NCBI GenBank assembly: GCA_903862885.1
Contig: CAIOZU010000053.1
Span: forward strand, 62,001-126,000
Length of the DNA stretch: 64,000 nucleotides
Direction of reading: 5' to 3'
From: an uncultured Pseudomonadota bacterium
GTDB lineage: Bacteria; Pseudomonadota; Gammaproteobacteria; Steroidobacterales; Steroidobacteraceae
Program-made: the position numbers and the translations under genes
Notes under the pieces: generated by a model
Told to the model about the DNA's origin: nothing
Seen by the model: only the letters and a program-made list of their open reading frames with translations
Databases searched by the model: none
In this document: positions 1 through 64,000 of the stretch, piece by piece
Position numbering within the stretch: position 1 is the first letter of the stretch
Layout: every line of letters starts with the position of its first letter

Positions 1-349
1 TAAAGCGATGGACCTCGTCCAAAAACAGCACCGTGCCCTGACCGTGGGCGAGCCGACGGGCTTGCGCCTCCTCCACCACCGCTCGAATATCTTTAACGCC
101 GGCTAGCACTGCCGACAAGGCGCGAAACTCCGCTTGGGCGGTGTGCGCCACTAAACGAGCGAGGGTGGTCTTGCCGGTACCCGGTGGGCCCCACAGGATC
201 ATAGAGTGCAGGCTGCTGCCTTCAATTAAGCGGCGAAGCGGTTTGCCGACACTGAGCAAGTGGCTTTGACCGACGAAGTCATCAAGCGACTGTGGGCGCA
301 TCCGGTCAGCGAGCGGCCGATAACTGGCTGTGGTCAGCACAGCGTCCAC
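1..349 (-). CDS. rarA: Replication-associated recombination protein A, AAA+ ATPase (N-terminal part only)
   Basis: RarA (MgsA) is a clamp-loader-like AAA+ ATPase that acts at stalled replication forks. Only about the first 116 codons are inside the window; the gene runs off the left edge. The translation opens with a substrate-entry segment ([19 protein letters not shown]), then a Walker A box (GPPGTGKT) and a Walker B box (LFLDEVHRF), in the usual RarA order. The start is GTG at 349 or the in-frame GTG at 340. It begins three bases after the lolA stop codon on the same strand. The order ftsK-lolA-rarA is standard in gammaproteobacteria and implies co-transcription. Confidence 0.93.
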
Positions 350-352
350 CGC

Positions 353-994
353 CTACGGCGCCTGCCCGATCACATCCACGCCCGGTGGGACGATGAACGT
401 AAACAGACTGTCCGGCAACACCAGATGGCGCTCCATGTTTTTGAGCTCAATGCGGGTGTGACTGCCGAGCTTATCGACAAACTCCAAACGGGACAGGCTG
501 TCGCCGGCAAAGCCCATGCGAATTTCCGTAAAATCCGTGTCGCTGTTTTTCGGAATCAGCACACTCCACAGGAGACCGTCCAACGCACCGCCCTCGATGA
601 CTTTAAAGCCTTCCGTGACGTGCGCTTGCCCGGCTAATAGCATGGCCGGCGTTTGTGACAGCGATTGTTTGATCTGACGCACCGTGACTTGTGACAAATC
701 CGCATCAAACAACCATAAATGATCGCCATCGCACACGATGAGTTGCTGGGGCGCCCGGTACTCCCATCGAAAGCGCCCCGGTTTTCGAAGCCACAGGGTA
801 CCGCTTGCACGCTCCGGTTTAGCACCGTCTTTGACGGTGATCTCCTGGACAAAGTCCGCACGCACCGCACTCAACGCGAGCAGGCCCCGATCCACACGGG
901 ACGCCGCCGCGTTAGGCTCCGCTGACGCCGACGCCATGAGCCACACAACCGCGCAGGCCAAACCGCAAACAACCAAGGTGAAGCGGCGTACCAC
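353..994 (-). CDS. lolA: Periplasmic outer-membrane lipoprotein carrier LolA
   Basis: LolA takes lipoproteins released by the LolCDE transporter and carries them across the periplasm to the outer membrane. The 213-residue product starts with a signal peptide (basic MVRR, hydrophobic core, probable cleavage after ASASA at about residue 25). It continues with the LolA beta-fold, including the PGRFRWEY stretch and the DGDHLWLFD strand. Length is normal for the family. The start is GTG, overlapping the ftsK TAG stop by one base (TAGTG), so translation is probably coupled to ftsK. Its functional partners, the LolCDE-type genes, lie in this window at 38270-41449. Confidence 0.95.
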   Translation of the reverse strand: MVRRFTLVVCGLACAVVWLMASASAEPNAAASRVDRGLLALSAVRADFVQEITVKDGAKPERASGTLWLRKPGRFRWEYRAPQQLIVCDGDHLWLFDADLSQVTVRQIKQSLSQTPAMLLAGQAHVTEGFKVIEGGALDGLLWSVLIPKNSDTDFTEIRMGFAGDSLSRLEFVDKLGSHTRIELKNMERHLVLPDSLFTFIVPPGVDVIGQAP

Positions 995-3324
995 TACTCG
1001 TCACGGGTCGGTGGCAGTAAGACTTCTCGTGAGCCATTCGATTGCAACGGACCCACCAGACCGGCTGCCTCCATGCTCTCCACTAGCCGAGCCGCGCGGT
1101 TGTAACCAATTTTTAGCCGGCGCTGCACACCAGAGACGGAGGCCTTACGGCTCTCGGCAACAATCTGCACTGCTTGGTCATAGAGCAAATCTTGCTCCGC
1201 ATCCGCCCCCTCACCGCTCGCGTCAATGGGATCAAGCCCTGGTATCGGGCCAGTCGGCCCCTCCAGAATCTCTTCAATGTAGTTGGGTTCGCCGCCGCGC
1301 AGCGCATCCACGACGCGATGCACCTCTTGATCAGACACAAAAGCGCCATGTACCCGTGTCGGCACGGAGGTGCCCGGCGGCAAATACAACATATCCCCGT
1401 GACCTAGCAGGGACTCAGCACCGCTTTGATCCAATATGGTGCGCGAATCCACCTTCGCCGACACTTGGAATGCAATGCGTGTGGGAATATTCGCCTTAAT
1501 CAAGCCAGTGATCACGTCGACCGACGGCCGTTGTGTGGCCAAAATTAAATGGATGCCAGAGGCGCGCGCTTTTTGCGCGAGGCGTGCGATTAATTCTTCG
1601 ACTTTCTTCCCCACCACCATCATCAGATCAGCCAACTCGTCGATCACCACGACGATGTGGGGCAACGGCACGCAGTCCGGCACATTACCAGTCGAATCCA
1701 ACAGACTCACATCACCTGACTGCAACTTGCGCTGCAAGATCGGATCCGGAATCGCCTTGCCGGCGCTTCGGGCAGCATCGACTTTGTGATTGTAGCCACC
1801 TAAGTTTCGAACACCTAAGGCCGACATGAGGATGTAGCGACGCTCCATCTCAGCGACACACCAGCGCAGCGCATTCGCCGCTTGTTTCATATCAGTCACG
1901 ACCGGCGTCAGTAAGTGAGGAATACCCTCATAGACTGATAATTCCAGCATCTTAGGGTCAACCATGATCAGACGAACCTGCTCAGCCGTCGCTTTGTAAA
2001 GCAGCGACAGCACCATCGCATTGATCCCGACGCTCTTACCCGACCCTGTGGTACCGGCGATGAGCAAGTGCGGCATCTTTTGTAGATCCGCCACGACGGG
2101 ATGCCCCGCGATATCTTTACCCAATGCAATAGCCAACGGTGAGTTCACATCGTCGTAGGCTTTTGACTTGATGATCTCGCCCAGCGTCACCATCTCACGC
2201 ACTTCGTTTGGGATCTCAAGACCCACGACGCTCTTACCTGGAATCACCTCAACGACCCGCACGCTGATGGCCGAAAGCGCACGCGCGATGTCTTTCGCCA
2301 GACCCGAGATCTGGCTGACTTTGACGCCGGGTGCGGGGCGCAGTTCAAAGCGAGTGACCACAGGCCCCGGGTGCACTGCAACCACCTCGACCTCTACACC
2401 AAAGTCACGCAGCTTAATTTCCACTAACCGTGACATCGCCTCTAGCGTATCGGCGGAGTAGCCCTGCGGGCGCTCACCGGGATCATCAAGTAAACCCAGC
2501 GGCGGCAACTCACTGGCCGCTACTTTGTCAAATAGTGGCTTCTGCCGCTCTTTCTCAACGCGGGCACTTTTTTCAATGACCGGCAAGGGCACCTCAATCC
2601 GCGGTGGCGCCTTGACCTCAATTTTTTTCTTTTCCTCGCGCACAGCCACCTGACGCGCTGCCTTCTGCTCGCGACCCACCGTCTGGTCGCGGCGTGACGA
2701 CAAGTAGGCCATGAGTCGTCGGTAAGCCAATACCAACTGGTGCCCGATCGCATCCATGATGGTGAGCCAGGACACACCCGCAAATAAACCGACACCTGCG
2801 AACCAACCACTCAGCAACAGCAGCGTCGCACCCAGATAACTCACACCGCGTGCGAGCCCAGCGCCCACCACTTCCCCGAGGATTCCCCCTGCGCTTTCGG
2901 AATAACTGGGCGCCGCAAAGTGCAAGGTCGCCATGCCGGCGCTGCAGGCCAAGGTCAGCACAAAGCCGACTGAGCGAAACGCTAAGGTGGTGCGTGCAAT
3001 GCGATCGGCCGCCTGCGTTGGCTTATACAACAGCCAACCGGCAATCCCTAACATCATGGGGAATAAAAAAGCGGGCGCGCCAAACAACACCAGAAACACG
3101 CCCGCCACCCAAGCGCCCACGGGGCCGATCAGGTTGTGCACGTGGTCGGCCTCCCCGGTCGAGGTGAATCCCCCATCCAGCGGATTAAAAGTGATCAAGG
3201 CGAGCAACAAGACGATGGCCAGCGCGCTGCAGACCAGCAGTGCGCCCTCGCGCAGGCCCCGCGCGACGACCGCCGCGACGGTGTGCGCTACCCGCGCCGA
3301 TTTTCCGAGTTTTACGTCAGCCAA
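994..3324 (-). CDS. ftsK: DNA translocase FtsK
   Basis: FtsK is the septum-anchored DNA pump that clears and unlinks chromosome termini during division and activates XerCD at dif. The 776-residue protein has four probable membrane segments in residues 27-185. A short charged linker follows (about 205-290, with the run EEKKKIE), then the alpha/beta motor with Walker A GTTGSGKS at 424-431 and Walker B ([12 protein letters not shown]). The C-terminal winged-helix gamma domain ([17 protein letters not shown]) reads KOPS sequences. The linker is far shorter than in E. coli FtsK, giving the compact SpoIIIE-like form common in other gammaproteobacteria. It is divergent from trxB. Confidence 0.97.
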
Positions 3325-3329
3325 GTTGA

Positions 3330-5619
<2,290 letters not shown>

Positions 5620-5633
5620 GCGACGCAGGCCTC

Positions 5634-6320
5634 ATGCGGCTTCGAGCCACCGACGCACCACCGACATGGCCGGACCCTGAGGGCGCCGCCCACGAGCCCA
5701 ATGGATTACTGGCGGTGGGTGGCGCACTCAACCCCGCGTGGTTGATCAGCGCCTACCGACACGGCCTCTTTCCTTGGTTCGGGGTCGATGATCCGATTCT
5801 ATGGTGGTCGCCCGATCCGCGCGGGATATTGGTGCCCGACGAATTTCACGCCAGCCGCAGTCTTCATCGCTCTATCCGACAACAGGGTTATCACACCCGA
5901 ATCAACCACTGCTTTAGCTCGACCATCGACGGCTGTGCCGCGCCACGAGGCATCGATACCGGCACCTGGATCACCCCCGCGATGCGCTTGGCCTACTGCG
6001 CGCTCCATCAGCTGGGCCTGGCACATTCGATCGAGGTGTACCAAGCGCAGCGCCTCGTTGGTGGCCTATACGGCGTCCACTTGGGGGGCGTGTTTTTTGC
6101 GGAATCGATGTTTAGCCGACAGACCGATGCCTCGAAAGTTGCGCTGCTCGCCCTCGTTCAGCTAGCAAAAGACCGTGGCATCGAGCTGATCGATACCCAA
6201 ATGCCAAGCCCCCACCTGGCAAGCTTAGGGGCGAAATCGGTCTCCAGACACGTCTTTTTAAGCGTTTTGAGGCGTCTGATCGACCGACCCATGGCCCCTT
6301 GGCCGCGCCCGGCCTGTTAG
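5634..6320 (+). CDS. aat: Leucyl/phenylalanyl-tRNA--protein transferase
   Basis: Aat attaches Leu or Phe from aminoacyl-tRNA to proteins with N-terminal Lys or Arg, creating a destabilising residue that ClpS delivers to ClpAP. The 228-residue product carries the family signatures GLLAVGGALNPAWLISAYRHGLFPWF near residues 24-49, WWSPDPRG, and the C-terminal ELIDTQMPSPHLASLGA. It begins 14 bases after the DUF482 gene. Both downstream partners, clpS and clpA, are encoded on the other side of infA, so the whole N-degron branch lies within about 4 kb. Confidence 0.95.
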   Translation: MRLRATDAPPTWPDPEGAAHEPNGLLAVGGALNPAWLISAYRHGLFPWFGVDDPILWWSPDPRGILVPDEFHASRSLHRSIRQQGYHTRINHCFSSTIDGCAAPRGIDTGTWITPAMRLAYCALHQLGLAHSIEVYQAQRLVGGLYGVHLGGVFFAESMFSRQTDASKVALLALVQLAKDRGIELIDTQMPSPHLASLGAKSVSRHVFLSVLRRLIDRPMAPWPRPAC

Positions 6321-6337
6321 GCTGGCGGCAAGCCGAA

Positions 6338-6366
6338 TTGCCACGGGGTGGCCGATTCGGCACAAT
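6338..6366 (+). promoter_or_regulatory. Candidate sigma-70 promoter of infA
   Basis: TTGCCA at 6338-6343 and CACAAT at 6361-6366 are separated by exactly 17 bases, matching the -35 and -10 consensus at five and four of six positions. Transcription would start near 6373, giving infA a leader of about 24 bases with an AGGA ribosome-binding motif. The promoter lies just after the aat stop, so infA need not depend on read-through. Prediction from sequence only. Confidence 0.5.
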
Positions 6367-6395
6367 GCGCTCGCGTTACACAAGTCAGGAACAGA

Positions 6396-6614
6396 ATGTC
6401 GAAAGAGGAAGCGATTCAGATGGAAGGCGAGGTCGTTGAGACGTTGCCGAACACGACGTTCCGAGTCAAACTCAAGAACGGGCACGTTGTCACGACTCAT
6501 ATCTCGGGAAAGATGCGCAAAAACTACATTCGCATCCTCACCGGCGACATCGTGACGGTCGAAATGACGCCGTACGATCTGACCAAAGGTCGCATCACCT
6601 ACCGCGGCCGATAA
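6396..6614 (+). CDS. infA: Translation initiation factor IF-1
   Basis: IF-1 is a 72-residue OB-fold protein that occupies the ribosomal A site during initiation. The start is the ATG at 6396 ([11 protein letters not shown]), preceded by AGGA; an in-frame upstream extension to 6348 is not part of the family. The sequence [12 protein letters not shown] and the C-terminal [11 protein letters not shown] are nearly invariant in proteobacteria. It converges with clpA, whose stop is only 9 bases away. The aat-infA-clpA order also occurs in E. coli. Confidence 0.97.
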
Positions 6615-6620
6615 GGCCGC
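6604..6620. terminator. Short GC-rich hairpin between convergent infA and clpA
   Basis: GCGGCC at 6604-6609 and GGCCGC at 6615-6620 form a perfect six-base stem around a five-base loop that contains the infA stop codon. There is no T-tract on either side, so it is not a classical intrinsic terminator. It may still act as a bidirectional transcript end or protect 3' ends in this very tight convergent junction. Confidence 0.35.
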
Positions 6621-6623
6621 CCC

Positions 6624-8903
6624 TCAGGTCAGTAGCGCAGGCTCTTGGGCACTGCGCGTTTCCAGACTCAAACCTTGACCATCCGCTGACAGCTTGACGC
6701 GCACTGTACCGCCTTGGGTGAGTTTGCCAAAAAGCAGCTCCTCGGCCAGCGGACGCTTAATCTTCTCTTGGACCAAGCGTGCCATTGGTCGGGCACCCAT
6801 CTTTGGGTCATAGCCTTCGCGTGCGATCCAACGTCTGGCGGCGTCATCGATAGACAGTTGCACGCCCTTTTCTTCCAGCTGCGCCTCGACCTCCATCAGC
6901 ACCTTATCGACCACCCGCTCGATGGTGCCTGTGGTGAGCGCACCAAACTGCACAATCGCATCCAAGCGATTGCGAAACTCCGGTGCGAACACGCGCTTAA
7001 TGGCCTCGGTACCATCACTCTCCGTCTCTGACTGAGTAAAGCCGATCACATTGCGCGCCATTTCACTGGCACCCGCGTTAGTCGTCATCACAATGATCAC
7101 GTGCCTAAAGTCCGCTTTACGGCCGTTATTGTCAGTCAGGGTGCCGTGATCCATCACTTGCAACAGCAGGTTAAAGACATCCGGATGGGCCTTTTCAATT
7201 TCATCTAACAACAACACGGCGTGAGGATGCTTGGTAATCGCTTCTGTCAGAAGACCGCCTTGATCAAAACCCACATAACCGGGCGGCGCGCCGATCAGGC
7301 GCGACACGGTGTGCCGCTCCATGTACTCGGACATATCAAAACGAATTAACTCGACCCCTAAGGACAGCGCGAGTTGGCGCGTGACCTCGGTCTTGCCGAC
7401 GCCCGTGGGTCCGGCGAACAAGAAAGAACCCACTGGTTTCCTCGGATCACCCAGGCCCGATCGCGCCATCTTGATGGAAGCGGAGAGCATCTCAATCGCC
7501 GGATCTTGCCCGAAGATCACCAACTTTAAGTTGCGCTCTAGATTCTTCAGCACTTCCTTGTCCGAGGTCGATACCTGCTTAGGCGGTATCCGGGCAATAC
7601 GCGCCACCACGGCCTCCATGTGTTGTACGGTCACGTGCGTAGCGCGCGTCGCCGCGGGCTGCAACCGCAGATTGGCGCCCGCCTCATCCACCACATCAAT
7701 CGCTTTATCAGGTAAAAAGCGATCATTGATGTAACGTGCCGCGAGCTCCGCCGCGGTGGTCAGAGCCGCCTCATCATAGGTGACCCCATGGTGCTCCTCG
7801 AACTGCGACTTCAGTCCTTTTAAGATTTCGATGGTCTCAGGGACTGAAGGCTCGAGCACATCGATTTTCTGGAAGCGGCGGGCGAGCGCGCGGTCTTTTT
7901 CGAATATCCCGCGGTACTCGTGGTAGGTGGTTGACCCGATGCAGCGCAGATCGCCATTGGACAACACCGGCTTAATCAAATTAGACGCATCCATCACGCC
8001 GCCAGAGGCCGCGCCCGCGCCAATCACCGTGTGAATCTCGTCTATAAATAGCACGGCACCCGGGATTTTTTTGATTTCTGTGAGGACGCCTTTCAAGCGT
8101 TTCTCAAAATCACCGCGGTACTTAGTGCCCGCAATCAGCGATCCCATATCCAGCGAGTAGATGGTGCACTGAGCTAAGACCTCGGGGACTTTCTGCTCAA
8201 CGATTAAGCGCGCCAGCCCTTCAGCGATCGCGGTCTTACCCACACCTGCCTCGCCGACATATAGCGGGTTATTTTTGCGTCGCCGACAAAGGATTTCGAT
8301 GGTACGTTCTACCTCCAACTGCCGACCAATCAGTGGATCAATGCGTCCCTCGGCGGCCTGCCGATTCAAATTGACGCAGTACTTATCCAGGGCACCCGCC
8401 TGCGCCTCTGCATCGGCGCCCGCGCCTGACTCGGCCTGCGCGGTCATGTCTTTCTCCGCACCCTCTTCCGCAGACTTCGACAAGCCATGCGAAATGAAAT
8501 TAACGACATCGAGACGTGCGACATCCTGCGCGCCCAGCAAATAGGCTGCATGCGACTGTTTCTCGCTGAAAATAGCCACGAGTACGTTACCTACCGCGAC
8601 CTCTTTCTTACCACTCGACTGCACGCTGAACACCGCCCGCTGCAGTACGCGCTGAAAGCCTAAGGTGGGCTGTACCTCGCGCTCATCCTCCCCGCCCAAG
8701 CGAGGGGTGGTATCGGAAATGAAATGCTGCAAATCGGCTTTCAGCTTTGCCACATCCGCGCCGCAGGCCTTCAAGATGTCGCGTATGCGCGCCGTGTCTA
8801 AAATCGCCAACAACAGATGCTCGACGGTCATGTACTCATGCCGCGCGCTGCGTGCCGATTGAAAGGCGTTGTTAAGACACAGTTCTAGTTCACTCGATAA
8901 CAC
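6624..8903 (-). CDS. clpA: ATP-dependent Clp protease ATP-binding subunit ClpA
   Basis: ClpA is the AAA+ unfoldase that feeds substrates to ClpP. The 759-residue protein has the N domain that docks ClpS, then two AAA modules with Walker A boxes GEAGVGKT (about residue 216) and GPTGVGKT (about residue 496). A degenerate IGF-type loop that docks ClpP (ARNVIGFTQ) is visible in the second module. The start is GTG at 8903, preceded by GAGG at a spacing of eight. An acidic, Ala-rich linker of roughly 25 residues follows the N domain. It lies 24 bases downstream of clpS and is presumably co-transcribed. Confidence 0.97.
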   Translation of the reverse strand: MLSSELELCLNNAFQSARSARHEYMTVEHLLLAILDTARIRDILKACGADVAKLKADLQHFISDTTPRLGGEDEREVQPTLGFQRVLQRAVFSVQSSGKKEVAVGNVLVAIFSEKQSHAAYLLGAQDVARLDVVNFISHGLSKSAEEGAEKDMTAQAESGAGADAEAQAGALDKYCVNLNRQAAEGRIDPLIGRQLEVERTIEILCRRRKNNPLYVGEAGVGKTAIAEGLARLIVEQKVPEVLAQCTIYSLDMGSLIAGTKYRGDFEKRLKGVLTEIKKIPGAVLFIDEIHTVIGAGAASGGVMDASNLIKPVLSNGDLRCIGSTTYHEYRGIFEKDRALARRFQKIDVLEPSVPETIEILKGLKSQFEEHHGVTYDEAALTTAAELAARYINDRFLPDKAIDVVDEAGANLRLQPAATRATHVTVQHMEAVVARIARIPPKQVSTSDKEVLKNLERNLKLVIFGQDPAIEMLSASIKMARSGLGDPRKPVGSFLFAGPTGVGKTEVTRQLALSLGVELIRFDMSEYMERHTVSRLIGAPPGYVGFDQGGLLTEAITKHPHAVLLLDEIEKAHPDVFNLLLQVMDHGTLTDNNGRKADFRHVIIVMTTNAGASEMARNVIGFTQSETESDGTEAIKRVFAPEFRNRLDAIVQFGALTTGTIERVVDKVLMEVEAQLEEKGVQLSIDDAARRWIAREGYDPKMGARPMARLVQEKIKRPLAEELLFGKLTQGGTVRVKLSADGQGLSLETRSAQEPALLT

Positions 8904-8927
8904 ATCGGTATCCTCTTGAATGGATCG

Positions 8928-9266
8928 CTAGTCGGCTTCTTCAACGGTGCACATCAGTGGGTGCTGGTGCTGGCGCGCGTAGGCCATGACTTGAGCAACC
9001 TTGGTTTCTGCAATCTCATACGTGAACACGCCACACACGCCCTTACCGCGGGTATGAATCTCTAGCATCACTCGGGTGGCTTTGACTCGATCCATCACAA
9101 AGATGGCCTCTAAGACCTCCACCACAAACTCCATCGGCGTGTAATCATCGTTCAGCAAAATAACCTGATACAGAGGCGGCCGCTTCAGCTGCGGCGGCGC
9201 CTCCTCGACCAGCAGGCCCTGGCCATCCCCCGGGCGCCCCGTTTGCTCGTCATCGTTGGACTTCAT
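8928..9266 (-). CDS. clpS: ATP-dependent Clp protease adaptor ClpS
   Basis: ClpS binds N-terminal Leu, Phe, Tyr or Trp and hands the protein to ClpA. The 112-residue product has a flexible, acidic N-terminal tail and the conserved core [16 protein letters not shown], where Asp and Met line the N-degron pocket. The helix with H ([23 protein letters not shown]) is also present. A well-formed promoter ends only eight bases before the ATG, so the message may be leaderless (see separate entry). The gene is followed by clpA on the same strand. Confidence 0.96.
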
Positions 9267-9274
9267 GGGAGTAG

Positions 9275-9303
9275 TTTATAGGGACGCCGGGTCGACTGTT
9301 CAA
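9275..9303 (-). promoter_or_regulatory. Candidate sigma-70 promoter of clpS, almost no leader
   Basis: On the minus strand TTGAAC (9303-9298) and TATAAA (9280-9275) are 17 bases apart. The usual start point, six to nine bases after the -10 box, falls between 9269 and 9266, i.e. at or within about three bases of the clpS ATG. The eight bases before the ATG contain no Shine-Dalgarno motif. Both facts point to a leaderless or nearly leaderless transcript. Confidence 0.55.
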
Positions 9304-9472
9304 GGGCTCGGGGGCTAAACTTGGTCTTTATTTTTTAATGACTTAGAGCAAGGCACGCGGACTTGTCGCCACCACCGGCGACGCCGTATGATTAGCGGAT
9401 GTATAGCCGTGTCATTCAAGGGCGATGGCGAGTCGCTGGCCGTCGGCTCGGCCGCTGGAATCGTGCGTGGCG

Positions 9473-10351
9473 ATGACCCTCACCGACCCGCTGGTGCTTT
9501 GGCGCGCCGGCCTGCCTGGCCTGGTGCGGCGTCTGCCGGCCGTTCTGACCGCTTTATTAGCGATCGGGCTCGCATGGCAATTAGCCACCCTACTGTGGCA
9601 ACTGCTGCCCGCGAGTCGCTCAGCCACCGCCCCCGCGGCGGTCAACGTACCGGCCACCGAGTCGCTGCAGCCCGTATTGGATGGCCATCTGTTTGGAAAC
9701 CCGTCAGGCGCTGCCAGCGGCGAAAGCGCCCCTCAGTCGCAAGTGCCCCTGGTGGTGGCCGGCACCTTAGCCGTTAAAGACCCCAAGGCCGGCCTGGCCA
9801 TCATCGGCGAGTCAGCGGTCGCCGCTCGACTCTACGCCACCGGTGGCAACCTACCCGGGGGCGTTAAATTGTTCGAGGTCTATCCGGATCGTGTGGTGAT
9901 TGAGCGCAACGGTGCCCTCGAGAGTTTGTATCTCCCCCGCTCGCACCTCGCCGACTCAGCCAGCAAACCGGCCCCCATGAGCGCAGCCGTCGCCCGTGTC
10001 GCTGAACAAACGACTGCCGTGTTGGGCGAAATCCTTAGACCGATGCCCACCTACGCCAATGGTCAGCTCAAGGGCTTTCGTTTATTCGCAGGACGCGATC
10101 GCGCGCGCTTCGCTGAGCTCGGATTGCAACCGGGCGATCTGGTCACCCAAGTCAATGGAGTGCCCTTAGGCGATGCGCAGCATGGGATGGAGGTCCTTCG
10201 CACCCTCACCAGTGGCGGACCCGCCACGGTCACCGTGGAACGCGAAGGCGCCACCCAACAACTGACCATCGACGCCAGCCAAGTGGCTGCCATCACCGGT
10301 GCCCCCGCAGCACCCACACCCACCCACGCCGGCGTGATCAGCCCACCGTGA
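9473..10351 (+). CDS. gspC: Type II secretion system protein GspC
   Basis: GspC is the inner-membrane clamp protein that links the inner platform to the secretin. After a short cytoplasmic N terminus there is one membrane helix (VLTALLAIGLAWQLATLLWQL). The periplasmic HR domain follows (VPLVVAGTLAVKDPKAGLAIIGE), then a C-terminal PDZ domain (GFRLFAGRDRARFAELGLQPGDLV and VNGVPLGD). I chose ATG at 9473 because the predicted membrane helix then lies about 20 residues from the start; the open frame extends to 9425. It heads gspCDEF. No clear promoter is visible in the 206 bases between it and divergent clpS. Confidence 0.88.
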   Translation: MTLTDPLVLWRAGLPGLVRRLPAVLTALLAIGLAWQLATLLWQLLPASRSATAPAAVNVPATESLQPVLDGHLFGNPSGAASGESAPQSQVPLVVAGTLAVKDPKAGLAIIGESAVAARLYATGGNLPGGVKLFEVYPDRVVIERNGALESLYLPRSHLADSASKPAPMSAAVARVAEQTTAVLGEILRPMPTYANGQLKGFRLFAGRDRARFAELGLQPGDLVTQVNGVPLGDAQHGMEVLRTLTSGGPATVTVEREGATQQLTIDASQVAAITGAPAAPTPTHAGVISPP

Positions 10352-10397
10352 ACACGCAAACGCTGACTTGTACCTGCCCATTTTATAGAGAATCCGT

Positions 10398-12533
10398 ATG
10401 CCGTCTGCCCTGACTCACCGATCCGCCCATCGCCTCGTGCTGGCACTCGCCTGCATCCTGATGACTCAGGCGGCGGTGCCCGCGGGACCCGAACCGACGC
10501 CCGTCAGTTCACAGGCCATGATCACCCCAAATTATAAAGACGCCGATCTCACCCAGATCGTGGAAGCGGTGAGTCAAATCACTGGCAAGAACTTCATCCT
10601 AGATCCGCGCGTTAAAGCCCAAGTCACCATGTTGTCGGCAACGCCAATGAACGCCCAGGCGTTTTACGAGGCATTCCTTGCGATCTTACAGGTCCACGGC
10701 TTTGTGGCGGTGCCCTCAGGCAAGCTCTGGAAAATCATTCCAGATGCCAACGCACGCCAAGTACCGTCTAACGATCTACCCGATGGCGCAAGCGCAAGCT
10801 CCGACGAATTGGTCACGCAAATCGTGCAACTGAAAAGTGTGAATGCCGCGCAACTTGTGCCTATTTTGCGGCCTTTGATTCCACAGCAAGGTCACCTGGC
10901 GGCTTACCCGGCCTCGAACGTTCTGATCATCTCGGATCGCGCCAATAACGTGAATCGATTACTGCGCATCATTGATCGCATCGACCACGGCGGCGATGAT
11001 GAGATCGAGGTCATCCGCCTTGAGCACGCCTCGGCGACTGAAATCGTACGCGTCGTGAATCAGCTGACCAGCGCAGGCGCCGGCGCGGAGGGCGGCGCCA
11101 CCGCAAAGCTCCTGGCGGATGAGCGAACCAATAGCGTCTTAGTGAGCGGTGAACGCAATCAACGTCTTAAACTGCGCACCTTAGTCGCTCATCTGGATAC
11201 GCCAATCGAAAGCGGTGGTGGCACGCGTGTGCGCTATCTGAAGTATGCCGATGCCGAAAAGCTCGCCGCCAAACTAAAGGAACAAGTGCAAAACGCCAGT
11301 GCCGCACCTGCCGCTGCGGCCAGCGCACAGACCGCACAAGAAAAAGCCACCACCATCTGGGCAGACATCCCAACGAATGCCTTAGTCATCACCGCTCCGC
11401 CGAAGCTGATGCGCGGCCTGATGGACATCATCGATCGCTTGGACATCCGCCGCCTGGAGGTGCAGGTCGAGGCGATCATTGTCGAAATCACCGGTGATAC
11501 GAATGCGCAACTGGGCATCAACTGGGTCATCGATGGGTCGAGCAACAACGTCGGTGCGGGCGGTTTCGTCTCGCCCCTCGACAGCAGTGGCAACTCCATC
11601 GCCACGATTGCGGCTGCCGTACAGAACCCAGCCGCCCTCACACCGTCCGCCGTCCCCAATGGCATGACCTTCGGGGTGGGCCGTTTCGGCACCTCCGGCA
11701 CCAATTTTGGCGCGGTGTTAAACGCCTTGGCAGGACGCGCCAACACCAACATCATCTCTACGCCGAGCGTGGTGACGCTTGACAATGAAGAGGCGCAGAT
11801 CAAGGTCACCACCGAAGTGCCCTTCCTCACCGGTCAGTATGCCTCCACCGGCTCCGCCACCGGCACCGGCGCAACCGGCAACACCGGAGTCGTCAATCCC
11901 TTTCAAACCATCCAACGCCAAGAAGTCGGCACCATCCTAAAGATCACCCCGCAAATCACAGACGACAACACCATCATGTTGAAGATCTCTCAGGAAGTGT
12001 CGGCACTGGTTAAAAGCGCTATTGCCACCGTCGATGTGCAAACCTCCAAGCGAGCCGTCACCACCCGCGTACTGGCCAATGATGGCGAGATCATCGTCTT
12101 GGGTGGCTTGATCTCTGACAGCGTGACCGGCAGTGAGCAGAAGGTCCCGCTGTTAGGTGATATTCCACTGCTCGGCAACTTATTCAAGACGCGCTCATCG
12201 AGCAAGCAAAAAACCAACTTAATGATTTTTATCCGCCCAAAAATCTTAGTGAACAAAGAACAAATGGCGATCGAGACGGATGCGAAGTACAACTATATTC
12301 GGTCCTTGCAACTGCAATATGGTGACTCCGTCCCGATGCAGCCGCGAGAACATCAGGCGGTGTTGCCGGATCTGAAGGACTTAGTCCCGGCTGCCAATAC
12401 CCCGATCACAGAAACGCCTAAAGCACGCGCCACGCGCGGCACCACGGAACCGGCGGCGGCCAGCCGCAGTACGCCTGCGGGGCAGGCAGTGACCGATGGC
12501 TCCGCGCCTGCCTCAGAGGATCGTACCCCCTGA
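10398..12533 (+). CDS. gspD: Type II secretion system secretin GspD
   Basis: GspD forms the multimeric outer-membrane channel of type II secretion. The 711-residue preprotein begins with a signal peptide (probable cleavage after VPAGP or nearby). The N0 domain (NYKDADLTQIVEAVSQITGK), N1-N3 ring domains and the secretin beta-barrel core follow, with the conserved VPFLTGQ and the C-terminal VPLLGDIPLLGNLF motif. A Gly/Thr/Ser-rich loop lies around residues 480-495. The tail after residue 620 is low-complexity (Pro, Ala, Thr). The TGA stop overlaps the gspE ATG by one base (TGATG). Confidence 0.96.
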   Translation: MPSALTHRSAHRLVLALACILMTQAAVPAGPEPTPVSSQAMITPNYKDADLTQIVEAVSQITGKNFILDPRVKAQVTMLSATPMNAQAFYEAFLAILQVHGFVAVPSGKLWKIIPDANARQVPSNDLPDGASASSDELVTQIVQLKSVNAAQLVPILRPLIPQQGHLAAYPASNVLIISDRANNVNRLLRIIDRIDHGGDDEIEVIRLEHASATEIVRVVNQLTSAGAGAEGGATAKLLADERTNSVLVSGERNQRLKLRTLVAHLDTPIESGGGTRVRYLKYADAEKLAAKLKEQVQNASAAPAAAASAQTAQEKATTIWADIPTNALVITAPPKLMRGLMDIIDRLDIRRLEVQVEAIIVEITGDTNAQLGINWVIDGSSNNVGAGGFVSPLDSSGNSIATIAAAVQNPAALTPSAVPNGMTFGVGRFGTSGTNFGAVLNALAGRANTNIISTPSVVTLDNEEAQIKVTTEVPFLTGQYASTGSATGTGATGNTGVVNPFQTIQRQEVGTILKITPQITDDNTIMLKISQEVSALVKSAIATVDVQTSKRAVTTRVLANDGEIIVLGGLISDSVTGSEQKVPLLGDIPLLGNLFKTRSSSKQKTNLMIFIRPKILVNKEQMAIETDAKYNYIRSLQLQYGDSVPMQPREHQAVLPDLKDLVPAANTPITETPKARATRGTTEPAAASRSTPAGQAVTDGSAPASEDRTP

Positions 12534-14026
12534 TGAGCACGCATCCTTCGCCCCTGCCCACGACACCGGAGCGGCGACTGCCTTACGCGTTCGCTCGTAA
12601 GCACGGCATTGTCGTTCGTGTCATTGAGCACGGTCAGGCGCAGGTGATCGCACGCGACAGCGTACAAGCCGCAGGGGTCGCAGAAGTGAGACGCTTCTTG
12701 GGCGTTCCGCTCACCGTCCAACGCGTGCCGGATGAGGCCTTCGATGGCCTCCTGCAGGCGAGCTATGAGACCGGCAACAACGCAGCAGCGGAGGCCGCTG
12801 AAGGTCTCGAAGAAGACACCGATCTCGCGTCGCTGGCGGAGGATTTGCCGGAACCGTCGGATTTGCTGGAGAGCGAGGACGACGCCCCCATCATCAAACT
12901 GTTGAACGCCGTCTTAACGCAGGCGGTTCGTGAAAATGCCTCCGACATTCACATCGAACCGTTCGAGAATCGACTGGTGGTGCGTTTTCGAGTGGATGGG
13001 GTGCTGCGGGAAGTGCTGCAGTCACGTCGTGCGCTCGCACCCATTGTGGTGTCACGCATCAAGGTCATGTCCAAATTAGATATCGCAGAAAAGCGCTTAC
13101 CTCAAGATGGCCGCATGTCACTTCGCATCGCCGGGCGGCCAGTGGATGTGCGGGTCTCAACCATTCCTGCAGGCCATGGTGAGCGCGTGGTGCTTCGTTT
13201 GCTAGACAAGCAAGCCGGTCGACTCGATCTTGCCCAACTGGGCATGCACCCCGACACCCAGGCAGAGATGGATGAACTCATCCATAAACCCTACGGCATC
13301 ATTTTAGTGACCGGCCCCACCGGCTCCGGCAAGACCACGACCTTGTATGCGGCGCTGCAACGACTCAATGACAATACCCGCAACATCCTCACCGTCGAGG
13401 ATCCCATTGAGTATTACATCGACGGCATCGGTCAGACGCAGGTCAATACCAAGGTGGATATGACCTTTGCACGTGGCCTACGCGCCATTTTGCGCCAAGA
13501 CCCGGATGTCGTCATGGTCGGTGAGATTCGCGACATAGAAACCGCACAAATCGCCGTCCAAGCCTCGCTCACCGGCCATTTGGTGCTCTCCACGTTACAC
13601 ACCAACACCGCGGTCGGTGCAATCACGCGGCTGCGTGACATGGGAGTGGAACCCTTCTTGCTCTCCTCTACCCTGCTCGGGGTATTGGCGCAACGCCTCG
13701 TGCGGGTGGTCGACACGGACACCGCGGATGCCCATCCACCGTCGGCCTATGAGCGGAAGTTTCTTAACGTGCCGGAGGATCAAGAGGTGACCCTGTACCG
13801 CCCGGATCCAAAACGCGGCAGTGGCTTCAAGGGACGCACCGGTATTCATGAGATCGTCATGATTGATGATGCCATGCGCCAACTGATTCACGATGGTGCC
13901 GGCGAGATGGAACTTGAGCGCCATGCGCGCGAGCGCACCCCATCGATCCGTGATGATGGTCGTCAAAAAATACTGAGTGGCGTCACCAGCGTTGAAGAAG
14001 TGCTTCGCGTCACCCGCGAGGACTGA
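12533..14026 (+). CDS. gspE: Type II secretion system ATPase GspE (lacks the tetracysteine zinc motif)
   Basis: GspE is the cytoplasmic hexameric ATPase that drives pseudopilus assembly. The 497-residue protein has the N-terminal GspL-binding region, an acidic linker (about residues 85-118), then the ATPase with Walker A GPTGSGKTTT (about 261-270). Walker B (DPDVVMVGEIRD) and the His box (STLHTNTA) follow. Most GspE proteins carry a four-Cys zinc element between LAQRLVR and GRTGIHE. Here that stretch is VVDTDTADAHPP...DPKRGSGFK, and the whole protein contains no cysteine. It is preceded by gspD (one-base overlap) and followed by gspF after six bases. Confidence 0.95.
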   Translation: MSTHPSPLPTTPERRLPYAFARKHGIVVRVIEHGQAQVIARDSVQAAGVAEVRRFLGVPLTVQRVPDEAFDGLLQASYETGNNAAAEAAEGLEEDTDLASLAEDLPEPSDLLESEDDAPIIKLLNAVLTQAVRENASDIHIEPFENRLVVRFRVDGVLREVLQSRRALAPIVVSRIKVMSKLDIAEKRLPQDGRMSLRIAGRPVDVRVSTIPAGHGERVVLRLLDKQAGRLDLAQLGMHPDTQAEMDELIHKPYGIILVTGPTGSGKTTTLYAALQRLNDNTRNILTVEDPIEYYIDGIGQTQVNTKVDMTFARGLRAILRQDPDVVMVGEIRDIETAQIAVQASLTGHLVLSTLHTNTAVGAITRLRDMGVEPFLLSSTLLGVLAQRLVRVVDTDTADAHPPSAYERKFLNVPEDQEVTLYRPDPKRGSGFKGRTGIHEIVMIDDAMRQLIHDGAGEMELERHARERTPSIRDDGRQKILSGVTSVEEVLRVTRED

Positions 14027-14032
14027 CCCAGC

Positions 14033-15250
14033 ATGCCGGCCTACGAATACACGGCCATGGATGCCACCGGGCGCGAGCGCCGCGGCCTTTTGGAGGGTGA
14101 CACCGCCCGACAAGTGCGCCAGTTGCTGCGTGAGCAACAACTGCTGCCGGTCAGCGTGACGGAAGTGGAGAAAAACGAAGCGCGACGCGGCGGCATCCGC
14201 CTGTCTTTTGGGCGCAGTATTTCGGCCACCGACCTCAGCCTCCTCACCCGCCAGCTCGCGACGCTGTGCCGCTCTGGACTGCCATTAGAAGAGTCGCTTT
14301 TGGCCGTGTCGCAACAAACCGAAAAGCCGCGAGTGGCCGCCATTGTCTCCGGCGTGCGCTCCCGGGTGCTTGAGGGCCGCACGCTCGCCGATGGCTTAGC
14401 GGCTTTCCCTCAAGTCTTCCCAGAAATCTATCGCGCCACGGTGGCTGCAGGTGAACAGGCGGGTCGCTTAGATGGGGTATTAGAGCGTCTGGCGGATTAC
14501 ACAGAGAATCGACAACTGCTACAAAGTCGAGTGCGCAATGCGATGGTCTACCCGATCCTGTTGACGGTCGTGTGTGTTCTCATTGTGTCGCTGCTGCTCG
14601 GTTATGTCGTGCCGGAAATCGTCACCGTCTTCCAGGCCAGTAAGCAACAGTTGCCGTTGCTCACCCGCGTCTTGATCGCCCTGAGTGTCGGCTTTAGGCG
14701 CTGGTGGTGGTTATTGGGTTTATTGATGGGTGCCATCGCCTACGGTGTCAAACGGTGGTTGGCGATCACCGCCAACCGCACCCGTTGGCATTTCGTGTTG
14801 CTCCGCTTGCCGCTTCTCGGCAAGTTGGTGCAAGGCATCAACGCGGCGCGCTTCGCGCGCACACTGGCCATCTTGTCCTCGAGCGCCGTGCCGGTGCTTG
14901 AAGCCATGCGAATCGCCGGTGAGGTGGTGGTGAACTTGCCCATGCGAGATGCGGTCGCATTGGCGGCGGTGCGAGTACGGGAAGGCGCACCCATCGCACG
15001 CTCCTTAGGGGCGTCTAAGCTCTACCCGCCGATGCTCATCCATCTGATCGCCAGCGGCGAATCCAGTGGCGAGTTAGACGCTATGCTCGAACGCGCCGCC
15101 AGTAACCAGGAACGGGAGATGGATGGCATCGTGAACACGGCGGTCAACGTACTCGGGCCCCTGATGATCCTGATCATGGGCGGTTTGGTCCTATTGATCG
15201 TGCTGGCCTTGTTATTGCCGATTTTCGAGTTAAATCAATTAGTCCGCTGA
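14033..15250 (+). CDS. gspF: Type II secretion system inner-membrane platform protein GspF
   Basis: GspF is the polytopic core of the inner-membrane platform. The 405-residue protein has two T2SSF domains, each with the L(T)RQLATLCRSGLPLEESL or FARTLAILSSSAVPVLEAM signature. Three membrane helices are visible: about residues 170-195, 222-240 and 375-398. The N-terminal segment AYEYTAMDATGRERRGLLEGD is typical of GspF and PilC. The family member is GspF rather than PilC because it follows gspCDE. The expected gspG pseudopilin gene does not follow: the next gene on this strand is unrelated. Confidence 0.94.
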   Translation: MPAYEYTAMDATGRERRGLLEGDTARQVRQLLREQQLLPVSVTEVEKNEARRGGIRLSFGRSISATDLSLLTRQLATLCRSGLPLEESLLAVSQQTEKPRVAAIVSGVRSRVLEGRTLADGLAAFPQVFPEIYRATVAAGEQAGRLDGVLERLADYTENRQLLQSRVRNAMVYPILLTVVCVLIVSLLLGYVVPEIVTVFQASKQQLPLLTRVLIALSVGFRRWWWLLGLLMGAIAYGVKRWLAITANRTRWHFVLLRLPLLGKLVQGINAARFARTLAILSSSAVPVLEAMRIAGEVVVNLPMRDAVALAAVRVREGAPIARSLGASKLYPPMLIHLIASGESSGELDAMLERAASNQEREMDGIVNTAVNVLGPLMILIMGGLVLLIVLALLLPIFELNQLVR

Positions 15251-15335
15251 ACCACGGCGGGCCCCCTTGCAGACGGCCGCGGTCTGTTCTATAACAGCAC
15301 TCAGTTCACGGTAACGGTCTGGTGTCTAGCAAGAC

Positions 15336-15626
15336 ATGAGCGAGAAGTCTAACAGCGACGACTTCGAGGGCGATGAGGACGAAGACGTCGGCGAGAGTGA
15401 TGCGCACCTATCGCATCTACTCAGAGATTTTGACCAAAAAAAGCGTAAGCCCGGCGTAAAAGTCCCTGAGCCGGCGTGGCGCCGACTCGAAAAATATCGG
15501 GAACAGATTGAGACGGCAGAACTCATTTCCGATTTCGACGACTACGATCTAGGCGATGGCGAGCCTCGGGCCGGCAGTAAGCCGCCGACCACAAAAATAA
15601 AAAAGAAAATCAGGCCGCGGGATTAG
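15336..15626 (+). CDS. Acidic conserved-looking hypothetical protein, function unknown
   Basis: I do not recognise a function. The 96-residue product has a very acidic N-terminal third (DDFEGDEDEDVGESD). A central segment rich in charged and aromatic residues follows (VPEPAWRRLEKYREQIETAELISDFDDYDL), which looks like a small conserved domain. The tail is strongly basic (KIKKKIRPRD). There are no cysteines, signal peptide or membrane segment, so it is probably cytoplasmic. The strongly biased composition and helical centre make it a plausible real gene. It lies 85 bases after gspF and converges with dnaE2. Its 3' end enters an A-rich tract, after which the minus-one frame stays open for about 38 codons. 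Confidence 0.6.
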   Translation: MSEKSNSDDFEGDEDEDVGESDAHLSHLLRDFDQKKRKPGVKVPEPAWRRLEKYREQIETAELISDFDDYDLGDGEPRAGSKPPTTKIKKKIRPRD

Positions 15627-15670
15627 CAGACAATTTAGCGGATGGTTTAGCCGGCGATTTAACTGGCGAT
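15623..15670 (+). repeat. Four imperfect 12-base tandem units after the acidic orphan gene
   Basis: Four consecutive 12-base units start at 15623, 15635, 15647 and 15659. Each begins TTA and ends with an Asp- or Asn/Gly-type codon. Read in the minus-one frame relative to the upstream gene they encode LADN, LADG, LAGD and LTGD. The first unit overlaps the annotated stop codon. They lie between the orphan gene and the 3' end of dnaE2. Confidence 0.6.
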
Positions 15671-15691
15671 GATGCAGTGCGTCACAGCGAC

Positions 15692-18600
15692 TCAATGAAA
15701 GTGGCGGGTGCGCGTCCTTAACGCCCCGAGGTGTCGGCTGCGATCAAACAGCGCCTCCACCACCACATGCTGAACAATCCCTGCTCGTTGCAGACGACCC
15801 CGTGCCTCTAATAAGCGCGACTCCATTAAGGCCTGGCGCCAGGCCTCGGCCACCTGTCGCCAGACAATCAAGTTCACAATGCCCGTCTCATCCTCGAGCG
15901 TCACAAAAGTCACTCCGGCAGCCGACCCTGGGCGCTGCCTAAGCAGCACCAAACCGCACACTCGAACGATCGCATCGACCGGCTGATGCATCAGTTGCAC
16001 AGATGCCAACACCTGCCGCTTCGCTAGGCGCGGACGCAACAACGCCAGCGGGTGCCGTCCGAGCGTCAATCCCAGCTGCTGATAATCCGCGCGGATGTCC
16101 TCGCCCTCAGAGGGCGAACGCAACAAGGGCACGCCCTCTGGCTCCTCGACATCGCGCCATAGCGGAACGGAGGGCAACAGACCACTCACCTGCCAACTGG
16201 CCTGGTGGCGATCACTGGCCAGTCCTTTCAGCGCGCCACTGGCAGCTAACACCGCTAGCGCACCGCGATCTAGGCCACTGCGCTCAGCCATCTCCTGCAC
16301 ACTAAAAAAAGAGGCCGTCTCGCGCGCCTCGATCAAACGCTTGGCGGCCTGTCTCGATAGACCGCGTACTTGACTCAGACCTAACCGCAGTGCCGGTGGC
16401 TCGCCGTGCAATGTGGCATCCCAGACGCTGCTGCGCACATCCACCGGCAACACCGTGACGCCATGCGCCTTGACATCTTGCACCAATTGGCTGGCCCCGT
16501 AGAAACCCATGGGCTGACTGTTAAGTAACGCAGCCGTGAAGGCCGCCGGTTGATGGCACTTCAACCACGCCGATACATAGACCAGCAAGGCAAAACTGGC
16601 TGCATGTGACTCCGGGAATCCGTATTCGCCAAAACCGATGATCTGCTTAAAAAGCGAGGAAGCAAACGCAGGCGCATAGCCGCGCGCCTGCATGCCGTCA
16701 ATTAATCGCCCTTCAAAGTGCGACAGCCCACCACGCCGTTTCCAAGCCGCCATACTGCGCCGCAACTGATCCGCCTCGCCAGCCGAAAATCCGGCAGCCA
16801 CCATGGCCAATTGCATCACCTGCTCCTGAAAGATCGGCACACCGAGTGTGCGCTCCAGTACCGAGCGCACGTCAGCACTCGGGTAGCTCACCGCTTCCAT
16901 GCCCTGTCGGCGTCGCAAATACGGATGCACCATGCCACCTTGAATCGGACCCGGCCGGATCAAAGCAATCTCAATCACCAAATCGTAGTAGCAGCGTGGT
17001 TTCAAGCGCGGCAACATCGCCATCTGCGCACGCGACTCGATCTGAAAAACACCGATGGTGTCTGCCTGGGAGATCATTTCATAAGTACTTAGATCCTCAC
17101 TCGGCACATCCGCCATCATGAAAGGTCTCCCCACGCGCTCACTGACCAACGCCAACGCGCGACGGATGGCGCTTAGCATGCCGAGCGCCAACACATCCAC
17201 CTTCAAAAGCCCCAGTGCATGCAGATCATCCTTGTCCCACTGAATGACGGTACGTTCTGCCATGCTGGCGTTCTCCACCGGCACCAACGCGGCTAAAGAG
17301 TGCCGCGCAATCACGAATCCACCGACGTGCTGCGATAAATGCCTTGGAAACCCCACCAACTCTCGCACCAAAGAAAGCGCGCGTAGTACCTTAGGGTGAG
17401 CAAGTGTCACCGCCGCCTCACGTGCGGGTGGGTGAGCCACCGGTGTCGCCTCATGCAACTGTTCAGTGCGAAGACCACTTGCCAACTGCGCCATGAGCGG
17501 CGCATCCAGTTCCAGTGCCCGGCCGACGTCTTTAATGGCACTGCGTGGTCGGTAACAGATGACCGAGGCTGCCAGCGCGGCGCGCTCACGCCCATACTTG
17601 TTGTATAGGTATTGGATGACCTCCTCGCGACGGTCATGCTCAAAATCCACATCAATGTCCGGCGGCTCATTACGTTCTTTTGATAGGAACCTCTCAAAGA
17701 GCATCGACATGCGAGAGGGGTCGACCTCCGTGATACCCAGGCAGTAGCACACCGCTGAGTTAGCCGCCGAGCCGCGGCCTTGACACAAAATCCCACGCTC
17801 ACGAGCAAAACGCACCAAATCCTCAACCGTCAAAAAAAACGGCTCATACGACAGCTCAGCAATCAACGCGAGCTCCCGCTCAATCAACAGGCGCAGCGTC
17901 TCGCTGACACCCGTCGGGAACCGCCGCTGCAGACCGCGCTCAGTGAGCACCCGGAGCCAACTGGTCGGGCTGTGCCCATCAGGCACCAATTCATCCGGGT
18001 ACTCATAGCGAAGAACGCTTAAGGAGAATTGACAACGTTCTGCGATCACTAGGGTCTCTGTCAGCAGGGCCTGCGGATAGCGGCTGAGCAATTGCGCTCT
18101 GCTTTTTAGGTAGCGCTCGGCATTCGGCTGCAACGCATGGCCTAACTGCGCCACGGGCTGTCGCAGGCGGATCGATGTCAGCACATCCTGTAGCGGCTGA
18201 CGCTCACGACGATGCATCCACACCGAGCCTATCGCCACCAACGGCATAGCAAGCGCCGCTCCGCAGGTAGTCCAATCGAGTAACTGACTGCGATCGCGTC
18301 CTTGCAACGTATGATTCACTGCTAGCCACACAGCATCCGCGAAGCAGGCTTTCAGCCACCGCCCCTGCCCTAGATCGACGCAACCACCTGGCAACCACAG
18401 CGCCAACAACCCCTGCAAACGCGCCTGCTCGATATCCGCTCGATACAGACAGTACTGACCCTTCGTCGCACGACGTCGCCCCACCGTCAGCAGATGACAC
18501 AGCGTTGCATACGCTGCACGATCGGTGGCCAATAAAACCAACGACGGGCCATCGACTAAGTGCACTTCACTACCGACGATTAAACGACAGCCCATCCTTT

Positions 18601-18778
18601 GGCTGGCGACATGCGCGCGCACCACACCTGCCAAGGAACACTCATCGGTGAGTGCCAGGGCGCGATAACCGAGTTGTTCGGCTTGATCGATCAGCTCCTC
18701 AGGATGTGACGCACCCCGTAAGAATGTAAAGTTGGACAGCGCATGCAATTCTGCATAATCAGGGAGTGACCTGCTCAT
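15692..18778 (-). CDS. dnaE2: Error-prone DNA polymerase III alpha subunit DnaE2 (ImuC)
   Basis: DnaE2 is the mutagenic C-family polymerase used for SOS translesion synthesis together with ImuA and ImuB. The start at 18778 (MSRSLPDYAELHALSNF) overlaps the imuB stop as ATGA and gives 1028 residues, the usual length. The PHP domain comes first (NFTFLRGASHPEELIDQA, LALTDECSLAGVVRAH). The polymerase palm follows with the acidic motif PPDIDVDFEHDRREEVI; helix-hairpin-helix and OB-fold domains follow (RVCGLVLLRQRPGSA). Comparable proteins lack the C-terminal tail of replicative DnaE, as here. It is the last gene of the lexA-imuA-imuB-dnaE2 operon. Confidence 0.97.
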   Translation of the reverse strand: MSRSLPDYAELHALSNFTFLRGASHPEELIDQAEQLGYRALALTDECSLAGVVRAHVASQRMGCRLIVGSEVHLVDGPSLVLLATDRAAYATLCHLLTVGRRRATKGQYCLYRADIEQARLQGLLALWLPGGCVDLGQGRWLKACFADAVWLAVNHTLQGRDRSQLLDWTTCGAALAMPLVAIGSVWMHRRERQPLQDVLTSIRLRQPVAQLGHALQPNAERYLKSRAQLLSRYPQALLTETLVIAERCQFSLSVLRYEYPDELVPDGHSPTSWLRVLTERGLQRRFPTGVSETLRLLIERELALIAELSYEPFFLTVEDLVRFARERGILCQGRGSAANSAVCYCLGITEVDPSRMSMLFERFLSKERNEPPDIDVDFEHDRREEVIQYLYNKYGRERAALAASVICYRPRSAIKDVGRALELDAPLMAQLASGLRTEQLHEATPVAHPPAREAAVTLAHPKVLRALSLVRELVGFPRHLSQHVGGFVIARHSLAALVPVENASMAERTVIQWDKDDLHALGLLKVDVLALGMLSAIRRALALVSERVGRPFMMADVPSEDLSTYEMISQADTIGVFQIESRAQMAMLPRLKPRCYYDLVIEIALIRPGPIQGGMVHPYLRRRQGMEAVSYPSADVRSVLERTLGVPIFQEQVMQLAMVAAGFSAGEADQLRRSMAAWKRRGGLSHFEGRLIDGMQARGYAPAFASSLFKQIIGFGEYGFPESHAASFALLVYVSAWLKCHQPAAFTAALLNSQPMGFYGASQLVQDVKAHGVTVLPVDVRSSVWDATLHGEPPALRLGLSQVRGLSRQAAKRLIEARETASFFSVQEMAERSGLDRGALAVLAASGALKGLASDRHQASWQVSGLLPSVPLWRDVEEPEGVPLLRSPSEGEDIRADYQQLGLTLGRHPLALLRPRLAKRQVLASVQLMHQPVDAIVRVCGLVLLRQRPGSAAGVTFVTLEDETGIVNLIVWRQVAEAWRQALMESRLLEARGRLQRAGIVQHVVVEALFDRSRHLGALRTRTRHFH

Positions 18779-20367
18779 CCGAAAAGCCCATGCAAAAACC
18801 ATTGCGGCTGCGACTCAGCGCGTGTCCTGAAGACCCATAACTGAAGTCCTTGCGGGTTATGCGCCCTGTAGTAATCACGCGCAATCGCCTTCCCATCCCA
18901 CCAGCCACTTTCAATGCGCTCAGGGCCATCACTTAAAACCAACCGCCCGCCATAGCAAGGCCGGCCGGCAATTTGCGATAACCGACTCGGTGTGTGCAAC
19001 AGCCACAGTGGTCGAGACACCGCCTGGGGACTTAAGCGGACACCCATGGCCGGAGCAGGCTGACTCAAGAGTGTCTGCGAATCAACGCAACGATAGGCAT
19101 GCTCCGGACGATGTTCAGCCACCTCACACAAACCATGCACCGCGTGCTGGCCTAAGCGAGCGCGTAATCGATCAAGCAAAAGACTCGCCTGCGCCACTGA
19201 CACCACCGTACTGACACCGTGCCCCGCCAATGTCCCACTGTCCGGCACCTGCGTGACCCGAGTACTCGAGCACAGCATGAGCGCCTCCACAGCCGCGGGC
19301 AGACTCAGTCGGGTGAGGCGCTCCGTCAACAGCGGCACCCAGTCCTCCACTCGCCAGGCGGGTAAGGAGCGCCCCAGCGACAGCTGCGTCGATGTCTGCC
19401 CACGATGGATCAGTGTGAACCGCACCACACTGACCGCTGCCGCACGCACACGCAGGCAGTCTTCAAGCTGACGCAGTAATGTCTGCATGGATGGCAGCAG
19501 CTGGTGCGTGGTCTCGCACGGATCAGGCAAGTCGACGCGCGCACTAAAACGTGCGGGCGCCACCCAGCGTCGACGTAGGCTCGGACGCTCGCCGTAGGCT
19601 GCCTCCAACTCATGGAAAACTGTCACACCGAGGCGGCGCTGTACGCCATCCCGCGGCAATCGACGCAGTTCCCCTAGGGTGCGCACACCCCATCGATGGC
19701 AGGTCGATAACACCGCCTCTGGCCACTGGATCGCTGCCAGCGGCATCACTGCCAAGACGGAGCGCAACGCCTCCATCGACTCGACCACCGTGGAGGGGCG
19801 TGCACGCGCCAACCACAACGCCGCTAGGGCAGTGGGCGCCACGCTCCATTGTGGGCTATCGCCCTGCACCAAAAAATCGGCGAGCAGCTGCTGTTGCAAG
19901 CGCTCTAGCCCACCAAACAGCGACAGACTACCTCGCACCTCAAGCAATAAGGCGTCTGGGGGTTGCACACTGACCCAAGAGGTCCACCGCGTCGCCCAAT
20001 CAGCTCGTTGAAGCAGCGCCTGTCGCTCCCGTCGCTCGTCTCGCATCACCACCTGCAAGCTATCGACCTTGAGTTCAGCCACACTGAGTGGCATGCCCGC
20101 TGAAATACCGGATCGGGCCGCTGACGCATTCACCGCCCACACCGACGCCTCACGCTGCATGGCCGCAACCACCACAGTGGGTGGTGCAGGATCTATCGGT
20201 AAAGCGACCGCCGCCAGCGCTGGAAATGACAAGGCAAACCAGCACGACTCACGGATCACTGAACGCGCTGACACCACGGACGGCGTCGGCACAGGCTGCG
20301 GTGCGAACAAGTCACCGGTCTGACCGACGCATGCGCTCCTGCGGATGATCTTGCTCGGCGTGTGCAT
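18775..20367 (-). CDS. imuB: DNA polymerase Y-family protein ImuB
   Basis: ImuB resembles a Y-family polymerase but is thought to be catalytically dead and to act as the clamp-binding hub for DnaE2 and ImuA. Consistent with that, the usual catalytic acids are missing here: the first motif reads WFALSFPALAAVAL and the second PDALLLEVRGSLSLFGG. The 530-residue product has palm, fingers and little-finger regions followed by the ImuB-specific C-terminal domain (SGWWDGKAIARDYYRAHNPQGLQLWVF). About 40 residues precede the first family motif, so the true start could be later. Six bases separate it from imuA. Confidence 0.94.
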   Translation of the reverse strand: MHTPSKIIRRSACVGQTGDLFAPQPVPTPSVVSARSVIRESCWFALSFPALAAVALPIDPAPPTVVVAAMQREASVWAVNASAARSGISAGMPLSVAELKVDSLQVVMRDERRERQALLQRADWATRWTSWVSVQPPDALLLEVRGSLSLFGGLERLQQQLLADFLVQGDSPQWSVAPTALAALWLARARPSTVVESMEALRSVLAVMPLAAIQWPEAVLSTCHRWGVRTLGELRRLPRDGVQRRLGVTVFHELEAAYGERPSLRRRWVAPARFSARVDLPDPCETTHQLLPSMQTLLRQLEDCLRVRAAAVSVVRFTLIHRGQTSTQLSLGRSLPAWRVEDWVPLLTERLTRLSLPAAVEALMLCSSTRVTQVPDSGTLAGHGVSTVVSVAQASLLLDRLRARLGQHAVHGLCEVAEHRPEHAYRCVDSQTLLSQPAPAMGVRLSPQAVSRPLWLLHTPSRLSQIAGRPCYGGRLVLSDGPERIESGWWDGKAIARDYYRAHNPQGLQLWVFRTRAESQPQWFLHGLFG

Positions 20368-20373
20368 AAAAAG

Positions 20374-21006
20374 TCAGCCCGACAGCACATCCCGAATCCA
20401 GATAGCCCCTAAGGCCTTGCGCTTAATGACATGCAAGTCCAGTCCGTGGGGGGTAGGACGCAACACCAGACGAAGACTGGCCGGTGAGGGCTGTGTCTGC
20501 TGAGCCACCGAACGACACAACACGACCAACGCCGTGCTGTCTACCGCCGCCCGCTTGATGCGCCTGAGCCAGCGATCATCGACTGCGTCCAGCCAAGCTA
20601 AGACGGCAAGACAACTGCCACTGCGCAGTGCCTGTTCGATCGCCCAGAGTCGATCATTCACCGCCGTGGCATCCACCAGCAGCAGATGCTCCGTAGCGAT
20701 ACCGGCCTGCAGCAGAGCCGGTGGATACACGACGTGGGGAGGCGCAATACACACCAACCAGCGCTTGGTGGTGAGTTCGCGAGTATCCGTTAGGGTTTTA
20801 AGTGCCGGCAACAACAGTGACAATTCACCGGCGCCTGCCGCTGGCAACAACAACTCAATCAAGCTGCCCAGTGGCCAACCCACCGAGCCCAAGGCCGCAT
20901 CGAGCGTTGGCCATCCGGTGGGTACATGCGGTGTAACCACAGGATCCACCACACTTCGCCACACACGAGTGGCGGCAAGCAGTGCATCGAGTCGCGCCTT
21001 CATCAC
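20374..21006 (-). CDS. imuA: Translesion synthesis-associated protein ImuA
   Basis: ImuA is a RecA/SulA-like protein required with ImuB and DnaE2 for damage-induced mutagenesis. The 210-residue product has the family opening (VPTGWPTLDAALGSVGWPLGSLIELL) and the central CIAPPHVVYPPALLQAG. A LAWLDAVDDRWLRRI segment follows, then a C-terminal LRLVLRPTPHGLDLHVIKRK. The P-loop is not a canonical Walker A. It lies 30 bases after lexA and 6 bases before imuB, so it should share the LexA-regulated promoter. Confidence 0.92.
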   Translation of the reverse strand: MMKARLDALLAATRVWRSVVDPVVTPHVPTGWPTLDAALGSVGWPLGSLIELLLPAAGAGELSLLLPALKTLTDTRELTTKRWLVCIAPPHVVYPPALLQAGIATEHLLLVDATAVNDRLWAIEQALRSGSCLAVLAWLDAVDDRWLRRIKRAAVDSTALVVLCRSVAQQTQPSPASLRLVLRPTPHGLDLHVIKRKALGAIWIRDVLSG

Positions 21007-21036
21007 TCAGACCAGAACGCACGCCTGAAACCACGC

Positions 21037-21663
21037 TTACTGCAATGAATCCGTTTTATGACCACGCCGCAACACACCCACCACAACGCCTTCAATCAAC
21101 ACCGACTGTTCTTTAAGATCAACCCGGATCGGCTCAAAATCGACATTCTCAGGCATGAGCCACACCACCGACCCTTCCTGTCGATAACGCTTCACAGTGA
21201 CTTCATTCTCAAGACGCGCCACCACAATTTGCCGATTGCGCACTTCCGGTGTGCGATGTACCGCCACCAAATCACCATCCATGATGCCGATGTTACGCAT
21301 CGACATGCCTTGCACTTTCAATAGGTAATGGGCGCGTGGACTAAACAATTGTGGATCGATCTGGAAATGCGCTTCAATATGCTCTTCAGCCAAGATGGGT
21401 CGACCCGCGGCCACCCGGCCAATCAGTGGCAAGCCCATCTGCTCACGCACGGTGTCTTTGAGTTGGATACCGCGCGAGGCACCGGGGATCAGATCGATCA
21501 CCCCTTTCCGCTTCAGCGTCTTCAAATGCTCTTCAGCGGCATTGGGCGACTTAAAGCCGAGTGCCGTCGCAATTTCCGCGCGGGTGGGCGGCATACCGGA
21601 GACGTCCACTTGTTCACGGATGAAATCAAGAATCTGACGCTGGCGAGGGGTTAAGTCGGTCAT
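21037..21663 (-). CDS. lexA: SOS response transcriptional repressor LexA
   Basis: LexA represses DNA-damage genes and cleaves itself when RecA filaments form. The 208-residue protein has the N-terminal winged helix ([41 protein letters not shown]). The self-cleavage site is Ala86-Gly87 in [15 protein letters not shown], and the catalytic dyad is Ser121 (QGMSM) and Lys158 (EVTVKRY). Two SOS boxes lie directly upstream, so the gene and the imuA-imuB-dnaE2 genes behind it should be autoregulated. Confidence 0.98.
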
Positions 21664-21670
21664 AAAATGC

Positions 21671-21686
21671 CTGTATGTTTATACAT
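21671..21686. promoter_or_regulatory. LexA-binding site (SOS box), proximal, one half-site base off consensus
   Basis: The 16 bases CTGTATGTTTATACAT match CTGT-N8-ACAG except for the last base. It lies 7 bases from the lexA start codon on the side where the message begins and is 19 bases, start to start, from the distal perfect box. Tandem boxes at lexA are typical of gammaproteobacteria. Confidence 0.82.
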
Positions 21687-21689
21687 GTT

Positions 21690-21705
21690 CTGTGATTATA
21701 TACAG
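21690..21705. promoter_or_regulatory. LexA-binding site (SOS box), distal, perfect consensus
   Basis: The 16 bases CTGTGATTATATACAG are a perfect CTGT-N8-ACAG SOS box. Read on the minus strand it contains TATAAT, the -10 element of the lexA promoter, so LexA binding here would directly block RNA polymerase. Confidence 0.93.
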
Positions 21706-21722
21706 TTACTGGGCGGCCGCAA
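21695..21722 (-). promoter_or_regulatory. lexA-imuA-imuB-dnaE2 promoter
   Basis: On the minus strand TTGCGG (21722-21717) and a perfect TATAAT (21700-21695) are 16 bases apart. The -10 box is embedded in the distal SOS box and the predicted start point falls between the two boxes. This is the layout of a LexA-repressed promoter. Confidence 0.7.
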
Positions 21723-21887
21723 GCCCCCCGCCCATCCCGAGGCGTGCTTCCAGAGCGAGCGACGTCTATGTCGGTCATTACCGATGCTTAACCGAGTTAT
21801 ATGGCGTAAAACAGGCAACTCAGGTAAATTGAATCGTCTGCGATGATCCATTTCATTGCTGCCAGATGCGAATCTGATGACTTTAGG

Positions 21888-21925
21888 TTTTGATTTAAGT
21901 GGTTAATTTTGATTTAAGTGGTTAA
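21888..21925 (+). repeat. Perfect 19-base tandem duplication upstream of the lipoprotein gene
   Basis: The unit TTTTGATTTAAGTGGTTAA occurs twice without a gap, at 21888-21906 and 21907-21925. The second copy runs straight into the TTAGGAG ribosome-binding sequence. It is AT-rich compared with the surrounding genome and may form part of the 5' leader or promoter of the following gene. No obvious -35/-10 pair stood out in the 230 bases upstream. Confidence 0.9.
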
Positions 21926-21937
21926 TTAGGAGTTTTT

Positions 21938-22258
21938 ATGAAGAAAGTACTCGCCCTCAGCGCAGCGACCCTTTGCGTGTTCGCCGCCGGTTGCACCGAC
22001 TTGAAGCCCATCCAGTCGCAAATTGACGACCTGAAGAGCCAGGTAGCCAAGCTGTCCGCTGGCCAGACCTCATTGGAAGCGGGCGTGGCCAGTGCGGCCA
22101 AAGCCGCTGCCGCTGCTCAAGCGGCCGCTCAGCAGGCTCAGACTCGTGCTGACGCTGCCGCTGCACTGGCTCAGGACGACAAGGTGCGTATCGACAGCTT
22201 GGAAGCCAAGTTGACCGAGAAGATCACCAAGGCGTTCAAGAAAGCCAACCAGAAGTAA
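21938..22258 (+). CDS. Small Lpp/OprI-like outer-membrane lipoprotein
   Basis: The 106-residue product has a lipoprotein signal (MKKVLALSAATLCVFAAGC), with lipidation expected at Cys19. A long Ala-rich helix with heptad-like spacing follows (LKPIQSQIDDLKSQVAKL, then an AAKAAAAAQAAAQQAQ stretch). It ends in Lys (KKANQK). That is the Lpp/OprI plan: trimeric coiled coil with a terminal lysine that an L,D-transpeptidase can join to peptidoglycan. A strong ribosome-binding site (TAGGAG, 21927-21932) lies five bases before the ATG, and a strong terminator follows. A convergent L,D-transpeptidase gene is the next neighbour. It is longer than E. coli Lpp (78) and Pseudomonas OprI (83). Confidence 0.85.
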   Translation: MKKVLALSAATLCVFAAGCTDLKPIQSQIDDLKSQVAKLSAGQTSLEAGVASAAKAAAAAQAAAQQAQTRADAAAALAQDDKVRIDSLEAKLTEKITKAFKKANQK

Positions 22259-22322
22259 GCGCGCGGCGCGCGACCCAGTCTATGCACCGCATGGACTGAT
22301 CTTCGCCCGATCGATTCACAAA

Positions 22323-22348
22323 GCCGCGGCCCTCCGCGGCTTTGTTTT
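22323..22348 (+). terminator. Intrinsic terminator of the Lpp-like gene
   Basis: GCCGCGG (22323-22329) and CCGCGGC (22334-22340) form a perfect seven-base stem with a CCCT loop, followed by TTTGTTTT (22341-22348). This is a textbook Rho-independent terminator, placed 65 bases after the stop codon, and fits a short, abundant monocistronic message. Confidence 0.92.
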
Positions 22349-22368
22349 ATCTGCTGACCGTCAGGGAC

Positions 22369-22410
22369 GATGATTCAGGGATGATGATTCAGGGATGATG
22401 ACTCACGGGA
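22369..22410. repeat. 14-base tandem repeat between the Lpp terminator and the ldt gene
   Basis: GATGATTCAGGGAT occurs perfectly at 22369-22382 and 22383-22396, and a third copy at 22397-22410 (GATGACTCACGGGA) matches at 11 of 14 positions. It lies in the convergent spacer just after the terminator. I see no coding sense in it. Confidence 0.8.
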
Positions 22411-22445
22411 GTGTTGCAAGAACGCACGGCGTCTCTGATGAGCAC

Positions 22446-23408
22446 TCAATGTGTTGGGGAAAACCCTTCACTCACGGACACCGGTATGCCCACGGCCTCC
22501 GCAAAGGCATTCTCGGCCTTCGACCACACAACCGGTCCCACCTCATAACGACGCGCAAAGCGCGCGATCAAGCGCGCCAAGTCGGTCCGATCCGGCGCCA
22601 CAATGGCGCTGCTGGTTGATTCCAGTGGCGGGTGGATCTCCACGTACAGCTTGCCCTGACTCAAACCGGCTTTAAACGGTTGATTGACGATCCGCACCGG
22701 CGTATCCACCGACACCATTTTAAATAATTCCTCAATGTTCTCTGGATACAGACGCATGCACCCATGGGTCACATCCATGCCGACGCCATCGGGATTATTG
22801 GTGCCATGGATCATGTATGAGCCACCGCCAATGGCTAAACGCATGGCGAATAACCCGAGCGGGTTATCAGGCCCTGCCTTGACGACTTTCGGCAACATGT
22901 CGCCGTTTTTAGCATGCTCCTTGCGCACCGACTCGGGCGGATACCAGGCCGGGTCTTTAATTTTGCTCGCAATCCGTGTGAGCCCTAGGGGTGTTGACCA
23001 ATCCATCTTGCCGACACTCACCGGATAGGTGACCACCACGCGCACCTCACCGGGCTTTGCCACGGGATAATAGTAAAGCCGATGCTCAGGCAAATTCACC
23101 ACGATACCTTCGCGTGGCGCATCGGGTAGCAGGCGACGCAGCGGCAGACGAATGGGGGTACCCGCACCGGGCGTCCATGGATCCACGGTCGGATTGGCGT
23201 TGACGATCTCTTCGTAGCCTAAGCCGTGGCGACGTGCGATTTGAATGAGGGTGTCCTCCTCATTCGACGACACCTCGCGATACTCACCCGTGACATCCCC
23301 ATTCACAGGCCATGGCATCACGCCCGCCCAACTGAGTGGAGCCGCAAGCGCCAAGGCTGAAAGCACTACCCATCGCCGACCACGCGCTTGCCGTCGCATC
23401 ACTGTCAT
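22446..23408 (-). CDS. L,D-transpeptidase (ErfK/YbiS/YcfS/YnhG family) with LysM-type domain
   Basis: The enzyme forms 3-3 peptidoglycan cross-links or attaches Lpp-type lipoproteins to diaminopimelate. The 320-residue protein has a basic signal peptide with probable cleavage after PLSWA. A LysM-like module follows (EEDTLIQIARRHGLGYEEIVNANP), then a YkuD domain with the catalytic motif HGTN...THGCMRLYPENIEEL. The nucleophile is the Cys of HGC, and the usual SHGCIR reads THGCMR here. Its neighbour across a terminator is an Lpp-like gene ending in Lys, a likely substrate. It lies 35 bases downstream of fabH on the same strand. Confidence 0.93.
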   Translation of the reverse strand: MTVMRRQARGRRWVVLSALALAAPLSWAGVMPWPVNGDVTGEYREVSSNEEDTLIQIARRHGLGYEEIVNANPTVDPWTPGAGTPIRLPLRRLLPDAPREGIVVNLPEHRLYYYPVAKPGEVRVVVTYPVSVGKMDWSTPLGLTRIASKIKDPAWYPPESVRKEHAKNGDMLPKVVKAGPDNPLGLFAMRLAIGGGSYMIHGTNNPDGVGMDVTHGCMRLYPENIEELFKMVSVDTPVRIVNQPFKAGLSQGKLYVEIHPPLESTSSAIVAPDRTDLARLIARFARRYEVGPVVWSKAENAFAEAVGIPVSVSEGFSPTH

Positions 23409-23443
23409 CCTTCACACCGAGAGCGGTCTATCGCATCCCCCAC

Positions 23444-24412
23444 CTAGTATCGAATCAGCGCCGACCCCCAAGTAAACCCACCACCGAAGGCTTCGAGCAG
23501 CAGCGTCTGGCCGCGCTGAATACGCCCATCGCGCACCGCACAATCGAGCGCTAAGGGCACGGAGGCGGCGGAGGTATTGCCTTGCTGACGCACCGTGACC
23601 ACGACTTGCTCCATCGGCAAAGCCAGCTTCTTAGCCGCCGCCATGATGATGCGAAGATTGGCTTGATGAGGCACTAGCCAGTCGACATCCGACCGCTCAA
23701 GACCGGCTTTTGCGAGGGTTTGATCGACCAGTCGCGACAAGGTGTTGACGGCGACTTTGAACACTTCATTGCCTTTCATGGTCAGACCCGCCGGCGCGCC
23801 CGCGCGCAGCTGATCAAAGCCGTAGGACACCCCGAAGGGGTAATACAACAGATCACGATACTGGCCATCTGCCGAGATAATCGTGGTGAGTATCCCAGGT
23901 TCCTCAGACGGCTTTAACACCACGGCACCTGCGCCATCGCCGAATAACACGCAGGTCGAGCGATTACTCCAATCCATGATGCGCGTCAGACAGTCTGCAC
24001 CAATCACCAAGGCGCACTTGGCTTCACCCAGGCGAATGTACTTATCCGCGATGGACAAGGCATACATAAAGCCACTGCAGGCCGTCTCAACGGACAATGC
24101 GGGCGTGTCATGTATACCTAAGGCCGCTTGCACGAAGGTGGCGACATTCGGAAATACCAGATCCGGTGTGGTCGTACCCACCACAATAAAGTCAATCTCA
24201 TCGGCCGTGACACCGGCCGCTTCCATCGCTCGCTTAGCCGCCTCGATCGACATCGTGGACGTCGTTTCCTCAGGCGCCGCCATGTGCCGCTGCTCGATGC
24301 CACTGCGCGAGCGAATCCACTCGTCGGTGGTGTCGATGAGCTTTTCAAGGTCGGCGTTGGTGACGATCTTTTCAGGCAGATAGCTGCCAGTGCCGGCAAT
24401 GCGCGAATACAT
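23444..24412 (-). CDS. fabH: Beta-ketoacyl-ACP synthase III
   Basis: FabH condenses acetyl-CoA with malonyl-ACP to start fatty acid synthesis. The ATG at 24412 gives [15 protein letters not shown], the family N terminus, and 322 residues; a TTG at 24418 overlapping the plsX stop is the alternative. The catalytic Cys lies in [11 protein letters not shown], His in VPHQANLRI and Asn in GNTSAAS. It follows plsX by two bases. In most relatives fabD, fabG and acpP come next; here the next gene is an L,D-transpeptidase. Confidence 0.96.
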
Positions 24413-24414
24413 AG

Positions 24415-25428
24415 TCAAGACGCCTGTGATTGAAGGGCTTTGGCGATCTGCGTGGGCACGTCGGACTGTGCTTCGATGATCGCGCGACTGACAGCGTACC
24501 CGAAGGCGAGCGAATCGGCACCCCCATGGCTTTTGATCACCACACCCGCTAGACCCACCATGCTGGCGCCGTTATAGCGACGGGGATCCCAGCGGTCTTT
24601 AAGGCCGATCAACGCAGGTCGCGCAAACCAAGCGGAGAGCTTGCGCGTCAGGCTTAATGAGAACTCCTCACGGATCCCCTGACCGATCATCCGCGCCAGA
24701 CCTTCCATACTTTTTAAGGCCACATTGCCGCTAAAGCCATCGGTGACCACGACGTCGACCGTACCGCTAAAGATCTCATCCGCCTCGACATAACCCACAT
24801 AGCGAAGGCCCGAGGCTTTAAGCAACTGGTGTGCGGCCTTGACCACCGCGGTGCCTTTGATTTCTTCATGGCCAATATTGAGAAGTCCCACCCGTGGCGG
24901 GGCGCCCTGAGTGTCGGCTCCTGCAATCACCGCGCCCATGACCGCAAACTGCAACAACTGGGTTGCGCTGGCCAGCGCATTGGCACCCAGATCCAACATC
25001 ACGGTGCGTCCACTTAAGGTCGGCACGCCCGATACAATCGCGGCCCGCTCAACGCCTGGGACCGTGCCCAACACAAAGTGCGCACAGGCCATTAATGCAC
25101 CGGTATTGCCTGCGCTGATACACGCCTGGGCTTTCCCGTCCGCCACGCAGTCCAAGGCGCGACGCAGGGACGAATCTTTTTTTCTACGGATGGCGTCCCG
25201 AGGGGACTCATCCATGCCCACCACCTCAGCGGCTTCTAGTATCTGAAGTCGGTCGCGGACCTGAGGATCCAAAGTCGCCAACAAGGGGTGAATCACCGCG
25301 CCCTGTCCAACCAATACAAAGCGCGCATGAGAGGACGTCTTTAAGGCGCTGAGGGCGCCGGCGACCGTGACGGCGGGACCGACATCCCCGCTCATCACAT
25401 CGACGGCGATGGTTACGGGTGCGTTCAT
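24415..25428 (-). CDS. plsX: Phosphate acyltransferase PlsX
   Basis: PlsX converts acyl-ACP to acyl-phosphate for phospholipid synthesis. The chosen ATG at 25428 gives 337 residues; the preceding in-frame GTG at 25431 is possible. Family motifs include [56 protein letters not shown], and the [18 protein letters not shown] stretch. It is the third gene of yceD-rpmF-plsX-fabH, coupling ribosome and membrane synthesis. Confidence 0.96.
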
Positions 25429-25473
25429 CACAGCCCCACCCGATGGGGCAACCCATCGGTCACCGACGACGCA

Positions 25474-25665
25474 TTATTCGTCAGGTGTCTCGACCGGCGT
25501 TTCAATCACTTTGCGACCGCGGTAATAACCATCACGCGTCACGCGATGACGCAAATGGGTCTCGCCCGAAGTCGGATCGACCGACAGCGCAGGAGCCGTG
25601 AGGTGATCGTGCGAACGGTGCATACCGCGCTTAGATGGGGTTTTACGGCTTTTCTGAACGGGCAT
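25474..25665 (-). CDS. rpmF: 50S ribosomal protein L32
   Basis: L32 is a small zinc-ribbon-derived protein of the large ribosomal subunit. The 63-residue product starts [20 protein letters not shown] and has [11 protein letters not shown] near the end. It contains no cysteines, so it is the zinc-independent form. A GAGGAG ribosome-binding site precedes the ATG. It lies 25 bases after yceD and 45 bases before plsX. Confidence 0.96.
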
Positions 25666-25690
25666 AGTCTCTAACTCCTCACAATCACTG

Positions 25691-26212
25691 TCAGCGCTTT
25701 AACAAATCACCCAAACCCGCAAAGGGTTTGGTCACTCCCGAGTTCGACACCATCCTCAGCGGCTCTACCACTGGCATCGTGCGTCGTCCCGTGCAATCTT
25801 GCGGCGTTGGATGCATCGGCACTAAGGGCAGTGCCAACAGCAGTTCGTCTTCCACGAACTCCAACAACTCCAATCGTCCACCTGGTGCGGTTACCGCATC
25901 ATACTCATCGGGCACTCGACCCGCCTCGGCATCGCGCCCCACAAAGGCGACTCGCACCGGCGACTCCACGGTCGCTTCAAATTCCTGCAAGCACCGCTGG
26001 CACACCAACCAGGCCTTGGCTCTCACCGCCCCTTCCAACGCCGGGTAATTACCAGCGACATGGAAGCGAAAATGCGCCGCCGCTTGACCTTCCGGGCGCG
26101 CCAAACTGCTGCGCACCCGCTCGAATCCATCGATCGGGAACTCGCGTTCAAGCTGGGTACGTTGGGCAGCGAGCTGCCCCACATCCAGCGGGTCTTGCAT
26201 GAGACTCGCCAT
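25691..26212 (-). CDS. yceD: DUF177/YceD family 23S rRNA accumulation protein
   Basis: YceD family proteins are needed for normal 23S rRNA accumulation and are almost always encoded directly before rpmF. The segment [22 protein letters not shown] carries the conserved Cys-x2-Cys. The acidic EYDAV and [21 protein letters not shown] are also typical. The start is ATG 26212 or ATG 26200: a strong promoter predicts transcription from about 26216, which leaves only four bases before the first and sixteen before the second. The frame stays open to 26257, upstream of the promoter, so that longer start is unlikely. Confidence 0.9.
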
Positions 26213-26222
26213 AGGGCCGCGT

Positions 26223-26251
26223 ATGATAGTGACCGATCGCCCTTGTGTCAA
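26223..26251 (-). promoter_or_regulatory. Strong sigma-70 promoter of yceD-rpmF-plsX-fabH
   Basis: On the minus strand a perfect TTGACA (26251-26246) and TATCAT (26228-26223) are separated by exactly 17 bases. The predicted start is near 26216, just before the yceD start codon. It overlaps the upstream region of the divergent maf gene. Confidence 0.75.
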
Positions 26252-26313
26252 AGTCAAATCATCTGCAACATCTTGATTTTCAAGCTCTGATGCCCTGCCA
26301 CCTTGGATCTTTC

Positions 26314-26916
26314 ATGAGCCCACTCGCTAATCGACTGATTTTGGCCTCGACCTCGCGCTATCGCTGCGAGCTGTTAAACCGCCTACAACTGCCCTTTAAC
26401 GTCGATCCCCCGGCGGTGGATGAGACCCCAGAACCCGGCGAAGCCCCGGCAGCCTTGGCCGCTCGCTTAGCGCTCGCCAAAGCCAAGGCAGTGGCCGACC
26501 GTCACCCCACGGCGTGGGTCATTGGCGCGGACCAAGTCGCCGCATGCCGCGGCCAGATTCTGGGTAAGCCCGGTGGCTTTTTGCGTGCCTGCGAGCAACT
26601 CACCGCGGCGAGTGGCCAATCGGTGGTGTTTTATACCGCGGTCACGCTCATCCGCCAGGACCTGGGCCGGTGTGCGTCGCACCTCGATCAGACCGTGGTG
26701 CGGTTTCGTGTGCTCGACGCCGGGGAGATCGAACACTATGTCAAGCGTGACACCCCCTACGACTGCGCGGGCAGTTTCCGTTCGGAGGGTTTAGGGATCA
26801 GCTTATTTGAGCGGATCGACAGCGAAGACCCGACCGCCTTGGTGGGTCTGCCACTGATTTGGCTGGCCGCGGCACTGCGTACAGCCGGCCTCAGCCCGAT
26901 TGATGGGCCGCCGTGA
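26314..26916 (+). CDS. Maf-family nucleotide pyrophosphatase, YceF subgroup
   Basis: Maf proteins hydrolyse non-canonical or modified nucleoside triphosphates; the YceF subgroup prefers 7-methyl-GTP. ATG 26314 gives the family start (LANRLILASTSRYRCELLNRL) and 200 residues. Other marks are VDETPEPGE, VIGADQVAACRGQILGKPG with the catalytic-site Asp, and YDCAGSFRSEGLGISLFERIDSEDPTALVGLPL. The position beside yceD-rpmF supports YceF over YhdE. Its last 26 bases overlap the 3' end of the carbonic anhydrase gene on the other strand. Confidence 0.92.
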   Translation: MSPLANRLILASTSRYRCELLNRLQLPFNVDPPAVDETPEPGEAPAALAARLALAKAKAVADRHPTAWVIGADQVAACRGQILGKPGGFLRACEQLTAASGQSVVFYTAVTLIRQDLGRCASHLDQTVVRFRVLDAGEIEHYVKRDTPYDCAGSFRSEGLGISLFERIDSEDPTALVGLPLIWLAAALRTAGLSPIDGPP

Positions 26917-27565
26917 TTCGCTGAGCCGTCTCCTCCACTGCTTGCGCGTAGAGCACATCCACCTCTTCGCCCGCCGCGACGCGCACCGCCAAGTTACGCA
27001 GTAAGCCATCTGCCACGTCGTAGGCCCAACCATGCACCACCAAGGACTGACCCCGCTCCCAAGCGCCTTGCACCATGGTCGTTTGACACACGTTCAGCGC
27101 TTGCTCGATCACGTTTAATTCGCACAAAAAGCGTTCACGCATCGCCTGCGGGCTGATCCCGCTCAACAAGCCTTCATGGCGCCGCACCACATCCTGAATA
27201 TGCCGCAGCCAGTTATCAATCAAACCCAATCGGCGCTGGCTTAACGCGGCACTGACGCCACCGCAGCCGTAGTGACCGCAGACAATGATGTCAGCGACTT
27301 TCAGCACATCGACCGCATACTGAATGACCGATAAGCAGTTCAGATCGGTATGCACCACGACATTGGCAACATTGCGATGCACGAACATCTCACCGGGCAA
27401 GAGCCCACAGATTTCATTGGCCGGCACACGACTGTCTGAACACCCAATCCACAGATACTGCGGTAACTGTTGATTTTTTAGCTTGTTAAAAAAATCGGGG
27501 TCGCGATCGACCGTCGCTTTTGCCCAAGCGCGGTTGTTACTAAACAGCAATTGTGTGGTTTTCAT
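26891..27565 (-). CDS. can: Beta-class carbonic anhydrase
   Basis: The enzyme interconverts CO2 and bicarbonate in the cytoplasm. The 224-residue protein has the zinc ligands Cys42, His98 and Cys101 and the Asp44-Arg46 dyad (GCSDSRVPA, CGHYGCGG). The length and sequence fit the Can (YadF) type. It overlaps rluC by four bases (ATGA), so the two are co-translated, and converges on maf with overlapping 3' ends. Confidence 0.95.
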   Translation of the reverse strand: MKTTQLLFSNNRAWAKATVDRDPDFFNKLKNQQLPQYLWIGCSDSRVPANEICGLLPGEMFVHRNVANVVVHTDLNCLSVIQYAVDVLKVADIIVCGHYGCGGVSAALSQRRLGLIDNWLRHIQDVVRRHEGLLSGISPQAMRERFLCELNVIEQALNVCQTTMVQGAWERGQSLVVHGWAYDVADGLLRNLAVRVAAGEEVDVLYAQAVEETAQRITAAHQSG

Positions 27566-28557
27566 CGGCGCGTACGTCGCTTCTTACGGGCTGCAGACAA
27601 ATTATCCAACACATCGGCTAATTCCTGAGGTAGCGGCTGGTTGACATTGAAACTACGACCGGAGCCCGGCCAGTCAAAGGACAGCGATTGGGCGTGTAGG
27701 AACAACCGTTTTAATCCGAAGGTTTCCATTTCGCTATTAAACTCACGATCACCGTATTTGTCATCCCCCGCGACCGGATGGCCGGTGTGGGCGGCGTGCA
27801 CACGAATTTGGTGGGTGCGACCGGTGCCTATCTTGACCTCGAGCAGGCTGGCGCGCGCCCCAAAAAAGTCCGCCGGAGTAAAGGTCGTGTCGGAATCCTT
27901 GCCGCCTTCCTCTACCCGCACACGGCGCTCGCCCCCCACCCGGGCACGGGTGGCTAAAGGCGCGTCGATGGTCTTTTTACCCAAATCCCAAGAACCCTTG
28001 ACCAGGGTCAGATAACTCTTATCAACCCGCCCCTCGCGCAACAGCTCGTGCAAGGCGCGCAGTGCCGGGCGGTTTCGGGCGACCAGCAGCAGACCACTGG
28101 TGTCCCGGTCGAGCCGGTGGGCAAGCTCTAAGGTCTCGGTGGGGCGCGAAGCGCGTAACGCCTCGATCACCCCAAAGGTCAGGCCACTGCCCCCGTGGAC
28201 GGCAAGGCCTGAGGGCTTGGCGATCACCAACACGTCCTTATCGGTGTAGATCACCGAGGATTCGATGGCATCGACCGCTGGGGTGGGCACCCGGGGCGAT
28301 AAGGGCTCGGTGGCTTCCCGGATCGGTGGAATGCGCACGTCATCCCCAGCGACCACCCGGTAGTCGGGCTTGACGCGGTGCTTATTGACCCGCACCTCGC
28401 CTTTTCTGACTAAACGGTATATCCGCGGCCTCGGTACCCCTTTCAGGACCCGCAGGAGCCAGTTATCGAGGCGCTGGCCGTCGTCATGGGCGGTGACCAC
28501 CACATGGGTGACCTTGGCGAATTCGACGATTGGGTCAACATTTACTTCGTAAGACAT
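27562..28557 (-). CDS. rluC: 23S rRNA pseudouridine synthase RluC-type
   Basis: RluC isomerises uridines 955, 2504 and 2580 of E. coli 23S rRNA. The 331-residue protein begins with an S4 RNA-binding domain (QRLDNWLLRVLKGVPRPRIYRLVRKGEVRVNKHRV). The RluA-type catalytic domain follows with the Asp in ELAHRLDRDTSGLLLVA. Its divergence from rne across a long leader is conserved in gammaproteobacteria and supports the RluC name. No ribosome-binding sequence stands out before the ATG at 28557. Confidence 0.94.
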   Translation of the reverse strand: MSYEVNVDPIVEFAKVTHVVVTAHDDGQRLDNWLLRVLKGVPRPRIYRLVRKGEVRVNKHRVKPDYRVVAGDDVRIPPIREATEPLSPRVPTPAVDAIESSVIYTDKDVLVIAKPSGLAVHGGSGLTFGVIEALRASRPTETLELAHRLDRDTSGLLLVARNRPALRALHELLREGRVDKSYLTLVKGSWDLGKKTIDAPLATRARVGGERRVRVEEGGKDSDTTFTPADFFGARASLLEVKIGTGRTHQIRVHAAHTGHPVAGDDKYGDREFNSEMETFGLKRLFLHAQSLSFDWPGSGRSFNVNQPLPQELADVLDNLSAARKKRRTRR

Positions 28558-29049
28558 TGATTTACTAGCACTGGTCTGTTATTTTCCCTAGCGTTTGGTG
28601 AATAACGCGCGGCTCGCGAAGCGGTCCACGGTGATCACCCTAGCGCGGTTCTTGCATCTCGAGTCGCCCCACCTAGGAATCTGGACAATACCGGATCCGG
28701 TCGGCGGAGTGAGTTTCGGCAACCGCATATTAGTTGGTCTGGGATCGCCCGTCTTGGGAGATCGGACCATCGTTCGGCCGATGACTAGGACGCGCGGCTA
28801 GTGCCGCCCACGGAATAGCCACAGGGTGGCTTCCGTAAACGACCGGTTAACGGGCTCGATAAGTACTGCAGGCCGGGTGCGTGAAGCGCGGGTTAACACC
28901 CCGACCCAACGCGCCCGCGAAGAAGCGAATTCAGATGGCTGTGACTATTCCATCCACGAACCGCCCCCGTTTGGCAGGCTTAGCGTCGCCGCGTTCCGAT
29001 TTCAGCGCGAACCCAGTATCGGCCCCCGCCAGTACCCAAGTAGGGGCCC
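28558..29049 (+). promoter_or_regulatory. Long intergenic leader region upstream of rne
   Basis: These 492 bases separate divergent rluC and rne and hold no credible gene. In E. coli the equivalent rne leader is about 360 bases and folds into hairpins through which RNase E trims its own message. By position this region probably does the same. A candidate promoter is TTGCAT at 28652-28657 followed by TAGGAA 16 bases later, which is weak. One hairpin is clear (separate entry). Confidence 0.5.
28810..28836 (+). other. Strong hairpin in the rne leader
   Basis: ACGGAA pairs with TTCCGT and, after a two-base bulge, GCCAC pairs with GTGGC around the three-base loop AGG. The eleven base pairs make it the best local hairpin I could see in the leader. 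An RNase E-sensing role is inferred only from position. Confidence 0.6.
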
Positions 29050-31602
29050 ATGAAGAGAATGTTAATCAATGCGACGCAGCCGGAAGAGCTGCGCGTCGCG
29101 CTTGTTGATGGTCAGAAACTTTACGACTTATCGATCGAGATCGCGTCCAAAGAACAGAAAAAAGCCAATATTTATAAAGGCCGGATCACGCGAGTAGAAC
29201 CTAGCCTTGAGGCGGCGTTCATCGAATATGGCGCTGCGCGCCATGGCTTTTTGCCCCTCAAAGAAGTCGCTAAAGAATATTTTCGGCAAAGCCCCCAGGG
29301 TGGCCGGATGAATATCCGCGATCTCTTGTCCGAAGGCCAAGAGATCGTCGTGCAAGTCGAGAAGGAAGAGCGTGGCAACAAAGGCGCCGCGCTCACCACC
29401 TTTATCAGCTTAGCCGGTCGCTTTTTGGTGCTCATGCCGAATAGCCCGCGCGCCGGCGGCGTCTCGCGCCGCATCGAAGGCGAGGAACGTGACGCCACCC
29501 GTGAAGCGATGGAGGGTCTATCGATCCCCGATGGCATGGGCGCGATCGTGCGCACCGCCGGCGTGGGTCGAACCACTGAGGAACTGCAGTGGGACCTAGA
29601 CAACCTGCGTAAGAACTGGGATGCGATTGATGCCGCCGCCAAGGAGCGTCAAGCCCCTTTTCTGGTCTATCAAGAGAGCGATGCCGTCGCTCGCAGCATC
29701 CGCGACTACCTCTCGGATGATATTGGTGAAGTCCTGTGCGATGACCCGGCTGCCTATCAGCGCGGTGAGGACTACATGCAGCGCTTTATGCCGGCGGATG
29801 CCAGCCGCAAGCTCAAGCTGTACACCGACGAGGTGCCGCTGTTCACCCGCTTCCAAATTGAAAGCCAGATCGAGTCGGCGTATTCGCACAAGGTGACCCT
29901 GCCCTCCGGCGGCAGCCTCGTGATTGACCATACCGAAGCCCTGGTGTCGATCGACATCAACTCAGCCCGCGCCACGCGCGGCTCTGACATTGAAACGACC
30001 GCTACCAACACCAACCTAGAAGCCGCAGATGAGATCGCTCGTCAGTTACGTATCCGCGATCTCGGCGGCTTGATCGTGATCGACTTCATCGACATGGATG
30101 CGAGCAAAAACCAGCGTGCTGTGGAAGACCGTATCCGCGACGCCGTCAAGATGGATCGTGCGCGCATCCAGATCGGTAAGATCTCACGCTTCGGATTGCT
30201 CGAGATGTCCCGCCAGCGTCTGCGGCCATCGCTTGGCGAATCCACTCATTTAGCATGCCCTCGTTGCGAAGGCTTGGGCTCGATTCGTAGCGTCGAGTCA
30301 CTCGCCCTCGCTATCTTGCGTCTGATCGGTGAAGAGACCCGCAAGGAGCGAAGCACCAAAGTCATCGCTCAACTGCCGGTTGAGGTGGCGACGTTCCTGA
30401 TCAATGAAAAGCGCGAATGGTTGCAAACCCTTGAGAAGCGCAACGCCGTCGAAGTGATTTTGGTACCGAACCCGCATCTACAAACCCCCAACTATTCGAT
30501 TCGTCGAGTACGCGACGACGAGACGGGACTGGCCGAGAATTCTCAAACCAGCTATCAGTTGGCGGATCAACCGGCGGCCGAGCTTCGTAGCAGCAGCACG
30601 GAGCCCAAGAAAGCGGCTGAAGTGGCGGCGGTTCAACCGATTCTGCCAGCCGCCTCAGCGCCCGGCCGGCAGGCGAATGTCTGGTCAGCCGATGCACCGG
30701 TGGCGGTGCAGGCGCTCAGCAATCAGCCCGGGGTACTGAAACGCCTCTGGGTCTGGTTATTTGGCACCGGCACACCCTCCACGCCCAAGCCCAAACCGTC
30801 CGCTCGCGATGAGCGACCCGGCCAGCGTGACGGCCAACGCGATCGCAACAACAGACCCGGTGGACGTCGTGACGAACGCGGCGGTCGCTCAGACGGCAGA
30901 CATCGCGACGGCCATCGAGACCGCCAGGACGGCCGTCGTGGCCTGCCGAGCGAGCGACCACGCGATGATCGACCCAGAGACGATCGACCCAGAGACGATC
31001 GACCGAGAGACGATCGACCCAGAGACGATCGGAACGATCGTAACGATCGACGCCCGCGCGATACCTCGCGAGATCAAGCGCCGGTCACACGCGCCGCCGA
31101 AGAGCGTCGACCGGAGCCCCGCCTAGACGCGCCACAAAGCGCTGAGCGCGGCCAGGAAGGCGTCGACGTCCGCTCTCAAACCGGCGAACCCGGCGCGGAT
31201 GGACAGCGTCGTGGCCGTCGTCGTGGCCGTCGTCGTGGCCGTGGTGGCAACGCGGGCGGTCCGATCGGCAACGAGTCACCGACGGAGCTGAGCGGCCAGG
31301 CCGCCAGCGGCGTGCCGGATATCGGCGATTCAGGTCGCTATCCAGCCCTTGACGTCGCCGCCTACGAGCGCAGTCAGCACGCCGCACGGGGCGTTGCACC
31401 GGCCGAACCGGCGCAGCGCAGCTTCACGGACATGCATCCGACGCCAGCACCCATGCCGACGCCAGCACCCGCACCGGTCGTTCAGGCATCAGTGGTGAGC
31501 CAAGCACCTTTAATGCCCGCCCCACCGGTGGAGGCCCACAGCACGCCGTCGAGCGCGCCGAGCGCACCACCGAGCTCAGGACGGGACCCAGAGCAAGCTT
31601 AA
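29050..31602 (+). CDS. rne: Ribonuclease E
   Basis: RNase E is the main endonuclease of mRNA decay and rRNA and tRNA processing. Residues 1 to about 510 are the catalytic half: S1 domain ([22 protein letters not shown]), 5' sensor, DNase I-like site ([21 protein letters not shown]) and zinc-link CPRC at Cys403-Cys406. The remaining 340 residues are disordered. An amphipathic membrane-targeting helix lies at about 558-575 ([12 protein letters not shown]), then Arg-rich RNA-binding tracts with DDRPR repeats and RRGRR repeats, then a Pro/Ala-rich end. The scaffold half is shorter than in E. coli (850 versus 1061). Confidence 0.97.
30967..31026 (+). repeat. Four 15-base tandem repeats inside rne
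   Basis: GATCGACCCAGAGAC occurs four times in a row (30967, 30982, 30997, 31012), one copy with a single change. In the rne frame each unit encodes a DDRPR-type pentapeptide of the Arg-rich RNA-binding region. Because the unit is a multiple of three, changes in copy number would keep the frame. Confidence 0.9.
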
Positions 31603-31647
31603 GACCCACAGTGAGTGAGCGACGTAATTCGCTCAACTCCATCCCCC

Positions 31648-32917
31648 TCAAGCCATCGCATCCCGCGGTGGCTTTTTTTTGCCCGGATCATTGCGCCAAT
31701 CCATCGTCACGATCGGCCCCAGCAGGCACAGATAGCACAAGGCACCGAGTAACGTCACACCGGCGGCAACGCCAAAGGCCCAAGCAAAGTGACCGGTGTC
31801 ATGCACCACCCAGCCGGTGATCACCGGCGCGCTCACACCGGCCATATTGGCGCACAGATTTTGAACGCCCATCCACTGTCCAGCGGCCCGCGGCCCTGCC
31901 AAGGTCTGCGTCAGCGCTCCTAGCGGCGCGCTTTGTACCCCAAAACAGATACCCGCAAGGGCTAACCACCACAGCACGCCGTGTGCCCCCACGCCCACAC
32001 ACCCAGCCATCGCGAGCGCCACCGAACACAGTGCCACGACCATCATGCGTGTCCACACCTTGCCTGCCTCGACGCCGCGGCGAATCAACGCATCACACAC
32101 CACACCGGAGGCGAGCGCTGCGCACGCCTGTAAGCCATACACACCGGCTGCAATCAGCGCCATCTGCGAGACGCTAAATCCATACTGCCTGACCAACAGC
32201 AACGGCAGCCACGTCAACATAAAGTAAAACGCGTAATTGCCACAGAAATGACCCAAGCTCGTCGCCCACAACGTCCTTTGTTTGAGTAACAGCGAGTAGC
32301 CCACAGGATCTGTCGTTGAACGCCAAGGTCCGGGTGACCCGCGCCGAGTCACGCCTAACCACGGCACTAACCACAGCAAAGAGGCCGCACCGAATACAAT
32401 GAAACTGACGCGCCAGCTCATGCCTGCGATGAGTAGCCCACCGAGCAAGCTACCGGCTGTCGGCCCCAACGCTTGGCCCACGGCGATCAGACCGTTCGCG
32501 CGGCTGCGCTCACCGATAGCGACATGAGTCGCAAGGAACTGCGCGTTGCACGGGTAGTTCACGCTCTCGCCGACACCGAGCAACACACGACAGGCCAATA
32601 ACCAAGCAAAGCCGTGCGCCCAACCCGTCAGGGCCGTGGCCACGGCCCAGACGCTTAACCCGACCGCCAACACATAGCGCACCGCGAAGCGTTGCGCGAA
32701 CCACCCAGCAAGCGGTTGTAAGGGCGCGTAGGACCAAAAAAAAAGCGGAGAACAACACCCCCATCTGCAGGGGCGTTAAGTGCAACTCAGACTGCATCAA
32801 CGGACTCGCCGTCGCTAAGTTGCCACGATCAAAGTAATTAAGAAAAACAGCGAGCGCGAGCAGCGTCACGGTGGGCGTGAAGCGCATGACTCGACTGGCG
32901 AGGGGCAGCCCTGACAC
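31648..32917 (-). pseudogene. MFS transporter (ACS-type) interrupted by a one-base frameshift at a nine-base T tract
   Basis: Two frames together make one 12-helix transporter. The first (from 32917) reads FLNYFDRGNLATASPLMQSE, like the anion:cation symporter family, up to GVLFSAFF. It then loses homology after a run of nine T (plus-strand A, 32736-32744). With eight T the frame continues into WSYAPLQPLAGWFAQRFAVRYVL and on to the end of the second frame, about 422 residues in all. The second part has the GVGESVNYPCNAQ motif. The gene may be a pseudogene, a phase-variable or slippage-corrected gene, or a sequencing error. The substrate is unknown; relatives carry organic anions such as sugar acids. 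Confidence 0.85.
31650..31680 (+). terminator. Intrinsic terminator of rne inside the 3' end of the MFS gene
   Basis: AAGCCATCGC (31650-31659) pairs with GCGGTGGCTT (31665-31674), one U-G wobble included, around an ATCCC loop, and six more T follow the stem. It lies 48 bases after the rne stop. On the opposite strand these bases encode the last residues of the MFS protein. Confidence 0.88.
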
Positions 32918-32950
32918 GGCAGCCCTTATGCGACGACCGTATCCATCACA

Positions 32951-33322
32951 TCATGCCCGCGCCACCAGCACCACCCCGATGATGATCACACCGATACCCG
33001 CCAGTTTAAGTCCCGACAAGGCTTCCCCGAACAGGTAGTAGGCGGCGAAGGCGTTCACCACATAACCCACTGACAACATCGGGTACGCCACACTGACCGG
33101 CACGCGCGACAAGGCGGCCAACCACACCCCGACACTGATCACATAGCAGACTAAGCCTGCAAAAATATGCGGCTCAAACACGATCCGACACACAGACAGT
33201 ACCGGGTGAGCCCATGCGAGCTCGAGCGGCTTAAGCGCATTCGCGCCGGCCTTTAGAAGCAACTGCCCACCGGCGTTTAAACCAACGCCCACTAAAATAA
33301 TCAGCAGACTGAGCGCGTTCAC
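32951..33322 (-). CDS. Small four-helix EamA/SMR-like membrane protein
   Basis: The 123-residue product consists of four hydrophobic helices (about residues 3-20, 52-70, 77-98 and 103-121). It has the drug/metabolite transporter signature GGQLLLKAGANAL near the start and YPMLSVGYVVNAFAAYYLFGEALS near the end. Proteins of this size usually work as dimers, like EmrE or ArnE/ArnF. Location next to kdsB and lpxK would fit a role in moving a lipid-linked sugar, but that is inference. It lies 58 bases after kdsB and 33 before the broken MFS gene. Confidence 0.8.
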   Translation of the reverse strand: MNALSLLIILVGVGLNAGGQLLLKAGANALKPLELAWAHPVLSVCRIVFEPHIFAGLVCYVISVGVWLAALSRVPVSVAYPMLSVGYVVNAFAAYYLFGEALSGLKLAGIGVIIIGVVLVARA

Positions 33323-33380
33323 GTGGCCCTATCCTAAAAAGTGTTCTTGCGAGACAGTAAACCCGAGCACGGCCTGAACA

Positions 33381-34154
33381 TCAAGAGCGCGTAGCCGATG
33401 TGCGCAAGTGCTGCTCCACCGCGGCGAGATCCGCCTCGGTATCTACTCCAGGCCCTGGCACCACGCACGCCTCTGCCACAGCGATCTTAAATCCATGTTC
33501 TAGCGCACGCAGTTGCTCTAAGCGCTCAAGCAACTCCAGTGGCGTCGGCACGAAGCCCGCTAAGGCCTTCAATGTGCCCACCCGATAAGCATATAAGCCG
33601 ATATGCCGACGCGCACCGACAAAGCGCTGCCGGTCCGCACCCGCTACCAACGACGCATCCCGCGCCCACGGGATCGGTGCACGGCTAAAGTAGAGCGCTA
33701 AACCGCTCACATCGCTGACGACTTTGACGATGTTCGGGTCCAAATACTCAGCAAGCGCTCCGAGTGGCGTGGCGAGTGTGGCCATCTGAGCGCTCGGTGT
33801 CTCCGCGAGCACGCGCGCCACCTGCGCCATCGCACGGGCCGGCAACAACGGTTCATCGCCTTGCACATTGACAACCAGATCATCGTCCTTAAAACCCAAG
33901 CGCCGTGCCACTTCAGCACAGCGATCCGAACCCGATGCATGAGCCGGATCAGTCATCACCACGGTCCCACCAAATCCCTGTGCGCAATCAGCGATTCGCG
34001 CATCATCCGTGGCCACAATGACCTCCGACGCACCAGACGCCTCGGCGTGTCTAAACACATGCTCGAGCATCGGCCGGCCATTGATCAGTCGCAGCGGTTT
34101 ACCGGGCAGTCGGGTAGAGGCATAGCGGGCGGGTATGAGCACACGAAAGCTCAT
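33381..34154 (-). CDS. kdsB: 3-deoxy-manno-octulosonate cytidylyltransferase
   Basis: KdsB activates KDO as CMP-KDO for the lipopolysaccharide inner core. The 257-residue protein starts with the nucleotide-binding motif [15 protein letters not shown] and has [23 protein letters not shown] and the C-terminal [12 protein letters not shown]. It overlaps the upstream Trm112-like gene by four bases and belongs to the msbA-lpxK operon. Confidence 0.96.
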
Positions 34155-34339
34155 GAGAGCAACGCCGCCTCATCCGCGCTCAGTCGGCGACCCTCCTCCT
34201 CCAACAAGATCGGAATGCCATCACGAATCGGATAAGCCAAGCGATCGATGCGACAGACCAGTTCATCGGCGCGCTTTTGCCAATGCAATGGGCCCTTACA
34301 CACGGGGCAGGCCAAGATATCTAGCAGTTTCGCGTCCAT
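34151..34339 (-). CDS. Trm112/YcaR-type small protein
   Basis: This conserved small protein (UPF0434) has a Trm112-like fold. From ATG 34339 it is 62 residues with [16 protein letters not shown] and [18 protein letters not shown], the family signature. A GGAG motif lies 12 bases before this ATG. The alternative start at 34366 would overlap lpxK. In gammaproteobacteria it regularly sits between lpxK and kdsB; its job there is not established. It overlaps kdsB by four bases. Confidence 0.9.
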
Positions 34340-34347
34340 TGCTTGAG

Positions 34348-35328
34348 TTAACTCCGTGAGACGCACGATATGACGCGCGCCATTAAACGTTCCGCATCCG
34401 CCATCGGCAGCATCGCTTTAACCTCAAGATAAAACCGTGCGGCGGGCGGCAGATCCCTGCATTTGACTGCATCTTTCTCAGTCATCACGACCGGCACACG
34501 GTCTGCGAAAGTGACTTGCTCCAAGCCAATACGCGCATGATCCGCCAAAGGGTGCTCAATCACCACCAGCCCTAAGTCTTTTAGCGCGCAAAAAAATCGC
34601 GCCGGATGACCGATGCCTGCGACCGCGTGCACGGTTCGACCACGCCACTCACCAAGCGCACTGCGCATCTTCGTAGCGATGTCCACAAAGGCCACTGGCA
34701 ATAGGGTCATTGACAGTGAATCCACACCCGCCACTACCCCTTGTACCACCACCAGATCGACCTCCCGCAAGCGGGACTCCGGTTCACGCAAAGGACCCGC
34801 CGGCAGCAGTCGTCCATTCCCCAGCCGTCGCGACCCATCGACGACCGCAATCTCCACATCCCGGCGCAGCCGATAATGCTGCAGCCCATCATCCGCAAGA
34901 ATCACATCCACGTGCGCAGCGAGCACACGCGCGCCAGCCAAGCGATCACGCGCCACCACCACCTGCGCGGACGTGCGCGTCGCCAACAACACCGGCTCAT
35001 CACCGACCGCGCGCGGATCCGACTGCGAGGTGACCGACACCGGTCCGGTGAGCGTGCCACCATAGCCGCGAGTGACAATACCCACCCGCCATCCCCGCGC
35101 CTGCAGCTCCTCTGCGAGCCACACGGTGAGCGGCGTTTTACCGACACCGCCGACCGTGATATTACCAATCACCACCACGGGCTTACCGGGGTGTGCGCTG
35201 TAAAATAACCCTAAGCGATAGCCAAGTCGCCGTAACCCAACCATGCAGCCAAACAGTGCGCTGAGCGGTAGCAGCCATACGCCACCCGGCGCGTGATCGA
35301 ACCAGACCCGTTCGAGCCAGGCGCGCAT
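34348..35328 (-). CDS. lpxK: Tetraacyldisaccharide 4'-kinase
   Basis: LpxK phosphorylates the lipid A disaccharide at the 4' position at the inner membrane. The ATG at 35328, one base after the msbA stop, gives 326 residues. An N-terminal membrane-associating helix ([15 protein letters not shown]) is followed by the P-loop ([18 protein letters not shown]), SRGYGG-type VTRGYGG and [15 protein letters not shown]. Six further in-frame genes around it deal with the same pathway or outer membrane. Confidence 0.95.
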
Positions 35329-35329
35329 G

Positions 35330-37087
35330 TCAGTGATTAAACTGCATCCGGTGCAGACCGGCATACACGCCACCGGCCGCGATTAACTGCGCATGGCTGC
35401 CACTCTCAACGAGCCGCCCCTCCTCCAACACAATGATCCGATCGGCATGCTCAATCGTGGATAAGCGGTGCGCGATCACCAAGGTGGTGCGATCACGCAT
35501 CAGATACTCGAGCGCATCCTGAATAACGCGTTCGGACTCACTGTCTAAGGCACTGGTCGCTTCGTCCAAAATCAGAATGGGCGCATTCTTTAAAAGCGCT
35601 CGAGCGATCGCGATACGCTGTCGCTGCCCACCTGACAGCAATACCCCGCGATCACCGACCTCTGTGTGCAGACCCGCAGGTAGCTGCATCGCAAACTCCA
35701 GCACATGCGCCGCTTTTGCGGCCTGATCGACCGCCTCGTCCGAGACGTTTTGCGCGTTAAAAATGATGTTGTCACGAATGCTGCCATTCATTAACACCAC
35801 ATCCTGGCTGACCAGGCTCACGCTCTCACGCAGATCATGCAAGCGATAATCACGCACATCGACACCATCGACACGCACGACGCCGGAATCCGTGTCGTAA
35901 AAACGAGGCACCAGACCCACCAAGGTGCTCTTACCACTACCGGATCGGCCGACGATCGCCACCGTCTCACCAGCGTTCACTTTGAACGACACACCCTGCA
36001 ACGCCGGCGCTTTATCGGGATACGCGAAGCGCACCGCATCAAACTCAACGTCACCGCGCGCCCGCGCCAAACGCACCGTACCGCCCACCGACTCGGTGGG
36101 CTCATCCAGCACCGCAAATACACTCTCGCCGGCCGCGATGCCCTGCTGCAGTGAGCCAAACACCCCGACCAAACGCCGCAGAGGGGCCGTCAGAAACAGC
36201 AAAGCCGCCAGAAACGAGGTGAACTCACCGACCGTCATGGCGTGTCGTAGCACCCTTTGAATCGCCACATACATTACCGCCGACAGGGCGCAGGCAGCGA
36301 TCATTTGCACAATCGGATTGCTCATCGCACGAGCCCGCATTAATTTCATATTCTGAAATCGATTTTGCTCAATCACCACTCCGAAGGCCGCCGCCTCGTA
36401 GGCTTGAGCATTAAACACTTTAATGAGCCGTTGACCCTCGATCGCTTCCTTAGCCACTCGCGTGACATCCCCCATCGAGTTTTGAATTCGGCTCGAATAG
36501 CGCCTAAATGCGCGGTTGATTATCTGGATTAAAAAAACAATCAGAGGAGACACCACTAAAGCAAAGCTGATCAATTGCCAGTTACTGTAGAACAACCAAA
36601 TGAGCAAACCCACGATCGTCAGCGAGTCGCGAATCAGGACGGTAATGGAGTTAGTAGCCGCCTCGGCGACCAACTCCGTGTTGTAGGTGAGCCGGGATAG
36701 CAGTTGAGCAGAGGAACTCTGATCGTAGTAACGGGTCGGCAAATCGAGGTAATGCCTGAATAAATCGGCGCGTAGATCCTTGATGACTTGGCGCCCCACC
36801 CAGCCTGGCGCATAGACCGACAAAAAATCTCCGATGCCCCGTGCAGCAAATAACCCAATGATGCCCGCCGGGACAATCATCAGAGTACGTGGGTCGTACT
36901 GCAAAAAAGCGCCATCCAGAAAGCGCTTCACCAGCACCGAAAAGCCCGTATCACAGCCCGCATATAAGGCCATGCCCAACACACCGAGCGAGAACATGGC
37001 CCAATGGGGCCGCGCGTACCCAAACAGTCGGGCATAGATCGCATACGGCGTGCGCGGCGTCACGGCACGGCCGCCAGCGACACTCAT
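35330..37087 (-). CDS. msbA: Lipid A export ATP-binding/permease protein MsbA
   Basis: MsbA flips lipid A-core across the inner membrane. The 585-residue half-transporter has six membrane helices in residues 28-310. An ATPase domain follows, with Walker A GRSGSGKST (about 379-387), signature LSGGQRQRIAIARAL and Walker B ILILDEATSALD. The intracellular loop RYYDQSSSAQLLSRLTYNTELV is typical of MsbA. The stop is one base from lpxK and the start overlaps exbD by four bases. Confidence 0.96.
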   Translation of the reverse strand: MSVAGGRAVTPRTPYAIYARLFGYARPHWAMFSLGVLGMALYAGCDTGFSVLVKRFLDGAFLQYDPRTLMIVPAGIIGLFAARGIGDFLSVYAPGWVGRQVIKDLRADLFRHYLDLPTRYYDQSSSAQLLSRLTYNTELVAEAATNSITVLIRDSLTIVGLLIWLFYSNWQLISFALVVSPLIVFLIQIINRAFRRYSSRIQNSMGDVTRVAKEAIEGQRLIKVFNAQAYEAAAFGVVIEQNRFQNMKLMRARAMSNPIVQMIAACALSAVMYVAIQRVLRHAMTVGEFTSFLAALLFLTAPLRRLVGVFGSLQQGIAAGESVFAVLDEPTESVGGTVRLARARGDVEFDAVRFAYPDKAPALQGVSFKVNAGETVAIVGRSGSGKSTLVGLVPRFYDTDSGVVRVDGVDVRDYRLHDLRESVSLVSQDVVLMNGSIRDNIIFNAQNVSDEAVDQAAKAAHVLEFAMQLPAGLHTEVGDRGVLLSGGQRQRIAIARALLKNAPILILDEATSALDSESERVIQDALEYLMRDRTTLVIAHRLSTIEHADRIIVLEEGRLVESGSHAQLIAAGGVYAGLHRMQFNH

Positions 37088-37506
37088 CGAGCCTCCGTTT
37101 GCGTAACCGTGGCGATGTTGACCTGTGTAAAGCCCAGCCTACCCACCACATCCATCGCAGTCACCACGGCTTGGTGAGTGGCTTGCGCATCCGCACGAAT
37201 GGTCACAGCACTCGATTTGGGGGGATGACCGCTGCGCTCCAAGGCGAGTCGCAAGGTTTCCGGCGATCGATTCATTAGAGAGCGACCGTTGACGTGGTAG
37301 TCGCCCTCAGCGGTCACCGCAATGGTGAGGGGATCCACTGCTCTCCGCTCCGCCTCAGCACTCGCCTCGGGCAGTCGCACCTTCAGGCGCCCATCCTGCA
37401 CAAAACTGGTCGACACCATAAAAAACAGCACGAGCAACAGCACCACATCAATCAACGAAGTGACATTGATCTCAGGCTCCACAGACTGGCGGCGACTGAA
37501 ATTCAT
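37084..37506 (-). CDS. exbD: ExbD/TolR-family biopolymer transport protein
   Basis: ExbD-type proteins use proton motive force, with ExbB, to energise outer-membrane processes. The 140-residue product has one membrane helix (SLIDVVLLLVLFFMVSTSF) with the proton-carrying Asp at residue 20, and a periplasmic domain. There is no tonB gene nearby. In Pseudomonas a similar exbBD pair also lies directly before lpxK. The exact energy client is unknown. It overlaps exbB and msbA by four bases each. Confidence 0.9.
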   Translation of the reverse strand: MNFSRRQSVEPEINVTSLIDVVLLLVLFFMVSTSFVQDGRLKVRLPEASAEAERRAVDPLTIAVTAEGDYHVNGRSLMNRSPETLRLALERSGHPPKSSAVTIRADAQATHQAVVTAMDVVGRLGFTQVNIATVTQTEAR

Positions 37507-38177
37507 GGTCGGCGGGCTTTACTGGTCGGTGCCATCACCGACTTCGAGGCAATAAAACTGCCGGACTCTACCCCGCGATGCTCATCGAGAGACTGGACTA
37601 ATCGCAGCGCCTCCTTCTCCATCTTGATCACCAAGGTTTCGACGTGGCCACGAAGATAGCGATACGCCATCAGCGAAGGGATGGCGACAATTAACCCGGT
37701 GGCGGTGGCGATCAAGGCTTGGCCAATACCGCCGGATAACACCTTAGGATCACCGACACCTTGCTGAGTAATCGAACTGAAGGCCGTGATGATGCCCATC
37801 ACGGTGCCCAACAAGCCAAGCAGCGGCGACACCGAGGCAATGCTACCCAGTAGGTTTAGAAATCGTTCGAGCTCATGCACGACGTGTCGACCCGTGTCCT
37901 CAATCGCCTCTTTGATGTACTCGCGCGGCCGATAGCGCTGACTGAGACCGGCCGCCAAGATCTGACCCAACGCGGAGTTACGCGCGAGAGCCAAGACATG
38001 CCGCTCGGTCAGTTGATTGGTTTCGACCAACTTCCACATCTTATCGGTCAGATCCTCAGGCAGGATCCGCTTTTCTTGGAGGCTATAGAGCCGCTCGACG
38101 ATGATCGCCAGTGAGATCACAGACAACACCAGCAGCGGCCACATGACCGGTCCACCCGCCTTGATAATGCCCCACAT
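37503..38177 (-). CDS. exbB: ExbB/TolQ/MotA-family proton channel protein
   Basis: The 224-residue protein has three membrane helices (about residues 10-28, 108-132 and 150-172) and the family motifs LERFLNLLGSIASVSPLLGLLGTVMGII and GIGQALIATATGLIVAIPSLMAYRYL. It forms the channel with the ExbD-type partner encoded next. A 92-base gap separates it from lolD, where P. aeruginosa carries comEC; no comEC is present here. Confidence 0.92.
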   Translation of the reverse strand: MWGIIKAGGPVMWPLLVLSVISLAIIVERLYSLQEKRILPEDLTDKMWKLVETNQLTERHVLALARNSALGQILAAGLSQRYRPREYIKEAIEDTGRHVVHELERFLNLLGSIASVSPLLGLLGTVMGIITAFSSITQQGVGDPKVLSGGIGQALIATATGLIVAIPSLMAYRYLRGHVETLVIKMEKEALRLVQSLDEHRGVESGSFIASKSVMAPTSKARRP

Positions 38178-38269
38178 GCTGCGTGATACCCCCCTGGCGA
38201 GCCGCTAGCCGGCTAAGTCATCGACCCTGCGCGAATAATACTGCATGGGGCCCCGCTGCGGGACAGTCC

Positions 38270-38968
38270 TTACGCGCTCCGCTCCCGCAAAATGCCCTCA
38301 GTCAGCACCATCACCCGATCTAGCCGGGCGGCCAATCGCTCGTCGTGGGTCACAATCACCAAAGCGGAGCCAAATTCTCGGTTTAATTCGAGCATCAATT
38401 CGAAAATAGCCGACGCATTCGCGCCATCTAGGTTACCCGTGGGCTCATCGGCCAGCACCAGCGCAGGTCGGGTCACCAAGGCACGGGCCACAGCGGCCCG
38501 CTGCCGCTCACCACCCGACAGCTTCGCCGGGCGATGCTGCAAGCGCTCACCGAGACCGACTCGGATCAAAATCGCCCGAGCTTCGGACCAAGCAACGCCC
38601 GCCGGCACGCCTCGGACCAGCAGCGGCATCGCGACGTTCTCCAGCGCGCTGAACTCAGGCAATAGATGGTGAAATTGATAGACAAAGCCAATCGCTTGAT
38701 TGCGCAGCACACCGCGCGCCCGCTCATTTAAGGTGTGCATGCGTTCGCCCTGCACCGCCACCTCTCCCGCCGTCGGTAGATCCAAACCGCCGAGCAACTG
38801 CAACAGCGTCGTTTTACCTGACCCGGATGCGCCCACCACCGCCACGCGCTCACCGCGCATCACGCTAAAGTCGACCCCACTCAAGATGCGCAACACCGCA
38901 GGTCCTTGGGTGAACTCCTTCACCAAACCCTTAGCCTGCAATACCGGCGTCACCGACACATCACTCAT
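38270..38968 (-). CDS. lolD: Lipoprotein-releasing ABC transporter ATPase LolD
   Basis: LolD powers release of outer-membrane lipoproteins to LolA. The 232-residue ATPase has Walker A GASGSGKTT, the LolD-type YQFHHLLPEFSALENVAMPLL stretch, signature LSGGERQRAAVARAL and Walker B LVLADEPTGNLD. Its start overlaps the previous gene by eight bases. lolA, its receiving chaperone, lies about 37 kb away in this window. Confidence 0.95.
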   Translation of the reverse strand: MSDVSVTPVLQAKGLVKEFTQGPAVLRILSGVDFSVMRGERVAVVGASGSGKTTLLQLLGGLDLPTAGEVAVQGERMHTLNERARGVLRNQAIGFVYQFHHLLPEFSALENVAMPLLVRGVPAGVAWSEARAILIRVGLGERLQHRPAKLSGGERQRAAVARALVTRPALVLADEPTGNLDGANASAIFELMLELNREFGSALVIVTHDERLAARLDRVMVLTEGILRERSA

Positions 38969-40214
38969 GGCGCAATGCCTCTGCGGGCTGCGTGCCCGCT
39001 GCTTTAAATGCTGGATACAGCGTCGCTAAGCAGCCTACCACTAAGGCGGTCCCACACACCCGAATGACATCCAACCGAGTGACCACGGCGGGCAAATCGT
39101 CAATGTAGTACACCTTAGCGTCGATCAAGTGAGTACCCAGCAGCGCCTCGAGCCCATGCACCAGGGCGGTTAAGTGTGACGCCACCAGCACACCCAAGGC
39201 CCAGCCACCCAGCGTGCCCAATGCCGCGATCAGCGTCCCCTGAAAAATAAATATCCACACCAGACTCGATGGGGATAAACCCAACGTCCGTAAAATCGCG
39301 ATGTCACTTTGCTTCTCTCGCACGAGCATCACTAAGGTCGCCACGATATTAAATGCCGCCACCCCAATGACCAGCAAAAGCAAGACAAACATAATGGATT
39401 TGGTGGTCGCGATCGAACGAAAGAAATTCGCATGTTGGCGTGACCAGTCACTGATGAAGAAGCCACCACCCAGATCCACGGCGACGGTGCGCACCACGCG
39501 CGCTGCAGCCATCGGATCCTCCACCTGTAGACGAAGCCCGGTCACCGCATCTCCTAATTTAAACAGTCGGGCGGCATCTTCAAGCGACACCACCGCGATA
39601 TTGCGGTCAATCTCATATAGGCCTGAGTCAATCAGCCCGACGACCATTAAGCGCCGTACCCGAGGCACGACGCCGGTTGGGGTCACCGTACCCTGCGGCG
39701 CGGCCAATACCACCGACTGTCCTATCTGCACCTGCAACTCAGTCGCCAACGCCTTGCCCAGTAGCACGTGGTAACTGCCCGCGGTCAGCGCCGACAGCCC
39801 ACCTAGGCTCACATGTGAGGCAATAGACGACACGCGCTGTTCTGCGTCAACGTGGATACCTCTCAGCAGCACCCCACTCACCCGTTCACCATAGGCCACT
39901 AGGGCCCGCTCCTCCACATAGGGTGCGACCGCGCGCACCTCAGGCTCGCGCGCCGCGCGCTCGCCCAAAGCCTGCCATTCACTCAACGGTCCATCCACGC
40001 CAGTCAAGGTGGCGTGCGCGGTCATCGATAAAATCCGTTCACGCAACTCTATCTCAAAGCCATTCATCACACCCAGCACCACGAGCATCACCGCCACACC
40101 AATGGCCACGCTGAGCGCACCGACGAGCGCGATGAAAGACACATAGCGATTGTCGGTACGCGCTTGCAAGTAGCGCAGCGCGATACGCGCCTCAAGACGT
40201 GGCCAGCGCATCAT
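38961..40214 (-). CDS. Lipoprotein-releasing system permease, LolC/LolE type (second copy)
   Basis: The 417-residue protein has one N-terminal membrane helix (FIALVGALSVAIGVAVMLVVLGVMNGF), a large periplasmic domain and three C-terminal helices, i.e. MacB-FtsX topology. NGFEIELRERILSMTAHATL is the family core. Two such genes precede lolD here. By order this second one corresponds to LolE, but sequence does not decide. The start ATGATG overlaps the previous stop by four bases. Confidence 0.9.
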   Translation of the reverse strand: MMRWPRLEARIALRYLQARTDNRYVSFIALVGALSVAIGVAVMLVVLGVMNGFEIELRERILSMTAHATLTGVDGPLSEWQALGERAAREPEVRAVAPYVEERALVAYGERVSGVLLRGIHVDAEQRVSSIASHVSLGGLSALTAGSYHVLLGKALATELQVQIGQSVVLAAPQGTVTPTGVVPRVRRLMVVGLIDSGLYEIDRNIAVVSLEDAARLFKLGDAVTGLRLQVEDPMAAARVVRTVAVDLGGGFFISDWSRQHANFFRSIATTKSIMFVLLLLVIGVAAFNIVATLVMLVREKQSDIAILRTLGLSPSSLVWIFIFQGTLIAALGTLGGWALGVLVASHLTALVHGLEALLGTHLIDAKVYYIDDLPAVVTRLDVIRVCGTALVVGCLATLYPAFKAAGTQPAEALRHE

Positions 40215-41449
40215 TCGTACCTCAGCGCGTCAGCAGGCTCAGTCGCCGCCGCTTGCCGAGCCGGATATATCGTCGCCGCCAAAGTGAGCACCAGCGCGAC
40301 CGCCACGACCACCCATACATCAGTCATTTGCACAGCAGACGGGATCCGCGTGACGTAGTACACGTCCGAGTCAAGCACTTGAAAGTGTAAATGTCGCTCG
40401 AGCCAACCAACGACGGACTGGACATTAAAGGACAGCGAAAGACCAAGACCCACACCCAGCAATGAGCCGCCCCAACCGATGGCCACACCCTGACTCAAAA
40501 ATATCTTCACCACGCCTGCAGGTGATAGACCCAGCGTTCGCAGGATGGCAATGTCGGTGCGCTTTGCGCGCACCACCATGACCAGCATCGCGACAATATT
40601 GAAGGCAGCCACCGCCACCACCAGCAGCAAGATCAGCGTCATCATGGTTTTTTCAATACGGATCGCACGAAAATAACCCGCGTTCTCAACGGTCCAATCG
40701 CGTGCGACCAGACCCGGGCCCAACACACTCGCTAAGCGAGGCGCCGCAATCGGGGCATCGAATACTTCATCAAAGACCACGCGAATGCCCCGCGATCCGC
40801 CGCTTTGTAGCAACACAGAGACATCCTCGAAGGCAGCGAGCGCCAGTACACTGTCGTGATCTTGTAGCCCGACCTCAAATAAACCGGCCACGGTGAACGC
40901 GCGAAGGCGCGGCGCCAACTCTCCACCGAGGCCGATGGTCGGCACCATCAGGGTGATCTCATCACCCACCGCCACGCCTAACTCAAAGGCCAGTGAGCGA
41001 CCCAGCACGATGCGATTGGTGCCCGCCGTGAGCCCCGACAGCTCGCCCTCCACCAGAGAGCGGGCAATCGCCGTGACATCGCTCTCACGACGGGGATCGA
41101 TGCCCCGAAGAGTCGCCCCTTGCATGTCCGTGCCGTGGATCAATAGCGCTTGAGTTTCGATAAAAGGGGCCGCACCGGCTACCCCTTGGACATGGCGAGC
41201 CCGCTCCGCAAGGGCGGCCTCCGACTGGCCGCCAACCGCCCCGGTCAAGGTCGCATGGGCGGATAGACTGAGGAGGCGCTCGCGCAGCTCCCCCTCAAAG
41301 CCATTCATCACCGACAGGATGGTGATCAGCGCCGCGACCCCAAGCGCCACCCCCAACAGGGAAACCCAGCTGATAAACGACACAAAAAACCCCGTTTCAC
41401 GGGATTTTACGTAACGCAGCGCAATCCATAGCTCAATCGGTCGAATCAT
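40211..41449 (-). CDS. Lipoprotein-releasing system permease, LolC/LolE type (first copy)
   Basis: The protein of about 412 residues shares the topology and the NGFEGELRERLLSLSAHATLTG motif of its neighbour, and pairs with it to form the LolCE/LolD transporter. I placed the start at ATG 41449 (MIRPIELWIALRYVKSR), which resembles LolC N termini. The open frame extends to 41500. No ribosome-binding sequence is evident. It is the first gene of the minus-strand envelope block down to 31648. Confidence 0.9.
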   Translation of the reverse strand: MIRPIELWIALRYVKSRETGFFVSFISWVSLLGVALGVAALITILSVMNGFEGELRERLLSLSAHATLTGAVGGQSEAALAERARHVQGVAGAAPFIETQALLIHGTDMQGATLRGIDPRRESDVTAIARSLVEGELSGLTAGTNRIVLGRSLAFELGVAVGDEITLMVPTIGLGGELAPRLRAFTVAGLFEVGLQDHDSVLALAAFEDVSVLLQSGGSRGIRVVFDEVFDAPIAAPRLASVLGPGLVARDWTVENAGYFRAIRIEKTMMTLILLLVVAVAAFNIVAMLVMVVRAKRTDIAILRTLGLSPAGVVKIFLSQGVAIGWGGSLLGVGLGLSLSFNVQSVVGWLERHLHFQVLDSDVYYVTRIPSAVQMTDVWVVVAVALVLTLAATIYPARQAAATEPADALRYE

Positions 41450-41552
41450 CTGAGAATTAGACCACGGCACGGGCAAACTGCGCACTCTGACGTGCATCAC
41501 CTCGCGGGACCGGGCCGGTGGATGCTAGACTACCCTCCCACGGAGGTTCCCC

Positions 41553-41816
41553 ATGCGCACCATTCGAGCAATCTTATTGACGACCGTCACCGCCTTACTG
41601 GCCAGTGCCGGCTTAGCCCAAGCGACCCCAGACGCCACCAGCCGACCGGAGCGCGGGTTACGAATGACCGTGGTCGAAGCCCGATATGGCACACCGACCA
41701 ACCGATATCCAGCCGTCGGCAAGCCCCCCATTGCCCGCTGGGATTATCCGACGATGGTGGTTTACTTTGAAAATGACCAAGTGATTCATACCGTGCTGGT
41801 GCCTACCGCCGACTGA
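41553..41816 (+). CDS. Small exported protein, SmpA/BamE-like core, function unknown
   Basis: The 87-residue product has a signal peptide (MRTIRAILLTTVTALLASAGLAQA, cleavage after AQA). A short core follows: RGLRMTVVEARYGTP, VGKPPIARWDYPTMVVYF, DQVIHTVLV. The spacing of a turn, 'RYGTP' and a closing strand recalls BamE/OmlA-type folds, but it has no lipidation Cys. I do not know its function. A strong GGAGG ribosome-binding site (41542-41546) precedes the ATG by six bases. It sits alone between divergent lolC and mfd. Confidence 0.82.
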   Translation: MRTIRAILLTTVTALLASAGLAQATPDATSRPERGLRMTVVEARYGTPTNRYPAVGKPPIARWDYPTMVVYFENDQVIHTVLVPTAD

Positions 41817-41968
41817 CAGGCCGGCGACACGCGGCGGCCGTTAGACCCTCTGATGGCCGCTGAAGTCAAGTCGTTACGACGGCACCAAGAACCGCTATCC
41901 TCTCGCCCTGTCCGTGATGCGCGCCTCTGGGGGCCCTCACTCTAGTCCGGTGCGCGAGCAATTTGCCG

Positions 41969-44900
41969 ATGGTGTTTGAGCCTTTACTTCCCAATCCAAG
42001 CAGCCCCCAAGTTCTGTGGGGTGAACTGTATGGTGGGTCACTGTCCATGGCGATCGTGGCGGCTGCCTCGCAGCACGTCGGCCCCCTCGTGGTACTCGCT
42101 GGCAGTGCCCGGGACGCCGAACGCACCGCGGAAGAACTGCGCTTCTTCGCGCCCGCTGAGCTACCGATTCTTAGCTTTCCCGACTATGAGACGCTCCCCT
42201 ACGATGTGTTCTCTCCACACCCGGATATCACCTCACAGCGACTGTCCTGCTTAAGCGCCCTGCCGACACTCACCCGGGGCCTGGTGGTGGTGGCCTTGGA
42301 TGCGTTGCTCGCTCGCCTGCCACCGCTCGCCTTTGTCAGTGGTCACAGCCTATCGCTCACCCAAGGCGAAACGCTTGACCTAGAGGCGTTTCGATTGCGC
42401 CTAAGCGCCGCGGGCTACGCCACGGTCACCCAAGTGGGGGCTCCCGGCGAGATCGCGCAACGCGGCTCACTCCTCGATGTGTGGCCGATGGGTGCAGCCC
42501 AGCCTTATCGCATCGACCTGTTTGATCAAGACGTCGATAGCATCCGTTTGTTTGACCCCGACACGCAGCGATCGGCGGATAAACTCGAGCGTATCCGGCT
42601 GTTACCCGCTCGCGAATTCACGCTGAACCCCGATACCATTCGCGACTTCCGCGTGCGCTACCGCCAACGCTTCGAAGGCGATGTGACCCGCTCGCACATC
42701 TACAAAAGCGTCACCGATGGATTACCGGTGGGAGGTCTCGAGTACTACCTACCGCTGTGGTTCGATGGTCTTAACACCTTGTTTGATTACTTACCGCCGG
42801 CCGCGGTACTGGTCGATATTTGCAATGTCGAGCACCTGTCAGTGGCTGCATGGGATGACATTAATCATCGATATGAGCAACGCCGCCATGACATCGAGCG
42901 TCCGTTACTGTCGCCGAGCGAGGTATTCCTCACGCCGGAAGAACTGCGCACTCAGATAGCCAGCTACCCACGCGTCCTCGTCACCCATCACAAGGTAGCG
43001 CCCATCACCGCGGAGGAGGCCACGGCACCCTTTAAAAATTATCGGGCCAGCTTACCATTGCCTTTACGTATCGACGCGCGCGCTGATGCACCGATCGCCG
43101 CGTTAGATCAGTTTCTTGCCGGTTTTTCTGGGCGTGTACTGATCGCTGCTGAATCCGCTGGCCGTCGTGAAGTGCTCCTCGAGTTACTGCACCGAGCCAA
43201 CTACTTTCCAACGGCGGTGGCCCACTGGAAGGAATTCGCCAGTGGGACCCAGACGCTCGCGCTGATCGTTGCCCCGGCAGTCGGTGCGCTGCTCTTTGAA
43301 AGCCCACCGATCGCAGTGATCACCGAAGAACAGCTGTACGGTGAGCGTGCACGCCAAGAGCGCAGGCGACGACGCGCCGAACGCGACCCGGAGCAAATTC
43401 TAAAAGACTTACGCGATCTGACGATCGGCGCCCCCGTCGTTCATGAGGAACATGGGTGCGGTCGTTATCACGGATTGAAAATCCTCGATGTCGATGGCGA
43501 ACCGCATGAGTTTCTAGTGATCGAGTACTTAGGCGGCGATAAACTGTACGTGCCGATCACCATGCTGACCCGCGTCACCCGCTACACCGGTGCGCCGGCG
43601 GAGACCGCACCGCTCCACAAATTAGGCGGCACCGATTGGACCAAAGCGCGCCGCCGGGCCGCTGAGCGCATTCGTGATGTGGCAGTCGAATTGCTGGACT
43701 TGTATGCACGCCGCGCAGCACGCGTAGGCACCTCACTCGCGCCCGATGCGAGAGAGTACGAAGCCTTCGCCGCCACCTTCCCTTTCGAGGAAACCCACGA
43801 TCAGCACGAGGCCATCCAGGCGGTCCTCGCGGACCTTGCGGCAGCAAAACCCATGGACCGCGTGATTTGCGGTGACGTCGGCTTTGGCAAGACAGAAGTG
43901 GCGATGCGTGCCGCCTTTGCGGTGGTACAGGCCGGTCGCCAAGTGGCGGTGCTCGTGCCGACGACCTTATTGGCCCAACAGCACCATCAGAACTTCGGTG
44001 ACCGCTTTGCCGACTGGCCCGTGCGCATTGAGTCCTTGTCGCGCTTTCGCTCCCCCAAGGAATCAAAGGCCGTCCTCACGGGCTTGGAGGATGGCAAAAT
44101 CGATATTGTCATTGCCACCCACCGCCTGCTGCAGGCGGGTGTGCGTTTCGAGCGATTGGGCTTGGTGATCGTCGACGAGGAACACCGCTTTGGGGTGCGC
44201 GACAAAGAACGCCTAAAAGCCTTACGCGCGGATGTCGATGTCCTGACACTCACCGCGACACCGATTCCACGCACCTTGAACATGGCTCTCGGTGGACTGC
44301 GTGATCTGTCTTTGATCACCACCCCTCCTGCCGAGCGCCTCGCGGTCCAGACCTTCGTACTTGAATGGAATGCGCCGACAGTGCGTGAGGCGATCTTGCG
44401 GGAGATCAGGCGGGGTGGGCAGGCTTATTTCGTGCATAACTCAGTGGACTCCATTGAGAAGCGCGCCGCTGAGCTTCGCGATCTCATCCCAGAAGCGGAT
44501 ATTCGCGTTGGGCACGGGCAAATGCGCGAGCAAGATCTAGAGCGGCTGATGCTTGATTTTTACCACCGCCGCTTCAATCTATTGGTGTGTACGACGATTA
44601 TAGAAAGCGGTATCGATGTACCGACCGCCAATACGATCGTGATTGATCGCGCCGATCGCTTTGGGCTGTCGCAACTGCATCAACTGCGCGGACGGGTGGG
44701 CCGCTCTCACCATCGCGCGTTTGCTTATCTCATTGCACCGCCCAAAGCCGCACTCACCGGCGACGCCGCTAAACGACTCGAGGCGATTGAGTCGCTGGAA
44801 GACTTAGGCGCAGGCTTTGCGCTTGCGACCCATGATCTTGAAATCCGCGGGGCCGGCGAACTGCTCGGCGATGAACAAAGCGGCCAAATCACAGAGATTG

Positions 44901-45448
44901 GATTCGCGTTGTATTTAGAATTACTGGATCGTGCCGTAAAAGCCTTGCAATCCGGTCAACAACCCGACCTAGAGGGACCGCTGCATCAAGGGCCCGAGGT
45001 CGACCTGCATATTCCAGCCTTAATTCCTGAAAGCTATATGCCGGACGTTCATCTGCGTCTGGTGCTTTACAAGCGCATCGCGGCGGCCAAGGACATCGAG
45101 GCCCTGTCTGAACTCTCGGCTGAAATGATTGACCGATTTGGGCCCCTTCTGCCAGCCATCGATAATCTGTACCGCGTCACTCGGCTTAAACTGCAGGCCG
45201 TTGAATTGGGCCTGAAGCGTCTGGATGCCGGCCCGCTCGGTGGTGTGATTGAATTCACCAAGGAACACACGGTCGATCCCGACCGGGTGATCCGCTTAAT
45301 TCAACAGGAGCCGAAGACCTACCGCTTGGATGGGCCACACCGCTTGCGCTTTAGCAAGCGCACCGACACCCCACTGGAACGTATCGCGGTGTGTGAAGCC
45401 TTACTGACTGGCCTCACCCCACTAAAGGGCAGTATGATCTCCCCATGA
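41969..45448 (+). CDS. mfd: Transcription-repair coupling factor Mfd
   Basis: Mfd removes RNA polymerase stalled at DNA damage and recruits UvrA. The 1159-residue protein has a UvrB-like N-terminal region. The RNA polymerase-interacting domain follows (IGAPVVHEEHGCGRYHGLKI), then the RecG-like translocase with Walker A GDVGFGKTEVA (about 635-645), DEEHRFGV box, and ESGIDVPTANTIV. The C-terminal TRCF domain ends it. ATG 41969 is chosen; a TTG two codons earlier is possible. No clear ribosome-binding site is visible. csiV overlaps its stop by four bases. Confidence 0.96.
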   Translation: MVFEPLLPNPSSPQVLWGELYGGSLSMAIVAAASQHVGPLVVLAGSARDAERTAEELRFFAPAELPILSFPDYETLPYDVFSPHPDITSQRLSCLSALPTLTRGLVVVALDALLARLPPLAFVSGHSLSLTQGETLDLEAFRLRLSAAGYATVTQVGAPGEIAQRGSLLDVWPMGAAQPYRIDLFDQDVDSIRLFDPDTQRSADKLERIRLLPAREFTLNPDTIRDFRVRYRQRFEGDVTRSHIYKSVTDGLPVGGLEYYLPLWFDGLNTLFDYLPPAAVLVDICNVEHLSVAAWDDINHRYEQRRHDIERPLLSPSEVFLTPEELRTQIASYPRVLVTHHKVAPITAEEATAPFKNYRASLPLPLRIDARADAPIAALDQFLAGFSGRVLIAAESAGRREVLLELLHRANYFPTAVAHWKEFASGTQTLALIVAPAVGALLFESPPIAVITEEQLYGERARQERRRRRAERDPEQILKDLRDLTIGAPVVHEEHGCGRYHGLKILDVDGEPHEFLVIEYLGGDKLYVPITMLTRVTRYTGAPAETAPLHKLGGTDWTKARRRAAERIRDVAVELLDLYARRAARVGTSLAPDAREYEAFAATFPFEETHDQHEAIQAVLADLAAAKPMDRVICGDVGFGKTEVAMRAAFAVVQAGRQVAVLVPTTLLAQQHHQNFGDRFADWPVRIESLSRFRSPKESKAVLTGLEDGKIDIVIATHRLLQAGVRFERLGLVIVDEEHRFGVRDKERLKALRADVDVLTLTATPIPRTLNMALGGLRDLSLITTPPAERLAVQTFVLEWNAPTVREAILREIRRGGQAYFVHNSVDSIEKRAAELRDLIPEADIRVGHGQMREQDLERLMLDFYHRRFNLLVCTTIIESGIDVPTANTIVIDRADRFGLSQLHQLRGRVGRSHHRAFAYLIAPPKAALTGDAAKRLEAIESLEDLGAGFALATHDLEIRGAGELLGDEQSGQITEIGFALYLELLDRAVKALQSGQQPDLEGPLHQGPEVDLHIPALIPESYMPDVHLRLVLYKRIAAAKDIEALSELSAEMIDRFGPLLPAIDNLYRVTRLKLQAVELGLKRLDAGPLGGVIEFTKEHTVDPDRVIRLIQQEPKTYRLDGPHRLRFSKRTDTPLERIAVCEALLTGLTPLKGSMISP

Positions 45449-45999
45449 TCAGTCGACTGAATCGGCGGGTGGTGTTACTGGGCTTAGCCGCCACCAGCGT
45501 CACGGTCTGGGCGGATGTCCCTGTCGGTAGCAGTCGATTCACCTTGGAGTGGCTCGCGTTTAGACAACCAGGCACCCACCCCCCACTGAACCCACCAGGC
45601 CCTATTGCGGAGGTGCTCACACTACCGGGCCGCGTGACCTTACTGACCAGCACGGCGAATCAAATGACCCATACGGCGGCTGCACTCAGTCGCCAAGGCT
45701 ATGAGGTCCTCGCCCACCTCGCCTGGGCCGCCGTCATTCCACCGAATGGCCGCACGACGGCTGCTTTACGCGACTTACTGCCCCCTGAGGCGCCGCTCTC
45801 TGGCGCCATCGCTATTCAGCGCGGGCAGCACCTATTCATGGGCGTGGATGTCGACTATCAAAGTGCTCATGGGGTTCGCTATGGCATCCGCGAACATCGG
45901 CGCATTAAATTCAACGAACACCACTACTTCGATCATCCCGCCTTTGGCATGATCCTTCAGGTGCGACCACCCAGCAACGAAGTGATTACCGACGAGTAA
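45445..45999 (+). CDS. CsiV-family periplasmic protein
   Basis: CsiV is a small peptidoglycan-binding periplasmic protein first described in Vibrio with roles in cell wall maintenance. The 184-residue product has an N-terminal signal sequence (MISRLNRRVVLLGLAATSVTVWA). Its C-terminal end reads GIREHRRIKFNEHHYFDHPAFGMILQVRP, the family signature. Overlap with mfd (ATGA) matches the mfd-csiV order in gammaproteobacteria. It is followed, five bases later on the opposite strand, by nagZ. Confidence 0.82.
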   Translation: MISRLNRRVVLLGLAATSVTVWADVPVGSSRFTLEWLAFRQPGTHPPLNPPGPIAEVLTLPGRVTLLTSTANQMTHTAAALSRQGYEVLAHLAWAAVIPPNGRTTAALRDLLPPEAPLSGAIAIQRGQHLFMGVDVDYQSAHGVRYGIREHRRIKFNEHHYFDHPAFGMILQVRPPSNEVITDE

Positions 46000-46004
46000 G
46001 CACC

Positions 46005-47063
46005 TCAACCTTTGAGATGAAGCGCTGGCCGATCATTCAAGGCATGGCCCAACAAAGCGCTCGCCGCCTGCCAACGAGCAGAGGCCCTCAGTTCAGCCAT
46101 TGCCGTCACTCCCGATGGCATCTGTCGACCACGGAGCCTCGCCAAGCGTAACGCGGAGGCGGCGCGCGGTTGCCAGGTGAGTTGATCAAGCAACTCGTGC
46201 ACAGAGGCGCGCGAATTGCACACCAACAACAAATCGTTACCTGCCTGCAGTGCAAGTTCTGCTCTTCGCTGCACGCCACCAAACGCCACAGCACCGGCCA
46301 TACTGAGATCATCGGTGATAATGGCACCGGAAAATCCCATCTCTAATCGAAGAAAATCAGTCACCCAACGGGACGACAAGCTCGCAGGCAGCTCATCAAA
46401 GTCGGGAAACACCACATGCGCCATCATGATCGAGGCGAGGCCATTGGCGATGAGCCGTCGGTAAGGCAACAAATCGGCATCTAGGTCGGCCAATGGCCGT
46501 CGATCCACCGGCAAGGCCACATGCGAATCGGCGACCACCGATCCATGCCCCGGGAAATGCTTCGCGGTCGCTGCCATCCCCGCCTCACCGAGACCGGCCA
46601 TGAGGCTGCTGGCTAATTCATACACGGCCAATGGGTCCTTATGAAAGGCACGGTCACCGATGACCTCGCTCATGCCATAGGCTAAGTCCACCACCGGCGC
46701 AAACGCCAGATCGACACCGACCGCTCGCAACTCCGCACCAATGAGCCAACCCGCCTCTTTCGCCCACGCTCGGCCTCGACTCCGATCGAGGTCATATTCA
46801 TGCCCGAAAAGCTGCATCGCCGGTACGCGCGTGAAGTCGTTGCGAAAGCGCTGTACCCGCCCCCCCTCATGATCAACCGCAATCAATAAAGCGGGATTGC
46901 GCAGTGCTCTGATCTGATTGACCAACGCAACCAACTGCGTAACCGACTCATAGTTTCGGCTGAACAAAATGACACCACCGACCAGTGGGTGCAAGAGCAC
47001 CTCTCGATCCTCCGGCAGCAAGGAGCGACCGGCCACGTCGACCATCAAGGGACCCAAACTCAT
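46005..47063 (-). CDS. nagZ: Beta-N-acetylhexosaminidase NagZ
   Basis: NagZ removes GlcNAc from anhydro-muropeptides in the cytoplasm during peptidoglycan recycling. The 352-residue glycoside hydrolase family 3 protein has VDHEGGRVQRFRNDFTRVPA, the KHFPGHGSVVADSHVALP loop with the catalytic His and Asp, and FSGAIITDDLSMAGA with the nucleophile Asp. It overlaps rlmD by four bases and is the last gene of the long minus-strand run. Confidence 0.95.
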   Translation of the reverse strand: MSLGPLMVDVAGRSLLPEDREVLLHPLVGGVILFSRNYESVTQLVALVNQIRALRNPALLIAVDHEGGRVQRFRNDFTRVPAMQLFGHEYDLDRSRGRAWAKEAGWLIGAELRAVGVDLAFAPVVDLAYGMSEVIGDRAFHKDPLAVYELASSLMAGLGEAGMAATAKHFPGHGSVVADSHVALPVDRRPLADLDADLLPYRRLIANGLASIMMAHVVFPDFDELPASLSSRWVTDFLRLEMGFSGAIITDDLSMAGAVAFGGVQRRAELALQAGNDLLLVCNSRASVHELLDQLTWQPRAASALRLARLRGRQMPSGVTAMAELRASARWQAASALLGHALNDRPALHLKG

Positions 47064-48364
47064 CGAGTCGGCTCAAAGACTGCGATGGATTCCACATGCG
47101 CGGTGTGCGGAAACATATCCATCACACCCGCCGCGGTCAACGTATAACCGTGCTCACGCACGAGCACGCCCGCATCGCGCGCCAGACTCGCCGGATGGCA
47201 GGAAATATAGACCACGCGCTTCGCACCACTCTTTGCAATAAACGGCAGCAAGGCGGCTGCACCCGCACGCGGCGGATCGAGCAATATCCGATCAAACCGT
47301 TTTTTTAACCACGGCTCATCTTTCGGTGCCACCGACAGATCCGCGGTGGCAAATTGAACGTTATCTAGACCGTTGGCGGTGGCATTGGAACGCGCCTTAG
47401 CGACCAGTGCGGCTTCGCCTTCAATCCCTAGCACCTGGGCCGCCCGTCGTCCTAAGGGCAAAGTGAAATTGCCCACCCCACAATATAAATCAAGCACACT
47501 TTCGCCAGGCTCAGGCGCCAACAACTCAATCGCACGACTGACCATGCGCTCATTCAAGACGGTATTCACCTGCACAAAATCAAGCGGTCCAAAGCCGATC
47601 TTGACATTAAATTCGGGCAACTCATAGTTAAGCGGCTTGGCTGACGCATCCAGCGGCACGATGCTGTCTCGACCGCCGGACTGTAACCAGAACTCGACGG
47701 TGTGCTGGGCGGCAAAGCGACGCAAGACCGCTAAATCAGCGTCAGTCGGCGGCAGTAAAACACGCAGCACCATCACCGTGACCTCAGCACCGATCGACAC
47801 TTCGATCTGCGGTAGACGACTGTTGATCGACAGTAACCCGATCATCTCACCCAACGCTTCACACAACTCACCCACGGGTGAGGCCAGCACGTGGCAATGG
47901 CGCACATCGGTTAATAGCGGTGAGGTCCGCTCACGAAATCCGACAATGGCGCGGCCACTCTTAGCGAAATACTTCACGCCCAATCGTGCACGGCGACGAT
48001 ACCCAAACAAGGGCCCGGTCAGCGCCGGCAGCATCTCACGCGGGGTGACCTGCCCGATGCGTTCGAGCTGGGTCAATAACTCCCGATGTTTAGCGGCCCA
48101 TTGCGCCTCCGGCGCAAAATGCTGCAACGCACACCCACCACAGCGCCCAAAATGCGCACAGGCCGGCTCTCGCCGATCCGGTGAAGGCCGGATGACCTCA
48201 AGTAACAAGGCCTCATCAAAGCGGGCATGCAGGCGTGTCCGCTTGAGGCGCACTTCTTCCCCAGGCAACGCACCACTGACGAATACCGCCTTACCCTCCA
48301 GGCGAGCCACCCCGCGACCCGTATGATCGAGATCGACGACCGTCGCTTGCTCCTCACTCGCCAT
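47060..48364 (-). CDS. rlmD: 23S rRNA (uracil-1939-C5)-methyltransferase
   Basis: RlmD methylates U1939 of 23S rRNA with SAM. The 434-residue protein has a TRAM domain (TVVDLDHTGRGVARLEGKAVFV) and iron-sulfur cysteines (CAHFGRCGGC plus the Cys of DVRHCHVL). The methyltransferase core reads VLDLYCGVGNFTLPLG, DRILLDPPRAG, and the catalytic Cys in ISCHPASLARD. It overlaps acpS by one base and nagZ by four. Confidence 0.95.
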   Translation of the reverse strand: MASEEQATVVDLDHTGRGVARLEGKAVFVSGALPGEEVRLKRTRLHARFDEALLLEVIRPSPDRREPACAHFGRCGGCALQHFAPEAQWAAKHRELLTQLERIGQVTPREMLPALTGPLFGYRRRARLGVKYFAKSGRAIVGFRERTSPLLTDVRHCHVLASPVGELCEALGEMIGLLSINSRLPQIEVSIGAEVTVMVLRVLLPPTDADLAVLRRFAAQHTVEFWLQSGGRDSIVPLDASAKPLNYELPEFNVKIGFGPLDFVQVNTVLNERMVSRAIELLAPEPGESVLDLYCGVGNFTLPLGRRAAQVLGIEGEAALVAKARSNATANGLDNVQFATADLSVAPKDEPWLKKRFDRILLDPPRAGAAALLPFIAKSGAKRVVYISCHPASLARDAGVLVREHGYTLTAAGVMDMFPHTAHVESIAVFEPTR

Positions 48365-48768
48365 TAACCCGCCACCGTGAGCGCGCGTTCCAATATCGCC
48401 ACCGCCATGACCAGCCCCCCCTCATCCGTTAAGCTAATAAAACCCGTCCCCGCACCGAGTTTCAAAGCCAACCGAGCGCCGCGGGGACTCCAGATGACCT
48501 CCGGTCGACCCCACGTGTTTTGCACGAAACCGCAGTCTCTTATCCACACACCATGAGCAAAGCCGGTGCCCAGCGCCTTGACGATAGCCTCTTTGGCTGC
48601 GAATCGTTGCGCCAAGAATCGCACTTGGCGCACCCGCGTCGCGAGCCGATCAAAGCGCTCTCGTTCTTCAGGCATCAGCAGGCGATTCACAAAGTGCTGC
48701 CCAAAGCGCTGATGAGTCGCCTCAATACGGGTCAAATCGACCAAATCGGTGCCGATACCAAAAATCAT
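48364..48768 (-). CDS. acpS: Holo-[acyl-carrier-protein] synthase
   Basis: AcpS transfers 4'-phosphopantetheine from CoA to ACP. The 134-residue protein has the magnesium-binding motifs [15 protein letters not shown] and [13 protein letters not shown], and [16 protein letters not shown] at the end. It overlaps pdxJ by four bases and rlmD by one. Pairing with pdxJ is conserved in E. coli. Confidence 0.95.
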
Positions 48769-49511
48769 CGTGCCGCCCGCATCAACTGTTTCATATCAAC
48801 CACCGCCTGGTGAAGCCCAGAGAACAGGGCGCGAGCGATGATCGAAAAACCAATATTCAACTCCACAATCTCAGCAATAGCCGCTACCGGCTGTACATTA
48901 TGGTAATCGAGCCCATGGCCGGCATTCACGATCAAACCCAACTTATTTGCATAGCGCGCCGCCGTGACTAGGCGCTTTAATTCCACGCCCTGGGCTTCGC
49001 CAGTCACTTCCGCATAGGCGCCAGTATGCAACTCAATGACCGGTGCGCCGACTGCGTGCGCGGCCTCGATCTGATACCGATCCGGATCAATGAACAGCGA
49101 CACACGACAACCCCCTTCCCGTAGCTCGGCGATCGCATCGGTGAGCCGATCACGCGCACCGATGACATCCAGACCACCTTCCGTCGTCACCTCTTGGCGC
49201 CGCTCTGGCACCAAACACACATCGCTCGGCCGAAGACGTCGCGCGATGGCGATCATTTCGGGAATAGCCGCCATCTCCAAGTTGATGTGCGTGCTGACGC
49301 CGCGCGCGAAGCGCTCCACATCCGCATCCTGGATATGCCGACGATCCTCGCGCAAATGCAAGGTAATGCTGTCCGCCCCCGCCTGCTCAGCCACGTGCGC
49401 GGCGGTCAGCGGATCCGGAAACGCCGCGCGCCTCGCTTGGCGTACGGTGGCGACATGATCGATGTTGACACCCAACAAGATAGGCCCATGGGGTCGCTGA
49501 GTCGCCGTCAT
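48765..49511 (-). CDS. pdxJ: Pyridoxine 5'-phosphate synthase
   Basis: PdxJ closes the pyridoxine ring in the DXP-dependent vitamin B6 pathway. The 248-residue TIM-barrel protein has [47 protein letters not shown] and [14 protein letters not shown]. Start and stop overlap recO and acpS by four bases each. Confidence 0.96.
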
Positions 49512-50257
49512 GGCGTTGTCTCCTGTTTATCCTGATTCGCATCGCGCACGGCACGCGCGACTCGACGGGTCGCTAACGGACGACCCTCTAGTGCCTCGCC
49601 GATCGCCGCGCGCAGCAGCCGCTTCGCTGCCAGCACGCTGGCATCATCCGCCAACTCCTCGAGCGATAGCGACAAAAGACACGTCCCTAAATAGACACCA
49701 TCCCCCTCCGCCCGCCTCGCCACACCCAGCACCCCGCGTCCTGGTTGTACATGATAATACTGATTCGCCTCGACGAGATCGCCTGTGGACACGACCCGCC
49801 CGTAGTCGACACCAAAACCAATCGCCTCCAGCAGCCGTTTTTCAAATAGTCGAAGGCCACGTGCCTCCGTTTCCACCTGCACCAGCGCCGCCACGGCCTG
49901 GCCGTAGAGCGCATATAACTCAGGGTGCGGATCCTCGCGACCCAGCAGCTTTAACATGAGCTCGTTAATATAAAACGCGCTCATCAGGCAGCGCGCTGAC
50001 ACCGCCACCGGCGGTCCATTAGGCTCAGCGGTCGAAAAACTGCCGCCGTCACCGGAGCCTGACCAAGAAATCAGTAGGGGCACAAAGGGCTGCAACAACG
50101 CCGCCTGCCGGCTTTTTGTACCGCGCACCCCGCGGGCGAACAGCGAGACGCGGCCGTGCTCACGCGTATAGAATTCGATGATCCGGCTGGAGTCACGAAA
50201 GTCGCGGCTGTGCAGCAACCACGCAGGTTCTAGTTGGATGCGCTTCGTTGTCGCCAT
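49508..50257 (-). CDS. recO: DNA repair protein RecO
   Basis: RecO helps load RecA on SSB-coated DNA. The 249-residue protein opens with the OB fold ([36 protein letters not shown]). A helical region follows with [18 protein letters not shown]. It lies 21 bases after era and overlaps pdxJ by four. No zinc-binding four-Cys cluster is present, as usual for gammaproteobacterial RecO. Confidence 0.94.
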
Positions 50258-50278
50258 GCTGTGGATGGTACGGCGGCG

Positions 50279-51184
50279 TCAACCGTTCTCATAGCCAAAT
50301 GAGCGCAAAGCCTGGACATTATCTGCCCAGTTTTCCTTGACCTTTACCCATAATTCCAAGTGCGTCCGCCGCCCGAATAAGCCATTAAGGTCGTAGCGAG
50401 CACGTTGGCCGATCTCCTTCAGCAGAGCGCCACCCTCGCCAATGACGATCCCCTTCTGACCGGGGCGCTCGACCCAAATCACGGCGCCAATCTCTAGACG
50501 CCCATCCTCGGTGTCTTGCATCCGCTCGATCTCGACACTTAAACCGTAGGGGATCTCCTGCTGCAAGCGCTGCGTTAACTTCTCTCGAATAATCTCTGCC
50601 GCCTGAAAGCGCTCCGAGCGATCAGTCAGTTGCTCCGCTGGAAATAATGGCGGCGAGATCGGCAAATGGCGCGCTAGAGTATCTGGAAGGGAGGCGACGT
50701 TTTGCAGCTTAAGTGCGGACATCGGCACCACCTCCACAAAGGGATGACGAGCCGCCAAATCCGCCATAAACGGTAACAGCCGCTCTCTGGGCGTCACCCG
50801 GTCTGCTTTATTTACGATCAATACCGCCGGTAGATGCGATTTTTTTATCCGACTGAGCACCCGCTCATCTTCATCCGTGAAGCGCAGAGCCTCCACCACA
50901 AAACCCACCACATCCGCCTCAGTCAACGTGGCCGCGGCGGTTCGATTCATCAGGTTGTTTAACTGCCGCTGCCCACCCTCATGCAAGCCCGGCGTATCGA
51001 CCAGGGCAATCTGATAATGAGGTCGGTGCAATACACCCAAAATGCGGTGGCGCGTGGTCTGTGGTTTTTGCGAGACGATGCTGAGTTTGCGCTCAAGAAG
51101 CGCATTCAATAAGGTCGACTTACCGACATTAGGGCGCCCCACCAACGCCACAAAACCGGCGCGATGCGGCTCAGATTCACTCAC
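50279..51184 (-). CDS. era: GTPase Era
   Basis: Era binds 16S rRNA and is needed for 30S maturation. The 301-residue protein has G1 GRPNVGKS (residues 16-23), G3 DTPGLHEGG, G4 NKAD, and a C-terminal KH domain (WVERPGQKGIVIGEGGALLKEIG) ending in RTHLELWVKVKENWAD. It overlaps rnc by four bases; the rnc-era-recO order is conserved. Confidence 0.97.
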   Translation of the reverse strand: MSESEPHRAGFVALVGRPNVGKSTLLNALLERKLSIVSQKPQTTRHRILGVLHRPHYQIALVDTPGLHEGGQRQLNNLMNRTAAATLTEADVVGFVVEALRFTDEDERVLSRIKKSHLPAVLIVNKADRVTPRERLLPFMADLAARHPFVEVVPMSALKLQNVASLPDTLARHLPISPPLFPAEQLTDRSERFQAAEIIREKLTQRLQQEIPYGLSVEIERMQDTEDGRLEIGAVIWVERPGQKGIVIGEGGALLKEIGQRARYDLNGLFGRRTHLELWVKVKENWADNVQALRSFGYENG

Positions 51185-51885
51185 GGCGCGTTCCCCTTAC
51201 TGTCAATGAGCGCCAACGCGCGTTCTGCGGCCTGCTGCTCTGCCCGACGACGCGTCGTCCCTTCGCCTGATGTTTGGATACTAAGTGCCTCAATGAACAG
51301 TTGAACTAAGAAGACTTGACGGTGCGGCTGCCCGCTCACTTGCTCGACCGTATAGGTGGGGAGCGCCTGATTGCGTCCTTGCAGCCACTCTTGAAGCTGT
51401 GTTTTCGGATCTTTCGGTGGCGGCGTTTCTGTTAGCGCCTGCACACGAGCCAACCACAGCCGCTCAATCACACCGCGAGCGGCCTCAATCCCTTGATCAA
51501 TAAACACGGCGCCGATCAAGGCCTCGAGCGCGTCTGCCAAAATCGATCGCCGCCGAAACCCACCCGATTTCAGCTCGCCCGCGCCGAGTCGCAGGTGGTC
51601 ACCAATACCAAGGAATTCGCCGACATCCGCGAGCACTTCCCCACTCACCAAAGAAGACCGATAGCGACTGAGATCGCCCTCACTCGCCTCTGGAAAACGC
51701 GCAAACAGTAAGTCTGCCATCACAAAGGACAGCACCGCGTCCCCTAAAAACTCTAAGCGCTCATTATCCAGACCCCCCGCGCTCCGATGGGTCAGAGCGC
51801 GAATAAGTAACGCCTCCTGCGACAGGCGGACGCCTAACTGAGCCTCGAGCCAGCCAGCGTCCGCTCCGGGCCGCGAGCGGGTCAC
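51181..51885 (-). CDS. rnc: Ribonuclease III
   Basis: RNase III cleaves double-stranded RNA in rRNA processing. The 234-residue protein has the signature NERLEFLGDAVLSFVMADLLF with the metal-binding acids, ILADALEALIGAVFIDQG, and a C-terminal double-stranded-RNA domain (DPKTQLQEWLQGRNQALPTY). Overlaps DUF4845 and era by four bases on each side. Confidence 0.97.
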   Translation of the reverse strand: MTRSRPGADAGWLEAQLGVRLSQEALLIRALTHRSAGGLDNERLEFLGDAVLSFVMADLLFARFPEASEGDLSRYRSSLVSGEVLADVGEFLGIGDHLRLGAGELKSGGFRRRSILADALEALIGAVFIDQGIEAARGVIERLWLARVQALTETPPPKDPKTQLQEWLQGRNQALPTYTVEQVSGQPHRQVFLVQLFIEALSIQTSGEGTTRRRAEQQAAERALALIDSKGNAP

Positions 51886-52274
51886 GGGGTATCGGTAGCC
51901 GTTAGCTGAACACTCTTGTCAAAGTGCACCACCAAGCCCAAATTACCAAGGTAGCTCGTTTCGGCCGCGTAACTGATCCGCACCGTCACGACTTTGTTAT
52001 CCACCGTGATGTCCGCGTCCGCAGGCGACACCGAGTGGACATCATCGACGTCAAAGCGCTTGCCGAGCGAACTGCGGATCGCCGCGTCACTCACCCCGCC
52101 CACGACACCCGACTGCAATCCAGTCAAGGCGTGACCGACATTAAAGCTTTCCGAGTAGATAGGCACCAAGCGAATGATCGCCAGCACAAATAAGCCAATA
52201 AAGAAAATCAGAATCACACCGCCGAAAAAAGTAATTCCCGCTTGTGAGCGGATCGACTGAGGATGCATGGTCAT
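51882..52274 (-). CDS. DUF4845 single-pass membrane protein
   Basis: The 130-residue product has one membrane helix near the start (AGITFFGGVILIFFIGLFVLAIIRLVPIY) and an extracytoplasmic domain. DUF4845 proteins are usually encoded between lepB and rnc and have no assigned function. The ATG at 52274 has an AGGAG ribosome-binding site nine bases away; the upstream frame to 52343 overlaps lepB and is rejected. It lies 19 bases after lepB. Confidence 0.88.
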   Translation of the reverse strand: MTMHPQSIRSQAGITFFGGVILIFFIGLFVLAIIRLVPIYSESFNVGHALTGLQSGVVGGVSDAAIRSSLGKRFDVDDVHSVSPADADITVDNKVVTVRISYAAETSYLGNLGLVVHFDKSVQLTATDTP

Positions 52275-52293
52275 GGATCGATACTCCTTCACT

Positions 52294-53160
52294 CTAATTA
52301 ATTGCTTTCCCGATACGCGCCCAGCGAACCACCGGAAACCCATCGAAGCTCATCCAAACGCGAACAGCCTTACCGACTATATTCTCTTCCGGGACAAATC
52401 CAAGCTCTGAGAATCGACTATCTTGACTGTTGTCACGGTTATCACCCATAAAAAAGTAAAAACCAGGGGGAACGACAAAGGTACCCGTGGGTGCGAATGT
52501 GGCGTCATTGGCAGGCACCGCCGCCACACGGGGGTTAACCGGGCACTCACTGAGATCGCGAGATGCGGTGCACGCGTGAGAACGCCGGTATGGCTCCGTA
52601 GGACAGTACATTAATCGGTGCTCATGCAACCCCAGTGACTCGATGCCTTGATGGAAATTGAGATAGCACTTGTCTTCTGTAAACGCACCCTGATCAGTCA
52701 CTACGGCCTCGACCCCGTTGACCCACACCGCATCACCACGGATGTCGAGCCGATCTCCTGGCAAGCCCACTAGGCGCTTGATGTAGTTGACAGAAGGCTG
52801 ACTCGGCTTTCTAAACACAATAATGTCACCGCGCGCTGGTGCGCCCATAGCGATCACTTCGTTGTTAAGAACCGGCAGTTTCACGCCGTAGCTAAACTTA
52901 TTAACAAAAATGAAGTCGCCATCCAACAGGGTCGGCATCATCGAGTCAGAGGGGATACGAAACGGCTCGAACAAAAAGCTGCGCACCAACAATACAATAA
53001 GTATCACTGGAAAGAATGAGCGCGCATATTCAATGATAACTGGCTGCCGCGCTGCAACCGCACGTCGTGGCTTGAGAACCCACGCATCCAAAGCCGTAAG
53101 CAACCCAGTGAGTGCGGTCAGCACCACCAGCGCAAAAGAGAAGTCATAAATAATTCGCAT
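52294..53160 (-). CDS. lepB: Signal peptidase I
   Basis: LepB cleaves signal peptides at the inner membrane. The 288-residue protein has two N-terminal membrane segments (about 5-25 and 48-63). The catalytic Ser73 is in IPSDSMMPTLLDGD and Lys128 in NYIKRLVGLPGD, with FFMGDNRDNSQDSR later. An inserted loop at about 178-220 contains two to four cysteines (CYLNF, YCPTE, ACTASRDLSECP), which is common in this group. It lies 25 bases after lepA. Confidence 0.95.
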   Translation of the reverse strand: MRIIYDFSFALVVLTALTGLLTALDAWVLKPRRAVAARQPVIIEYARSFFPVILIVLLVRSFLFEPFRIPSDSMMPTLLDGDFIFVNKFSYGVKLPVLNNEVIAMGAPARGDIIVFRKPSQPSVNYIKRLVGLPGDRLDIRGDAVWVNGVEAVVTDQGAFTEDKCYLNFHQGIESLGLHEHRLMYCPTEPYRRSHACTASRDLSECPVNPRVAAVPANDATFAPTGTFVVPPGFYFFMGDNRDNSQDSRFSELGFVPEENIVGKAVRVWMSFDGFPVVRWARIGKAIN

Positions 53161-53185
53161 ACAGACGCCTATAGCTCAGAACTGA

Positions 53186-54979
53186 TTACTTCTTGCTCAC
53201 CTGCAAGACGGCCAAAAAAGCTTCCTGTGGGATCTCGACACTACCCACCTGCTTCATTCGCTTCTTACCCTCTTTCTGCTTCTCAAGCAGCTTGCGCTTA
53301 CGACTGATATCGCCGCCGTAGCACTTAGCTAGCACGTTCTTTCTAAGTGCTTTGACACTCGAACGAGCCACGACTTGACTGCCGATAGCCGCTTGGATCG
53401 CCACGTCAAACATCTGACGCGGGATCAACTCCTGCATTTTATCGACTAACTCGCGACCCCGAGAGTACGCCATGTCGCGATGCACAATCAGTGACAGCGC
53501 ATCGATACGATCCGCATTAATTAACACGTCTAAGCGTACGAGGTTAGCCGCCTGGAAGCGATTGAATTCATAGTCGAAAGAGGCGTAACCACGACTGACG
53601 CTTTTTAAACGATCAAAAAAGTCTAAAACCACATCAGCTAACGGCAACTCATACTGCAACGACACTTGATTGCCGACATACAGCATCTTCTTTTGCACGC
53701 CGCGTTTATCGGTACACAACTGCAAGACCCCACCCACATGAGCGGGTGGCACTAAAATATTCGCCGTGATGATGGGTTCGCGCATCTCCGCAATGCGATC
53801 TAAGGGAGGAAGTTTTGAGGGATTGTCGACCAACGACACAGTCCCATCGGTATGGATTACCTCATACACAACGGTGGGTGCACTGGTGATGAGCTCCAAG
53901 TTGTACTCGCGCTCTAATCTCTCCTGCACGATCTCCATGTGCAGAAGACCTAAAAACCCGATACGAAAACCAAAACCCAGCGCTGTCGATACCTCGGGCT
54001 CATATTGCAGCGCCGAGTCATTCAGTTTTAGTTTCTGTAGGGCATCACGAAAGGCCTCATATTCATCGGTCGCCACTGGAAATAAACCGGCGAATACTCG
54101 CGGCTGAATACGCTTAAAACCAGGCAATGCTTCTGAGCAAGGATTTGACTCGAGGGTGATCGTGTCGCCGACAGGCGCTCCATCGATTTCCTTAATGCCG
54201 GCAATAATGAATCCCACCTCGCCCGCGCTGAGTTCTTCTCCATCGAGGCGCTTTGGCGTGAAACGACCGAGTCGCTGACACTCGTGCGCCCGCCCGGTGG
54301 ACCACATACGAATTTTTTGGCCGCGCTTTAAACGACCGTTCATGACACGAACGAGGGACACGACGCCCACATAGTTATCAAACCACGAGTCGATGATCAG
54401 CGCCTGCAATGGCGCCTCTACGCTGCCCCGCGGAGGCGGAATGCGAGCGACAATCGCCTCGAGTAGCGCATCCACGTTCTGGCCGGTTTTTGCCGAAACC
54501 AACACCGCTTCCTGCGCGTCAATTCCAATGATCTCTTCGATCTCGACGATGACCCGTTGCGCATCGGCGGATGGTAGGTCAATCTTGTTAATGACTGGAA
54601 CAACCTCCAGACCCTGCTCAAGCGCGGTGTAGCAGTTGGCGACGCTTTGCGCCTCGACACCCTGAGCGGCATCCACAACCAACAGAGCCCCTTCACAGGC
54701 GGCTAACGACCGCGACACTTCATAGGAAAAATCGACGTGCCCTGGGGTATCAATGAGATTGAATTGATACTGCTGACCGTCTTTAGCCAAGTACTGCAGC
54801 GTGACGCTCTGCGCCTTAATGGTGATGCCTCGCTCACGCTCCAAGTCCATGGAGTCTAATACCTGCTCTTGCATCTCACGCTGCTGCAAGCCACCGCACA
54901 TCTGGATCAGGCGATCGGCGAGCGTGGATTTGCCATGATCGACATGGGCAATAATGGAAAAATTACGAATCTCATTCAT
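53186..54979 (-). CDS. lepA: Elongation factor 4 (LepA)
   Basis: LepA is a translational GTPase that acts on ribosomes during initiation or stress. The 597-residue protein begins [19 protein letters not shown] with the G1 motif. It has [16 protein letters not shown] and the LepA-specific C terminus ([31 protein letters not shown]). lepA-lepB adjacency is conserved. A 68-base gap separates it from the glutaredoxin-like gene. Confidence 0.97.
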
Positions 54980-55047
54980 GGTCGTCGCACGGCTCCTGCC
55001 GGCGACAGTGCCAGGCCAGCCGCCGAATTATAGCAGTCGCCGCTGGT

Positions 55048-55302
55048 TCAGCTGTGACTTGGCATCGCCCATAAACGACGAATCTCATCCCAATCGAGGC
55101 GCGTGTAGCACGCGGGCTCGCCATCGATGAGCAAAACAGGCACTCGGTACCCATATCGGCGCTTAAGAACCGGGTCGGCGTCCACATCCAGCTGCGTTAA
55201 AACCGCCTGTTGCTCTGACACCCAGGGCGCTAACTCACTGTGCATCTCCTCGCACAGCGGACAGTCCTCACGTGAAATGAGCTGTAATCGACTCACGGTC
55301 AC
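55048..55302 (-). CDS. Glutaredoxin-like protein (DUF836 type)
   Basis: The 84-residue thioredoxin-fold protein has a CPLC redox motif near the start (LISREDCPLCEEMHSEL), a VDVDADP-type turn (LDVDADPVLKRRYGYRVPVLLI) with the cis-Pro, and a short C terminus. Its substrate is unknown. GTG at 55302 follows the rseB TGA without any gap; a second in-frame GTG lies two codons later at 55296. Position after rseB, in the envelope stress operon, is common in gammaproteobacteria. Confidence 0.85.
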   Translation of the reverse strand: MTVSRLQLISREDCPLCEEMHSELAPWVSEQQAVLTQLDVDADPVLKRRYGYRVPVLLIDGEPACYTRLDWDEIRRLWAMPSHS

Positions 55303-56328
55303 TCACGGCGACTCGATGGAGCGAGCTGTAGGGGCCCCCAAACTATCCACGGCAGCCCCCGGCGCACGCACTCCACTTGCGACCCACTGAACGGCTCCGG
55401 CAGGCACCTCGCCCACCACGGTGACCTGGTGATTGGCCACCCTGTGTGACGACACCGACGCAGCGCCAATGCGACCCTCACCCGACCAAGCCTGACGCGG
55501 TGGCGAGGGGAGTTCCTCAATAAAGACGGACATCGACGCTAAACCATCGGATAGCACCAGATGAGTCACCGACGCCCTGCCATCGGCCGCCGCCTGTGAA
55601 CCGCTAGAGGTGAGCTGGAATCCGGGTGGTAGATGACCGACCTGCCACTGCGTGTTGCTCGCCGGCTGCCCGGATGTGCCACCCCCCTGACGGATCCACT
55701 CAAAACCCGTCGCATCCACCACCGGCTTAAACAGATTGCTATACAGCGGGCCACCCACCGTGAGCTTGGAGAACATGACCTGCTCAAGCACCCGCCCGTG
55801 TGCGTCCACCAGATCCGTGCGCACCGGCATTTTTGATTCGGAGTCAATCCAAACCCGATAACCAAAACGGTAGGCGTCGCGGGGGATGATGGCTAATAGT
55901 TGCGCGTCTTTACCAATCGATGAGCGCTCATGTCCGGCTAACGCCACACGATAACTACTCTCCAAACCACGACTGAACACCGGCAACGTACCGAGTAAGG
56001 TGCCTGGCTCAGCGCGTGTTTCCACTATCACCTTGCGCTCGCGTGGCAAGTAACATTGCAGCTCATCACCGTTACGAATCACTTCTCGACCCGTCCCAGA
56101 CTCGCTAATTAAATGCTCGAGCACTTGCCCATCGCGGACTCGATGAAATATGTGCAGCCGCTCGATATGGCCATCAGCGATGTGTAAAAACTCTCCCTCA
56201 TAACTGAGTGAGGCAAGCGCCTCGTTCATGGCGGCCAGCACTTCCTGCGGTTGTTGCTCAGCGAGCGCAACACTGCACGCCGCGAGACCTGCACACACCA
56301 TGCCCAGCAGACAGGAGAAACGCCTCAT
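55303..56328 (-). CDS. rseB: Sigma-E regulatory protein RseB (MucB)
   Basis: RseB sits in the periplasm, binds RseA and shields it from proteolysis until mislocalised lipopolysaccharide or outer-membrane proteins are sensed. The 341-residue protein has a signal peptide (cleavage after CSVALA), and LolA-like and MucB domains (SYEGEFLHIADGHIERLHIFHRVRDG, EHLISESG). It overlaps rseA by four bases. Order rpoE-rseA-rseB matches E. coli and Pseudomonas algU-mucA-mucB. Confidence 0.93.
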   Translation of the reverse strand: MRRFSCLLGMVCAGLAACSVALAEQQPQEVLAAMNEALASLSYEGEFLHIADGHIERLHIFHRVRDGQVLEHLISESGTGREVIRNGDELQCYLPRERKVIVETRAEPGTLLGTLPVFSRGLESSYRVALAGHERSSIGKDAQLLAIIPRDAYRFGYRVWIDSESKMPVRTDLVDAHGRVLEQVMFSKLTVGGPLYSNLFKPVVDATGFEWIRQGGGTSGQPASNTQWQVGHLPPGFQLTSSGSQAAADGRASVTHLVLSDGLASMSVFIEELPSPPRQAWSGEGRIGAASVSSHRVANHQVTVVGEVPAGAVQWVASGVRAPGAAVDSLGAPTARSIESP

Positions 56329-56969
56329 CGACCGTCCTGACTCGGCGCATCAGCGACCAAATGAATCAGCACATCTCGCGAGGACAGCGGCGTCGATACT
56401 TCTGAGTGAGCGACCACATAGCGCGCCAACTCCGCCTCCGGGATCGCCTGTAAACCGCCGCGCGCCTCCGGCGTCACATAACTCACCGGCTCCTTAGGCG
56501 CCATGTCCATCTCCGACGTCGCAGCGACCACCGCCGCGGGCAAACTCAACGGTGCGGACCGCGGTATGACTTGATTGGGATTTGACATAATCGGCGCTGC
56601 CTTGGCGACCACCGCGGGTCGCGAATTGAGCATTGCGCCGTGATGAATCAACCACACACTGAAAGCCGCAACGCTCGCCGCCACACCCAACCCACTGAGC
56701 GCGCTGCGCCAACCCAATGGGTCGGCAGGCGAGAGTCGCACATCCGGCAGTTCAGGCTCTATCGCCACCAGCGCACTAATTTTCTGGCTTAAATCACGAC
56801 TGGCATTGTCTTCCTGGCCGCGCAGATAGTCGCCATATAGGCGATAACGCTCGAGCCGCTGCGCCAACTCCGGTTCACGCCGAAAGCGTCGAAACAACAA
56901 CGCCGTTTCCTCTGGAGGCAACTCTCCGTCGAGGAGTGCCGACAGCTGTTCATTGACAATGTCACTCAT
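56325..56969 (-). CDS. rseA: Anti-sigma-E factor RseA (MucA)
   Basis: RseA holds sigma-E inactive at the inner membrane. From ATG 56969 the 214-residue protein has the cytoplasmic anti-sigma domain (NEQLSALLDGELPPEETALLFRRF, RLERYRLYGDYLRG), one membrane helix (about residues 100-118) and a periplasmic region. A GGGGTGA motif lies shortly before the ATG; the upstream in-frame extension to 57011 is rejected. It lies 42 bases after rpoE. Confidence 0.92.
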   Translation of the reverse strand: MSDIVNEQLSALLDGELPPEETALLFRRFRREPELAQRLERYRLYGDYLRGQEDNASRDLSQKISALVAIEPELPDVRLSPADPLGWRSALSGLGVAASVAAFSVWLIHHGAMLNSRPAVVAKAAPIMSNPNQVIPRSAPLSLPAAVVAATSEMDMAPKEPVSYVTPEARGGLQAIPEAELARYVVAHSEVSTPLSSRDVLIHLVADAPSQDGR

Positions 56970-57011
56970 CGCTTCACCCCACTCCACGCTCGCTGCTATC
57001 GCCACTCGCAC

Positions 57012-57611
57012 TCATTCCAACCCCCGCCCGAGTCCCGCCGAAAAAAGCGGCCGCAACTGGCGATCAATCGCGTCGCGTGCCCGAAAAATACGCGACCGAA
57101 CCGTACCGACTGGGCAATCCATGGTACTGGCAATCTCTTCATAGCTGAGGCCATCAATCTCACGGAGCACAATGGCGGTACGTAAATCGGCTGGTAGCGC
57201 TGCCATGGCCGCACTCACCGTGCCACGAATCTCCTCGGACAAAGCCAAGCGTTCCGGCGTCTCTTGGTCACGCAGTGCCTCTGGCAATCCATGTGATGAG
57301 CCCTCAAGCGCATCGAGCTCATAGTCCAGTGACCGACGTTTATTGGCAACCAGTGAGTTCTTCGCCGTGTTGATCGCGATCCGATAAAGCCAGGTATAAA
57401 AAGCGCTCTCACCCCGAAAAGTCGGCAACGCGCGATACGCTTTCAGAAATGCCTCCTGAGTCACGTCCTCTGCCTCCGACCGATCGCGCACATACCGCAA
57501 GACCAAATTCATGACCTTCTGCTGATAACGCAACACCAGAACATCAAAAGCCGCACGCTCGCCGCGCTGCACGCGCACCACCAGCTCGGCATCCTCCTGA
57601 TGGTGTGTCAC
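57012..57611 (-). CDS. rpoE: RNA polymerase sigma factor RpoE (AlgU)
   Basis: Sigma-E directs envelope stress transcription. The 199-residue ECF protein has region 2 (FDVLVLRYQQKVMNLVLRYV, DVTQEAFLKAYRALPTFRGESAFYTWLYRIAINTAKN) and region 4 (LPADLRTAIVLREIDGLSYEEIASTMDCPVGTVRSRIFRAR). It overlaps sdhE by four bases, so it can be co-transcribed with sdh; I saw no clear sigma-E-type promoter near it. Confidence 0.96.
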   Translation of the reverse strand: MTHHQEDAELVVRVQRGERAAFDVLVLRYQQKVMNLVLRYVRDRSEAEDVTQEAFLKAYRALPTFRGESAFYTWLYRIAINTAKNSLVANKRRSLDYELDALEGSSHGLPEALRDQETPERLALSEEIRGTVSAAMAALPADLRTAIVLREIDGLSYEEIASTMDCPVGTVRSRIFRARDAIDRQLRPLFSAGLGRGLE

Positions 57612-57934
57612 GCATCCCCGCCTAAGCGGGAAACAGGCCCCACATGGTCTGGATAGACAGCGTTGGGCTCAGAAAGTTCGCTCGACGGGCCGGTGAGCTC
57701 AAGAATTAAGGCCTCCCAGCCGGTCGGTGGTGGCACGCGCCCAAGGCATACTGCGGCGAGCTCAGGATCAGATAACTCCAGCAACGCCATAAACTCACCC
57801 TTCCGCTCCGTCGAAGCGAGCGCCCAACGGGTCTGTAAGTAGCGCTCAAGCAACACATCGAGTTCCCGCATGCCGCGTCGAGCACTCCATCGCAGCCTAC
57901 GCCACACCTCGTCATCGGTCGGCACGTGGTTCAA
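57608..57934 (-). CDS. sdhE: Succinate dehydrogenase flavinylation factor SdhE
   Basis: SdhE (YgfY/CptB, succinate dehydrogenase assembly factor 2) assists covalent FAD attachment to SdhA. The 108-residue product has the family motif [21 protein letters not shown] with the RGxxE core, then [18 protein letters not shown]. The last 25 residues are extra. It overlaps sdhB and rpoE by four bases each. An SdhAF4-like gene heads the same operon. Confidence 0.93.
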
Positions 57935-58716
57935 GGGCGCTCGGCCATCATCTTTTTGATCTCCGCGATGGCCTTCGCCGGATTGAGATCCTTAGGACAC
58001 GCCTCGGTACAATTCATAATCGTATGACAGCGGTACAGCTTAAACGCGTCATCCAATTGATCCAGACGAGCCGCTTGGGCTTCATCTCGTGAGTCGACAA
58101 TCCAGCGATAGGACGCCAGTAACGCAGCCGGGCCTAGATACTGATCGCTGTTCCACCAATAACTGGGGCAACTCGTCGAACAGCAGGCGCACAAAATGCA
58201 GGCTGAGGGTCGATCGACCTTTTCCTGCTGCTGTTTGCTCTGCAAGCGTTCACGGCCTAACGGCGCCTCACTCTTCGTCTGCAGCCACGGCTTGACTGAG
58301 GCGTACTGCTCATAGAACTGCGTCAGGTCCGTGACCAAATCCTTCATCACCGGCATGTGTGGCAACGGGAAAATTTTCACATCGCGCTTAACATCCGCAA
58401 TCGCCTTAGTGCAGGCCAATGTATTGACCCCATCAATGTTCATAGAGCAACTGCCGCAGATCCCCTCACGACATGACCGCCGAAACGTGAGACTCGGATC
58501 AATCTCATTTTTAATCTTTAACAATGCATCCAACACCATGGGGCCACAACGATCCATATCAATCGCGTAGTGATCAATGCGCGGCTTATCGGGTTGATCA
58601 GGATCAAAGCGATAAATTTGAAAATTCACCACTCGGGTCGCACCCGCTGGCGCGGGATGACGCTTCCCAGGAATGTCTTTATAGCGGGATGCCGCGGGCA
58701 ATGTGAACTCAGCCAT
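57931..58716 (-). CDS. sdhB: Succinate dehydrogenase iron-sulfur subunit
   Basis: SdhB carries electrons from FAD to ubiquinone through three clusters. The 261-residue protein has the [2Fe-2S] ligands in [18 protein letters not shown] and cluster ligands in [16 protein letters not shown] and [21 protein letters not shown]. An N-terminal stretch of about 25 residues precedes the ferredoxin fold. It lies 23 bases after sdhA. Confidence 0.97.
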
Positions 58717-58739
58717 TGATACTCTCGCTTATCGCCGTC

Positions 58740-60524
58740 TTAGTAGGTACGCACTTTGGGTGGAATCGCCTCCACCTCGTTCGTCAACGTGTTCAGATGC
58801 ACTGGCCGATAGTCCATGCGGGGTACGCCTGCTTCGTCGACCCAACACAGCGAATGCTTAAGCCACTGAACATCATCACGCTCTGGATAGTCCTCTCGCG
58901 CATGTGCGCCACGACTCTCCTTGCGATTAGCAGCAGAGTGAATCGTTGCGACTGACTGCAGCATGAGATTCTCAAGCTCCATCGTCTCAATCAAATCGGT
59001 ATTCCAAGTCAAGGAGCGGTCAGTGAGGCCGATATCAAGCACCGCGTTGAAGGTGGTCTTTAGCTTCTCACAGCCTTCGGCCAGTGTCTTTCCGGTCCGA
59101 AACACCGCCGCATCCGACTGCATTAATTTCTGCATTTCAAGCCTGACCTCTGCCGTCGCACGCTGACCCTGTCGATGCCGCAGACGATCAAGTCGAGCCA
59201 CAATCGGCTCTGAGGCACTGGCGGGAAGCGGCGCGTGCTCTGCCTCGGGCTTCAGCGTGGCGGCACAGTGCATGGCCGCCGCGCGGCCGAACACCACCAA
59301 ATCAAGCAACGAATTAGAGCCTAAGCGATTCGCCCCATGCACCGACACACAGGCGGCCTCACCGACCGCCATCAACCCCTCGACCACTGTTTCCGCCTGT
59401 CCATCACGGACCGTGACCACTTGGCCTTGGACGTTCGTGGGAATACCACCCATGTTGTAATGCACGGTGGGCAGCACGGGAATCGGCGCCTTGGTGACAT
59501 CCACACCCGCAAAAATGCGTGCCGTTTCAGCAATACCAGGTAACCGATCGTGAATGACCTGCGCACCCAAATGCTCTAGGTGCAGATGGATGTGATCCGC
59601 CTGCTCACCGACGCCACGGCCTTCCCGGATCTCAATAGTCATCGAACGAGACACCACATCACGACTCGCTAGGTCTTTGGCATTGGGCGCGTAACGTTCC
59701 ATGAAACGCTCACCACTGGCATTGGTCAGATAACCACCTTCGCCGCGTGACCCTTCCGTGATCAGACAACCCGCTCCATAGATACCGGTGGGGTGGAATT
59801 GAACAAACTCCATGTCCTGCAGCGGCAGCCCCGCTCGCGCCACCATGCCGCCGCCATCACCTGTGCACGTGTGTGCCGAGGTGCATGAGAAATAGGCGCG
59901 CCCATAACCACCGGTCGCCAAGATCACTTGATGCGCTAAGAACCGATGCAATCGACCGGTTGCCATCTCTAGCGCGATCACACCGCGGCAGGCACCGTCC
60001 TGCATAATCAAATCAATCGCAAAGTACTCAATAAAAAACTTTGCATTGTGCTTCAGCGCTTGCTGATACAGGGTGTGCAACATCGCGTGTCCGGTGCGAT
60101 CCGCGGCGGCGCACGTCCGCTGCGCGATACCCTGGCCATAATGAGTCGTCATACCACCGAACGGCCGTTGGTAGATGAGACCCGCCTCGGTACGAGAAAA
60201 GGGCACGCCGTAGTGCTCAAGCTCAATGACGGCCGCCGGCGCCTCCTTGCACATGTATTCAATCGCGTCTTGATCGCCTAGCCAATCGGAGCCTTTGATG
60301 GTGTCGTAGAAATGGAATCGCCAATCATCGGCACCCATATTACCGAGCGCCGCAGAGATGCCCCCTTGCGCTGCCACCGTATGACTGCGAGTCGGAAACA
60401 CTTTAGATACGCCTGCCACACTCAGGCCTGATTCCGCTAAGCCGAAAATAGCGCGCAGGCCGGCGCCGCCGGCGCCGACCACCACCACATCGTAGCGATG
60501 GTCTATAAACTCGTAATCACTCAT
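58740..60524 (-). CDS. sdhA: Succinate dehydrogenase flavoprotein subunit
   Basis: SdhA oxidises succinate to fumarate. The 594-residue protein has the FAD-binding [15 protein letters not shown] and the [16 protein letters not shown] stretch with the FAD-linking His. [11 protein letters not shown] follows, then [28 protein letters not shown], and the C-terminal [15 protein letters not shown]. The start ATG overlaps the sdhD stop by one base. Confidence 0.97.
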
Positions 60525-60901
60525 CAGTTAATTCCACATAAAATCGATATAACGGCAGTGATCGCGATGACCGCCAACAGCACATGCGCCCATTGCAGCG
60601 AACGACGCACCGCTCGCTTCAGCACGATGGCATGGAGGTAATCATCAATGATTACCGACACCCCTAACCACGAATGGTGAAGCCCACACACAACCAGAAG
60701 CAGCGCAAGACTTGCCTCTAGCGGATCAGTGAATAGCGCACGCGCACCCTCGTAGGACAGATCGTGACTCAATAAAAGCACGACCCACCACAGACACAGC
60801 GGCACCAGCGCGATGGAACTTAAGCGTTGTAACCACCAATGCCCAGCCGCACCGTGGCGACGAAGGCCGAACAGCCGTGGCGCTCTGCCCACCGTTTTCA
60901 T
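60524..60901 (-). CDS. sdhD: Succinate dehydrogenase membrane anchor SdhD
   Basis: SdhD helps hold heme b and the quinone site. From ATG 60901 (ATGA overlap with sdhC) the 125-residue protein has three membrane helices and the [18 protein letters not shown] segment, where the His is a heme ligand candidate. The frame open to 60973 lies inside sdhC and is rejected as start. Confidence 0.9.
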
Positions 60902-61293
60902 CGTGCACCGCCAGCAAAACACATCCAGCCGACACTCGCCGCCGTCAACAACAAGGCGAGGATGATCACCCACTGACCGGCACGACGCGCCGTGTGCTTT
61001 TCAAGTCCAACACCCAGATCAAATACCAAATGACGGATCCCCGCACACAGGTGATACGCAACCGACGCTAGAAGCCCGACCCGCACCAGCCAGCCTAAGG
61101 GCGATTGCCAGAGGCCCATGACGCGCGCATACGACGCAGGACCCGCCGCCAAAGCCAGCAACCAACTGACCGCGCCAATCGACGCCACACTGAGCAGAAT
61201 TCCAGTGGCGCGGTGCAGTACCGACAGGGCCATGGTATGCGCGAAGCGATACACCGACAGGTGCGGCGACAGGGGACGTGAAGCTTTCATCAA
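60898..61293 (-). CDS. sdhC: Succinate dehydrogenase cytochrome b556 subunit SdhC
   Basis: The 131-residue protein has RPLSPHLSVYRF at the N terminus, SVLHRATGILLSV, and YHLCAGIRHLVFDLG with the heme-ligand His, plus three membrane helices, the SdhC standard. It opens sdhCDAB after a small SdhAF4-like gene 41 bases upstream. Confidence 0.95.
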   Translation of the reverse strand: MMKASRPLSPHLSVYRFAHTMALSVLHRATGILLSVASIGAVSWLLALAAGPASYARVMGLWQSPLGWLVRVGLLASVAYHLCAGIRHLVFDLGVGLEKHTARRAGQWVIILALLLTAASVGWMCFAGGAR

Positions 61294-61334
61294 AATAGAT
61301 GGTCCTTAGCGCGATAAAACAGCGACTCCGCAGC

Positions 61335-61523
61335 TCAAAAATCGATACACCGGCCACCTTTCTCCCAATCGCCAAAGCGGGTGGGGTCCGGACCCTCGAC
61401 GCCACCGAACTCAGCCACCGGCTCGCCGAGGGGTGGCGGCATCCGGACCGGAGGCTCCCCCAAAACGGGCTCCACCGACGAATGGCCGGCGGCTGGCTGA
61501 AGCGGCTTATTTTCCCGTGTCAT
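61335..61523 (-). CDS. DUF1674 / SdhAF4-like succinate dehydrogenase assembly factor
   Basis: The short product ends in FGGVEGPDPTRFGDWEKGGRCIDF-like sequence, the C-terminal mark of DUF1674 (SdhAF4, SDHAF4/Sdh8). In eukaryotes SdhAF4 binds flavinylated SdhA before assembly with SdhB. ATG 61523 gives 62 residues; a second ATG at 61550 gives 71. The rest is Pro-rich and disordered. It lies 41 bases before sdhC on the same strand, which makes the identification much stronger than sequence alone. With sdhE at the far end, the operon has two assembly factors. Confidence 0.8.
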   Translation of the reverse strand: MTRENKPLQPAAGHSSVEPVLGEPPVRMPPPLGEPVAEFGGVEGPDPTRFGDWEKGGRCIDF

Positions 61524-61584
61524 AGCGCAAGATGTTGCCAGATAACGCACTGCAGCACCACCGGCAGCCGAGTGGCCAAAGCCC

Positions 61585-61660
61585 TATGTATTACTTATAA
61601 ATTACTTTAATTAATATGGTTAACTATATAATATTAATGCAGTTCTTAATAATTCATTGT
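61585..61660. promoter_or_regulatory. AT-rich divergent promoter region between sdh and ygfZ
   Basis: About 75 bases made almost only of A and T separate the sdhAF4-sdhCDAB block from ygfZ, in strong contrast to the surrounding GC-rich sequence. Candidate elements are a plus-strand TATAAT at 61627-61632 for ygfZ, and TTAACC followed by TATAAG 18 bases later on the minus strand for the sdh side. Neither is certain. Confidence 0.5.
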
Positions 61661-61734
61661 GCGATGGCCCACTCACTCAGCTTCTGTTCACCGCGCACTG
61701 CACCTGTCCGTGCGTTAAGCCTTATAGTTTAGGC

Positions 61735-62496
61735 ATGCCAAACACACCGCCTCCACTTGACCTCATTCTCCTCAGCGGCCCCGACCGACTGTCCTTTTTG
61801 CAGGGACAGATCACTCAAGACACACGCGAGCTACGCGCGGAGACGGCCACCCTCGGAGCACTTCTCAGCGCTCAGGGCCGCGTGATTGCGATCCTCTGGC
61901 TGATACCGAGCAGCGACGTGATAGCCCTCGCGGTACATCACTCCTTAACCGCTCGCGTGCATGCCCACCTAGCACGGTGCGTGCTTCGCGCCAAAGTCAG
62001 CCTCGCACGAGCGACGCTGGATGTGTCTCGATCACAGGCCATTGCGAACCGATTAGGCGATGCCTCTTTAACTCACCCACTGATGCAAGGGGATAAGCGG
62101 CTTTGGACACACGCTTTAATCAAAGCCGGCATTCCCGAAATCACCGAGTCCACCTGCGAGCGCTGGATTCCACAAATGCTGAATCTTGATCTACTCGATG
62201 CCATCAGCTTTAACAAAGGCTGCTATACGGGTCAGGAGATCGTGGCGCGCACCCAGCATCTCGGTCGCATCAAACGCCGCTTAATGCGATTTAGCGCCCA
62301 AGCCGAACTCACACCGGAACCACTCGCTGCGCTACTTAACGGTAGCGAAAAAGTGGGTGAAATCGTCAACGCGATCGTGATCGATCAGCGGCTATCGCTC
62401 TGCGCCGTCCTACCGCTTGACTGCATTGCACCGCTCACACTCGAGGACGGCACCGGTTTACATGCTGACCTACTACCTTATCCCGTGACCGCTTAA
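61735..62496 (+). CDS. ygfZ: Folate-binding Fe-S cluster repair protein YgfZ
   Basis: YgfZ uses tetrahydrofolate to support some iron-sulfur enzymes. ATG 61735 gives 253 residues starting [25 protein letters not shown]; the frame open from 61657 adds nothing recognised. The key motif [18 protein letters not shown] with the conserved Cys is present. The gene is divergent from sdh, whose SdhB is an iron-sulfur protein. It converges on lysS, and the two stops share the palindrome TTAA (62493-62496). Confidence 0.92.
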
Positions 62497-64000
62497 TCTC
62501 GAGCAGCGGGTTGCTCCGGTTTCATCTGTGGAAACAGCAGCACATCACGAATCGAGGGAACATTCGCATACAGCATCACTAAGCGGTCTATGCCCACACC
62601 GAGTCCACCCGTCGGTGGTAGGCCATACTCCAAAGCGCGTATGTAATCCGCATCAAAATACATCGCCTCGACATCACCGGCATCTTTACGCGCCACCTGC
62701 TCCTGGAAGCGAGCAGCCTGCTCTGCTGAATCATTCAGCTCCGAAAAGCCGTTGGCCAGTTCACGTCCTGCGACGAAGAACTCAAAACGGTCTGTGACAA
62801 ACGGGTCTTGATCATTGCAGCGTGACAAGGGTGAGACCTCAGTCGGATAGGCGTAGACGAACGTCGGTTGCTGCAGTGTGTGCTCAACGGTCGCATCAAA
62901 GAAAGCAATCTGCAACTTGCCCGCTCCATCACTCAAATCGAATGCGATATCTCGCCTCTTCAACTGAGCACGCAGATAGTTCACATCGCGAAGCGAGGAG
63001 CGATCGAGGTCGGGGTTCTGCGCAATGATGCTGTCCTCGATGGTGACGCGCTTAAAAGGCACCGAGAAATCGATACGGGTTCCCTGGTAGCCGACCTCTC
63101 GTTGCCCTAATACCGCATCCGCTAGACCGACAAATAGACGCTCTACCAATTCCATGATCTCTTCATAGGCTGCATAAGCCTGATACAACTCCAGCATCGT
63201 GAACTCAGGGTTGTGGCGCGTCGACAGACCTTCGTTACGGAAGTTTCGGTTGATTTCATAGACACGTTCAAAGCCGCCGACTACTAACCGCTTGAGATAC
63301 AACTCAGGCGCGATACGCAGATACATATTGATGTCTAATGCATTATGGTGCGTCACGAAAGGGCGCGCGACCGCCCCTCCTGGAATCGGCTGCATCATGG
63401 GCGTCTCCACCTCCATGAATCCACCGGCGTCCAAAAACTGACGAATGTAACGCACGATGCGAGTGCGCATTTCAAATACCGCCCGGCTCTCCGCATTCAC
63501 AATCAGATCCACATAGCGCATCCGATAACGGCTTTCCGTGTCCGTGAGACCATGCCATTTATCAGGCAGCGGACGCAGGGATTTAACGAGTAACCGCAGT
63601 GACTGCGCACGCACTGACAATTCACCCGTGCGGGTGCGCATCAGCGTACCGGTCGCTGCCACCACATCACCCACATCCCAACTCTTAAAGGCCTGATAAC
63701 TGTCGCCTAGACTACTGGCCTGAAGATATAACTGAATCGAGCCAGATGAATCCTGCAGCTTGATAAAGCTCGACTTACCCATATCGCGCTTGGCCATCAT
63801 GCGACCCGCAACCCGCACCGTCACCGCCTCCGTATCCAACCAGTCGGAGGAACGCTCAGCGAAGGTGCTGACCAGATCATCGGCTAGGGCATCCCGTCGA
63901 AAGTCATTAGGAAAGGCCTGACCCTGCGCTTTGAGCGCCTCCAGCTTCTCCCGCCGCTCGGCGATGAGCTTGTTGTCGTCGGTTCGTGCGCTGTCGGCCT
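62493..64000 (-). CDS. lysS: Lysyl-tRNA synthetase, class II (5' end outside window)
   Basis: LysS charges tRNA-Lys. The frame is open to the right edge of the window, and its first visible residues ([20 protein letters not shown]) belong to the family N terminus, so only a few codons are missing. The anticodon-binding OB fold ([23 protein letters not shown]) is followed by motif 2 ([28 protein letters not shown]) and motif 3 ([18 protein letters not shown]). About 502 residues are visible. In gammaproteobacteria prfB usually precedes lysS, and could lie just outside the window. Confidence 0.97.

Follow-up and report, generated by a model that had tools for sequence, protein, structure and literature searches.

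The window analysed here, a 64,000-nt stretch of DNA from an uncultured gammaproteobacterium of the Steroidobacteraceae, contains a clpS-clpA gene pair on the minus strand and, divergent to it, gspC. The clpS product carries the domain required of an N-degron adaptor (PF02617). The features of the locus are as follows:

6624-8903, minus strand: clpA, GTG start, directly 3' of clpS (named from domain content and place)
8911-8916, minus strand: AGAGGA, Shine-Dalgarno-like sequence of clpA, 7 nt ahead of its GTG (read from the letters)
8928-9266, minus strand: clpS, 112 aa, ATG start at 9264-9266 (PF02617, E 2.7e-36, residues 28-107)
9267-9274, minus strand: CTACTCCC, the 8 nt linking the -10 to the start codon (read from the letters)
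9275-9283, minus strand: -10 region of the putative clpS promoter, CCC at 9281-9283 and TATAAA at 9275-9280 (read from the letters)
9276-9278, minus strand: in-frame TAA within the -10 (read from the letters)
9301-9304, minus strand: -35 core CTTG, with TTGAAC at 9298-9303 (read from the letters)
9363-9392, plus strand: TTGTCG-18-TATGAT, likely divergent promoter of the type II secretion genes (sigma70 scan)
9425-10351, plus strand: gspC, divergent to clpS (PF11356)

On the minus strand, the elements follow one another in the order CTTG (9304-9301), AACAGTCGACCCGGCGT, CCC (9283-9281), TATAAA (9280-9275), CTACTCCC and the ATG (9266-9264), and between gspC and clpS the strand reads CTTGAACAGTCGACCCGGCGTCCCTATAAACTACTCCC-ATG. 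A first-pass annotation of this DNA had described TTGAAC and TATAAA, separated by 17 bases and ending 8 bases before the clpS ATG, and these coordinates and distances were confirmed. Its description of the two as a 'clear' -35/-10 pair was slightly overstated for sigma70: the pair is present, with a spacer of 17, and TTGAAC agrees with TTGACA at 4/6 and TATAAA with TATAAT at 5/6 positions, the T being absent at the sixth -10 position. The sigma70 scan of the window did not list the pair because it requires T at that position, and its silence is not taken as absence. By eye, the likely divergent promoter (9363-9392, plus strand) and those of relatives (L009, L023, L053, L055, L081 and L082) have similar CTTG and CGTATnAT elements, a CTTG-led divergent promoter facing clpS in the window and in these relatives.

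In the window species, the ATG at 9266 is the sole ATG, GTG or TTG start from the in-frame TAA (9278-9276) to residue 28. As the TAA lies inside the -10, a longer ClpS N terminus is excluded. No Shine-Dalgarno sequence was found in the window species, in agreement with the claim that no ribosome-binding sequence occupies the gap. Among 58 window genes, at least four letters matching a Shine-Dalgarno were found in 22 (control 27%) and at least five in 10 (control 5%); Shine-Dalgarno use in window genes is therefore present but weak, and a cruder survey gave 15/46 (control 26%). A search of the draft genome of the window did not recover the 16S 3' end, and the anti-Shine-Dalgarno was thus not readable there.

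ClpS was searched for in 118 genomes, including that of the window, and was present in 109; the upstream DNA was read for 110 clpS loci, the second clpS copy of G069 (L110) being left out of the conservation counts. Each upstream region was scored for matches, out of 13, to CTTG-N-CCCTATAWA, with a threshold of at least 12. Within the window's family, 61 of 66 clpS genes reached the threshold and 48 scored 13, compared with 7/43 at or above 12 outside the family. As a chance control, the 109 upstream stretches were each resampled 20 times by a Markov procedure, and a score of 12 was reached in 2 of the resulting 2180 stretches and 13 never. Among relatives with named genomes, 58 of 80 loci were examined and seven scored 12 or 13, at least two of these in family genomes. 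The spacer between CTTG and CCC was 17 in 59 and 18 in two of the 61 family promoters. When the 59 spacer-17 promoters were aligned, CTTG, the second (middle) C of CCC and TATA were invariant and the other positions of CCCTATAAA were 78-93% conserved (genus-weighted), an invariance that is partly by choice since the loci were selected for at least 12/13 matches. The 60 nt upstream of the -35 in the same 59 promoters showed no second conserved element and no conserved columns (mean 0.12 bit). In the pair G000/G004, the -35 and -10 letters are kept while the spacer and upstream bases differ.

The motif is nearly exclusive to clpS in the window's family. With a spacing of 16-17, the exact motif occurred 48 times in 46 of 70 family genomes, compared with seven matches for the reversed pattern. 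Of the 48, 43 share their strand with a clpS match and precede it by 9-203 nt; four of the remaining five are on other contigs, and the fifth comes from a genome that yielded no clpS. A broader search covered 217 family genomes, 193 of which have a clpS match, and required an ATG 3-33 nt downstream of the motif; 107 genomes yielded a total of 109 sites, against 2 in the reversed control. Of these sites, 93 are confirmed to precede clpS by no more than 200 nt in the same orientation, and the other 16 are in genomes for which no clpS position was available, one of these genomes (G605) having two sites. In the genome of the window, CTTG-N15-18-CCCNATNNA gave 14 matches (control, 5), one of which is clpS. 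Another, L123, precedes a Lon-like ORF with a 64-nt leader, and no convincing gene start was found at the others, L122 being outside that check. TATAAA placed 5-9 nt before any ATG occurred 51 times in the same genome and 35 times as the reversed pattern, and the -10/ATG part by itself is therefore weak there. A general wave of leaderless genes was not demonstrated in this genome: of the 51 TATAAA-ATG loci, 26 were checked and only four open an ORF longer than 100 aa (L138, L151, L153 and L154, with L153 ruvB-like by reading). Elsewhere in the window, TTGACA-17-TATCAT (26212-26250, minus strand) ends 10 nt before the ATG of a YceD/DUF177-like ORF (25691-26257, minus strand), a near-leaderless candidate that lies upstream of a plsX-like ORF and has a second ATG 12 nt further on (names by reading).

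Among the 61 promoter-bearing family species, 37, representing 13 of 23 genera, have their first in-frame ATG or GTG at a distance of 6-11 nt from the -10, and the other 24 are without this short spacing. In none of the 61 does this first codon fall at 12-24 nt, the next values being 25-30, 34 and at least 46 nt. TTG was not counted as a start in this survey; in-frame TTG codons occur at 12 nt (L048) and 15 nt (L007), and L090 has only a TTG as start candidate. Leaders of mostly 25-34 nt, longer in some members, are seen in genera g4, g9, g17, g18, g20, g24 and g25 (measured from a TTG in g25), and those of g14 and g21 are longer. Three g7 genomes have an ATG at 3 nt and an in-frame ATG at 10 nt, and in G584, a genome not counted among the 61, an in-frame ATG follows the -10 at 12 nt, its genus relatives starting at a GTG near 30 nt. 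Beyond the family, G073 (another family) also has its start 6-11 nt after the -10, and in G081 (a third family) the likely start is an ATG at 8 nt, preceded by an in-frame ATG at 2 nt. In a wider scan, the first ATG in any frame was 6-11 nt away at 66 of 93 confirmed clpS sites; at three of them it opens a mini-ORF instead of clpS. At the short-spacing loci of the family, the letters between the -10 and the ATG vary while the length remains short. The start codon is AUG in the window species and GTG in 4 of 38 short-spacing loci (three in genus g16, one in g22).

A conserved Shine-Dalgarno in close relatives had been named as an observation that would speak against a leaderless message, and none was conserved among the 14 same-genus genomes with clpS. 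In eleven of these the start follows the -10 by 6-8 nt, and the remaining three (G002, G008 and G012) have leaders of 53-61 nt with no GGAG, GAGG, AGGA or AAGG at -20 to -4. Two of the 11 show AGGA merely as the final A of TATAAA followed by GGA, and in G014, also among the 11, only 2 nt separate a GGAG from the ATG, a distance too short for a Shine-Dalgarno by the usual rule. Across the 38 short-spacing loci, AGGA occurs within -20 to -4 in four, each time made of the last A of TATAAA and GGA, while the GGAG of L013 and L014 ends 2 nt before the ATG, outside that interval. The three leadered species of the window's genus (loci L024, L041 and L037) keep the promoter; G+C-rich self-complementary runs are visible by eye in the leaders of L024 and L041. 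The close spacing over 13 genera and the lack of a conserved Shine-Dalgarno in the genus support the original proposal of a leaderless or nearly leaderless clpS message, which is well supported as a prediction and conserved in the family. The arrangement is concentrated in this one family: in a class-wide sample, the exact leaderless form was found in 3/369 genomes and at clpS in one, that of the window, whereas L327 precedes a Lon-like ORF and L329 is without a long ORF at its ATG.

The usual sigma70 rule gives a leader of about 0-2 nt for the window species. In the E. coli sigma32 promoter dnaKp1, our count on the sequence given in PMC10216364 places the transcription start 12 nt beyond the final C of CCCC. 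With this geometry, the leader is predicted to be 3 nt long in the window species, and gaps of 5-11 nt would leave 0-6 nt. The clpS transcript is thus predicted to start near the end of CTACTCCC or at the A of the ATG, with a leader of 0-3 nt. Leaders of up to 6 nt without a Shine-Dalgarno count as leaderless in the definition of PMC3293720.

Some of the leadered relatives may have kept a start codon at the short distance. At 5 of 28 leadered loci, in three genera, an ATG or GTG 5-11 nt after the -10 opens a mini-ORF that terminates on a stop overlapping the start codon of clpS. The average was 1.1 when leaders were shuffled (P 0.003), and at genus level 3/15 compares with 0.5 (P 0.014). This excess is a lead only, because the test was designed after the first cases had been seen. 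G588 is a further case outside the 28-locus set, and mini-ORFs of 7 to 25 codons with a stop overlapping the clpS start codon are found at L012, L017, L051, L066, L072 and L334. Leaderless initiation is thought to be favoured under stress. A broader scheme can be imagined in which a dedicated, almost clpS-private stress promoter has the start codon locked into its transcript-start region, yielding a leaderless N-degron adaptor, and in which leadered lineages sometimes keep this start as a mini-ORF that feeds clpS by reinitiation; we regard the scheme as speculative and rather unlikely in this full form.

As to the sigma factor, the first-pass annotation was right about the pair itself, which appears more sigma32-like (heat-shock type) than sigma70-like. 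The sigma32-like traits are CTTG, CCC ahead of the -10 and A at the final -10 position. In the 59 selected family promoters, this last position is A in 88%, C in 12% and T in none (genus-weighted), with A in the window species; the T that marks a sigma70 -10 was not found there. Compared with the CCCCAT type of sigma32 -10, CCC is kept and T stands in place of the fourth C, CCCTATAAA. The -35 reads CTTGAA in the window species and G004, while the family consensus is CTTGTnTTG, without the AA of the sigma32 CTTGAA. RpoH itself (TIGR02392 above the curated cut-off) is encoded in the genome of the window, and 29 of the 30 genomes searched have it; the only other TIGR02392 match in the window's genome is an RpoD-like 628 aa frame. 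Upstream of clpB, TTGAW-N13-17-CCCCA was found in 20 of 30 loci, including all seven fetched from the window's genus. Given these clpB elements and the CTTGTnTTG of the family, the sigma32 reading of clpS is not certain, and we only lean towards RpoH, or RpoH and RpoD both, reading the clpS promoter. Salmonella clpS and clpA, at which RpoH was not seen to bind (PMC11548764), also speak against sigma32. Upstream regions of groES (L235-L262) were fetched for 30 loci, and 22 of the 23 that were checked contain GAGTGCTAA, which we take to be half of a CIRCE-like (HrcA) repeat.

We hold with good confidence that the pair is the main clpS-clpA promoter, that transcription would begin either with the A of the ATG or some 3 nt earlier and that ClpS would be translated leaderless, the promoter probably being read by RpoH, alone or together with RpoD. 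The divergent orientation of the upstream gene, gspC, was counted in favour of this reading. A competing explanation that we rate below the RpoH reading, while giving it appreciable weight, keeps the same start and has a housekeeping RpoD (sigma70) promoter with a weak -35, leading to constitutive leaderless expression with no tie to heat shock. TTGAAC-17-TATAAA matches 9/12 sigma70 positions with a spacer of 17, and the RpoD-like 628 aa frame is encoded; against this, T is absent at the last -10 position in 59 promoters (in whose selection a T would have lowered the score by one), CTTG and CCC are retained, and the g10 member L096, which is without the CTTG motif, has TATAAT and AAGGAG instead. 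We consider it unlikely that the main clpS transcript has a more distant start and needs no Shine-Dalgarno for its translation, with the conserved pair as a minor or regulatory site. A candidate for such a start exists (ATGACA-16-AATCAT, 9/12 match, 9415-9388, minus strand), but it shares bases with the -10 of the divergent gsp promoter, and the changes seen in relatives suit, by eye, the gsp strand; the 60 nt upstream of the -35 are without conserved columns and the short kept distance between -10 and ATG would be left unexplained. A chance resemblance of the CTTG..TATAAA pair, for which the 51 against 35 TATAAA-ATG matches can be cited, is contradicted by 61/66 family clpS genes against 2/2180 resampled stretches and by 109 sites against 2 in the reversed control, and we give it virtually no credence.

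In the model suggested by the combined results, the CTTG/TATAAA element most likely serves as the main clpS-clpA promoter, with RpoH (sigma32), alone or alongside RpoD, as its most likely sigma factor. In the window species, the first base of the clpS message would be the A of the ATG or one lying about 3 nt earlier, and ClpS would be made on the ribosome by leaderless, 5'-AUG-dependent initiation, clpA using its own Shine-Dalgarno. With an RpoH-read promoter, we propose that the supply of ClpS would rise on proteotoxic stress, which may be the advantage of the arrangement. Leaderless genes of gammaproteobacteria are known mostly as scattered single cases. The window's family consists mostly of uncultured gammaproteobacteria, and the arrangement appears to be kept in many of its genera though leaderless messages are rare in the class. 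A family-wide conserved leaderless case in a proteolysis adaptor would provide a natural set of variants, in which the same gene stands behind one promoter either at short spacing or with a leader, and such a set allows the cost or benefit of leaderless initiation to be tested. In addition, clpS may be a heat-shock gene in this family, unlike in Salmonella, where RpoH binding was not detected at clpS or clpA (PMC11548764). A literature search aimed at leaderless clpS in gammaproteobacteria found no report, supplementary lists not being covered.

In E. coli (NC_000913), clpS is likewise followed by clpA; the divergent neighbour there is cspD rather than gspC, and by eye the 200 nt upstream of clpS contain no CTTG-N17-CCCTATAWA. 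The clpS promoter shares with E. coli dnaKp1 (CTTG-N16-CCCC-ATTTA; PMC10216364) the CTTG, the C-run before the -10, a near-identical spacing and the A at the last -10 position. It differs from dnaKp1 and sigma32 promoters in the family -35, which is CTTGTnTTG and not CTTGAA, in the -10 TATAAA, and in being a motif nearly private to clpS. Among enterobacteria, the documented cases are few: 16 fully leaderless messages and 17 with leaders of 1-6 nt in Salmonella (PMC3293720), and 18 leaderless mRNAs in E. coli and 10 in Klebsiella (PMC3415461); leaderless translation in E. coli has been tied to stress via YchF and IF3 (PMC8138138). The predicted clpS message resembles these in having at most 6 nt ahead of its start codon and no Shine-Dalgarno. 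The enterobacterial cases were established by start-site mapping, whereas that of clpS is a prediction from sequence that holds across 13 genera of one family.
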